IMG/VR virus record: IMGVR_UViG_3300008459_009564
Span: 1-36,348 of that record
DNA from: a virus
Length of the DNA: 36,348 nucleotides
Strand: one strand, 5' to 3'
Shown here: positions 1-36,348 of the stretch, piece after piece
Layout of the letters: every line of letters starts with the position of its first letter
How positions within the stretch are numbered: position 1 is the first letter of the stretch
The notes under the pieces: model-generated
What the model was told of the DNA's origin: nothing
Seen by the model: the letters and a program-made list of their open reading frames with translations, nothing else
Databases searched by the model: none
Program-made: the position numbers and the translations under genes

Positions 1-1
1 A

Positions 2-160
2 ACTCACTGGGGTAGCGATCAGATGGCCTCAGTTGAACCGCAAGGCTTGATTAAATTGGTAAAGAGCATTAGAGACATTGAGCTCTCCAGGGGAGGATAT
101 GGCGCTAGAGAAGTCCTAGCCTCAGAAAAAGAAAAAAGAAAAACACTTAGAGGAAAATGA
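2..160 (+). CDS. neuB: NeuB-like sialic/nonulosonic acid synthase, C-terminal end (partial)
   Basis: Only the last 52 codons are in the window; the frame is open from base 2 and ends in TGA at 158-160. The visible part contains HWGSDQMASVEP followed by LIKLVKSIRDIEL, SE-K and a final TLRGK. This matches the end of the NeuB (N-acetylneuraminate synthase) catalytic barrel, where GSDH-ASLEP, an AIR-IE helix and a basic LRR-like end are conserved. NeuB enzymes condense phosphoenolpyruvate with an N-acetyl hexosamine to make a nine-carbon sugar acid. No SAF (antifreeze-like) domain follows, so this would be a barrel-only form. The stop overlaps the next start (ATGA), suggesting one operon with the sugar-related genes downstream. 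The substrate cannot be told from the fragment. Confidence 0.72.
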   Translation, partial: THWGSDQMASVEPQGLIKLVKSIRDIELSRGGYGAREVLASEKEKRKTLRGK

Positions 161-456
161 AGATAACTCCAAAAAAGATCCTTCAGTTCTTTGAAGGCAA
201 CATCAAGATGTTGGGAGACATGTTTTATCTCCTACCTGAACATGAAAAAGAACAAGTATTCTTTAGATCTCAGATCTGTAAGGAAGAGTGTGTGAAGCTA
301 GGATATTGCGTTTACTGCGGTTGCGACGTCCCGGGAAAGCTGTATGTAAAAGAGTCTTGTAATGGAGGAGAAAGATTTCCTGATCTCATGTCAAAGAAGG
401 ACTGGGAAGAGTATAAAAAGGAAAATAACATTGAGGTAAATGATCTATTACATTGA
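157..456 (+). CDS. Small Cys-rich protein in sugar cassette, unknown function
   Basis: A 99-aa protein whose ATG overlaps the NeuB-like stop. The centre holds closely spaced cysteines (QICKEEC, then GYCVYCGCDVPGK, then ESCNGG), a pattern suited to metal binding. The C-terminal half carries RFPDLMSKKDWEEYKKEN. I recall proteins of this type as uncharacterised genes beside glycosyltransferase and nonulosonic acid genes, but I cannot name a family. The end overlaps the following HAD gene by 17 bases, which supports co-translation. A structural or carrier role in sugar biosynthesis is inference from context only. Confidence 0.7.
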   Translation: MKITPKKILQFFEGNIKMLGDMFYLLPEHEKEQVFFRSQICKEECVKLGYCVYCGCDVPGKLYVKESCNGGERFPDLMSKKDWEEYKKENNIEVNDLLH

Positions 457-739
457 CATTGACGACACGATATGTACTCTATCTGAGTCCATGAACTATG
501 GATCAGCTACACCCATTCCAAAAGCCATTGAGAAGGTGAATCGTCTCTATGAAGAAGGCCATCGCATCGTCTTCTGGACTGCTAGAGGGACTGTTAGTGG
601 CAAGGATTGGAGACAGTTAACTGAGAGTCAACTCATCTCTTGGGAAGTAAAATATCATGAGCTCAAATTCGGTAAACCTGCATACGATTTCTTCATAGAC
701 GATAAAAACATCAATTCGAATGATTGGCTCAGCAAGTAA
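440..739 (+). CDS. Short HAD-family phosphatase, capsule/sugar biosynthesis type
   Basis: This 99-aa protein opens with YYIDIDDTICTL, the HAD nucleophile motif DxD (Asp6, Asp8). The HAD threonine/serine position is probably in FWTARGT (about residues 45-51), and the acidic motif is FFIDDKNIN near the C terminus. There is no cap domain, as in small HAD phosphatases found beside polysaccharide genes. The conserved GKPAYDFFIDDK end is typical of that subgroup. It lies between a NeuB-like synthase and a glycosyltransferase-like gene, so dephosphorylation of a sugar-phosphate intermediate is plausible. The exact substrate is unknown. Confidence 0.8.
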   Translation: MIYYIDIDDTICTLSESMNYGSATPIPKAIEKVNRLYEEGHRIVFWTARGTVSGKDWRQLTESQLISWEVKYHELKFGKPAYDFFIDDKNINSNDWLSK

Positions 740-1331
740 CGTAAAGGTACTTGTCCTAGGCAACGATCCTCAGATCAACACCATTGATTTTGACAGATTG
801 AAGCCTGAAGTGATCACACTGGGCGTGAATAGGATCTGGTTGAAACACATACCTGACTATCTTTTTTTCAATGATATTCAGATCTTGACTGAGATTGAAA
901 GACATCCTGAAATAATGGCTCAACTTCAATCTAATACTAAGTGTTTTTCTAGTGATTGGATTAGGCATAAATTAAAAAGAACCATTCCTCAATGGATAGA
1001 AATACACCGACGAACCAACGCGATCTCTTTTCCAGACTCTGTAAGTACTGCAATAAATATCTTTTCATCTAATTTTTTAACTGATAAGCGGGTGACTTAT
1101 TACCTTGCTGGAGTTTCCCTAAAATGGACTAATCCTAGTCACTTTTGGAAGGAGATGGAATACGAATCATTGAATAAACACGGTCAAGATTGGTACACCA
1201 CGCGATTTGTTAAAATGTCGGAAAACTTTAGAAAGATAAAGGCCAGAGGAATACGCGTAATCTCAGTGAATCCCAACTCCAATCTAAATAAGATGTTTCG
1301 TTATGAGAGCATTGATAACCTTTATAAGTGA
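720..1331 (+). CDS. Putative glycosyltransferase-like (GT42/DUF115-like) protein
   Basis: The 203-aa protein begins KVLVLGNDPQI, a Rossmann-like opening, followed by FDRLKPEVITLGVNRIW and DYLFFND. This arrangement (glycine-rich strand, then a short loop naming an Asn/Arg and a display of a position) resembles bacterial sialyltransferases of the CstII type and MAF/DUF115 proteins, but the similarity is weak and recalled rather than computed. Context favours sugar transfer, as it follows NeuB-like and HAD genes and overlaps the HAD gene by 20 bases. The stop abuts the stop of the convergent gene at 1332 with no spacer and no visible terminator. An unrelated phage-specific enzyme cannot be excluded. 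Confidence 0.55.
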   Translation: MIGSASNVKVLVLGNDPQINTIDFDRLKPEVITLGVNRIWLKHIPDYLFFNDIQILTEIERHPEIMAQLQSNTKCFSSDWIRHKLKRTIPQWIEIHRRTNAISFPDSVSTAINIFSSNFLTDKRVTYYLAGVSLKWTNPSHFWKEMEYESLNKHGQDWYTTRFVKMSENFRKIKARGIRVISVNPNSNLNKMFRYESIDNLYK

Positions 1332-1919
1332 TTACCCAGGAATGAGTGAGATTGCAGTAGTCACTGCGCTAAGTGCTCCAACTAGTCCAAGTATTGCGCT
1401 AGGTAGCTCAAACTTTAGTTTAGACGCTATCAAGATCAAATTAGTCAGTGCCGATGTTGCGATAGAAAGGCTCTTCAATAGAGTCTTTTTAGTCTGAGTC
1501 GCTACTCCTAACGTATACGCAGGATTAGCACTAGATGGGGGCACTGAGATTGATGGAGGAACTACAACTAATGCTGCAACTGTCTGTGCCTCAGTAGGGA
1601 TAGAATCGATCGCCTCTTTCGCGATCTTATACTCCTGTTTCATCTTTGTGATGTCCTCCTCCACTGCAGGTTTTATGTTCTTCTTCATTGTTTCAACCGC
1701 CTCCTTCGCTTTGGCATCAGCTTCAGCTTTAGCCTCTTCTTCTGACATTCCTCTTTCCACGTTTTCTTTACGTTCATCCTCAATAAGTTTAAGGTAATTT
1801 GCCATTCCCTCATCCTTCTTTACCAGATTTTCGATGACGGTGTCTGTATTGAGTCCAGGAATGCTCTCTCCTAAATCTCCTAATTTTAACGCGGAAGATA
1901 ATTGTGCTTCTATTGCCAT
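1332..1919 (-). CDS. Helical protein with hydrophobic C terminus at end of baseplate operon
   Basis: A 195-aa protein, the last gene of the baseplate block, starting 2 bases beyond the gp5-like gene. Residues about 30-110 are highly charged and probably helical (KDEGMANYL, EEEAKAEADAKAKEAVETM). A proline-rich hinge (VVVPPSISVPPS) leads to a C-terminal hydrophobic part with SALTNLILIASKL and AILGLVGALSAVTTAISLI. This could be one or two membrane-inserting or buried helices. T4 has small hub-associated proteins (gp26, gp28, gp29) in the same gene neighbourhood, but I see no specific match. Its position suggests a virion hub or tape-measure-associated role, which is inference. Confidence 0.7.
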   Translation of the reverse strand: MAIEAQLSSALKLGDLGESIPGLNTDTVIENLVKKDEGMANYLKLIEDERKENVERGMSEEEAKAEADAKAKEAVETMKKNIKPAVEEDITKMKQEYKIAKEAIDSIPTEAQTVAALVVVPPSISVPPSSANPAYTLGVATQTKKTLLKSLSIATSALTNLILIASKLKFELPSAILGLVGALSAVTTAISLIPG

Positions 1920-1921
1920 AA

Positions 1922-2578
1922 TTATTTAGTTTTTGAAGTCTTGCTCAAGAGAGCACTAGGTAAAGGTAGAGCCGGTGGCGCTCCAGCCGATGGGTGAGTG
2001 TGAGTGTCAAAGAAAGTCTTAAATGAGTCTCCCTTGATCACAGATTCGGCGGCGTCTTTTCCAAGCTCAATATTTGGAGAATCGATCACTACTTTATTTG
2101 AAGTCTTTACTGTGATCAGGTTATTAGGATCGATGTTTATGCTTGCCTCCTTTATTGATATCGTGAGTCCCTTACCCACAGTAAACCAGATCTTTAATTC
2201 TTGATCTCCATCAAAAAGGATCACATGAGAGCCGTCATACTCACTATTGAGCTCATCCTTTACGTCCTGTGCAAGTTCCTGAATCGCAAAGTATTCTGGA
2301 GAATAAGGATTACCGTTGTCGAATCTTACTGCGACCACACTATTTACCTTGGGAACTGATACTGATCCTCCGCCTCCTCCTTGTCCAAAAAAGACTGATC
2401 TGTTCTTAGGGTAGGCCCACGGCAAGTCCTCTGCAGCGATGTCATCATGCACTCCAAAGACTCTGACCCTAGCTCTGCCCTCTTTGCGAGGATCGTCTAT
2501 TGCCACAATGGTTCCCAAGAACTGTTTGTCTAAGAAGTCCTCTGCGTCCCTATTCGATATGTCGTGATTCGTCATCAT
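1922..2578 (-). CDS. 5: T4 gp5-like baseplate hub/spike protein, OB-fold without lysozyme domain
   Basis: The 218-aa product starts with a short leader, then FLGTIVAIDDPRKEGRARV, VFGVHD and EDLPWAYPKN, the N-terminal OB-fold of the gp5/gpV baseplate spike family. After about residue 115 it has VILFDGDQELKIWFTVGKG and repeats of short beta strands (NLITVKTSNKVVIDSPNIEL), as in the triple-stranded beta helix of the spike. It ends with DTHTHPSAGAPP, a tail common in gpV/gp5-like proteins. T4 gp5 has a lysozyme domain between OB-fold and helix; no room exists for one here. It trimerises at the tail tip and pierces the outer envelope. The second Met of MMTNHD could also be the start. Confidence 0.82.
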   Translation of the reverse strand: MMTNHDISNRDAEDFLDKQFLGTIVAIDDPRKEGRARVRVFGVHDDIAAEDLPWAYPKNRSVFFGQGGGGGSVSVPKVNSVVAVRFDNGNPYSPEYFAIQELAQDVKDELNSEYDGSHVILFDGDQELKIWFTVGKGLTISIKEASINIDPNNLITVKTSNKVVIDSPNIELGKDAAESVIKGDSFKTFFDTHTHPSAGAPPALPLPSALLSKTSKTK

Positions 2579-2607
2579 TAAATTATATCCTGTTTCTCCA
2601 TTGAGTT

Positions 2608-3687
2608 TTATTGACCGTATATGTTTCCTAAATCCTTAGTCGTCGGGTTTATGAACTGGGTTGCTGCAGCTAGGCTTGGATTGATCAAGCCACCGATTGA
2701 TTCAAGAGAAGACTTGAATTGGTCAGCTGCGCTACCGATTGCCTTTCCTACTAGAGGTAGATTACTTGCGCTATTCAGCACGTTCGCTCCTTGTGAGTTA
2801 ATGTTTCTGTAACTCCATGGGTTATTTACTTCCGACATTGACGGATCGTCTACTAGCTTAGTTCCGTCCTGATACTCGCTCTCTTCCTCAAAGAAGCCGA
2901 TGTTTATGCTGAATGCGTTTGTCGCAGCTTCTTTTCCAGCAGAGACTCCTAATGATGCACCTCCTGCGAAACTCTTCGTAAAGTCAAAAGTACACTGTCG
3001 ACACTTGAATTTAATATAGCCGAACTGTTTTAGCACGCTAGCAACGTCTAGTTCACTAGAAAAGGCGCTTCCTGCATTTGCCAATTGGGTAGCGATAGTG
3101 TTTATTCCGCCAGTATTGATTCCAAACGTGTTTGCTAGGGCACCGACATTTCCTCCTAATGTGTATCGAATGTTCCTAACTTCGGCCACATAGATGTCCA
3201 TTGCAAACCACTGCAGGTTATCCGGCAGTCTCTCCTTTAGGTGAGTCTTATCGAATATCGCTCCTCTATAGAGGTTAGCCAACTCAGTTATCCTAAGGTC
3301 AATCGCCTCTAGTGTGCTTATTGTGATTGAAGTTTCTTTACTTCCTTTGGCAATGTCCGTTCCCTTAGTCCACATTGAATCAAGACCGGTGATCGACTGA
3401 AAGTACCATGGTGCATTAAAAGTAATGTATTCTAAGATCTCCTTAAAGGTCTTGATCTGTGCTTCTTTGTCCTTGTGACCGACTGATCCAAAGTATCGCT
3501 GTGCGCTGTTAGACGCCTCTGGCTTTGCAAAAAGTGGGCTTGTCCAGAGTATGTCTCCGAAGGGCGCAGCTTCCTCAAACCTAAAATCGATTGAAAAAGT
3601 CAAGTAAGTCGGCTCGTCGTATCGATCGAAGTTTAAGCCTTTTCTAAAGGTATTTACCTTGTTCTGTATTCCGTAAAAGTTATGCAT
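2608..3687 (-). CDS. Tail-tube-like baseplate protein (gp48/gp54-like position)
   Basis: A 359-aa protein overlapping the hub gene by 8 bases. It opens with NKVNTFRKGLNFDRYDEP then TYLTFSIDFRFEE. It contains FKEILEYITFNAPWYFQSI and a later beta-rich stretch IKFKCRQCTFDFTKSF, which looks like the folded core of tube-type proteins. In T4 the hub gene 27 is followed by 29, 48 and 54, the last two being tube-initiating baseplate caps. The same relative position makes that role plausible, although I see no diagnostic motif. The C-terminal 80 residues are Ala/Ser/Asn-rich and low in charge. Call is by context and general composition. Confidence 0.6.
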   Translation of the reverse strand: MHNFYGIQNKVNTFRKGLNFDRYDEPTYLTFSIDFRFEEAAPFGDILWTSPLFAKPEASNSAQRYFGSVGHKDKEAQIKTFKEILEYITFNAPWYFQSITGLDSMWTKGTDIAKGSKETSITISTLEAIDLRITELANLYRGAIFDKTHLKERLPDNLQWFAMDIYVAEVRNIRYTLGGNVGALANTFGINTGGINTIATQLANAGSAFSSELDVASVLKQFGYIKFKCRQCTFDFTKSFAGGASLGVSAGKEAATNAFSINIGFFEEESEYQDGTKLVDDPSMSEVNNPWSYRNINSQGANVLNSASNLPLVGKAIGSAADQFKSSLESIGGLINPSLAAATQFINPTTKDLGNIYGQ

Positions 3688-5173
3688 TTAGGGTCGTGAT
3701 TGTTTTTGATGGAGTCCACTCTCTCTTCGTTAGAAATAGTTCTGTCCAGAATAGCATCTTGTCCTTAGGATCAAAGTAATACCTGGCTCCCTTAACGTAA
3801 TATTTCCCACTTAATTGAGTGTCAATGGATTCTGATCCTAATTCTTTATTTTGAGCGTTAGCCGTATTCTCTTCCAAGTTAGCATCCTTTCTGAGCTTTT
3901 CAGCCATCTTTACTGTTATGAATAGCGGAATAGCTGATCCTCGAATCACATTGAAATTGATTCCTTTTAATCTCACCTTAAGTTGCAGCTTTTCTAATTC
4001 TTGCATGTTATGAGTATTAAAGACTCGAGCAGCATTCCAGTGTTCGTGAGTGTTTCCATAGTTAATGTCCATCCATTTCTTATGACCTACCTCAGTCATT
4101 CCCTCGTTCTGAGGAACTAGCATGGCGTCTTCTGATGCTCCTGGAGAAGTAAGCGGAACCGTCCAAAAAGTCTTGAACTTTTTGGCCTCATCGGGTTCTA
4201 CTTGATCGTAATAATAGATCTGTTTCTTGTAACCGGAAGATCTTAAAACGTTTCCCTGATCAGAGATCAAATTCGCTTCATAGATGTAATTTATCTTATT
4301 CTTATAACCTACCTGGTTTGTCAGAAAGTTAACGACCGTGTCTTCAGATATTCCCTGTTTTAACTGAGAATTCTTTTGAGTCTGGTCAGAGTCTGCTTGC
4401 AAAGCGTCTGCCCATGAATTAAAGGTCAGGTCAGTCTCTGCTGGAACTATTTGTGTGTTCACTTCAATTAGAGCTAACATGAGTTCTTTACTAATGAATG
4501 ATGTAAAGAACGACTCATCGTTTTGATAAGCGTGCTCTGCTACATGTCGAATAAAATTTAGAGGACTGCTACAGAAATTTATCCAAGTCATGGCATCGGC
4601 CGGTGAGTAGTCGTTCTCTACAAAACCTAGACCCAATTCTTGACAGATCTGTTGAAGAGCTTCCTTTGATGTAGAATTAGGATAACTCTTAGCCGCGTTA
4701 TTGTGTAACCTAGGAATAAACAGCTCCCCAGAAACAAGATAAGTTATGTTCTTAGTCAGCTCTACGTTGTCTCCTGAATTACGAGGAGCTATCGACTTCA
4801 TGCTAGCAATCAGGAAGTCCGCTCTTACTGGTTTTAAGTTTGGATTAGGAGACTTTAGATATACGCTTGCAAGCAAATGCTTTTTAGGATATGTGTTTCC
4901 TGAAAACTCTCCAGCCGAATCCTTAAAGATGAGAGTAAGCTTAGGTAAGAAAGCAGTCTCATCAATAGTCATCGATTCAATATTTGTGACTACCTGTCCT
5001 CCTATTTTCACAAAGGGCACAGTTGATCCCGCCTTTTGAGCAACATCAGGATACACAGTCGACTCTTTAGTTATGGAAGGAGTCGTAGAATCTTTCGATG
5101 TATCCAAATCAAAAAGATCAACCATCTTGATCGATGGTTGAATAGTAGTCTTTAATGTCTGTTTAAATGCCAT
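3680..5173 (-). CDS. 27: Baseplate central hub protein, T4 gp27-like
   Basis: A 497-aa protein directly upstream of the tube-like and gp5-like genes. Features typical of gp27/gpD hub proteins are an early FVKIGGQVVTNIESMTIDE strand set, the helix SKEALQQICQELGLGF, and FIRHVAEHAYQNDESFF. The last corresponds to the conserved segment where hub proteins describe a second tube-like domain. The C terminus has GKYYVKGARYYFDPKD and FWTELFLTKREWTPS, again common in hub proteins. Gp27 forms the trimeric ring joining spike to tail tube. The order hub, tube-like, spike in one operon matches the job. A SD-like AAGGAAAG lies 10-17 bases before the ATG. Confidence 0.72.
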   Translation of the reverse strand: MAFKQTLKTTIQPSIKMVDLFDLDTSKDSTTPSITKESTVYPDVAQKAGSTVPFVKIGGQVVTNIESMTIDETAFLPKLTLIFKDSAGEFSGNTYPKKHLLASVYLKSPNPNLKPVRADFLIASMKSIAPRNSGDNVELTKNITYLVSGELFIPRLHNNAAKSYPNSTSKEALQQICQELGLGFVENDYSPADAMTWINFCSSPLNFIRHVAEHAYQNDESFFTSFISKELMLALIEVNTQIVPAETDLTFNSWADALQADSDQTQKNSQLKQGISEDTVVNFLTNQVGYKNKINYIYEANLISDQGNVLRSSGYKKQIYYYDQVEPDEAKKFKTFWTVPLTSPGASEDAMLVPQNEGMTEVGHKKWMDINYGNTHEHWNAARVFNTHNMQELEKLQLKVRLKGINFNVIRGSAIPLFITVKMAEKLRKDANLEENTANAQNKELGSESIDTQLSGKYYVKGARYYFDPKDKMLFWTELFLTKREWTPSKTITTLNA

Positions 5174-5175
5174 CT

Positions 5176-5760
5176 TTAGAACTTTCCTTTATTCTTTAAC
5201 TGATCTTGTACTCGGCTTCGTGCCAATGAATTGCTCTGGGTGGAACTAGCGTTTTGAGTCATGTCTGGACCAAAAAGCACGATACCGTCAACTACTCTCA
5301 CGTTCTGTGCACCAGTAAGGTTCACGTTTGGAGGAACCACTTCAGAGACTTTAGTCCTTAGTGATTCAAGTCGTCTCTTGTCCTTGTCCGACTTGGGATT
5401 CATTATCTTCTGTTCGTTCTTCTTTTGAGGTTCAGTCCCTTTTTCTGGAACAGTGGTCGGAGCGACTATCATCTTTCGAATCTTATTGATTGACGGAACT
5501 AAAAGTATCTCTCCCAAGTCAAGTGAGAAGGGATTAGAGATTCCATTATACTTAAGAAGAACATCCCAGTTATCGTATTCTGAGTATACTTTCATCGACA
5601 TTAGATCAGGTCTCATTACTTCAAACTCACTCACAAAAATGTTTCCTAGTGCGATACCGTTCTCGTCGAATTTATAGGTCGCACTCATCAGGTCTGCGAT
5701 CGATTCGCCATTCACATTCTTAATAAAGCTCTTAGTTCTTAATAGTTTACTTACGATCAT
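5176..5760 (-). CDS. 53: LysM-like baseplate wedge protein, T4 gp53-like
   Basis: The 194-aa protein contains VYSEYDNWDVLLKYNGIS, then FSLDLGEILLVPS, the signature of a LysM domain (residues about 57-92). T4 gp53 is a baseplate wedge protein that has the same LysM-type domain, and this gene sits between a large virion gene and the hub gene with 1-2 base spacings. The N-terminal part (KLLRTKSFIKNVNGESIADL) and the Pro/Lys-rich middle (VPEKGTEPQKKNEQK) are family-variable. In T4 gp53 clamps neighbouring wedges together. A SD-like AAGGAT precedes the ATG. Binding to peptidoglycan is not implied by LysM here. Confidence 0.68.
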   Translation of the reverse strand: MIVSKLLRTKSFIKNVNGESIADLMSATYKFDENGIALGNIFVSEFEVMRPDLMSMKVYSEYDNWDVLLKYNGISNPFSLDLGEILLVPSINKIRKMIVAPTTVPEKGTEPQKKNEQKIMNPKSDKDKRRLESLRTKVSEVVPPNVNLTGAQNVRVVDGIVLFGPDMTQNASSTQSNSLARSRVQDQLKNKGKF

Positions 5761-5761
5761 C

Positions 5762-7639
5762 TTAATCCTTTGTTTTTAGTTCTTGGAAGTAGCTTGGAAG
5801 TATTCCAGAGTTTGCGAATCCATCTCCATATGCTCTTTGTACGCTGCGCTTAAAGTAATCGCTAAGAGCGGACGGAGCGGCAGTATTCGTCACTGCACCC
5901 GAAGATTTTACCATGTCCTGGACTGCCTGTATGCCCGAATCAATGGCTGAACCTTGAGCATTAGATAGTCGAATGCTGTTGTATTCTCCATAGGAGTTGT
6001 ATGCACTGGCCGGATCCTGTAACTTGGTGAAAGTCATGTCACCTCCACCCATGTTAAACATGGACTCAATGTCCTGTTTCGCTCGAGGTCGACCTGGCTC
6101 CAGGCTAAGGCTAAACTTTACTCCTACTGGAAAGTCACTGTCTCCCAACTCCTCAGTAAACGCTACTGTTGTAGTCTTTAAACACAGATTTCCTATTACT
6201 GCGACTGGATCCATTGGGTTACCTACCGTGAGGTGCCATTCTCCCACTGCTCGACCGTCAAGAAGCGCACGTAGGACAAGAGGTTTTTGATAGAGTCCAG
6301 AGAGTCTGGCTGAGACTATGTCCTGCAAGACAGGATTTTTTCCAGCGGCAGTCGTTAGCTTTGTTATAGTTTCTTCTAGATTGGTCGCTGCATCAAACTC
6401 AGATCCTAGGCTATCTAAGAAGTTCTTTAATTCTGATGCCTTTTCAACAGTCAGTCCTCCTAACTGGGTCAACATGTCCTTTGCTCCCTCAATCGCATTT
6501 CCCTGTTCAAGCTTTTCATTATTTAATCCTAGTGCCAGATAGCCGGTCTTTTGAAAGTATCGATACGATCCTCCCCAAAACAGAGCTCGGTTGTAGGTCA
6601 AGGACAGGAAGTTGCTCATTAGGTCAAGCATGGCCACTTTAGGATTCACGTTTCCATAAGATCTCATGGTGTATTCAAAGTCTAGTTTAATCTGGTGAGT
6701 GAATACATATCCTTTCTCTCTAAGCTTGGTCTTGTCGATGACATTGATCGGCCCTAGTACTCGGTTCCAATATGCACCGTTCTGCCACGAGTCCTTAACG
6801 AACTGTTGTAGAGTCGCGTCATATCCGCTGGCTTCAAAAGGATTGTTTGGGTTCTGAAAGAAGATCGCAGTAAGAGCTGCCCGAAGAGTCTCAGCGTCCT
6901 TCTTTACTCCAAGAGCGTCAAGTACCTTTCCGGCCTCAACCTCATTTCCTTCAACGTCCTGTACGGTTGCGGTCGCATCGTCCTTCCAGTTAAATCCATA
7001 GCTCATTCCCAAGATGCTGCTTAATGTGTTGCCGGATCCTCCTCCCCACCAAGTCACGGCTTGCGCCAAAGGAATCAGTGGCAGGTTTTGCTGAGCGACT
7101 CCCAAGTTGTCCTCAACAGGAATCGGATATCGTCTCAGGGTAAGCAATCTATTGTTAGGAATCTTCCCATAGTACTTACACCATAAAAAGTCATTGTATT
7201 GGTATGGAGAAGGATATAACGGCCCTTCCTTACTTGACGCTTTCTTTTGTGATTCAGCGATTATGATCGATGCAGTAGGGTTCTCAATCACCTTCCTTCT
7301 CTCTTCATGCAGGACGTCTGCTCCAAGTATTGAGCTCTGGTAGGTGAACCTGTGTTTAGTAACATCATAGACTCCTGCCGAAACATCAGACGCTCCGCTT
7401 GCGAAATGAGCGTACCTAAATATGTAAAAAGGATTGAATAATGAATCCGTTCCTATCACAGGAATCGCTGATCCTGCAGGACCGTCTGCTCCTCCTAAGT
7501 AACTTCCGTTTATGTAAGTAGAAGTACTGTCTGCAATCGCAGAATCAGTCAAGCCGAGTATTCCCCTAGCCTGAGCTTCAGTTGGATCCACATTCTGTAG
7601 AATGTTATTGTTATCTCCCTGATTGGGCCAAATTGACAT
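5762..7639 (-). CDS. Large putative virion/baseplate protein, first gene of the tail operon
   Basis: A 625-aa protein that I do not recognise as a named family. The N-terminal half contains FNPFYIFRYAHFASGASD and DFLWCKYYGKIPNNRLLTL with RRYPIPVEDN. The C-terminal third has AVGEWHLTVGNPMDPVAVIG, then TVAFTEELGDSDFPVGVKF and SLEPGRPRAKQDIE. These are beta-rich, with the look of a tail-tube-type domain near the end. It is led by its own late promoter box and has AAGGA about 10 bases before the ATG. Overlap and short gaps bind it to the hub, LysM and spike genes, so a baseplate structural role is likely. Confidence 0.62.
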   Translation of the reverse strand: MSIWPNQGDNNNILQNVDPTEAQARGILGLTDSAIADSTSTYINGSYLGGADGPAGSAIPVIGTDSLFNPFYIFRYAHFASGASDVSAGVYDVTKHRFTYQSSILGADVLHEERRKVIENPTASIIIAESQKKASSKEGPLYPSPYQYNDFLWCKYYGKIPNNRLLTLRRYPIPVEDNLGVAQQNLPLIPLAQAVTWWGGGSGNTLSSILGMSYGFNWKDDATATVQDVEGNEVEAGKVLDALGVKKDAETLRAALTAIFFQNPNNPFEASGYDATLQQFVKDSWQNGAYWNRVLGPINVIDKTKLREKGYVFTHQIKLDFEYTMRSYGNVNPKVAMLDLMSNFLSLTYNRALFWGGSYRYFQKTGYLALGLNNEKLEQGNAIEGAKDMLTQLGGLTVEKASELKNFLDSLGSEFDAATNLEETITKLTTAAGKNPVLQDIVSARLSGLYQKPLVLRALLDGRAVGEWHLTVGNPMDPVAVIGNLCLKTTTVAFTEELGDSDFPVGVKFSLSLEPGRPRAKQDIESMFNMGGGDMTFTKLQDPASAYNSYGEYNSIRLSNAQGSAIDSGIQAVQDMVKSSGAVTNTAAPSALSDYFKRSVQRAYGDGFANSGILPSYFQELKTKD

Positions 7640-7651
7640 AATAATTCCTTT

Positions 7652-7663
7652 TTATTATTTATA
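7652..7663 (-). promoter_or_regulatory. T4-type late promoter box (TATAAATAATAA)
   Basis: The minus strand reads TATAAATAATAA, an exact match to the T4 late consensus TATAAATA, with the box ending 16 bases before the ATG of the large virion gene at 7639. No -35 element is expected for T4 late promoters. It would drive the baseplate operon from 7639 down to 1332. Confidence 0.75.
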
Positions 7664-7683
7664 GTCGACCCTTTACTGGGTGA

Positions 7684-9642
7684 TCAGTCTCGGTTTTTCA
7701 AAAAATCGTTAAAGCTTGAAATCTTTTGTACCATCGATTTCTTCTTGGTTTTCTTACCCTTTGGCTTTCTTCCCGGACCAGCAAGAGCAAAGGTATCCAT
7801 GTTAGAGTCTACCATTGTGCCTGGAGTCTGGAATGCTGTTCCTGGAGAGACTCCTCCCTCGCTCTCCTTCATCTCAGCCGACTTGTAAAACTTAGGGCCC
7901 TCATTATCTCCATAAGGAGTTAGTCCAACTACGTCTAACCTAGCCTTTGCTGTCGCCTTTTTAAGACCCTTATCAAAGTCTCGACCTGCTTGCTTTCCTC
8001 TAGTCACTAGGACTCCTGCTTTGATTATGCTTGCGAGTCCATTGAATATTGCCTGGTTCTGCTTAGCGTTCTTTGCAGCGACTACTGCATCCCCTGCATC
8101 AGGGATTCCGGCAAAAAGTCCTACGACCAACTGCCCTAGTCCCTTAAGAATGTTCTTTAGCGGACTCTCTGCAATACGATCCTTTTCGCTTACGGCTAGC
8201 TTTATTTTAACGTATAGTGGAAGCTTTAGGTCTGGCTTTAACTGGATTCCCTTAAAGTTACCCATGTTAAAGTCCTTAGAGAGATAGCTATTCTTGATCT
8301 GTTTTTCTTTCTCAGCAGCAATGGCCTCTACTTTAGTCACGGCTGATGTTCTGTCCCTGTCTGAAAGTTCTCCGTCCTCTGAGCTCTTGATGTATTTTAG
8401 GATCCACTCCTTACTTAAGGAAAGATACGTTAGCTGGTCTTCCTCTAGCGCGCTCTCTTTTGAAGAGCTCGCTTTAAATTGAGCTGCTCTACTTAAGCTA
8501 TTAAACTCGTTAGTGATAGCATTTTCCATCCACGCAGAGTTCTTCTTGTCCAGTGCCTTGAATAGCTTATAATAGTCTCCTCCTGGAGGAGAAACTTCCC
8601 CATTCACAATAGGAGGAAGTAACGCAAGGTTAAGTGCCGAGATTAAATTGTTCTTGATCAAGTTCTTTCGACGAAGACTCGGCTTCTCAACTTTTCCAAG
8701 TTGTTCCTCTTTCTTTTTTATTGCTTTATCGTAGACCGCTTGATATCCTAGTGCGTCTATTAGAGGCTTCCAATCTATGTTCAATTGATATAGTCCTTCT
8801 GGCGTGTTTGGGATATCGTAAATTCTCTTTTTATCTTCAGCCATCGCATCGGCAATCTCCTTAGCTATCAAATCGTTTGCCTTTTGCAAGATCTTTTCGA
8901 TCTTTTTTCTATTTGATGCGCCTACTGATTTTTTAGCCTCCTCAACGATCTCAGGATTAGACTTAAGAATTCCTTTAAACATCGATTTCTTTAGAGTCTG
9001 CTCGTTTCCGTTCTGATCAGTTATGATGAACTCGTCCGACTTTACTGCATTGTGAACTCCTCCTACTAGCTTTATCTTATAGACTGGAGTTCCCTCCCTC
9101 GTTGAGAACTTCAGCTCAGTTCCGTTCTCTTTGAAATAGAGCATAAGAGCAGTCTCAGTGTCGTAATCTGGTGCAGTGCTTGCGTAACTAAATATTTTAT
9201 GGATCTTATAGATACGACTTGAGAGTTCAGCTTCTCTAGTTTTTAAGGCATAAAACTTCTTAAATGAGTCCTCAGGTTTTATCTTTTTCTTTTCTGCTGA
9301 GATCTGACTGATCGTCTTTCTAGTCCTCTTCACGAACTCGTCAACCATTCCGATCTTTTCAGGCTCGACCAACATCATGAGAATCCTTTGAAGTTCAGGC
9401 TGATTTTGAATCTTTTCTAGTAGATTGACGTCAATCTTTTCTAATGCCTTTTCTAAAGAGTCAAAGGATGTTGTCCTAGCGGTGTCGTCGACTGGATCAC
9501 CTCCTATTCCGCTCGAAATTAGCTCCCGAATCTCATCGAACTCAGAACTTGATTCGTCCTTCTTTGACGAAGTCTCAGCTTCCGCTTCAAAAACGGGAGT
9601 GACTGTTCCCAGCCAATGTTTTAAGTATTCTCCAAAGCTCAT
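7684..9642 (-). CDS. Large putative head-internal protein with N-terminal targeting site
   Basis: A 652-aa highly charged protein of unknown family. The N terminus MSFGEYLKHWLGTVTPVFE|AEAE carries a [V]-F-E|A site at residues 17-20, matching the prohead-protease rule seen in many other proteins here. The bulk is helical and Lys/Glu-rich. Near residues 500-560 there is a hydrophobic segment (LKGLGQLVVGLFAGIPDAG). The C terminus is very basic (GRKPKGKKTKKK) and ends SSFNDFLKNRD, which resembles the targeting motif without the final Glu. It starts after its own late promoter. I infer a packaged or core protein, possibly ejected with DNA; a structural tail protein is the alternative. Confidence 0.6.
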   Translation of the reverse strand: MSFGEYLKHWLGTVTPVFEAEAETSSKKDESSSEFDEIRELISSGIGGDPVDDTARTTSFDSLEKALEKIDVNLLEKIQNQPELQRILMMLVEPEKIGMVDEFVKRTRKTISQISAEKKKIKPEDSFKKFYALKTREAELSSRIYKIHKIFSYASTAPDYDTETALMLYFKENGTELKFSTREGTPVYKIKLVGGVHNAVKSDEFIITDQNGNEQTLKKSMFKGILKSNPEIVEEAKKSVGASNRKKIEKILQKANDLIAKEIADAMAEDKKRIYDIPNTPEGLYQLNIDWKPLIDALGYQAVYDKAIKKKEEQLGKVEKPSLRRKNLIKNNLISALNLALLPPIVNGEVSPPGGDYYKLFKALDKKNSAWMENAITNEFNSLSRAAQFKASSSKESALEEDQLTYLSLSKEWILKYIKSSEDGELSDRDRTSAVTKVEAIAAEKEKQIKNSYLSKDFNMGNFKGIQLKPDLKLPLYVKIKLAVSEKDRIAESPLKNILKGLGQLVVGLFAGIPDAGDAVVAAKNAKQNQAIFNGLASIIKAGVLVTRGKQAGRDFDKGLKKATAKARLDVVGLTPYGDNEGPKFYKSAEMKESEGGVSPGTAFQTPGTMVDSNMDTFALAGPGRKPKGKKTKKKSMVQKISSFNDFLKNRD

Positions 9643-9657
9643 CCGATCGATCAGTTT

Positions 9658-9669
9658 TTATTATTTATC
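9658..9669 (-). promoter_or_regulatory. T4-type late promoter box (GATAAATAATAA)
   Basis: Minus-strand GATAAATAATAA lies 19 bases (from the 8-base core) before the ATG at 9642. It overlaps the TAA stop of the upstream 64-aa gene, so the box doubles as that stop codon. Confidence 0.7.
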
Positions 9670-9855
9670 TTTCTTTTTAAACCTGTCATATGGGATGACC
9701 CAAAGTTTTCTCTTGATCTCTCCTTTCATGAAATCATATACTGAATTTCCATCACTTCCCTCTTCAGGATGTTGAAGAAGAGCGTTTTCCAAGGGAGCCT
9801 TACCCTTTCGATAGTCTTCGTAGTTTTTCCAGGATGAATGCTTCTTCTTTGCCAT
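9661..9855 (-). CDS. Small basic hypothetical protein
   Basis: A 64-aa Lys-rich protein (MAKKKHSSWKNYEDYRKGK at the start, DRFKKKDK at the end) lying between the A1-like gene and the 652-aa gene. It has no signal peptide, membrane segment or recognised motif. The start is preceded by AAGAAG, a weak ribosome site. Spacing of 10 bases from the A1-like stop suggests shared transcription. The stop codon sits inside the late promoter of the next gene. Function unknown. Confidence 0.6.
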   Translation of the reverse strand: MAKKKHSSWKNYEDYRKGKAPLENALLQHPEEGSDGNSVYDFMKGEIKRKLWVIPYDRFKKKDK

Positions 9856-9865
9856 TTCTTCTTTG

Positions 9866-11425
9866 TTATTTTAGGGTAGTGTATTCTCCGTTGATGAAGT
9901 GAAGGTGTTGGGCCTTTCCATCCTCATGGATTATCACATGAGACTGCAGCCAAGCGCTAGGTCCGATATTGTAACCCACTCTAAGCTCAGTTGAAGTTCC
10001 TACCGCAAGCGCACCATCCTTTCTTCCAGGTGAGTGGTAGTGACCGACTATTATCTTAGTATTTAGCTTTCTAAACTGTTGTAGGGAGCCTCGGCTGCCT
10101 CCTGAGCCTATGTCTCCATGTTGACCCAGCTCCCAACCGTTTACGATATAGCTATCGCTTCTTCCCAAAGTCGTAAAGTGTGGATACTTTTTCTTGATTA
10201 CCCAAGGAATCACTCCCTGCGGAGCCTCTCCATTTAGGATTGCCGCTGAGAACTGCATGTATTCCAAGGAATTCTTTGGTGTCAGGGTCTTTCTCCAATC
10301 GGTGTTCTTTAACCACCGATCCACGAAATCATCATGATTGCTTCGAACTATCACAGTATTGTATTCCGCGAAATCAGATAGACCCTTAAGAAGATCTTCT
10401 ATCTCTTTCTTCAGAGAATTAGTACCTTCCATCTCTTTTTGATATTGAATAAAAGGATCCTTTTCCTCGTGATGAGATATTGATTTGCCGTCAAATACGT
10501 CATGTAGAACAACATGGTCTGGCTTCATCTTAGCCATGAAATCAAGAGTCTTGTCGAGTACCTCTTGGTCGTGATGACCGTAGTGTAGGTCTCCAAGGAC
10601 GATTGCTGATACTTTTTCTGCTCTATCCACTTCACCGTTTTCTACTCTATAGAACAGGTCAGTGAATGAACCGTTATCCGTTGCTGTTACTTGCCGCATG
10701 AAGAAGGAACCTTCGTCCTTTATCTCAACGATAACGAATCCCAATGTGTGGTGAAACTCTCCCTTCTTACCTGATTTAGAATCAGTATAGTTCTTCATGG
10801 TGCAAGCTCCAGTAGTGACCATCATCTTGGGTTCATGACCTTCTAGAACAGGAATCATTTCCAGCTGCATCTTTGGTGAGCCGAAAACGCAAGAGTTTAT
10901 GCCGCTCATTCCTTCAAGTCCAGTCATGGGATTCACAGCAGTTGGCTGGATCTTCACGTCAGACATGATCGATACTCTCTTATGAATGTCATGGCGATTC
11001 GCATCTAAATACTTAACGACTGAACTGTGCCATTTCTCTTCCATCGTTTGCGCGTTAGTCCAGACGCTGGTCGGATTTTTATATCGACCTGCAATCACAT
11101 GAATGTCAGCATTGATGAATTCGGCATACGCCTCAATGTTTTTTAAGAATTGATTATGAACTGGAGTATTGTTTTGAGCCCAAGTAATGATGAATCTCTT
11201 AGACTTCTTATTGTGTTCTCTAGCCTGAGCGATCTTAAACTGTTCTGGTTCAGGTATGCTTTTGGAAGTTATTCCCAATTTTGATACCCATTTCTCTATT
11301 GTTCTCTGAGTGACTCCAAATCGATCGCTTAACGAATTCATTCGAACGACCCACTTGAGATCTTTGTTTAGATAGGTTTCAGATATGTAAGTTTTATCAA
11401 TTTCTTCTAGGTTATTAAACCTCAT
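9866..11425 (-). CDS. T5 A1-like protein: HTH plus metallophosphoesterase
   Basis: A 519-aa protein with a helix-turn-helix near residues 31-52 (SLSDRFGVTQRTIEKWVSKL) and a calcineurin-type metallophosphoesterase in the C-terminal half. Metal-binding motifs are visible in order: GDLHYGHHD (278-286), HDVFDG (308-313), SNHDDFVDRW (362-371), GQHGD (434-438) and GHYH (461-464). This architecture resembles the A1 protein of phage T5, a pre-early protein needed for host DNA breakdown and second-step DNA transfer. The link to A1 is recalled from family knowledge, not computed. It could be a nuclease or phosphoesterase acting on host or phage DNA. No late box precedes it. It starts 27 bases after the ligase fusion gene ends. 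Confidence 0.78.
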   Translation of the reverse strand: MRFNNLEEIDKTYISETYLNKDLKWVVRMNSLSDRFGVTQRTIEKWVSKLGITSKSIPEPEQFKIAQAREHNKKSKRFIITWAQNNTPVHNQFLKNIEAYAEFINADIHVIAGRYKNPTSVWTNAQTMEEKWHSSVVKYLDANRHDIHKRVSIMSDVKIQPTAVNPMTGLEGMSGINSCVFGSPKMQLEMIPVLEGHEPKMMVTTGACTMKNYTDSKSGKKGEFHHTLGFVIVEIKDEGSFFMRQVTATDNGSFTDLFYRVENGEVDRAEKVSAIVLGDLHYGHHDQEVLDKTLDFMAKMKPDHVVLHDVFDGKSISHHEEKDPFIQYQKEMEGTNSLKKEIEDLLKGLSDFAEYNTVIVRSNHDDFVDRWLKNTDWRKTLTPKNSLEYMQFSAAILNGEAPQGVIPWVIKKKYPHFTTLGRSDSYIVNGWELGQHGDIGSGGSRGSLQQFRKLNTKIIVGHYHSPGRKDGALAVGTSTELRVGYNIGPSAWLQSHVIIHEDGKAQHLHFINGEYTTLK

Positions 11426-11452
11426 ATTGATAACATTTTTTTATTCAGATCG

Positions 11453-13327
11453 CTATTCTATCTCTTCAGACTCTTCTTTATTAAAATCATCTTCAGATAA
11501 CCTAGCGTCCTGGTTTTCCATGATTGGAGTTCGGATCCCCAATTCTTTTTGTAGGTTAAAAAAGTCAGACTCAATCGAGTCTGGAACCAGTTTCTTATAC
11601 TCTGCAAAATTGGAATGTTTTATCGAGTCAAACACTTCCTCAGACTTTATAAAGCTTGGAAGCTCAACTATCTTAAACTCCTTCGATATCCTCAAAGGAA
11701 TGTCTCTTTTTCTTATGTAATCTAATTGGATCGCATAGTCCTTCAATCGACGCGACGTCGTTCCCCACAGGATCGGCTCATAGTCGGGACGAAGTATCTT
11801 TATGATCTCTTCTAGGTTTCCTACAGAGACCACTTTTACGTCAGCGATTAGACTTGAATACTCCTGCTGAACCTTATTGAGCAACATCGTCGTGGTGGTT
11901 AGAGTGAGCGGGGACATCTTAGTCTGTCTCTCTCCCTTAATGGCTATAAAAACGACCTTTTTTCCGTTTTTCTCCTTCATTAACTTGGCTGACTTAATGT
12001 GGCCCATCGTCACAGGTTGAAAAGCTCCGACTAGAATGTTTACCTCAGTGGGTTCCACTCTCTCTGCTGAGTTTTTTGCGAATTCCTTCTCACTCATGGC
12101 AGAAAAGTCTTGCGGCATTCCCAGGAACTGGCTGAAGCTTGGGAAAAGGCCTTCATACACTGCGTCCCCCATAATAATGTTCTTGATCTTCTGTACTATT
12201 AGATTGAGTTGGGATACTAGTTCCGGAGTAAAGAATCCTGCACTAGATTTCTTACGCACCTTTCTAAAGAAATTAAGTAGGATCTTATAAATCTCTTTAT
12301 TTGTCTCGTTCTTACTGATTGAATCTACCACTTCAGGGTCCCCAATCAAGTCAACGTCCAATTCGAACTCAGGTCTCTTTAGGTAATCGGGAATCTCTAA
12401 GCTTAATCCATCGTACTTTTCAGAATACTCCTTCAGGAAGTCTTTGAACATAGAATTGATCAGCTTAATGTACTTTTCTTCGTATGTCTCGCAGTCCTCT
12501 ATCTTCTTCTTTACGTCCTCAATATCATACATCTCAAAGTGATTCATTAGATCGATCACAATCAACCATATGTAATCTTGGGAGGATGTGGATTTCTTTT
12601 GAGTGTTCTCACCGACTCTCTTTTGAAAGAGCGGATCTACCATCTTTGCTAGGAAGACATCATGTTCAGCGTCGTCTCCATAAAATCGAAAGACGATTGT
12701 TTCTAATTCTCTATCGTTAAGCTCGACTAGTGAGTCTGGATCCAATACTGAAAGCACATGCTTGGTGAAGGATTTAGTCTTAAATTTTTCTTCCAGTTCT
12801 CTAGGATCAGCGTAAACGAATTCAAGTATCTTAGTCTTCTGTTCATCGTCTAGGTTTCCTTCAAAGATGATAGGCTGAACGTCTACTTCTAGGTAGCTTG
12901 CCCATCTGCTCAATTGATCCTTCGACTGTAGTGTTTCCAAGATGTTTCCAGACTCGTCCATTCTGTGAATGTAAGAGAGAACTAGGCCATTCTTTGGAGC
13001 TCCTACTTTTCTGCTAATCATTGAGTCTCCTCGACTAAAGAACTCAAAACCGAAAAAGAAGTTAGCTGGAATTCTCTGTCTCTTGTCCATCAAGAGCTCC
13101 TCGAAGTGTCTGATTGCAGGATTGTAGTATTTCATCAATACTCTATCAACATAGGTGATCTCACCAGACTTCTTGAAGTATTTGAATGAGTCATCCTTTG
13201 TCTTTTTGACTCCAAAGAATGCACCGTCCACCTTTTCGTTAACGATCACGTATTTGTTTAAGAGGCCTGTCAAGAAGGCTTCACCCTTCTTTTCGTATAT
13301 CTCTTTAAGATTGTTTATTCCTGCCAT
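11453..13327 (-). CDS. RNA ligase-like / cytidylyltransferase-like fusion protein
   Basis: A 624-aa two-domain protein. The N-terminal part has VNEKVDGAFFG, motif I (KxDG, Lys32) of the covalent nucleotidyltransferase/ligase superfamily, and ANFFFGFEFFSRGD (about residues 88-101) as motif III. The C-terminal domain begins at about residue 429 with NILVGAFQPVTMGHIKSAK, the GH-containing ATP-binding motif of the NMN adenylyltransferase/cytidylyltransferase fold. Its first His is replaced (TMGH instead of HxGH). A region at 470-480 (TKMSPLTLTTTT) could be the second nucleotide motif. T4-like marine phages have related proteins labelled cytidyltransferase. Functions fit RNA repair and NAD metabolism, but the acting substrate is unproven. 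Confidence 0.72.
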   Translation of the reverse strand: MAGINNLKEIYEKKGEAFLTGLLNKYVIVNEKVDGAFFGVKKTKDDSFKYFKKSGEITYVDRVLMKYYNPAIRHFEELLMDKRQRIPANFFFGFEFFSRGDSMISRKVGAPKNGLVLSYIHRMDESGNILETLQSKDQLSRWASYLEVDVQPIIFEGNLDDEQKTKILEFVYADPRELEEKFKTKSFTKHVLSVLDPDSLVELNDRELETIVFRFYGDDAEHDVFLAKMVDPLFQKRVGENTQKKSTSSQDYIWLIVIDLMNHFEMYDIEDVKKKIEDCETYEEKYIKLINSMFKDFLKEYSEKYDGLSLEIPDYLKRPEFELDVDLIGDPEVVDSISKNETNKEIYKILLNFFRKVRKKSSAGFFTPELVSQLNLIVQKIKNIIMGDAVYEGLFPSFSQFLGMPQDFSAMSEKEFAKNSAERVEPTEVNILVGAFQPVTMGHIKSAKLMKEKNGKKVVFIAIKGERQTKMSPLTLTTTTMLLNKVQQEYSSLIADVKVVSVGNLEEIIKILRPDYEPILWGTTSRRLKDYAIQLDYIRKRDIPLRISKEFKIVELPSFIKSEEVFDSIKHSNFAEYKKLVPDSIESDFFNLQKELGIRTPIMENQDARLSEDDFNKEESEEIE

Positions 13328-13337
13328 CAGTCAGTCT

Positions 13338-13895
13338 TTAGATCTCGGCTTTAGGTTCTTCAGTAGGAGCTTGACCTGGAGTCTTTTCCTTGGCTTCAAC
13401 CTTTGGCTCTGATTTTTTCTGTTTTGCTTTATTTATTGAGTCTCTAATACTCTTCGCGTCCATACCTATTGAAATGGTCGCAACGTTGTCTGAATCTTCT
13501 TTGTTCTCAGAGAAGTACTCAGCAATCTTTTTTAGGTTCATATTTAGATCACTACCGAATCCTCCAGCCTTTTCTATCTTGTCCTTAAGGCTTTCAGTGG
13601 CTTCAAATGAACCTGTATATGCGATCGACCAGCAGTAAAATCTTACTTGCTCGCCGTTTCCTGAATAATATCTTTGCAGTTCTTTAATTCTTTGAATGGC
13701 ACCGTTTGCGTCTCTAGAAGTAAGAGCCTTTCCCAAGTAATCAGATGGAACTCCGAATCTCACGCGGTCTGATAGCACATCCATTAGCTCCTCTATTCGT
13801 TGGATTAAGGTCTCTGCCTTGTAGCCTCTTAAAGATTTAGACGATTCTTCAGCTTCGTTCACGTACTGAAAATAGCTTCGCATATATTTTGCCAT
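13338..13895 (-). CDS. Putative packaged head protein with targeting sequence VNE|A
   Basis: A 185-aa protein with N terminus MAKYMRSYFQYVNE|AEES, fitting the internal-protein targeting pattern: basic/aromatic stretch then V-N-E|A (residues 12-15). The rest is soluble and charged, with helices such as KAETLIQRIEELMDVLSDRV and a basic, Ala/Pro-rich end (KQKKSEPKVEAKEK). No enzyme motif was found. It has a late promoter box 17 bases before its ATG, as expected for a virion protein. Adjacent genes on the same strand are the kinase (upstream) and ligase fusion (downstream), so those may share late transcripts. Exact role unknown. Confidence 0.72.
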   Translation of the reverse strand: MAKYMRSYFQYVNEAEESSKSLRGYKAETLIQRIEELMDVLSDRVRFGVPSDYLGKALTSRDANGAIQRIKELQRYYSGNGEQVRFYCWSIAYTGSFEATESLKDKIEKAGGFGSDLNMNLKKIAEYFSENKEDSDNVATISIGMDAKSIRDSINKAKQKKSEPKVEAKEKTPGQAPTEEPKAEI

Positions 13896-13908
13896 TTCAA
13901 AATATTTT

Positions 13909-13920
13909 TTATTATTTATT
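13909..13920 (-). promoter_or_regulatory. T4-type late promoter box (AATAAATAATAA)
   Basis: Minus-strand AATAAATAATAA with the 8-base core ending 17 bases before the ATG at 13895. It overlaps the TAA stop of the upstream kinase gene (13919-13921). Confidence 0.6.
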
Positions 13921-14524
13921 AAGAAGAGACAGAGTTATTTATTAGACCATTCAACCTTGCGTTAAATTCAGCAACGCTGTCCTCATTGAAATGATTTACC
14001 ATTTTGTCAAACTCATTGTTCTTTGAAGAATCAGTAATCTGTGGTTTGAATTCTGAAAATATCCTTTCAAAGAGTTCCTTTTCGCTCTCTGCATTCTCAA
14101 AGTTTCCAAAGTAGTCTTTCTCTCTTCTAGTGATCTCAATCTCTTCAGCTCTCTCAACATATAGGACTTTGCTGTTCTGATAAAGGTCACTCATTAGGAT
14201 CTTCTTAAACTCTTCCAATAACCGAATCGCGCCCATTCTCTCTCGATAGATCGACCACACATAGGCTGAGAAGATGCAACGATCAAAGACTAGGATGTGA
14301 TCCTTTAAGAGAGTCTGATTGAGCTCAAGTATCGTAAGCACGTTCGCAATGCTAAAGTAATGAACTCCTGGCCCAGTCTCCTGATCCTTCATCTTCAAGG
14401 CTTCAATATATTTTGCGAATTGAAACTTGTAGTAATGAACCCTAGGATCAGTGTTCTGTTCAAGAAACTTTTCGATTAGAAAAGTCTTTCCGCTATGTCT
14501 ATGGCCTTCTATTATTAGTATCAT
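13919..14524 (-). CDS. P-loop kinase, deoxynucleotide/thymidylate kinase-like
   Basis: A 201-aa protein starting MILIIEGHRHSGKTFLIEKF, a Walker A P-loop (GxxxxGKT at residues 7-14). It later contains VFDRCIFSAYVWSIYRE, like the DR-x-x-S motif of thymidylate and deoxynucleoside kinases that holds the nucleotide base. That makes a (d)NMP kinase the best reading. Because it overlaps a HAD phosphatase gene by 4 bases and lies near an RNA ligase-like gene, a polynucleotide 5' kinase is an alternative. The late promoter of the next gene overlaps its stop. Confidence 0.68.
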   Translation of the reverse strand: MILIIEGHRHSGKTFLIEKFLEQNTDPRVHYYKFQFAKYIEALKMKDQETGPGVHYFSIANVLTILELNQTLLKDHILVFDRCIFSAYVWSIYRERMGAIRLLEEFKKILMSDLYQNSKVLYVERAEEIEITRREKDYFGNFENAESEKELFERIFSEFKPQITDSSKNNEFDKMVNHFNEDSVAEFNARLNGLINNSVSS

Positions 14525-15114
14525 CTCTTTAATTCTATTCTTCTTGATTCTCCTGCAGTAAAACTGTGGAGCGATATCACCTTTGATTTATCCACTAGCT
14601 GCATGTTTAAAGTCATTAAACTACTCAATGAGGTTGCGGATCTTTGGATAGTCAAAACGTATTCATGGAAAAATTGCTGGTATTTCTTTAGCTGTTCTAA
14701 TGAATCCTCATATACTCTTATCTCTTTGATGGTTGGAGTTTTTTCTAACTCAGACTTAAGAATAAGGATCTTCTCGGTCTTTCTGCCCAAGAAGTAGCAG
14801 CGATCGAAGGAGATACCGTATTTTTCTAATAGGTGATCGACACAATGCTTAAGCTCCTCTATCCTATGTGTGATTAGTATAGTTATTGCGGTCGGGTCCT
14901 TTGAAGCTCTTAGCCAATCATCGTATACTGGTTCAATTAACTGAATGTTATGGATTTCAGGATCCATTGAGCTAGGGTGATCGTAAAACGAATAAGGATC
15001 GGGAAAATCAAGTTCCGGATTGAGCCTTTCTACTGAGAATCGATCAGTGTAGCCTGGCATTCTAAACAGTGTTTCATCAAAATCAAACACAAAAATCTTA
15101 GTAATATCTTTCAT
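14521..15114 (-). CDS. HAD-superfamily phosphatase, RNA-repair-like (Swiss Army Knife type)
   Basis: Start chosen at 15114 (MKDITKIFVFDFDETLF), since the longer frame begins in AT-rich sequence holding the late box of the opposite gene. The protein is then 197 aa. FDFDETL (Asp11, Asp13) is the HAD nucleophile motif, and ILITHRIEELKH supplies the second. The acidic motif appears in IRVYEDSLEQLK. Layout and DWLRASKDPTAI match small HADs called Swiss Army Knife RNA-repair-like proteins, from memory. It overlaps the kinase by 4 bases. Together these could mimic the separate halves of T4 Pnkp (kinase plus phosphatase). That pairing is inference. Confidence 0.7.
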   Translation of the reverse strand: MKDITKIFVFDFDETLFRMPGYTDRFSVERLNPELDFPDPYSFYDHPSSMDPEIHNIQLIEPVYDDWLRASKDPTAITILITHRIEELKHCVDHLLEKYGISFDRCYFLGRKTEKILILKSELEKTPTIKEIRVYEDSLEQLKKYQQFFHEYVLTIQRSATSLSSLMTLNMQLVDKSKVISLHSFTAGESRRIELKR

Positions 15115-15127
15115 GATATATTTTATT

Positions 15128-15139
15128 GATAAATAATAA
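15128..15139 (+). promoter_or_regulatory. T4-type late promoter box (GATAAATAATAA)
   Basis: Plus-strand GATAAATAATAA, 22 bases from the 8-base core to the ATG at 15158. It sits in the 43-base divergent region shared with the HAD gene. Confidence 0.7.
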
Positions 15140-15157
15140 AAAGTTTTGATCTCTAAG

Positions 15158-15649
15158 ATGGGAAAATACATCAAGCTATTTGAGGACTATGAAAACGAAC
15201 TAAAGAATTCGGACGAAGAGACCTCTCACAACTGGACCGACATTCGTGATGCCGTCCAGATGAGACTGCCCTTCGTGATAATAGTCTTCAAGAACTCTGA
15301 TTCATACCTATCTGCGTTGGACTCTGAACTGATCGGTGGAGACTACATCAAGCAAAAAGCCCTAATGAGTAAGGACGGAACGCTTGTTAAGTACCCTTCG
15401 ATCTTCATGGTTGTCCAGGACGACGAGACCTTTAAGAATAAGATACCAAAGATATTCGATGCATTTAAGACTAAGGTGATCTTTTTGGGTAAAAAGGGAG
15501 ACGACCAGATTGACTGTTATTACTCAGATGGATCTAACGTACAAGCAGGTAATGAGATAGTGTCCTCCTTAGGAAAGGATGAGATGGACAACAACGACCA
15601 CTTTGAGATAGGATCAACTAATTACATGTTTGTTGACTTCGTCGGATAA
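15158..15649 (+). CDS. Putative packaged head protein with targeting site LFE|D
   Basis: Start set at ATG 15158 (MGKYIKLFE|DYENE); the frame also has a TTG at 15146 that would add 4 residues. The N terminus fits the head-targeting pattern with L-F-E|D at residues 7-10. The 163-aa body contains IRDAVQMRLPFVIIVFKNS, then NKIPKIFDAFKTKVIFLGK and a Gly/Asp-rich loop (YSDGSNVQAGNE). No catalytic motif is recognised. It is divergent from the HAD gene and carries its own late promoter. Function unknown; virion-internal location is inferred from the site. Confidence 0.68.
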   Translation: MGKYIKLFEDYENELKNSDEETSHNWTDIRDAVQMRLPFVIIVFKNSDSYLSALDSELIGGDYIKQKALMSKDGTLVKYPSIFMVVQDDETFKNKIPKIFDAFKTKVIFLGKKGDDQIDCYYSDGSNVQAGNEIVSSLGKDEMDNNDHFEIGSTNYMFVDFVG

Positions 15650-15668
15650 ACCTAGCTCTCATTTTGAG

Positions 15669-15674
15669 TATAAC
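15669..15674 (+). promoter_or_regulatory. Possible early/middle promoter -10 (TATAAC) before uvsY
   Basis: TTTTGAGTATAAC lies 21 bases before the uvsY ATG in a 46-base gap. Similar AGTATAA(C/T) strings precede the polymerase half and the gene at 25493. No clear -35 was found, so this is tentative. Confidence 0.35.
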
Positions 15675-15695
15675 ATAAGATAAAGTCAAGACTCG

Positions 15696-16130
15696 ATGAA
15701 CGAAGAAACCAAGCAAAAGATCTCCGCTAAATTTCAGGAACGACGTGCTGATATCTCAAAAGAGATCTATGCTAACATAGAAAAGCTCTCCAACCTAAAG
15801 ACTCTAAAGGAGGCTCAGGTCAACATGCTCTCCCTACGTCAGCGACTGCTTGAGGACAATCACACTTTGCTGGAACACATCACGATATTGCGTAAGAAAT
15901 ATCGAGAAGAACGAGCGGTCGAGCTTGAGAACGTTTCTAGAAACCTGCAGCTCAGGTATCAGGCAAACGAGAAGACTGTCGTGATTGACGGTCGTACTTC
16001 TGCGACTAAAGAATCTCTTGAAATGTTTGAGACCCAAGTCTCCTTCTTCAATGAGTCGATCAAGACCATCGATAACATCATCTTCGGGATCAAGACGAGA
16101 CTTGATATAGAAAAGACCTTAGGTCTATAA
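15696..16130 (+). CDS. uvsY: UvsY-like recombination mediator
   Basis: A 144-aa all-alpha, highly charged protein, close in size to T4 UvsY (137 aa). Sequence such as MLSLRQRLLEDNHTLLEHI and KYREERAVELENVSRNLQLR is consistent with the helical UvsY fold. It lies 10 bases upstream of a UvsW-like helicase, and T4 has uvsW and uvsY next to one another. UvsY loads UvsX recombinase on gp32-coated single-stranded DNA during recombination-dependent replication. The call rests on size, composition and synteny, since UvsY has no catalytic motif. Confidence 0.62.
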   Translation: MNEETKQKISAKFQERRADISKEIYANIEKLSNLKTLKEAQVNMLSLRQRLLEDNHTLLEHITILRKKYREERAVELENVSRNLQLRYQANEKTVVIDGRTSATKESLEMFETQVSFFNESIKTIDNIIFGIKTRLDIEKTLGL

Positions 16131-16140
16131 AATCTTCATT

Positions 16141-17715
16141 GTGTTAAAGTTTAAGCTCACACCCGACCGTAAATTCATTAAGCTTGTAGATTTTAATCTC
16201 AATATGGAAAGGACTGCGCTCTTTAATTTCTTTAAGAAGAAATCGAAGAAGGCTGCATTCAATGTGCTTGTTGATCGTGGCATCTGGGACGGAATGGATC
16301 CATTCATCACTAAGAACGGAGAGATCGCAGTTGGTTTATGGAAGGAAATCTATAATTTTTCTGAAAGGAGCGGTTTTGAGTGTGAGATCGAGGGAGCAGA
16401 AGGTTTTGTGAATAAGAACCTAGATAGGGACAAGTATTTAGGATATGTCAAGAACTTATTAGACGGAATAGTCGACGAACGCGGCAACCCAATCATTCCT
16501 CGAGACTATCAGGTAGAAGGAGCATTTAGAGCAATAAAGTATAAGTTCTGTACTCAAGAGTTGGCGACTTCTGCTGGAAAGACTCTGATCTTCTATATCT
16601 ATAACTCATTCCTAAGAGACGGCGGCAAGATCAGTAAGGAGAAAAAGTCACTCATTATTGTGCCGAACATCTCACTAGTCGGTCAGACTGCCGAAAAGTT
16701 CATCATGTACGCCAAGCCTGGAAAGGAGTGGAATGTCTGTTCGATTGGAGGTAAGGATAAGTTCACTCAGGAAAGATTCGATCAAGCAGAGATAGTGATA
16801 TCCACATATCAGAGCTTAGTGAACCTGGATCCTAACCTGTTCAAATCATTCTCAGTCGTGCAAGTGGATGAAGTTCACAAGTCAAAGGGTAATTCCATTC
16901 GGGACATACTGCTCTCTTGTACTAATTGGGAATATCGGTTGGGTCTTTCAGGAACGGTGAAATTAGACGAGCAATTCTCAGACTTTTTCAGAGTTCAAGA
17001 GAACGTTGGACCACTAGTGATGGTGCTCTCAGCAAAACATCTCATCGATAATGGTTATTCACCTAACATCAAGATCAAGATGGTGGAGGTGATGTATGAT
17101 ACGACAGACCCTCAGATCCAGAAATACTGGCACCTAAAGTCTACCGGCAAGGACATGTACAAGAATCCCAAGGATTTCGGTAGGGACATGTTGGCAATCG
17201 AAAAGGGAATCATCTTTGAGAGCAAGGAAAGATTAGATTTCATTAGCGATCTAGTAAGAAAGTTTGAAAAGAACTCTCTCATACTCTTTTCAGACGTAAA
17301 GAACGGCTATGGCAAACTGATCCAGTCAAAGTTACTTGAGTGGAATCCGGATACTTTTTACATCGACGGTGAGGTAGACTCACTTGATCGAGACAAGTTT
17401 AAGGATATATTGGAATCTAAGGACGGAGTGGTGATAGTAGCGTCGTATGGAACCTTTGCTACTGGAATCGATTCCAAGAACCTGCACCACATCATACTCG
17501 CAGAGTCAACTAAGGCCGAGGTTACTCTTCGACAAGCGATAGGCCGAGGTATGCGAAAGCTCGCGGAAAAGACTAATGTGATGGTTTGGGATCTAGTCGA
17601 TCAGCTAGATGGATATTCAGTAAAGCATTCAAAGGTAAGAAAGGAGATCTATCAAGAACAGAAGTTTGAGATATCTAAGAGTCAAGTAGACTTAACAAAA
17701 AAGCGATCTGAGTAG
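16141..17715 (+). CDS. uvsW: UvsW-like DEAD/H-box helicase
   Basis: A 524-aa SF2 helicase, near the length of T4 UvsW (503 aa), with GTG start. RDYQ (121-124) precedes Walker A ATSAGKT (142-148). Motif Ia is IIVPNISLVGQTAEKF, motif II is DEVH (243-246) and motif III is LGLSGT. Motif V/VI appear as YGTFATGIDSKNLHHIIL and RQAIGRGMRK. The N-terminal 110 residues match the extra UvsW domain region in position. UvsW unwinds branched DNA and R-loops and switches replication from origin to recombination mode. Adjacent UvsY supports the call. The stop TAG lies in the loop/stem of a bidirectional terminator. Confidence 0.88.
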   Translation: MLKFKLTPDRKFIKLVDFNLNMERTALFNFFKKKSKKAAFNVLVDRGIWDGMDPFITKNGEIAVGLWKEIYNFSERSGFECEIEGAEGFVNKNLDRDKYLGYVKNLLDGIVDERGNPIIPRDYQVEGAFRAIKYKFCTQELATSAGKTLIFYIYNSFLRDGGKISKEKKSLIIVPNISLVGQTAEKFIMYAKPGKEWNVCSIGGKDKFTQERFDQAEIVISTYQSLVNLDPNLFKSFSVVQVDEVHKSKGNSIRDILLSCTNWEYRLGLSGTVKLDEQFSDFFRVQENVGPLVMVLSAKHLIDNGYSPNIKIKMVEVMYDTTDPQIQKYWHLKSTGKDMYKNPKDFGRDMLAIEKGIIFESKERLDFISDLVRKFEKNSLILFSDVKNGYGKLIQSKLLEWNPDTFYIDGEVDSLDRDKFKDILESKDGVVIVASYGTFATGIDSKNLHHIILAESTKAEVTLRQAIGRGMRKLAEKTNVMVWDLVDQLDGYSVKHSKVRKEIYQEQKFEISKSQVDLTKKRSE

Positions 17716-17724
17716 ATCGCTTTT
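17699..17724. terminator. Bidirectional hairpin terminator between convergent genes
   Basis: AAAAGCGATCT (17699-17709), loop GAGT, AGATCGCTTTT (17714-17724): a perfect 11-bp stem with A-rich lead and T-rich tail on both strands. It spans the uvsW stop codon (17713-17715) and faces the convergent gene ending at 17746. Confidence 0.85.
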
Positions 17725-17745
17725 CACATCTATTGAAAACTAAGA

Positions 17746-18087
17746 TCAGTAGTTACTCATGTCCCAATTAGGTTCATCTTCGCCAGTCTCAGGATTTCTT
17801 AAAAGGTCTAGCGCGTGTTCTAAACCTGCCTTTATATCCTCAATTGAATTATAAGAAGACATTCCACTAACAAACATTTTAGCTAGCTTACGATCTCCGC
17901 TTAATTCTGTAAACAACATCTCTAATTGAGTTTGCTCTTCTGGAGTAAGCTCATCATATTGAGCCTTTTGTCCCCTTCCTCCAACTAGTTCAGATCTAAG
18001 TCGAGTTGATTTACTCTCTGGCTCTGAGCCATAATAGTATCCTTCATTTATGAATCGACCGAAAGGTTTTACATGATTTCTTTTCAT
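17746..18087 (-). CDS. Putative packaged head protein with targeting sequence INE|G
   Basis: A 113-aa protein beginning MKRNHVKPFGRFINE|GYYYG, with I-N-E|G at residues 13-16, as in the other head-targeting signatures. The rest is acidic to neutral and helical (TQLEMLFTELSGDRKLAKMF, ALDLLRNPETGEDEP). No catalytic motif. A late promoter-like box (TAAATAAATAAA) lies upstream, 16-27 bases from the ATG. It is convergent with uvsW and separated by the hairpin terminator. Function unknown. Confidence 0.72.
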   Translation of the reverse strand: MKRNHVKPFGRFINEGYYYGSEPESKSTRLRSELVGGRGQKAQYDELTPEEQTQLEMLFTELSGDRKLAKMFVSGMSSYNSIEDIKAGLEHALDLLRNPETGEDEPNWDMSNY

Positions 18088-18103
18088 GAGTATTATTATT
18101 TTT

Positions 18104-18115
18104 TTTATTTATTTA
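18104..18115 (-). promoter_or_regulatory. Late promoter-like box (TAAATAAATAAA)
   Basis: Minus-strand TAAATAAATAAA, a diverged form of GATAAATAATAA, before the 113-aa head-targeted gene. It contains the TAA stop of phoH (18105-18107). Confidence 0.5.
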
Positions 18116-18869
18116 GCTTCTCAGCATTTTCAATCTTTTCAAAAACTTTTTCTATCTTCTTGATTATAGGGTGCCGAACGATATCATCAGTCGATAGCCG
18201 AGCCATACCAATCTCCTCAATCTCCACGAAATATTCCATCAAGATCTCAAGCGCGCTCTTTTGATTCTTATTAACTGACTTTTGCTTGATGTCTCCTAAG
18301 AAGACCATCTTTGAATTCATTCCGATCCTGGTGATTAGAGTATGCAGGTGATCCTTTGCGATCTGCTGAGCCTCATCTATCAAGATGATTGAATCGTCTA
18401 ACGTGACTCCTAGAGCAAACTTTATCGGCAGGATCTCGATCTTTCCGGCCGCCTTAAGAAACTCGGTCGCAGGCTTGCCAATCACTTTATGAAAGTTAGA
18501 GATGAATGGATACATGTACATCTCCATCTTCTCCTCAAGAGTTCCCTTTAAGTAACCTATCTCCTCGTCCTTAGGAACGTTGACTGACTTTATTAGGATG
18601 ATCTTTTTATAGGTTCCTGGATCGTCCTTTAAGTACTTGAGAGCTCTAGCGCAAGAGAGGTATGTCTTACCCGTCCCTGGAGGACCTGTCACTATCGATA
18701 TATCGTGATTCTCAATGGCGTTTATTGCATCCTTTTGTGCCTTTGATCTACATTTTATGTCTATCCTTTCGTTAAAATTCTTTGAAGTCTCAATCGCTTC
18801 TCTCTCCTTGGACCACAGGTCAAAGTCTTCTTGTTCTTCCTTGTTTAGTTGATTCTTTTTTCTTGCCAT
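18105..18869 (-). CDS. phoH: PhoH-like P-loop ATPase
   Basis: A 254-aa protein with AQKDAINAI, a Walker A of GPPGTGKTY (62-70) and a Walker B ILIDEAQQI (162-170), plus FLGDIKQKSVNKN, which is the sensor-like GD-Q motif seen in PhoH proteins. Size matches stand-alone phage PhoH. PhoH is an ATPase, possibly RNA/DNA helicase-like, widespread in phage genomes; its exact role is not settled. It lies 3 bases downstream of the unknown 208-aa gene and is probably co-transcribed from the late box at 19512. Confidence 0.88.
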   Translation of the reverse strand: MARKKNQLNKEEQEDFDLWSKEREAIETSKNFNERIDIKCRSKAQKDAINAIENHDISIVTGPPGTGKTYLSCARALKYLKDDPGTYKKIILIKSVNVPKDEEIGYLKGTLEEKMEMYMYPFISNFHKVIGKPATEFLKAAGKIEILPIKFALGVTLDDSIILIDEAQQIAKDHLHTLITRIGMNSKMVFLGDIKQKSVNKNQKSALEILMEYFVEIEEIGMARLSTDDIVRHPIIKKIEKVFEKIENAEKLNK

Positions 18870-18872
18870 GCA

Positions 18873-19499
18873 TCAGTATATTTTAGCAGCGATCACGACA
18901 CCAAGTATTATCCTAGAGTAGTGTAACTGAAAGTTAAGAAAGCCAGTAACGGCTTTGAATTGTCTTTCTGAGTATTCAGTAGACTTTATTGAGGCCTCAC
19001 TCAGTTTCTGTAAGCCTAATTTTATTTTGGATGTTAAGACAGTATCGTATATTCCCAAGAACTCGTTAAGTATCTCGCCGAAGTCTAGGCTCAACATGTG
19101 GTCGCAACCAAGTTCCTTAGTGAATTTTTTACCTAGTTTTATTGCTTTGCTCTTTTGGATCAGGTCATCTTCTTCTAGCGCCTTGTCGATGGTAAGTCGA
19201 ATCGCATCCATCTTCTTGATCCTTTCAGACTCTTCCGCTATCCAATCAAGGTCATCCCTTGAGACAGATATCGCAACCTTTGAGTCATTATCATAATAAT
19301 AAAAGCTTACGGTTTCAGTCATTCCGCTCTCTCCTATCATGTCAATTAGAAGCGGAGATATTCCCAACTGTAAGTAATCTTTCCCTTTCTCCTCTAACTT
19401 AATGTCGTATTCTTCGAACGGAAATACCGACATAAAGGGAAGGGCTGAGAACAGGTCTTTCGTCTTGTCTAGACTGCTTTCGTTTTCGAGCTCTTCCAT
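18873..19499 (-). CDS. Unknown acidic protein upstream of phoH
   Basis: A 208-aa acidic protein beginning MEELENESSLDKTKDLFS. It has a beta-like central part (ETVSFYYYDNDSKVAISVS), then helices (EESERIKKMDAIRLTIDKA, IQKSKAIKLGKKFTKEL). The C terminus is more hydrophobic (HYSRIILGVVIAAKIY) and could be a buried or membrane-touching helix. I do not recognise a family. The late promoter box lies 16 bases upstream, so it is probably a late gene. It is divergent from the DNA polymerase fragment. Confidence 0.65.
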   Translation of the reverse strand: MEELENESSLDKTKDLFSALPFMSVFPFEEYDIKLEEKGKDYLQLGISPLLIDMIGESGMTETVSFYYYDNDSKVAISVSRDDLDWIAEESERIKKMDAIRLTIDKALEEDDLIQKSKAIKLGKKFTKELGCDHMLSLDFGEILNEFLGIYDTVLTSKIKLGLQKLSEASIKSTEYSERQFKAVTGFLNFQLHYSRIILGVVIAAKIY

Positions 19500-19511
19500 A
19501 ACTGAGTCTTT

Positions 19512-19523
19512 TTATTATTTATC
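19512..19523 (-). promoter_or_regulatory. T4-type late promoter box (GATAAATAATAA)
   Basis: Minus-strand GATAAATAATAA, 16 bases from its core to the ATG at 19499. It should drive the unknown gene and phoH. Confidence 0.7.
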
Positions 19524-19616
19524 TGACTTTTACAGGTCTTAAGTTTAAGGTCCCTCGAAGATTTAGTATTTTATTTAAGATCAAAACTTAAGCGTCTAAA
19601 AAAGTATAACTTTTAT
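19524..19616. other. Divergent intergenic region with inverted repeat and -10-like site
   Basis: Contains CTTAAGTTT (19538-19546) and its exact complement AAACTTAAG (19584-19592), separated by 37 bases. TATAAC (19605-19610) lies 6 bases before the polymerase ATG, within AAAAGTATAACTTTT (19600-19614), itself an inverted repeat. The plus-strand frame of the polymerase is open back to TGA at 19524 but has no standard start codon. Confidence 0.55.
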
Positions 19617-21050
19617 ATGGAGGACAAATCAAAGAAAATAAAAAAGCTGGATCTAAAGCAGAATGCGATCAAGATCCTAATTAACTCGATATACGGAGCA
19701 TTCGGTAACAAGTGGTTCTATTTTTACAATCCGGATATCGCTCAATCGATCACCCTTCAGGGTCAAGACCTAATAAAGTTCTCCATCAAGGCTGTGAATC
19801 ACTATTTTCAAGAGAGATGGCACCTCGATAAGGAGCTGCACAGTCTACTTGGACTTGATGGATATACTATAAACAAGATAGATGATGTCGCAGCGATCTA
19901 TACTGACACTGACTCGATCTATGTACAGTTTGACTCTGCGATAGATTCGATAATCGGTGCAAACTTCACAAAGGAAGAGATCCTTAACATCTGTATCAAT
20001 ATCGACAAACATCGACTCTCTAGTTATTTCGACCAGTGTTTCGAAAGATACGGAAAGATATTCAATACGAAGAACCGACTTAAATTCAAATTGGAAAACC
20101 TTTCTGAACACGGAATCTGGTTAAAGAAGAAGAACTATGCTATTCGAGTGGCATATGAACCCAATCCTAGCTATGAGACTATTCCTCAAGAGAAGAGATA
20201 CCTTGTGATCAAGGGTCTCGAATCCATCAAGGGATCGTATCCAATCTGGGCCAGAAAAAAGCTTGAATCGCTTTACTCATTTATTCTAAATCGAGGTAAA
20301 CGTCTCGACATTGAGAAGGACATCATTCCGACTCTTCTTGAGATCAAGAAAGAGTTCATGAGCCTGCATCCAGACGAGCTTGCATTCAACTATAAGATTA
20401 GGGTCTATAATAAATACGTAGCGAGTGAGGCTAAGCTCGACTTAAAGAAGGGCATATCAATATTCCCAAGAGCAGCTGCCATCTACAATCACACTCTAAT
20501 CAAGACCAGTCTGACTGATCGCTATCCAAAGTTGAGAGAAGGTGACAAGATCAAGTTTTATTACTGTAATCCTGAAGAGAATGACGGTGGATTTGACGTG
20601 TTCGCCTATTCTCCAGGTTCTTATCCTGATGAAATCGTTCCCAAGATGGACATGAATCTGCAGTTCTTCTCACTAATCGTCGAACCCATCAATAGGTTTC
20701 TTTTTGCGATGAACCTAGGTCAACTCGATCAAAACTTAAAAAGAGCAATTGAAGTGGTCACGATCAAGAGCAAGAAAGTTCTATCTCAAAACCTAACTCA
20801 TCCTCTCTTTGTAGTAGATCAAGCTAGTCTACAATACGAGCCTGTGCCCGAGAAGTTTTGGACAACTATTGGTAATCCAGAGAAGGAGGTCGAGACGCAA
20901 GACTTTCAAGAATATCTTAGCGTCATTACTCGATATGGTCTAAACTCAGTAATAGTCCCAGAGCCAGAGCTTGAAAAGTACATCAAGCGTCTCTCTAAAA
21001 AGAAGGAAAAGGTAGAGTCTGAACTTGAGGTAGAGGAAGAAAATGTTTGA
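19617..21050 (+). CDS. 43: Family B DNA polymerase, C-terminal half (split gp43)
   Basis: A 477-aa protein that begins just before polymerase motif B. DLKQNAIKILINSIYGAFGN (12-31) is motif B, YTDTDSIYV (95-103) is motif C with the catalytic Asp pair, and KKKNYAIRV (170-178) is the KKxY motif. The following IKGLESIKGSYPIWARKKL matches the thumb start in T4 gp43 (KIMGLE, SSTP). The exonuclease domain and motif A are absent, so this is only fingers/palm-end/thumb. Aeromonas phage Aeh1 and relatives are known to have split gp43, so a second gene for the N-terminal part is expected outside the window. It overlaps the primase gene by 8 bases. Confidence 0.86.
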   Translation: MEDKSKKIKKLDLKQNAIKILINSIYGAFGNKWFYFYNPDIAQSITLQGQDLIKFSIKAVNHYFQERWHLDKELHSLLGLDGYTINKIDDVAAIYTDTDSIYVQFDSAIDSIIGANFTKEEILNICINIDKHRLSSYFDQCFERYGKIFNTKNRLKFKLENLSEHGIWLKKKNYAIRVAYEPNPSYETIPQEKRYLVIKGLESIKGSYPIWARKKLESLYSFILNRGKRLDIEKDIIPTLLEIKKEFMSLHPDELAFNYKIRVYNKYVASEAKLDLKKGISIFPRAAAIYNHTLIKTSLTDRYPKLREGDKIKFYYCNPEENDGGFDVFAYSPGSYPDEIVPKMDMNLQFFSLIVEPINRFLFAMNLGQLDQNLKRAIEVVTIKSKKVLSQNLTHPLFVVDQASLQYEPVPEKFWTTIGNPEKEVETQDFQEYLSVITRYGLNSVIVPEPELEKYIKRLSKKKEKVESELEVEEENV

Positions 21051-22176
21051 TATCTTGACCAATTACAGTATACCTGAATTTGTTAGAGACCTCCTAAAAA
21101 AGAGGTTTCCTGGAGACAGGTTAAAACAGACTGTACACGACGCTGGAGATAAGCTTAACTTTGCATGCCCTTACTGTGGGGATTCCAAGACTGATTCCAA
21201 GAAGAAGAGAGGTAACCTCTATCCTGAGAGAGGATTCTATAAGTGTTACAACGACGGGTGTTCCATCAAGGTGGATACTGCAAAGTTCGTCTCAAAATAC
21301 GCTCAGACGTATGGATTAGAGATCCCAAGCGTCAAGGCTGTTGAACCGCAATGGGTACACAACACTTCCAAGAAGAAAAAAGGCTCCCTTATCGAGCTCC
21401 TAATAAATCGAAACATCGGATCATCCCTATTAGAAATAGATTATCTGGTCTCTAGGTTTTCTTTAACTCCCTGCAAAGAGGCCGACTTTGGATCTAGAAT
21501 AGGGCAGTTTGTGGAGAGTCGAGGACTTAAAGGAATACCCACATTTGATGACTGTTGCTACTTCGATTCAAGCCAGAACAAGGTGTATCTCTTTAACGTC
21601 GACCTAAAATCAAAGAAGATCTTGGGATTTGCTATTCGTCGATTAGACCAAGTGAGCGGTCCAAAGTACTTGATCAAGAACTATGCTGAACTAAAGAAAA
21701 ACGGGCTAGTTCCTTCGCTAAACGATGAGGTGATAGGGGACATAGATTCTCTGAATAATTACTTTAACGTTTTTAACGTTGACTTCACCAAGCCAGTCTT
21801 TGTGACTGAGGGTCAGATTGATGCAATGTTTCTTCAAAACGCGATAGCCACGACTGGAGTCTCTAAGAGTAAGCTGCTTCTTGAGAACCTTCTCTCTAAG
21901 AACTCTGCCCTCATCTTCTTCGATAGTGACCTTGCTGGAAAAAAGCAGTCGATTGAGCTCATTAAGAAAGGATATCGAGTCTTCCTATGGAGCAAGGTGA
22001 TGAATGACTTAAAAATAAAGTACAAAGCCGATCGATTTGAAGTGTCTCTAATAAAAGACGTTAACGACTTGTTCCAATTCATTCATTCAAGAGAAGAAGG
22101 GTTCGGGTTTGACGAATTTAACTCATTTGTTCTAGATTACTTTTCAGAATCGCCTCTAGATCTCATCTTGGTGTAG
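21043..22176 (+). CDS. 61: DNA primase, T4 gp61-like (zinc finger plus Toprim)
   Basis: A 377-aa protein with an N-terminal zinc-binding domain: ACPYCGDS (Cys42, Cys45) and YKCYNDGCS (Cys68, Cys73). The Toprim domain shows VTEGQIDAMF (254-263, catalytic Glu) and FFDSDLAGK (292-300, DxD). Between them, YLFNVDLKSKKILGFAIRR is the conserved pre-Toprim strand set. Primases of this kind make RNA primers for lagging strand synthesis together with the gp41 helicase. The start overlaps the polymerase end by 8 bases, suggesting coupled translation. The TAG stop shares its G with the late promoter of the next gene. Confidence 0.88.
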   Translation: MFDILTNYSIPEFVRDLLKKRFPGDRLKQTVHDAGDKLNFACPYCGDSKTDSKKKRGNLYPERGFYKCYNDGCSIKVDTAKFVSKYAQTYGLEIPSVKAVEPQWVHNTSKKKKGSLIELLINRNIGSSLLEIDYLVSRFSLTPCKEADFGSRIGQFVESRGLKGIPTFDDCCYFDSSQNKVYLFNVDLKSKKILGFAIRRLDQVSGPKYLIKNYAELKKNGLVPSLNDEVIGDIDSLNNYFNVFNVDFTKPVFVTEGQIDAMFLQNAIATTGVSKSKLLLENLLSKNSALIFFDSDLAGKKQSIELIKKGYRVFLWSKVMNDLKIKYKADRFEVSLIKDVNDLFQFIHSREEGFGFDEFNSFVLDYFSESPLDLILV

Positions 22177-22187
22177 ATAAATAACAA
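22176..22187 (+). promoter_or_regulatory. T4-type late promoter box (GATAAATAACAA)
   Basis: Plus-strand GATAAATAACAA, core ending 19 bases before the ATG at 22203. Its first base is the last base of the primase TAG stop. Confidence 0.68.
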
Positions 22188-22202
22188 AAAGATCAAAAAT
22201 TC

Positions 22203-22508
22203 ATGAAAAGAAGAATTTTATCGCTTAGAGACTATCGTCTTTATGAGTCTATCGATGAAAACGTTGACTTAAACATTGATACTGCTATCCTAGATGAGCT
22301 AGTTGAACTCGTTGGATCAGAAGAGGACGTTGAAGAGGCTGCAAAAGCTGCTTTTGAGGACTTATCGGCTGCCGCTAAATCTAATCAAGTTGAAATGACG
22401 GAAGGCGACGTTCCTGAAAAGCTAGCGATGGCTGCATTACTAGTAAAACTTGTTGAAATGGGAAAACTCGATCCAACTAATGCTGATAAGCTCATGGAAA
22501 AAGTATAA
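22203..22508 (+). CDS. Small putative packaged protein with targeting site LYE|S
   Basis: A 101-aa acidic protein beginning MKRRILSLRDYRLYE|SIDEN, giving L-Y-E|S at residues 13-16. The rest is helical and acidic (ELVELVGSEEDVEEAAKAAF, KLAMAALLVKLVEMGKLDP). T4 internal proteins and the core protein gp67 are similarly small and charged. A late box precedes it and a strong terminator follows, so it is a single-gene late unit. No enzyme motif is visible. Virion-internal location is inferred from the site. Confidence 0.75.
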   Translation: MKRRILSLRDYRLYESIDENVDLNIDTAILDELVELVGSEEDVEEAAKAAFEDLSAAAKSNQVEMTEGDVPEKLAMAALLVKLVEMGKLDPTNADKLMEKV

Positions 22509-22539
22509 TCCTTTACTTTTGTCATATAAAGGTTTGTCT

Positions 22540-22574
22540 AACCTCACTCGCTGCCACAAGAGTGAGGTTTTTTT
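22540..22574 (+). terminator. Rho-independent terminator
   Basis: AACCTCACTC (22540-22549), loop GCTGCCACAA, GAGTGAGGTT (22560-22569), then TTTTT. It follows the 101-aa gene by about 30 bases and precedes the gp4 promoter. Confidence 0.88.
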
Positions 22575-22579
22575 ATTTA

Positions 22580-22591
22580 GATAAATAATCT
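22580..22591 (+). promoter_or_regulatory. Late promoter box very close to ATG (GATAAATAATCT)
   Basis: GATAAATA (22580-22587) ends 6 bases before the ATG at 22594. T4 late transcription starts about 6 bases past TATAAATA, so this mRNA should begin at or next to the start codon, giving a leaderless transcript. Confidence 0.65.
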
Positions 22592-22593
22592 AT

Positions 22594-23094
22594 ATGAAAG
22601 AGAAGAGAGACATACATGATTTCTTAAAACCACAAAGAGGAAAGGTCAAACAAGGATACTTTACTCCTCACAATCCTGAGAAATACAAGGGAGACGTGAC
22701 CAAGATCATCTATCGATCCAGTTGGGAACTTAAGTTTCTTCAGTATTGTGATAACAACGATCTAGTCGTTGAATATGCGTCTGAGCCAACTGGAATCGGG
22801 TATTGGAATCCTATTCTTAAGAAGGAATCAACATACTGGGTAGACTGTTACATGGCTACTCGTTCACCCGAAGGAGTGATAACTAAGTGGATCATAGAGG
22901 TCAAACCCAATAAGTATCTCACTCCGCCTGAACCTCCAACTCGGCTTACTGAGAAAGCGACTCTTAATTATGCTCGTCATGCTAAGGCATACGTCATCAA
23001 TGACGCTAAGTTCAAAGCAGCTAAAGTATACGCCAAGAAAAATAACATGCGTTTTGGGATCATAACAGAAAACTTTCTGTTCAACAAGGTGTAA
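22594..23094 (+). CDS. 4: Head completion protein, T4 gp4-like
   Basis: A 166-aa protein containing KYKGDVTKIIYRSSWELKF, LQYCDNNDLVVEYASEP, STYWVDCYM and WIIEVKPNKYLTPPEPPTR. This is the T4 gp4 (gp50) head-completion pattern. The fold is PD-(D/E)xK nuclease-like: the core here reads VDCYM ... IIEVKP, in line with Asp and E-x-K at the usual spacing. Gp4 is needed to finish DNA-filled heads before tails join. Neighbours are a small packaged protein and the portal, which suits head assembly. No ribosome site is visible; the promoter lies next to the ATG. Confidence 0.8.
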   Translation: MKEKRDIHDFLKPQRGKVKQGYFTPHNPEKYKGDVTKIIYRSSWELKFLQYCDNNDLVVEYASEPTGIGYWNPILKKESTYWVDCYMATRSPEGVITKWIIEVKPNKYLTPPEPPTRLTEKATLNYARHAKAYVINDAKFKAAKVYAKKNNMRFGIITENFLFNKV

Positions 23095-23103
23095 AAGATA
23101 GTA

Positions 23104-23724
23104 TTGAAAAGATTTAATCAAATAGAGAAGAATGATGGATCTATGACTTATGCAAGAGTCGCAGAAGAAGTGGGTATCTCTCAAAATCGGTTACGAATAA
23201 TTCCAGGAAGGTTTTATGCACTAAAGACAATGGTGCCAACTCCGAACATCAATGAAGAATTCGTTAGACTTTGGACCAAGAAAAACTATTTGGACCTGAA
23301 TCCAGTCGGACTTTTACTCTTTCATGAGAATTGGAAGGAGACCAACTTGATCTTGAATTTAAAGGTAATTCCGCCAGTTGCTCTTAACAAGATCCTTGAG
23401 ACATATTGGGAGTTTTCTTTGGTGAATGGACTGGCTAACTTATTCAAGCCGGACGGATCTTTAATTCCTCTTGAAGAGAGAAGACTTATCGATCAACGAT
23501 TCTATTTAATCACTCCGACTACGTTAAGCAATGTATTAGGGATAGATAACTTAAATTACGCAATAAATAAATATGATATGGACTATGTCCTTGAGGCAAG
23601 GCTGATCGATTGGGATAACTATGGAAAGTTAGTCAATCCTCAGCTTTCACCGGAAGGACTCTATCCAGATCCAATAAATATAGCAAAAGTCTTTGAAGAC
23701 TTTTTAGAAAACTCAATAAAGTAA
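23104..23724 (+). CDS. Unknown structural candidate between gp4 and portal
   Basis: A 206-aa protein if it starts at TTG 23104; the first ATG is at 23143 (MTYARVAEEVG) and gives 193 aa. It contains FVRLWTKKNYLDLNPVGLLL, then TYWEFSLVNGLANLFKPDG, IDQRFYLITPTTLSNVLGID and YVLEARLIDWDNY. I do not recognise the family. It ends 1 base before the portal gene and follows gp4 by 9 bases, so a role in head, neck or tail-terminator assembly is likely. This is inference from position. Confidence 0.68.
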   Translation: MKRFNQIEKNDGSMTYARVAEEVGISQNRLRIIPGRFYALKTMVPTPNINEEFVRLWTKKNYLDLNPVGLLLFHENWKETNLILNLKVIPPVALNKILETYWEFSLVNGLANLFKPDGSLIPLEERRLIDQRFYLITPTTLSNVLGIDNLNYAINKYDMDYVLEARLIDWDNYGKLVNPQLSPEGLYPDPINIAKVFEDFLENSIK

Positions 23725-23725
23725 G

Positions 23726-25444
23726 ATGGCAGGATTTTTAGACACAAATGGAAGAAGAGCAGGAAGCGCACTAGCCGGACTCAGTAAGTTCGGAACTCGA
23801 CATGAGGATCTTCTTCTTAGAAACTCACAGGCAATAGGATTCATTGAGAGTCAGCTCCAGGCCAGATCAAACAAGATGAGTGCAAACGACGAACTCTTAA
23901 AGTTTTCAATGGCTATTTCTGATACGACATCTCAGCTTCGAACCAAGGCGATCGCCTTCTTTCAACTGGATTATGTTGTGAAGAGGGAACGACTTAGAGA
24001 CGTCGCAGCAAACGGCGAGATCGAATTCATTCTTGAGACTATTGTGGATGACATGATCGTGTACGATGATGAGGGCCGATTCATATATCCTAAGGACTTG
24101 ACAGGCAAGATGCTTTATCGAGGAAACACTAAGGAAGAACGTTTAAACTTTCAGGAAGGAGTACTTAATAAGTATAGAGACAATTTTGAGAAGATCTCAA
24201 CTGCTTGGGGATTTAGTGAAGGAATATCTGCATGGCAGTATGCCTTTCAATTCCTAGTCGAAGGACACCTTTCTTTTGAGATCATCTACGACGATTTAGA
24301 CAAACCTAAAGAAGTCATAGGATTCAAAGAATTGGATCCTGCCAGCATTGCTCCACAGTTACAGAAGGATACTAATGGTAAAGTATTTCTTCAGTGGTTA
24401 CAATACGACCCAGCTTCAGGTTCTACTCGAGTCCTAAACGATTCACAGGTGATCTATATCTCTTATGCAAACCACTTTAGGACCAAGAGAGTCTCCTTTG
24501 TTGAGCGACTGATCAGATCATTCAATCTATTAAGAATCATCGAGCACAGTAAAGTTATTTGGCACGTGATGAATGCGCCGATTCGCTTGACAACATCAGT
24601 TCCTATCGGAAGTAAGAGCTTTCAAAAGGGCCAAGAAGACGTTCGCGAGTTCCTAAACATGTTTAAGGAAGACATTTACTTTAATGGTGACACTGGAGAG
24701 CTTCAAGTTGACGGTAAACCTAATATTCTATTCTATAAGAACTACATCACACCAGTCAACGATCAGCAGCAACAGGTAAAGATCGATGTTCTTCAGACTC
24801 CTGGACCAAACCTTTCCGGTTCAGAACTTCTTAATTACTTTTATAAGAAATTAAAGATGGACTCCAAGATACCTTACTCTCGTTGGGAAGGTCAGTCAGG
24901 TATGGGTGCATTTACTCTTAATGCTGAGGGTATTACTAGGGAGGAAGTTAGATATCAAAAATTCGTGAATCGATTAAGATCAGCTTTCTCTGAGCTCATG
25001 ATCAAGCCATGGTACTTACAGATGTGTTTAGATTTTCCTGAGCTAGCGGATGACTATAAGTTCAACAATGCGATAGGCATAACCTACAATAACGATAACG
25101 TCTTTGAAGAGATGAAGAAGAACGATATTGAGGCTAAGCGAATCGCATCGTTTACATCTAAGAAAGGAATCTTGAAGGACGACGGTACGCCATTCTTCTC
25201 CACTCAATACTTGATTAGAGAAGAATTAAAGATGACTGAACCTGAGATTGAAGCTAATCAAAAATGGTTTGACCAAGAGATTAAGGAAGAGGCTGAAGCA
25301 GCAGCAGCCGCTCCACCTGCAGGAGGAGCTCCTCCACCAGCCGGAGGAGGAGGTGCAGCAGCCGCAGCAGGCGGAGCCGCTGCTGAAGGCGGAGGTTCTG
25401 AAGTAGTTGAGGGAGGCGAATCAAAAGGAGCAGGCCAACTTTAA
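23726..25444 (+). CDS. 20: Portal vertex protein, T4 gp20-like
   Basis: A 572-aa protein (T4 gp20 is 524 aa). Recognisable portal segments include VVKRERLRDVAANGEIEFIL, IVDDMIVYDDEGR, FKELDPASIAP, QVIYISYANH, SFNLLRIIEHSKVIWHV, APIRLTT, GDTGELQ and YFYKKLKMDSKIPYSRWEG. The portal forms the ring through which DNA enters and leaves the head. The C-terminal about 45 residues are low complexity: Ala/Gly/Pro runs such as AAAAAPPAGGAPPPAGGGGA, ending in GGESKGAGQL, absent from T4 gp20. The ribosome site is not obvious. Confidence 0.88.
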   Translation: MAGFLDTNGRRAGSALAGLSKFGTRHEDLLLRNSQAIGFIESQLQARSNKMSANDELLKFSMAISDTTSQLRTKAIAFFQLDYVVKRERLRDVAANGEIEFILETIVDDMIVYDDEGRFIYPKDLTGKMLYRGNTKEERLNFQEGVLNKYRDNFEKISTAWGFSEGISAWQYAFQFLVEGHLSFEIIYDDLDKPKEVIGFKELDPASIAPQLQKDTNGKVFLQWLQYDPASGSTRVLNDSQVIYISYANHFRTKRVSFVERLIRSFNLLRIIEHSKVIWHVMNAPIRLTTSVPIGSKSFQKGQEDVREFLNMFKEDIYFNGDTGELQVDGKPNILFYKNYITPVNDQQQQVKIDVLQTPGPNLSGSELLNYFYKKLKMDSKIPYSRWEGQSGMGAFTLNAEGITREEVRYQKFVNRLRSAFSELMIKPWYLQMCLDFPELADDYKFNNAIGITYNNDNVFEEMKKNDIEAKRIASFTSKKGILKDDGTPFFSTQYLIREELKMTEPEIEANQKWFDQEIKEEAEAAAAAPPAGGAPPPAGGGGAAAAAGGAAAEGGGSEVVEGGESKGAGQL

Positions 25445-25462
25445 TAGTATCCAATAAAATAG

Positions 25463-25492
25463 TATAATAACTTAGAACAAAAAATCTAAGTT
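25463..25492 (+). promoter_or_regulatory. -10-like TATAAT with perfect hairpin up to the ATG
   Basis: TATAAT (25463-25468) is followed at once by AACTTAGA (25469-25476), loop ACAAAAAA and TCTAAGTT (25485-25492), an 8-bp perfect inverted repeat ending at the base before ATG 25493. It may be an operator or an mRNA structure at the start site. The promoter call is tentative. Confidence 0.45.
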
Positions 25493-25879
25493 ATGAAAGA
25501 ACAAGTCACAGTACTAGTAAACTCTCTGCTTGATCTACCTAAGGAGATCATGACCCTTCAACTTTCAGCTTTGTCGCTGAATGAGAACATTCAAAAGCTA
25601 TCTGAAGATATTACCGTTCGTGAGAATGAGATCAAGTCTGAGATCAATGCCGCAACCGATGACTCAGGTAAGAAGATGTATTCTAATGAAGAGTCTAGAA
25701 AGATCGCTTTCTTGAATGATTCCAAGAGTGATTCTACTCTGGCTTCTCTTTATTCTTCTAAGAAAGAATCAGATTCTTCTTTACAGTCAATAAGAGTTGA
25801 GATTGAGATGAAGTCTAACGTCCAACGAAACATACGATCCATTCTAGGAGTCATGTCAGGCATTTCAATTGAGGGTTAG
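25493..25879 (+). CDS. Small coiled-coil protein downstream of portal
   Basis: A 128-aa helical protein beginning MKEQVTVLVNSLLDL and containing long helices NIQKLSEDITVRENEIKSEI and DSSLQSIRVEIEMKSNVQRN. A Lys/Asp/Ser-rich middle (DDSGKKMYSNEESRK) separates them. It resembles small helical proteins found near phage recombination and replication genes, but I cannot name a family. It overlaps the end of the convergent gp25 gene by 4 bases. A TATAAT and hairpin precede it, unlike the late genes around it, so it may be expressed early or middle. Confidence 0.7.
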   Translation: MKEQVTVLVNSLLDLPKEIMTLQLSALSLNENIQKLSEDITVRENEIKSEINAATDDSGKKMYSNEESRKIAFLNDSKSDSTLASLYSSKKESDSSLQSIRVEIEMKSNVQRNIRSILGVMSGISIEG

Positions 25880-26253
25880 TCGTAAAATATCGCGATAGAA
25901 TTCTTGACTTCAGGGACGTCTATTAATAAAACAAGGATGTCTCTATTGGAAGTCTGATCAGCATAGATCGAGGGTTTCACCTCGATCTTTCTTTTTCTAG
26001 TCTCTCCAACATATCTATTGATCTGATCAGCTGCCTCTCTTGCCACGGCAAACGGATCGATTGAAAACTCAAAGAGATAATTGTTAAGGCTTACTCCAAA
26101 GTCAGGATCGCCAAGCACTTCTCCCTTGTTTGTGAATAGAGTCATTCGTATTCCTTGAATAGTTGCTTCAAGGTCGTCTGCGATTTCCACCTGATTAGCC
26201 CGATATTTGGGATCATCCGGTGTTCTCATGTAAAAGTCTCTTAAGCTCGCCAT
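25876..26253 (-). CDS. 25: Baseplate wedge protein, T4 gp25-like
   Basis: A 125-aa protein. It carries TIQGIRMTLFTNKGEVLGDP, FGVSLNNYLFEFSIDPF, AADQINRYV and VKPSIYADQTS. This is the gp25/GPW family core: a gene of about 130 aa, a conserved G-x-x-x-x-P-x-x-G loop and the following Y-x-F helix. Gp25 forms the inner baseplate wedge and acts as a sheath-initiation platform. It ends the small minus-strand block that includes an unknown virion protein and head-targeted proteins, so late expression is expected. Confidence 0.82.
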   Translation of the reverse strand: MASLRDFYMRTPDDPKYRANQVEIADDLEATIQGIRMTLFTNKGEVLGDPDFGVSLNNYLFEFSIDPFAVAREAADQINRYVGETRKRKIEVKPSIYADQTSNRDILVLLIDVPEVKNSIAIFYD

Positions 26254-26254
26254 C

Positions 26255-26989
26255 TTACTGTCTTGTTAAATACATCCAGTCGGCAGTGTTTTCACCCTTC
26301 ATCATGGTGTTGACTGCTTCCATTTCTTTTTCTGCGGTTGTGACTATATTCTGATAATTCACAGTCACTCCTCCAGGAAGAGTATAATTAAAGGTCTGAA
26401 GCATGTGAGCAAGCCTCACTTTTGCGTGTGCTCTAACGTATCGTTGGAACATCTCATCCTCAAAAAGCTTGTCCTGTTCAAGTTTCTTGAAAACTCGAAG
26501 AACTGCATTTGTTTTAGGAGTTCTTCCGATCACTCCCAATAGTTTAGTGTTCTTGTTATAATCGTATGCAATCGTGTCTAGCATCATAGCTTTAGTCAAG
26601 TCTAGGAAAGAGAACATTACCGTTCTGTACATGATGCTCTCTCCAATAAAAGGAGTCAAGAATATCTCAGAACCTATGAATTTCTGTTCAGCAAAGTCAC
26701 GGTCGATCGTTGCAAAGATAGATCCTCCTTTTGCTTCCTTAAAGTCAACTACGAACTGTACACAGTCAGGAAGTTGAATCTGTCGTAGCTTCTTAAAGGT
26801 CGCATTATTAAAGAGGTCAAGAGGTAACATTAAGTATCTGCTCTCAACTGCATGTCTCCAGTTATCCCAAAAGAATCTAGAATCATTTAGAATGATACGT
26901 TTAATCTCCTTTTCAGGAAGACCGTATGGTAATGCTCCTGAGAAAGTGATCTCATCATTTATGTCCTGTATGAGCTGGGCTTCCGTCAT
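26255..26989 (-). CDS. Putative virion structural protein upstream of gp25
   Basis: A 244-aa protein 1 base from gp25. It starts MTEAQLIQDINDEITFSGAL, followed by LPEKEIKRIILNDSRFFWDN, and has PDCVQFVVDFKEAKGGSIF and FSFLDLTKAMMLDTIAYDYN. The C-terminal half is helical with MLQTFNYTLPGGVTVNYQN. I recall related proteins in T4-like and jumbo phages only as structural. It is in the same operon as gp25 and the head-targeted INE|A protein, so a baseplate or neck part is likely. No catalytic motif was seen. Confidence 0.68.
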   Translation of the reverse strand: MTEAQLIQDINDEITFSGALPYGLPEKEIKRIILNDSRFFWDNWRHAVESRYLMLPLDLFNNATFKKLRQIQLPDCVQFVVDFKEAKGGSIFATIDRDFAEQKFIGSEIFLTPFIGESIMYRTVMFSFLDLTKAMMLDTIAYDYNKNTKLLGVIGRTPKTNAVLRVFKKLEQDKLFEDEMFQRYVRAHAKVRLAHMLQTFNYTLPGGVTVNYQNIVTTAEKEMEAVNTMMKGENTADWMYLTRQ

Positions 26990-26994
26990 TCTTA

Positions 26995-27438
26995 TTATTG
27001 ATTTTTACCTGTTCCGCTTCCCTTCTCGTCGCTAAATCTAACGCTAGACTTATCGATTGAGAGGTTGAAGTCTTTGTCTCCCATTGAGCGACCTAACGCT
27101 CTTAGGTTTTTCTTAGCGACGACATTATCCTGCTTAGCTGCACGACCAGTAGAATTCCTCATCACTTGATCTATGGCCTGTTGCTTGATATTTTTCTTCC
27201 AATCGCTATGAAAGATCATGTTCATCGCTCTAGTGATATCGACTTCCTGTATGTCGCCGTTATATCGATTTGGATTTCTTGCAGCCTTTTCATTCGCGAG
27301 CTCTCTGGCTATAGCCATAATCTGAGAATAAAGTCCAGCCAACGCGCCTTGTACCATGCCCTTAAAATTAGTAGGGTACACCACCTCCTTAGTAGCTTCA
27401 TTGATGAATTGATTATATGACTTTATCTTTCTCTCCAT
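26995..27438 (-). CDS. Putative packaged head protein with targeting sequence INE|A
   Basis: A 147-aa protein opening MERKIKSYNQFINE|ATKEV, almost identical in shape to the T4 internal-protein signal (MKTYQEFIAE). The protease site I-N-E|A is at residues 12-15. The remainder is strongly helical and basic (AIARELANEKAARNPNRYN, QAIDQVMRNSTGRAAKQDN), with a Ser/Asp/Lys C-terminal tail. A DNA-binding internal protein would fit the charge. The stop of the upstream gene overlaps its start region. Function in the host unknown. Confidence 0.78.
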   Translation of the reverse strand: MERKIKSYNQFINEATKEVVYPTNFKGMVQGALAGLYSQIMAIARELANEKAARNPNRYNGDIQEVDITRAMNMIFHSDWKKNIKQQAIDQVMRNSTGRAAKQDNVVAKKNLRALGRSMGDKDFNLSIDKSSVRFSDEKGSGTGKNQ

Positions 27439-27752
27439 TATGCGGTCGGCGTAGCAGGTTGAGGAACTGCTTCTGCTGCTTTTTGTGCGGCTGCTTGAGC
27501 AGCTTGAGTTGCAGCTTGCTTCTTCTTTTGTTCTTCAGCTAATACTTTTTTGCGATTCTCAATATCCCTTTCCCAAGTGTTTATTTGGTTCTTATACTGC
27601 TGAATCTTTGTGCTAAGGTCAATCAACGTAGGGTCAGTAAGAGCAGCGTCTTCCTCCTTTACCATTTGAGGATTCGCACCAGCTTCTACTTCCTTAGCTG
27701 CCTTGTCTGCCGCGTTTTGAAAACTCTTAAAGCTCTTTATGTATGATGACAT
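27438..27752 (-). CDS. Small Ala/Gln-rich coiled-coil protein with degenerate targeting sequence
   Basis: A 104-aa protein starting MSSYIKSFKSFQNAADKAA: the same aromatic/basic layout as the targeting signals (KSFxxF), but the Glu needed for cleavage is replaced (QNA). It then has EAGANPQMVKEED and a long helix (IQQYKNQINTWERDIENRKK) followed by an Ala/Gln/Lys-rich tail ending EAVPQPATPTA. It has its own late box and is followed by the INE|A protein. It may be a head-core or scaffold-like protein that is targeted but not trimmed. Confidence 0.68.
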   Translation of the reverse strand: MSSYIKSFKSFQNAADKAAKEVEAGANPQMVKEEDAALTDPTLIDLSTKIQQYKNQINTWERDIENRKKVLAEEQKKKQAATQAAQAAAQKAAEAVPQPATPTA

Positions 27753-27767
27753 CGGTATGCTTTATTT

Positions 27768-28037
27768 TTATTTATTCTGGTGTCTTCTGGTCGCATCAAT
27801 AAATTCTTTATATGACATGACCTTATTCTTTGAAGATCCCTTTGGGTTTGCTCCAAACGCACTAGTTAATCTTCCTCCAGATAAGAATGGAGAGTTGTTC
27901 CAGTGTGCTGGTACCTTGCCCGACGCTCCTTGATAAAACATCAATGAGTTTGCTCGCTGAATGTCTGGTCTTGTGATTAGATCCAATGGATCCGTTTCCA
28001 TGGTGTTTGCACCAAATCCTTCAGTGAGTCTCTTCAT
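27768..28037 (-). CDS. Small putative packaged protein, LTE|G at N terminus
   Basis: An 89-aa protein starting MKRLTE|GFGANTMETD, giving L-T-E|G at residues 4-7. It also contains AFGANPKGSSKNK and, at the C terminus, VMSYKEFIDATRRHQNK, which looks like a second targeting motif (SYxxFI-) but lacks the Glu. The central part (SGKVPAHWNNSPFLSGGR) is low in charge. No known domain. It is 3 bases downstream of the 151-aa LYE|A protein and probably shares its late promoter. The C-terminal motif is the odd feature. Confidence 0.66.
   Translation of the reverse strand: MKRLTEGFGANTMETDPLDLITRPDIQRANSLMFYQGASGKVPAHWNNSPFLSGGRLTSAFGANPKGSSKNKVMSYKEFIDATRRHQNK
27769..27776 (-). promoter_or_regulatory. 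Late promoter-like box (AATAAATA)
   Basis: Minus-strand AATAAATAAAAA with core ending 16 bases before the ATG at 27752. It overlaps the TAA stop of the upstream gene (27768-27770). It would drive 27752 down to gp25. Confidence 0.55.
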
Positions 28038-28040
28038 GTT

Positions 28041-28496
28041 TTATGCTGGAAAGTTAAGATCACTTGCAGGCTGGTCTAGAGAAAAATCAGCAGGTTGCGG
28101 TTCTACTTGCTTAGAGAAAGTAATATCCGTGTTATCGTCGATTGTAGGCTCCTCTGCACCAGTAGTCATGGCCAAGATCTCTTCCTTGTTCTCCTCTACG
28201 AATTTCTCAAGTCCCATGCAAACTAATGGATCGATCTTTTTACATCTTTCCATAAGCTCCTTAACTGTAAGATTCATCACATCAGCCTCAGGCAAAGCCG
28301 GCTGAGAATCAGAAAAATTTGGCATCTCTTCCATTGAAGTAGCAGCAGGCTGTGGAACTTCCATTGGTATGTCCATTCCGCTTTGTGGTTGGATTGGAGC
28401 AGGCGCTGGCATTCCTTGTGCAGGCTGCATTTGCTGTGTTGGCATTTGCTGAACGTCATCTGCCTCGTAAAGTCTTTTTATTGAATTGTACCTCAT
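28041..28496 (-). CDS. Putative packaged/prohead-core protein, LYE|A, Gln/Pro/Met-rich
   Basis: A 151-aa protein opening MRYNSIKRLYE|ADDVQQ, with L-Y-E|A at residues 9-12. A low-complexity part (QQMPTQQMQPAQGMPAPAPI) leads to an acidic, helical part (VMNLTVKELMERCKKIDPL, FVEENKEEILAM) and an acidic C terminus (EPTIDDNTDITF). Acidic core proteins of this kind (T4 gp67, gp68) are cleaved during head maturation. A late box lies 27 bases before the ATG. No enzymatic motif was found. Confidence 0.72.
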   Translation of the reverse strand: MRYNSIKRLYEADDVQQMPTQQMQPAQGMPAPAPIQPQSGMDIPMEVPQPAATSMEEMPNFSDSQPALPEADVMNLTVKELMERCKKIDPLVCMGLEKFVEENKEEILAMTTGAEEPTIDDNTDITFSKQVEPQPADFSLDQPASDLNFPA

Positions 28497-28523
28497 GATG
28501 TAACAAACATTATTTTATATCTT

Positions 28524-28531
28524 TATTTATT
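28524..28531 (-). promoter_or_regulatory. Late promoter-like box (AATAAATA)
   Basis: Minus-strand AATAAATAAAGA lies 27 bases before the ATG at 28496, a longer spacing than the other late boxes. It should serve the 151-aa and 89-aa genes. Confidence 0.48.
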
Positions 28532-28556
28532 CAAAAACCAGTAGATTGTTTTGAGA

Positions 28557-28562
28557 TATAAT
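28557..28562 (+). promoter_or_regulatory. Possible -10 (TATAAT) close to the start codon
   Basis: GAGATATAATC ends 5 bases before the ATG at 28568. If used, the transcript would begin near the ATG. No -35 is evident. Confidence 0.35.
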
Positions 28563-28567
28563 CAATC

Positions 28568-28807
28568 ATGAAGGAAAAAGAGATAGCAGCAGCGTCTGCT
28601 GCACTTATAGAAGAATTAAAAGGACAAATATTGAAGAAGATCGAGTTAGTTAGATCTAATATAGTCGAAGGCCAAGGCTCCAATAGTGAATCATACATTC
28701 AGATGTTAATGATGATCGATGAGGATCTTGATGACGTTCTCTTGAATTGGGAATACGATTCGATCAGTGCAAGGAGAATCGGATCATTTTTTGATGAAGA
28801 AGACTAA
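28568..28807 (+). CDS. Small acidic helical protein
   Basis: A 79-aa protein between two minus-strand blocks. It starts MKEKEIAAASAALIEELKGQ and ends SARRIGSFFDEED. The composition is helical and acidic with no cysteine and no known motif. It has a TATAAT-like site just before the ATG and no late box, which sets it apart from its neighbours. It ends 9 bases before the stop of the convergent retropepsin-like gene. Function unknown. Confidence 0.6.
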   Translation: MKEKEIAAASAALIEELKGQILKKIELVRSNIVEGQGSNSESYIQMLMMIDEDLDDVLLNWEYDSISARRIGSFFDEED

Positions 28808-28816
28808 CAGCAAAGT

Positions 28817-29290
28817 TTATCTTTTCCCATTCAAGTCAACCATGTACTTACCCTTAGTGATTGCATTCTTACCTATGATACATGGAAATTTCATATTGCC
28901 TCTATCCGTAAGAGACACCTGAACCCTAATCTCGTCATTCCCTATCTTAAGCATAGTCCTAATTCGGTAGCGGTCCTCAGACTTGCCTGAAGAATTCTTG
29001 ACCTTTACTTTATCAAATTTTGAGAATTCTAGACGATTAGATGGAGATTTTATCCAAAATGAAAGAACCCCATTTTTAACTTTAATGTCGTTTGCGTCGA
29101 TTGAAGTTCCATCTGCTCCAGTATCAATCTTAGCTTTAATGCTAGACACTTTAAGCTCAGGAAAAGATACTTTTTCAGTGGACCCTAATGATCTTCGAGG
29201 ATTTGAACCATAGTAATCCCAAGCTCCTGGGTTCTGATGGATCTCTGATGAAGTTATGAACTCCTTAAAACTCTCTACTAGCCTTTTCAT
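28817..29290 (-). CDS. Retropepsin-like (RimB/ATP-dependent zinc protease family) protein, head-targeted
   Basis: A 157-aa protein with the aspartic-protease-like motif AKIDTGADGTSIDA (Asp56-Thr-Gly58-Ala), flanked by FPELKVSSIKAKI, and a C-terminal strand region (RIRTMLKIGNDEIRVQVSLT, MKFPCIIGKNAI). These match the retropepsin-like RimB/DUF785 family, labelled ATP-dependent zinc proteases, in order and length. The N terminus MKRLVE|SFKEFITSSE has L-V-E|S (4-7), so it may be packaged in the head like its neighbours. The start overlaps the upstream gene stop by 4 bases. Substrate unknown. Confidence 0.75.
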   Translation of the reverse strand: MKRLVESFKEFITSSEIHQNPGAWDYYGSNPRRSLGSTEKVSFPELKVSSIKAKIDTGADGTSIDANDIKVKNGVLSFWIKSPSNRLEFSKFDKVKVKNSSGKSEDRYRIRTMLKIGNDEIRVQVSLTDRGNMKFPCIIGKNAITKGKYMVDLNGKR

Positions 29291-29898
29291 TTGCCTAGGT
29301 GATTCATTAAAGCTCCGCCTATGATGTTTGCATGAATCCTAAGATGAGCACAATCCTCTGAATCAAGCTTAGTCTTCTTTCTAGTATAATCTATTCCCAT
29401 TATTCCTATGAACTTATCATCAATGTTCTTGATAGAGAATAGGTACCCTGACCTACAACCAGATTCTTCAGCAACATACTTTAGTCCATAAGTAGCAATA
29501 CTTTCATCTTTGAAATCAGGTATCTCAATCGCATCCCTATCTAATAACTGATTTATTGACCGACTAAATAGGTTTACTGGTATGTTTTGAAAGCTAGTTT
29601 GAATAGAATTTGCACCGCTTCCAACAGTCTCATATAGCATGCTAAACTTAGCAATAGACTTTCCAGTGGGATAGAAATGTCCTCCATTATGAAACTGGAT
29701 GATCCACACACGGTCAGCTTTAAAATCTTCCCGGATTGCCTCTATCTTATTCGTTATCTGTTCGCCGACTTTTAGTGCATCAAGCACAATATCTGGTTTC
29801 GGCTTAGAATTGTCCAGTTTATTCTTTATGTAGATGACAAGAACTGGTCCTATCACACCTGTTATGAATGCTATTATTATAGGTATCATCTCCTTCAC
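29287..29898 (-). CDS. Membrane-anchored GAF-like protein
   Basis: A 203-aa protein with an N-terminal hydrophobic helix (IPIIIAFITGVIGPVLVIYI), then a charged linker (NKLDNSKPKPD). The body reads like a GAF/PAS-type sensor: RVWIIQFHNGGHFYPTGKSI, VAEESGCRSGYLFSIKNID, and IGIMGIDYTRKKTKLDSEDC. I recall similar uncharacterised proteins in large phages. A single anchored sensor with the domain facing the cytoplasm would fit, but the ligand is unknown. It overlaps the retropepsin-like gene by 4 bases. Confidence 0.7.
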   Translation of the reverse strand: MKEMIPIIIAFITGVIGPVLVIYIKNKLDNSKPKPDIVLDALKVGEQITNKIEAIREDFKADRVWIIQFHNGGHFYPTGKSIAKFSMLYETVGSGANSIQTSFQNIPVNLFSRSINQLLDRDAIEIPDFKDESIATYGLKYVAEESGCRSGYLFSIKNIDDKFIGIMGIDYTRKKTKLDSEDCAHLRIHANIIGGALMNHLGK

Positions 29899-29912
29899 TA
29901 AGTACTCTTTAA

Positions 29913-30578
29913 TTACATGTTACAGCCACAACTATAACCGTACTCGTCTCCCATTGCTCCGCAATTAGAGCAGAATTGCTCTTCTTCTTCAGAATAATAG
30001 TCCTCTTCTGGATACATTCCATATTCATCCTCATCCTCTGGATACATTCCATATTCATCCTCATCTGGGTTTGCGCCATACCCGAAATAGTCATCAGGAT
30101 TAGCTCCATAGTCTTCACCACTATCTTCGTCTTCTCCATAATAACCATCATATGATTCATTAAGGAATCTAGAAAAACTCTTTACTAGTCTAAAGCTTTC
30201 TTCGACTTTTTCTTCTTCAGTCTCGTCTTCTTCAGTCTCGTCTCCTTCAGGATTTCCAGAGTCATCATCATCCTCTTCAACTTCTTCAGCGTCATCTTCA
30301 AAGTCGTCTTCTTCCTCTTCTTCTGGAGGATTCATTCCTGGTCTTTCTCCTTGAGAGAATGCAGGAACGCTTCCTTCTCCTGGACCAGCCGGTGTTGCTT
30401 CATAATTACCAGAAACAGGTCGTTTTGGCCCTAATTCAGGTTGATCGTATGTTGTATCATCAAATCCCTCTTCAAAGTTTGAGGAAGCACTTGTCATGTT
30501 ATCCACTCCCAATGGATCGCTATTTCCTGTTGAATATTTGTCAGAAAATTCGAAAAAGTTTAAAACTCTACCCGACAT
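29913..30578 (-). CDS. Very acidic putative head-core protein with internal LNE|S site and zinc-ribbon-like C terminus
   Basis: A 221-aa protein with two candidate cleavage points: N-terminal LNFFE|FSDK and internal SFSRFLNE|SYDGYYG (L139-N-E141). Between them is an extreme acidic run (EEEEEDDFEDDAEEVEEDDD) that resembles T4 gp67-type core proteins. After the internal site comes a Tyr/Gly/Asp-rich repeat part (YGANPDD, YGMYPED) and a final four-cysteine stretch CSNCGAM and SCGCNM, which could bind zinc. A late box lies 19 bases before the ATG. Cleavage would release a C-terminal tyrosine-rich peptide. Confidence 0.72.
   Translation of the reverse strand: MSGRVLNFFEFSDKYSTGNSDPLGVDNMTSASSNFEEGFDDTTYDQPELGPKRPVSGNYEATPAGPGEGSVPAFSQGERPGMNPPEEEEEDDFEDDAEEVEEDDDDSGNPEGDETEEDETEEEKVEESFRLVKSFSRFLNESYDGYYGEDEDSGEDYGANPDDYFGYGANPDEDEYGMYPEDEDEYGMYPEEDYYSEEEEQFCSNCGAMGDEYGYSCGCNM
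30007..30066 (-). repeat. Two-copy 30-bp tandem repeat in the acidic protein gene
   Basis: Units 30007-30036 and 30037-30066 differ by one base. On the minus strand they encode DEDEYGMYPE-type repeats (10 residues each). An in-frame duplication of 10 codons. Confidence 0.85.
30211..30240 (-). repeat. Two-copy 15-bp tandem repeat in the acidic protein gene
   Basis: TCTTCTTCAGTCTCG occurs at 30211-30225 and 30226-30240. It encodes a five-residue repeat (DETEE) on the minus strand in the acidic run. Confidence 0.85.
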
Positions 30579-30597
30579 TGTGTATAATTATTTTAGT

Positions 30598-30605
30598 TAT
30601 TTATC
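30598..30605 (-). promoter_or_regulatory. T4-type late promoter box (GATAAATA)
   Basis: Minus-strand GATAAATAACTAAAA, core ending 19 bases before the ATG at 30578. It overlaps a perfect 7-bp stem-loop (TCTCTAA-CTT-TTAGAGA, 30604-30620). It should drive the acidic, GAF-like and retropepsin-like genes. Confidence 0.68.
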
Positions 30606-30640
30606 TCTAACTTTTAGAGACTTTAAAAAAATCAAGTTAA

Positions 30641-30847
30641 ATGAGTGAATGGAGAGTACGAGATGATCACCGAGCCAATGAGCTTAGTGTGATGCCAGGA
30701 GGAAGCGACGTAAAAGCGCTTTACACAGATGGCAAAATATTAATTTACGACAAAATAAAGAACGTCAAGAAGTATTGCTCCGTTCTTATTTCTAGACCCG
30801 AAGTCATTGAGATCTGGGTCGATGAGAAACCTTATTGGAAACGCTAA
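30641..30847 (+). CDS. Small hypothetical protein
   Basis: A 68-aa basic protein, first of four short plus-strand genes. Contains MPGGSDVKALYTDGKILIYD and ends IEIWVDEKPYWKR. It may be a small beta-rich domain (alternating hydrophobic residues in the middle). No motif identified. The upstream sequence (CTTTAAAAAAATCAAG) has no recognisable late box or ribosome site. Confidence 0.6.
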   Translation: MSEWRVRDDHRANELSVMPGGSDVKALYTDGKILIYDKIKNVKKYCSVLISRPEVIEIWVDEKPYWKR

Positions 30848-30857
30848 ACAATCATAT

Positions 30858-31271
30858 ATGGAAAATGAAATGGAACAGATGCTTGACTCCTACTATGAGG
30901 ATTCAGTCGAGCTTAGGGACAACAAGTTCTTAATTTTTAAGAGAGTCAATGACTATCGTCAGAGCGATCGAATGGCTGCAATGGTCTACCTTGAGGATCG
31001 TACTCTTGGAACCATGATTGAGCTAGGAACTTACTTTGACGCTTCGTGGAGGTTTCTAACTCCGATGACTGAGAAACTGTTTTGGTCAAACGTTAAGTCC
31101 TATCAGGATGAAACTAAGGATGTCTTCAACAGGATTAGGTGTCGCATTCCAGATTCTAGAGACCTGTTTATGTATCGTTTGCATTTTTCCAAATTTAGGA
31201 CCAGCACAGCAGAAACGATAGACCGACTTAAAAAAATATTTCACGGTGAAGTACAAGACAATAACAATTAG
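30858..31271 (+). CDS. Hypothetical protein in small-gene block
   Basis: Start set at ATG 30858 (MENEMEQMLDSYYEDS), 10 bases after the previous stop; a longer frame begins at 30807 inside that gene. The 137-aa protein is charged and helical, with KFLIFKRVNDYRQSDRMAAM and FWSNVKSYQDETKDVFNRI, and ends KIFHGEVQDNNN. No known family or membrane segment. It overlaps the next gene, which begins at GTG 31246. Function unknown. Confidence 0.62.
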   Translation: MENEMEQMLDSYYEDSVELRDNKFLIFKRVNDYRQSDRMAAMVYLEDRTLGTMIELGTYFDASWRFLTPMTEKLFWSNVKSYQDETKDVFNRIRCRIPDSRDLFMYRLHFSKFRTSTAETIDRLKKIFHGEVQDNNN

Positions 31272-31437
31272 AGTTGAACTCTCAGGAGAGAAAGAAGCTC
31301 TTCTAAAGACTGTGACAGACATTGAACTAAAGGTCTCAAAGAAAATAAATCGCGTGATCTGGTGGAGGCGACTCTTTGGAAAGAAGAGTACCATCAATCT
31401 GGACAGGGTTAACATAACACAATTTCCAAACAATTAA
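31246..31437 (+). CDS. Small basic hypothetical protein, GTG start
   Basis: A 63-aa protein starting at GTG 31246 inside the end of the previous gene. It contains TITIRVELSGEKEALLKTVT and a tryptophan-rich basic stretch INRVIWWRRLFGKKST. It could be a beta-alpha fold with a basic, possibly membrane-facing patch. Context is a run of small genes of unknown role. Overlap of 26 bases is a little unusual but the frame is clear to the stop. Confidence 0.55.
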   Translation: MKYKTITIRVELSGEKEALLKTVTDIELKVSKKINRVIWWRRLFGKKSTINLDRVNITQFPNN

Positions 31438-31439
31438 TT

Positions 31440-31718
31440 ATGGCAAGATTATATAAGACAGTTGAAGTAGACGCCGAGGTAGAGATAAAGTTCAACGACG
31501 TAATCGAATACATTGAAGATTACGCGACGAGGGCCGAGATCGCAGAGATCCTAGAGACGATACGTGACGAGAAAGTAGACAATTTTCTTGAAGCAAATAA
31601 GCTAGATGGAGACTACCTCAAAGAAGAAAAGACTATTCTGCTTTCAAGAGCGGCAAAGAAGTTCACACTACAGGAACTTGAAGAAAAGCTTGGAGGAAAT
31701 AAATTTGATTTTATTTAG
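31440..31718 (+). CDS. Small acidic helical protein
   Basis: A 92-aa protein beginning MARLYKTVEVDAEVEIKF, then a helical acidic body (DYATRAEIAEILETIRDEK, SRAAKKFTLQELEEKLGG). Starts 2 bases after the previous stop. No family recognised. The stop overlaps the end of a small convergent membrane protein gene by 8 bases. Confidence 0.62.
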   Translation: MARLYKTVEVDAEVEIKFNDVIEYIEDYATRAEIAEILETIRDEKVDNFLEANKLDGDYLKEEKTILLSRAAKKFTLQELEEKLGGNKFDFI

Positions 31719-31821
31719 GTCCTTTTTTACGAGACCTAACTATTAAACAGACGATTATCGCAATTAGAATTACTGATAGTCCGCTTAAGTGGACTATCGA
31801 TTCTATTTCTTGAGATACCAT
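31711..31821 (-). CDS. Small single-pass membrane protein (36 aa)
   Basis: A short frame with an ATG at 31821 and stop at 31711. It encodes an acidic N terminus (MVSQEIESIVHL), one hydrophobic helix (SGLSVILIAIIVCLIV) and a basic end (RSRKKGPK), the layout of an N-out, C-in small membrane protein. It lies just 9 bases downstream of the 169-aa gene. There is no clear ribosome site, so it could be chance; the composition argues otherwise. An inverted repeat GATAGTCC/GGACTATC (31775-31798) lies within it. Possible small inhibitor or accessory of lysis or exclusion, which is only a guess. Confidence 0.5.
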   Translation of the reverse strand: MVSQEIESIVHLSGLSVILIAIIVCLIVRSRKKGPK

Positions 31822-31830
31822 TTATTAGTG

Positions 31831-32340
31831 CTATTTAAGATTATACTTCTTAGCGAGCATCATCGCTCTTTTCTTATCCATTCCACCGGCCTTATATTGA
31901 GCAAGCTTAGCGTCTGCATAGTCGTTATCCCCGTCTCCGTCCTGGTCTTCTTGCTTCTTCTTTTTAGCGGCAGCTTTCATCTTTTCTTTCTTCTTTGCTT
32001 CATTCACAGTAAAACTCTCAAAGCTCTTAGCTAACTTACTAAATGGGTTGTCCTGCATCATGAGCCCAGCAAGAGGATTTTCTCCGCCTTGATGTTGAGT
32101 ACTCATTAGGAAGTTTGCAACCTCTTGGATATCGTCTAGTGAGGAAGCAATGTGATCAACCGCCCAACCATGACCGTCACTTAGGATTGAATCAACCATT
32201 TGAGGATCCATTTCTAGCATCGCATCAATGTGTCTCTTTATGGTCTTTAGGTTTCCGAAGAACATGTAGTTATCAGGTTCCTGCATACAACCACCGTCCA
32301 TTCCTCCACAACCGCATCCACATTCGTAAAGTCTTCTCAT
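31831..32340 (-). CDS. Putative packaged protein with LYE|C and internal VNE|A sites
   Basis: A 169-aa protein with an N-terminal MRRLYE|CGCGCGG (Cys- and Gly-rich, metal-binding-like) and an internal site SFESFTVNE|AKKKEK at residues 112-115. After the internal site is a basic, Lys/Ala-rich segment and QDGDGDNDYADAKLAQYK, a DxDGDxD calcium-loop-like element, then a GGMDKKRAMMLAKKYNLK end. Two sites would give three pieces, the last being a basic fragment of about 55 residues. This resembles T4-like prohead core proteins. It lies just downstream of the 303-aa protein and shares its late promoter. Confidence 0.7.
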   Translation of the reverse strand: MRRLYECGCGCGGMDGGCMQEPDNYMFFGNLKTIKRHIDAMLEMDPQMVDSILSDGHGWAVDHIASSLDDIQEVANFLMSTQHQGGENPLAGLMMQDNPFSKLAKSFESFTVNEAKKKEKMKAAAKKKKQEDQDGDGDNDYADAKLAQYKAGGMDKKRAMMLAKKYNLK

Positions 32341-32349
32341 CTCTTTTAA

Positions 32350-33261
32350 TTATTTTCCTTTAGAAGCCTTGATCAAGTTCTTAGCTAGAGTATTTCTCTT
32401 ATGGGTCTTAGCATCCTTCTTGTCAAGCTGAAGTCCAGGTTTCTTTTTATCTTTGTCCTTCTTCTTAAGTTTTGCCTCGCTCTTATCGATGTCAGATATA
32501 TTCATCTTCTCACCTTTTTTCATTCCCATTTCCTTGCGAAGAGCTCCCTTCTTCATGTCTCCAACAACTCCTCCGATCCATTTGTCTTTCTTAGCTTCAT
32601 TTACGAATTGTGAGAAGCTCATGATTCCCCTAGACTCCTGTACTCCAGGTTGAGTTGCAGTATCCAATTCGCCTTCAACTGGGGCAGCAGGTACAGTTCC
32701 TGAAGTAACTTGACTATCACTAGGCGCGACTCCAGTAGTGCCGACTGGCTGAGCATCAAGGGATTGATCTAGGTTAAATCGTACTGCTACTGGAATAGAC
32801 GTGTCTCCAGTAACGAATTCAGACTGGTATGTTCCTCCGACCATTCCATCCTTCATGTCTTTAAACTGTTCATCACTAATCACAAAAGAGATCGCATCAG
32901 GATCGTCTTGCGAACCAGTGGTCTGTTTTCCAGCTATACTTATCTTCATTGATACAGTAACGACATCTAATGAAGTTTGCTTATTCATGAACTTAGCATC
33001 AGGCTTGAGTAGAGTACCGTCTTTTTCTAACTGTTCAACTTCCGCCTTTGTGAAGAGAGAGTCAAGTATATGAGTCTTCGCAAGCTCTTCAAAGTTTAAG
33101 ACCGCAGGTTCATCAGTAGATGAAACGTTCGCTTTTATTTGAGTCGAATCGCTAGGCACGCTCGCTTCTGGAGCGGCCGGTGTTCCCATTTCTTCTGGGC
33201 TTAGAGGCTCTCCCGCTTGTTCAGCTTCGAATATCTTTGCAAAATTAAAGTACTTATGCAT
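32350..33261 (-). CDS. Putative prohead-core precursor with IFE|A and internal VNE|A sites and basic C-terminal domain
   Basis: A 303-aa protein with N-terminal site MHKYFNFAKIFE|AEQAG (10-13) and a second site SFSQFVNE|AKKDKW (220-223). The first part is acidic and Pro/Ala-rich with a beta segment (TSLDVVTVSMKISIAGKQT). The second part is strongly basic: DKWIGGVVGDMKKGALRKEM, GMKKGEKMNIS, KLKKKDKDKKKPG. The WIG-KGALRK-GMKKGEK pattern resembles a short basic domain I recall in many phage genes. Cleavage would free a basic peptide of about 80 residues that might condense DNA. Late box 18 bases upstream, with AAGGAAA near the ATG. Confidence 0.72.
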   Translation of the reverse strand: MHKYFNFAKIFEAEQAGEPLSPEEMGTPAAPEASVPSDSTQIKANVSSTDEPAVLNFEELAKTHILDSLFTKAEVEQLEKDGTLLKPDAKFMNKQTSLDVVTVSMKISIAGKQTTGSQDDPDAISFVISDEQFKDMKDGMVGGTYQSEFVTGDTSIPVAVRFNLDQSLDAQPVGTTGVAPSDSQVTSGTVPAAPVEGELDTATQPGVQESRGIMSFSQFVNEAKKDKWIGGVVGDMKKGALRKEMGMKKGEKMNISDIDKSEAKLKKKDKDKKKPGLQLDKKDAKTHKRNTLAKNLIKASKGK

Positions 33262-33279
33262 TAGTATTTCCTTTTTTGT

Positions 33280-33287
33280 TATTTATC
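33280..33287 (-). promoter_or_regulatory. T4-type late promoter box (GATAAATA)
   Basis: Minus-strand GATAAATAACAAAAAA, core ending 18 bases before the ATG at 33261. It directly abuts the TAA stop of the nucleotidyltransferase gene (33288-33290). Confidence 0.68.
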
Positions 33288-34028
33288 TTAATCAGAATAG
33301 ATTTTAGAATAGAGATCAGACATTAAGTCTATCATCTCTTCTATCGTACCTTCCCTTCTTAGTTCCTTGAAGACTAAATTCTCGACTGAGAACTCTCCTC
33401 CTGAAGCAAGACCTGACTTCCGGTCAGCTAATACCTTCCTTTTGAGTCTCTCAACATACTCATACAGGATCTTAGCTTCCATTCCGGAGATAGACTTTGC
33501 TCTCTTCTTCATCATCTCTACTTCTGCCTGAATCACTCTCTTCTTTTCAGAAACGTCCTTTTGATCGATCTGTGGAGGATTGTATTGTGGAACTATTATC
33601 CACTTTCCTTTAAGAAGAGAATAGAGACCTGAAGCGGTGTGTTGTTCGTCTTTGTGTTGTACATAGCATTCCACATCATGTCCTCTAAGGACTACTGGAT
33701 GCCGTTGGTTCCACATAAATCTCTGACCATCCAATGCCTTTCTTACTAAATCGATGTTTGAGTCGACTTGTGAAAAATCAACTATTAAGTGAACATCTAG
33801 GTCAGAGTCACGATTCCAGTTATAGTTAGCCAACGAGCCAGTCAGCTGTACGTCAATGATCGGAACATCGAGCTTTAAGGATTCCCAAAAGTCCTTGGCT
33901 ATCTGTAAGAGAGTCTTTCTGATCTCAGGCTTCATTTGATTTTCCTCCCATATCTTTGGACAGAGATCCTTATGATACTCAACCTTTTCGTTGATCCACT
34001 CGCTAAATTTTCTAGCTCGATTTTTCAA
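33288..34028 (-). CDS. Head-targeted nucleotidyltransferase (pol-beta fold)
   Basis: A 246-aa protein using TTG start at 34028. The N terminus NRARKFSEWINE|KVEYH has I-N-E|K at residues 12-15, matching the head-targeting pattern. It then reads DLCPKIWEENQMKPEIRK and IIDVQLTGSLANYNWNRDSD followed by LDVHLIVDF. That is the nucleotidyltransferase motif G64-S65 with D76-x-D78, in a family seen often in phage genomes. A third Asp is likely in HDVECYVQHKDE. The family transfers nucleotides to RNA, protein or small molecules; which one here is unknown. Late box 19 bases upstream supports virion timing. Confidence 0.78.
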   Translation of the reverse strand: MKNRARKFSEWINEKVEYHKDLCPKIWEENQMKPEIRKTLLQIAKDFWESLKLDVPIIDVQLTGSLANYNWNRDSDLDVHLIVDFSQVDSNIDLVRKALDGQRFMWNQRHPVVLRGHDVECYVQHKDEQHTASGLYSLLKGKWIIVPQYNPPQIDQKDVSEKKRVIQAEVEMMKKRAKSISGMEAKILYEYVERLKRKVLADRKSGLASGGEFSVENLVFKELRREGTIEEMIDLMSDLYSKIYSD

Positions 34029-34047
34029 AATAAGAGATAATTTGTAT

Positions 34048-34055
34048 TATTTATC
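34048..34055 (-). promoter_or_regulatory. T4-type late promoter box (GATAAATA), divergent pair
   Basis: Minus-strand GATAAATAATAC, core ending 19 bases before the TTG start at 34028. It is paired with a plus-strand box 13 bases away (34069-34076). Confidence 0.7.
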
Positions 34056-34068
34056 TGATTATTCTTTT

Positions 34069-34076
34069 GATAAATA
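34069..34076 (+). promoter_or_regulatory. T4-type late promoter box (GATAAATA), close to ATG
   Basis: GATAAATA followed by ATGAATATG. The core ends 6 bases before the ATG at 34083, the same spacing as before gp4 at 22594. The upstream ATG at 34077 lies before the expected start point, so 34083 is the more likely start. Confidence 0.65.
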
Positions 34077-34082
34077 ATGAAT

Positions 34083-35009
34083 ATGAAACACGTTAAATCA
34101 TACTCCTCAATAAATGAGTCAGTTCTTCAAAACGGAATAGTCCTAATCAAGGGAAAGCCTAGAGGTAAGGACAAGGAGAAGATGTTGTATGCAGGTCACG
34201 TGATGAGTTCTGCTGAGCTTAGACCTGGTGCAACCATGCTCTTTATGTCAGACCAGTTCTATAGAATAATAAAAGAAGGAGATCGACTGAAGGGAGTGAA
34301 GATAAACTGGAGGAGTGAAGAGTCACTAAAGGATTCACTAAACTTGAAGTCTCCAGGAAAGATAAGCATCGTTAAGAATAACAATAAGACTCCATATCAT
34401 TGGAAGACACTAAAAGAGACTACAATCTCACAGGCACTAGACAGAGTTAGGGACGACATCGACGGTTCAGATTATCTCTTTGAGTCAGTTGACCAGACAG
34501 CAGGGGGCTCTACTTACGCTAAGTTCGTCAAAGCTGCAGTAGATTCGATATTCGGAGGAGAAAAGAAAGCTGTCGTTCTTTCATGGACTGCGACTGACGC
34601 GATGGATCTCGTCGAACCTGACGAAGACAGTACTGTCGCTGAGCATGAAGCAAAGATTCAATTCATATTTATAGATCCGAGTCTAGTCAAAGAATTAGAG
34701 GAAATGGGTGCAAGCACTAGGGGCGACCTGTACTTAGAGATCTCATCTAACTTGACTTATTCTAGTTGGTATGATCCTGGAGATTACATGAATCCGCCTG
34801 ATGGAGACACTGAGATAACTGATGCTGAGCATGAGATAGTCGACATATCTATAAGTAACGTGGAATATGACGCAAATTTCGTTGAATTTGAACTCAACCC
34901 CATAAAAAAGACCATCAGTACTGCGTTAACTGGATCAAATGACGTTGACGATTTTCTTATCTCTTCTCCTAGATCCTACACAAATTTTGAGAAATATTTT
35001 AATATTTAA
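34083..35009 (+). CDS. Putative packaged protein with targeting sequence INE|S
   Basis: Start chosen at 34083 (MKHVKSYSSINE|SVLQN) because the promoter places RNA start there; an upstream ATG at 34077 would add two residues. I-N-E|S is at residues 10-13. The 308-aa body has VLIKGKPRGKDKEKMLYAGH, LRPGATMLFMSDQFYRII and a beta-rich second half with acidic tail-like stretches (VEPDEDSTVAEHE, SSWYDPGDYMNPPDGDTEIT). No catalytic motif recognised. Virion-internal location is inferred. It is not covered by any other known family in my reading. Confidence 0.72.
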   Translation: MKHVKSYSSINESVLQNGIVLIKGKPRGKDKEKMLYAGHVMSSAELRPGATMLFMSDQFYRIIKEGDRLKGVKINWRSEESLKDSLNLKSPGKISIVKNNNKTPYHWKTLKETTISQALDRVRDDIDGSDYLFESVDQTAGGSTYAKFVKAAVDSIFGGEKKAVVLSWTATDAMDLVEPDEDSTVAEHEAKIQFIFIDPSLVKELEEMGASTRGDLYLEISSNLTYSSWYDPGDYMNPPDGDTEITDAEHEIVDISISNVEYDANFVEFELNPIKKTISTALTGSNDVDDFLISSPRSYTNFEKYFNI

Positions 35010-35041
35010 CTTTCTTTAAGTATCTTTTCAAAAAGGAAAGA

Positions 35042-35440
35042 ATGGAAAAGTGTTATCACATGAATGATTCTGAATTCGAGGAATTCTTAGAATCAATCGG
35101 AGGTCTCGAAAATGGGTACTATACTGATCGACCTCGTATCGTATCCAAAGGATTTTTTGAAGTTGACCCCGGCTGGTATGGTCTTATTAAGGAGCTCATT
35201 GAAGAAATCATTGCTCTTGGCTGGGACAAGCAAATATGTCAAGTAAAAGAGAAATTTGGAGGTCTTCGATTCTACATCAACTCTGCAAGCAATGAGATTC
35301 ATGACAGGATAAGTGAAGCTGAGAAACTAAGTTACTCGGTTTGTGAGAAGTGTGGAAATCCTGGAAAGCTTAGAAACAATCGACGTTGGGTTCTCACACT
35401 GTGTGACCAGCATGATGCTGAACCTAAAAAAACTAATTAA
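35042..35440 (+). CDS. Small protein with C-terminal zinc-finger-like motif
   Basis: A 132-aa protein with GWYGLIKELIEEIIALGWDK, QVKEKFGGLRFYINSAS and a C-terminal Cys/His-rich segment VCEKCGNPGKLRNN and LTLCDQH. This arrangement is common in uncharacterised phage and bacterial proteins. The zinc ligands would be the CxxC pair and the later Cys/His pair. It ends 1 base before the next ATG. AAAGGAAAG lies just before the start. Function unknown, perhaps nucleic-acid binding. Confidence 0.72.
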   Translation: MEKCYHMNDSEFEEFLESIGGLENGYYTDRPRIVSKGFFEVDPGWYGLIKELIEEIIALGWDKQICQVKEKFGGLRFYINSASNEIHDRISEAEKLSYSVCEKCGNPGKLRNNRRWVLTLCDQHDAEPKKTN

Positions 35441-35441
35441 C

Positions 35442-35744
35442 ATGGCAAAGAAAAGAATGAGCATGCAAGAAAAGCATCAAGAGACGATCATTGATATGAT
35501 CAATGAGATGTTCAAATTCGCCGGTCATGACGTGACCTATGACGACATTAAGGATCGTAAGGACGATTGGTACATGCAGTGGACCATGACTCACGCACAG
35601 TACGATGAGTGGCGAGCTTGGGGATCAACTTACCTTAAGAAGAAGTACAATTGGAACAAGACTCTAATCGAAAGAGAGATGTCGATGTTTGGACTCATGT
35701 GGGGACTCAAGTTCAGCGACAGTCCACAATACTTTTCAAAATGA
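35442..35744 (+). CDS. Small basic hypothetical protein
   Basis: Start chosen at ATG 35442 (MAKKRMSMQEKHQETIIDMI), 1 base after the preceding stop; a longer frame starts at 35343 inside that gene. The 100-aa protein has FAGHDVTYDDIKDRKDDWYM and DEWRAWGSTYLKKKYNWNK. Tryptophan-rich and charged, with no known family. It overlaps the next gene by 4 bases (ATGA). Confidence 0.62.
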   Translation: MAKKRMSMQEKHQETIIDMINEMFKFAGHDVTYDDIKDRKDDWYMQWTMTHAQYDEWRAWGSTYLKKKYNWNKTLIEREMSMFGLMWGLKFSDSPQYFSK

Positions 35745-36157
35745 AGAAGCTTTTCTTAGATGACATTCGTATCCCAAAGGATGCGATCACTCTAGTGCCA
35801 AGCCAATTTAATAAGTTCTACTGGGAAAACGATTGGGACATAGTTAGGACATACGATGAGTTCATGCAATATCTTACGTCAAGAGGCATGCCTGATTTTG
35901 TTTCCTTTGATCATGATCTTGCTGACTTTCACTATGATTTCAAGCCTGAGGATTATGAATCCATGAGTGAGGAGGAGATGATCGCTAAATTCGGCAGCAT
36001 GGAAAAGACCGGATTAGACTGTGCTAAAGCTCTGGTAGACTATTGCGGAATCTCCGATAAAAAATTACCAAATTACTTAGTACACTCAGCTAACCCAACA
36101 GGTAAGGAAAACATAGAGAAGTTTTTAATTAACGCTAAAAAGCATCTTAATATTTAA
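35741..36157 (+). CDS. Cyclic-phosphate-processing receiver-like domain protein (cREC-like)
   Basis: Start chosen at 35741 (MKKLFLDDIRIPKDA), overlapping the previous stop by 4 bases; the longer frame begins inside the previous gene. The 138-aa protein shows LFLDDIR-P at the start, PDFVSFDHDLADF in the middle and NYLVHSANPTGKENI near the end. These three blocks are the signature of a small receiver-like family predicted to process cyclic phosphates in RNA or nucleotide repair. The Asp of SFDHDL corresponds to the receiver acidic position. Enzymatic activity is a prediction for the family, not shown here. Confidence 0.75.
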   Translation: MKKLFLDDIRIPKDAITLVPSQFNKFYWENDWDIVRTYDEFMQYLTSRGMPDFVSFDHDLADFHYDFKPEDYESMSEEEMIAKFGSMEKTGLDCAKALVDYCGISDKKLPNYLVHSANPTGKENIEKFLINAKKHLNI

Positions 36158-36192
36158 TTGGTTCTTTCGAGCCTTACGCAAAACAGTTTATC

Positions 36193-36348
36193 ATGATGAA
36201 CACATCTTTTTTATTGTTAGTCGGGATTGTCGCGAACTTAGGGTGCTGGATTTTCTCAACAGCCACGATGGTCAATGGAGAGCACAATAGAACCGCTTTT
36301 GTTATAAAATCAGTCTTCTATTGGTTTTCAGCTATAATCAATGTATTA
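36193..36348 (+). CDS. Start of a small membrane protein (partial)
   Basis: Open frame from ATG 36193 (or 36196) to the window end, 52 codons so far. It begins MMNTSFLLLVGIVANLGCWI, then NGEHNRTAF and a second hydrophobic stretch VFYWFSAIINVL. Two likely membrane helices with a short polar loop. No family can be assigned from a fragment. It follows the cREC-like gene by 35 bases. Upstream contains no clear late box. Confidence 0.55.
   Translation, partial: MMNTSFLLLVGIVANLGCWIFSTATMVNGEHNRTAFVIKSVFYWFSAIINVL

What the first reader, a model, noticed from the sequence alone, without database searches (positions are those of the whole stretch)
19524..21050. Split DNA polymerase with open frame extending upstream of its first start codon
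The gene begins at motif B and lacks exonuclease and motif A. In the same frame the sequence stays open from 19527 to the ATG (30 codons, Lys/Leu-rich, encoding SKLKRLKKYNF just before the Met) without ATG, GTG or TTG. That looks like leftover coding sequence from a once-continuous gene, cut by a rearrangement. No intein end is visible, so the halves must join without splicing. Split gp43 is known in Aeh1-type phages, but the exact cut point can be compared.
Basis: partly seen in the sequence, partly recalled or inferred. Interest (0 to 1): 0.64.

Follow-up and report, generated by a model that had tools for sequence, protein, structure and literature searches.

The report
Split phage DNA polymerase, C-terminal half
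This gene makes only the second half of a phage's DNA-copying enzyme; in related phages the first half is a separate gene far away, and the cut, at one exposed tip of the enzyme, is old and shared by a whole lineage of large uncultured phages.

Summary
The gene is real: 19617-21050 (+) encodes a 477-aa C-terminal half of a T4-type family B DNA polymerase (motifs B and C; no exonuclease, no motif A). The "leftover coding sequence" upstream is not real. It is a conserved promoter (AAACT-N16/17-AGTATAA-N5/6-ATG) read in frame. All seven relatives checked in detail have in-frame stops there, and the start codon is conserved. The window is a 36-kb fragment without the N-terminal half, but in ten large contigs of its clade that half is a separate 466-486-aa gene, on the same strand, 48-67 kb upstream. 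Every N-half ends and every C-half begins at the fingers tip, with nothing missing. Both halves are under strong purifying selection and co-evolve (Mantel r 0.97). All ~160 nearest C-half loci are split, and so are the huge phages checked, Lak included; together they form one clade (99% support). Aeromonas 44RR and Vibrio PVA8 were cut at the same tip independently. No intein or intron lies at this junction, so the halves most likely assemble as two subunits, as reported for phage 25. A homing endonuclease directly follows the N-half in Lak and a 462-kb phage, suggesting how the gene first broke.

The parts
19617..21050 (+). C-terminal half of a split T4-type family B DNA polymerase (477 aa): fingers helix P with motif B, rest of palm with motif C, thumb, plus a C-terminal extension of about 110 aa specific to this clade
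   Evidence: Pfam DNA_pol_B positions 145-238; phrog_1918 4e-63, phrog_262 positions 498-838; RB69 gp43 556-780; 36 close relatives; dN/dS 0.044 against L032
19683..19697 (+). motif B core NSIYG
   Evidence: invariant in alignment A1
19899..19916 (+). motif C YTDTDS (catalytic aspartates), uninterrupted here; site of inteins in relatives
   Evidence: alignment A1; inteins in L061, L062/L057, L063/L056, L231, L235
19583..19588 (+). -35-like element AAAACT
   Evidence: conserved AAACT 16-17 nt before the -10 box in most distinct upstream regions
19605..19610 (+). -10-like element TATAAC ending 6 nt before the ATG (probably a leaderless or nearly leaderless transcript)
   Evidence: conserved position 5-8 nt before ATG in most relatives
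19527..19616 (+). open but non-coding in-frame stretch that contains the promoter
   Evidence: stops in relatives, p about 0.08 by chance
21043..22176 (+). DNA primase gene (T4 gp61-like), overlapping the end of the polymerase half by 8 nt; probably co-expressed
   Evidence: phrog_47 DNA primase 4e-23; ORF coordinates
18873..19499 (-). divergent neighbour gene of unknown function (208 aa); similar minus-strand ORFs are seen near the C-half in relatives L061-L063
   Evidence: ORF, similar minus-strand ORFs; no PHROG match

Best explanation
The gene encodes one of two separately encoded subunits of the phage's replicative family B DNA polymerase. The missing subunit (exonuclease, motif A, fingers helix N) is encoded elsewhere in the genome, most likely about 50 kb upstream on the same strand as in its relatives. 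The two polypeptides meet at the tip of the fingers hairpin, helix N from one and helix P/motif B from the other, and assemble non-covalently into one active site, with no protein or RNA splicing at this joint. Shown by sequence here: the split, its exact position, its fixation across the clade, purifying selection on both halves, their correlated divergence, and the conserved promoter of the C-half. Inferred: presence of the N-half in this very phage, physical assembly and activity, and an origin by homing-endonuclease insertion in an ancestor followed by loss of the endonuclease and dispersal of the halves.
For: N-half and C-half are separate genes in 19 large contigs; in the window's clade (10 contigs) 48-67 kb apart, same strand, N first. 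All 29 N-halves stop at the same place. None of the 160 loci kept from two profile scans has motif A in the C-half ORF (the two scans overlap in part), while the same script reports intact 828-838-aa polymerases in outgroup phages L239-L260. The halves are complementary to within a few residues: Pfam DNA_pol_B 20-143 | 145-238; Deep Vent 381-468 | 471-533; PRK05762 209-492 | 492-545. Motif A to motif B spacing, summed over the two halves, is 91-124 aa where both ends could be read, against 112-174 in intact enzymes. dN/dS 0.044 (C-half) and 0.02-0.06 (N-halves) where not saturated. N and C distances correlate, r = 0.972 over 20 genomes, 0 of 2000 permutations. Tree: split clade 99% support. 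No PolA or PolIII in nine contigs and no second full PolB in any contig searched. No intron RNA family. Precedent: 43A and 43B of phage 25 co-purify and have polymerase activity (PMC2988022). Endonuclease ORF overlapping the N-half stop in LR756500 and Lak-A2.
Against: The N-half is not in the 36-kb window itself. No physical evidence of assembly; AlphaFold models of the single halves were poor (pLDDT 59 and 42). The clade sits on a long stem (1.45 substitutions/site), so an intact sister may be unsampled. Endonuclease origin rests on two genomes in this clade and could be later insertion beside an existing break.
Confidence: 0.86

Rival explanations
1. The upstream open frame is a remnant of a once continuous gene cut recently by a rearrangement.
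For: 30 open codons without start codon directly upstream.
Against: Not conserved; stops in all seven relatives translated; the stretch is a conserved promoter; the true N-half end is known in relatives and is unlike it.
Confidence: 0.02
2. The halves are joined covalently by protein trans-splicing (split intein) at the fingers tip.
For: Split inteins do occur in this same protein, but at motif C, in relatives.
Against: N-halves end in plain polymerase sequence with no intein N-terminus, and C-halves start with a short lead such as MED, no intein C-terminus, in every genome examined.
Confidence: 0.02
3. The mRNAs are trans-spliced by a bisected group I or II intron.
For: A group I intron occurs in gene 43 of phage 25 (PMC2993671).
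Against: Each half has its own stop or start in frame with conserved protein ends; no intron RNA match; the C-half has its own promoter abutting the ATG, leaving no room for 5' intron sequence in the transcript.
Confidence: 0.01
4. The C-half is a dispensable or decaying copy, and another polymerase replicates the genome.
For: The window is a fragment, so another polymerase could lie outside it.
Against: Strong purifying selection, catalytic residues invariant, no second complete PolB and no PolA or PolIII found in relatives.
Confidence: 0.05
5. On the origin: the fingers-tip split arose in the ancestor of the whole clade by insertion of a homing endonuclease gene (rather than by a simple stop or rearrangement), and the endonuclease was lost in the window's lineage. 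This is compatible with the best explanation.
For: An endonuclease ORF (DUF7487/REase_MTES_1575-like) overlaps the N-half end in LR756500, and a similar-looking ORF does in Lak-A2; independent splits at the same tip also have endonucleases nearby: HNH homing endonuclease in Vibrio phage PVA8 and seg43 in phage 25.
Against: Most members, including the window's lineage, have no endonuclease there; phage 44RR has none either; later insertion next to a break is possible.
Confidence: 0.5

Closest known systems
gp43A/gp43B of Aeromonas phages 44RR and 25 (Biquartavirus)
   Same: Family B polymerase cut at the fingers tip between helix N and motif B; two chains; phage 25 halves co-purify and are active
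   Different: Halves adjacent (49 nt apart in 44RR), larger tip insertion, independent origin in the tree; here 48-67 kb apart in relatives and fixed across a deep lineage
Vibrio phage vB_ValM_PVA8 polymerase (Schizotequatrovirus)
   Same: Split at the fingers tip; HNH homing endonuclease between the halves
   Different: Falls outside the split clade; halves 1.1 kb apart; annotated only as hypothetical proteins in the record read
Lak megaphages and huge phages LR756500, LR745206, LR756504
   Same: Same fingers-tip split, same clade
   Different: Halves elsewhere and in part on opposite strands; endonuclease after the N-half and split intein at motif C in some
PolB split intein of Pseudomonas phage MIJ3 and mini-intein of Salicola phage SCTP-2
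   Same: An intein in phage PolB, split with an endonuclease between in MIJ3 (PMC6892783), like the motif-C inteins in relatives of the window
   Different: Joined by splicing; the window's break is at another site and has no intein
Split nrdA of phage Aeh1 (mobE insertion)
   Same: Essential gene in two pieces that work together
   Different: Different gene; Aeh1 gp43 is intact

Membership tests
T4-type family B DNA polymerase (gp43) | Motifs B and C with catalytic residues | tested here: met
   LINSIYG and YTDTDS in A1; Pfam DNA_pol_B, phrog_262
T4-type family B DNA polymerase (gp43) | 3'-5' exonuclease domain and motif A | tested here: met
   Not in the window, but in the separate N-half of relatives: LDIEIK, GWNVTEFD, YNVIDV, DFSSMYPN, Pfam exo1 and DNA_pol_B
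T4-type family B DNA polymerase (gp43) | One continuous gene | tested here: not met
   Split in all loci of the clade examined
Split gp43A/43B of 44RR/25 type | Cut at the fingers tip | tested here: met
   Alignment with 44RR, T4, Syn19
Split gp43A/43B of 44RR/25 type | Adjacent cistrons parted by a short untranslated sequence | tested here: not met
   48-67 kb apart in ten contigs of the window's clade
Split gp43A/43B of 44RR/25 type | Common descent of the split | tested here: not met
   44RR lies outside the split clade, 99% bipartition
Split gp43A/43B of 44RR/25 type | Two chains form an active complex | not testable with these tools
   Needs proteins
Fractured gene with split intein | Intein halves at the break | tested here: not met
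   No intein sequence at the fingers-tip ends; it is met at motif C in relatives
Intron-interrupted gene | Group I or II intron at the break | tested here: not met
   No Rfam match

The most novel reading that the evidence does not exclude
A large lineage of environmental and gut phages, up to 600-kb huge phages and Lak, runs on an obligate two-subunit family B replicase that broke once at the fingers tip in a common ancestor, probably through a homing endonuclease, and whose halves have since drifted apart in the genome under separate transcriptional control. The fingers tip is a recurrent breaking point, hit at least three times independently.
Probability: 0.6. Interest if true: 0.65.

Novelty: new variant of a known kind. 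Interest (0 to 1): 0.52.

Why it matters
Split gp43 was known as a local curiosity of two Aeromonas phages. Here it is the fixed state of a whole lineage of large phages, with the halves tens of kilobases apart, which makes the evolution of a single-chain replicase into a two-subunit enzyme directly testable. It explains why annotation and gene-marker surveys that expect a full-length polB would record fragments in such phages. It also suggests that the fingers tip of family B polymerases tolerates a chain break in nature, repeatedly, which is useful for engineering split polymerases.

Tried and rejected
Leftover coding sequence: rejected by stops and promoter conservation in relatives. Aeh1 as model: rejected, gp43 intact. 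Intein or intron at the break: no evidence. Second polymerase in relatives: none found. AlphaFold models of the single halves were too poor to use, so no fold search was run; they may also be poor because each half lacks its partner. A scan of the bacterial and archaeal genome collection for the C-half found nothing, so no host is proposed. The first version of the tree alignment took a wrong motif in T4 and was redone. Literature searches for this clade's split found no description; the two key papers (Petrov 2010, Dassa 2009) are not held.

Full report
What is in the window. The window is a whole IMG/VR record of 36,348 bases, a linear fragment. The ORF 19617-21050 (+) encodes 477 residues that match the C-terminal part of T4-type family B polymerases: phrog_1918 4e-63 and phrog_262 positions 498-838, RB69 gp43 556-780, Pfam DNA_pol_B 145-238. 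It starts 22 residues before motif B and contains motif C. No exonuclease domain was found in the record, and this gene is its only DNA_pol_B match.

The upstream open frame. It is not coding. At local composition such a stretch is open by chance about 8% of the time. Translation of the same 90 nt in seven relatives gives stops in all of them, including the closest, L032, 90% identical in protein. In most of the 36 relatives the open frame begins within about ten codons of a conserved MED start. What is conserved upstream is a promoter: AAACT, 16-17 nt, AGTATAA, then 5-6 nt to ATG in most distinct sequences. The TAA inside the -10 box is an in-frame stop in those seven relatives; one extra T in the window's spacer shifts it out of frame, which explains why the frame next to the Met is open. 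The -10 box ends so close to ATG that the transcript is probably leaderless (inference).

Where the other half is. Searching 20 relatives' full records with phrog_262 found separate N-terminal genes in three of the longest; a further 19 records gave 16 more with both halves. In the window's clade the N-half lies 48-67 kb upstream on the same strand in ten contigs. In the sister clade it lies 4-16 kb upstream, with nrdB-like, nrdA-like and clamp-like genes between, and in L307 only the clamp-like gene intervenes. The N-half's upstream neighbour, a nucleotide pyrophosphohydrolase, looks the same in both clades, so it is apparently the C-half that moved (inference). All 29 N-halves end at TQGEIK-LKNSK or equivalent.

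The cut point. The N-half ends with fingers helix N; the C-half begins with fingers helix P. Profile and structure-bearing alignments meet almost without gap or overlap: Pfam 143|145, Deep Vent 468|471, PRK05762 492|492. Spacing from motif A to motif B summed over the halves is 91-124 residues where both ends could be read, against 112-174 in intact enzymes. 44RR gp43A/gp43B are cut in the same loop.

Function. Catalytic and exonuclease motifs are invariant across the halves. dN/dS is 0.044 for the C-half against L032 and 0.02-0.06 for N-halves where synonymous sites are not saturated. N and C distances correlate at r 0.972 in 20 genomes, with 0 of 2000 permutations reaching it; shared descent of the two halves alone would also give a high value. 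No PolA or PolIII was found in nine contigs up to 429 kb and no second full PolB in any contig searched. Non-covalent assembly is inferred; the precedent is the co-purification and activity of phage 25 gp43A/gp43B as reviewed in PMC2988022.

How old and how wide. Profile scans returned 397 and 160 C-half relatives; the best 80 of each were read. None has motif A in the same ORF and two have it in a neighbouring ORF; the two sets overlap in part. An N-half query returned intact 828-838-aa polymerases in cyanophage/pelagiphage-type contigs, so intact genes are recognised where they exist. Huge phages LR756500, LR745206, LR756504 and Lak-A2 are split at the same tip, with halves up to hundreds of kilobases apart and in part on opposite strands. 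In a maximum-likelihood tree of the C-terminal core all of these form one clade (UFBoot 99, stem 1.45), outside which lie T4, Aeh1, cyanophages, pelagiphage, 44RR and Vibrio PVA8. The fingers tip was therefore cut at least three times.

Origin. In LR756500 and Lak-A2 an endonuclease-like ORF overlaps the N-half stop codon; in LR756500 it carries DUF7487 and a sub-threshold REase_MTES_1575 match; the Lak-A2 ORF was judged by eye only. PVA8 has an HNH homing endonuclease between its halves, phage 25 a seg-type one. An origin by endonuclease insertion is plausible, not shown.

Second break in relatives. At motif C (DTD|S) relatives carry inteins: contiguous in L061, split with an endonuclease-like ORF between the halves in L062/L057, L063/L056 and LR756500, and split in Lak-A2. 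These belong to the known kind of fractured genes with split inteins, as reported for MIJ3. The window's copy has none.

Verdict. The finding is a real split polymerase. As a clade-wide and dispersed arrangement it is not described in the papers I could search, but it is of a known kind.

Noticed in passing
L062/L057, L063/L056, L061, L231, L235: The polymerase C-half of several relatives carries an intein at motif C (DTD|S): a contiguous mini-intein in one, split inteins in four, three of them with a free-standing endonuclease-like gene between the intein halves.
   Followed up: partly
L379 (Vibrio phage vB_ValM_PVA8, 34-3701): An isolated phage has a split gp43 (496 and 366 aa, hypothetical proteins in this record) with an HNH homing endonuclease on the opposite strand between the halves.
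   Followed up: partly
window 20700-21047: The last ~110 residues of the C-half have no counterpart in T4 or in the sister clade, whose proteins end in a short SLF-like tail; the usual clamp-binding end seems replaced by an extension.
   Followed up: no
window 17746-18087, 26995-27438, 28817-29290, 32350-33261, 33288-34028, 34077-35009, 13338-13895 and others: Many otherwise unrelated proteins begin with M(K/R)...F..FINEA-like sequences, which resemble the capsid targeting sequence of T4 internal head proteins (recalled from memory, not tested).
   Followed up: no
window, upstream of many genes (e.g. 5762-7639, 13338-13895, 18873-19499, 22203-22508, 32350-33261): Many genes have a T4-late-promoter-like (G)ATAAATAA stretch shortly before the start and most lack a clear Shine-Dalgarno sequence.
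   Followed up: partly
L373-L378, L307: In the sister clade the polymerase halves flank a clamp-like gene, in the L373-L378 contigs together with nrdB- and nrdA-like genes, so the C-half follows the apparent sliding clamp gene.
   Followed up: partly
L064 1222-1965: An exonuclease-like protein (weak match to the polymerase exonuclease part) lies close to a groEL-like gene in the 207-kb contig.
   Followed up: no
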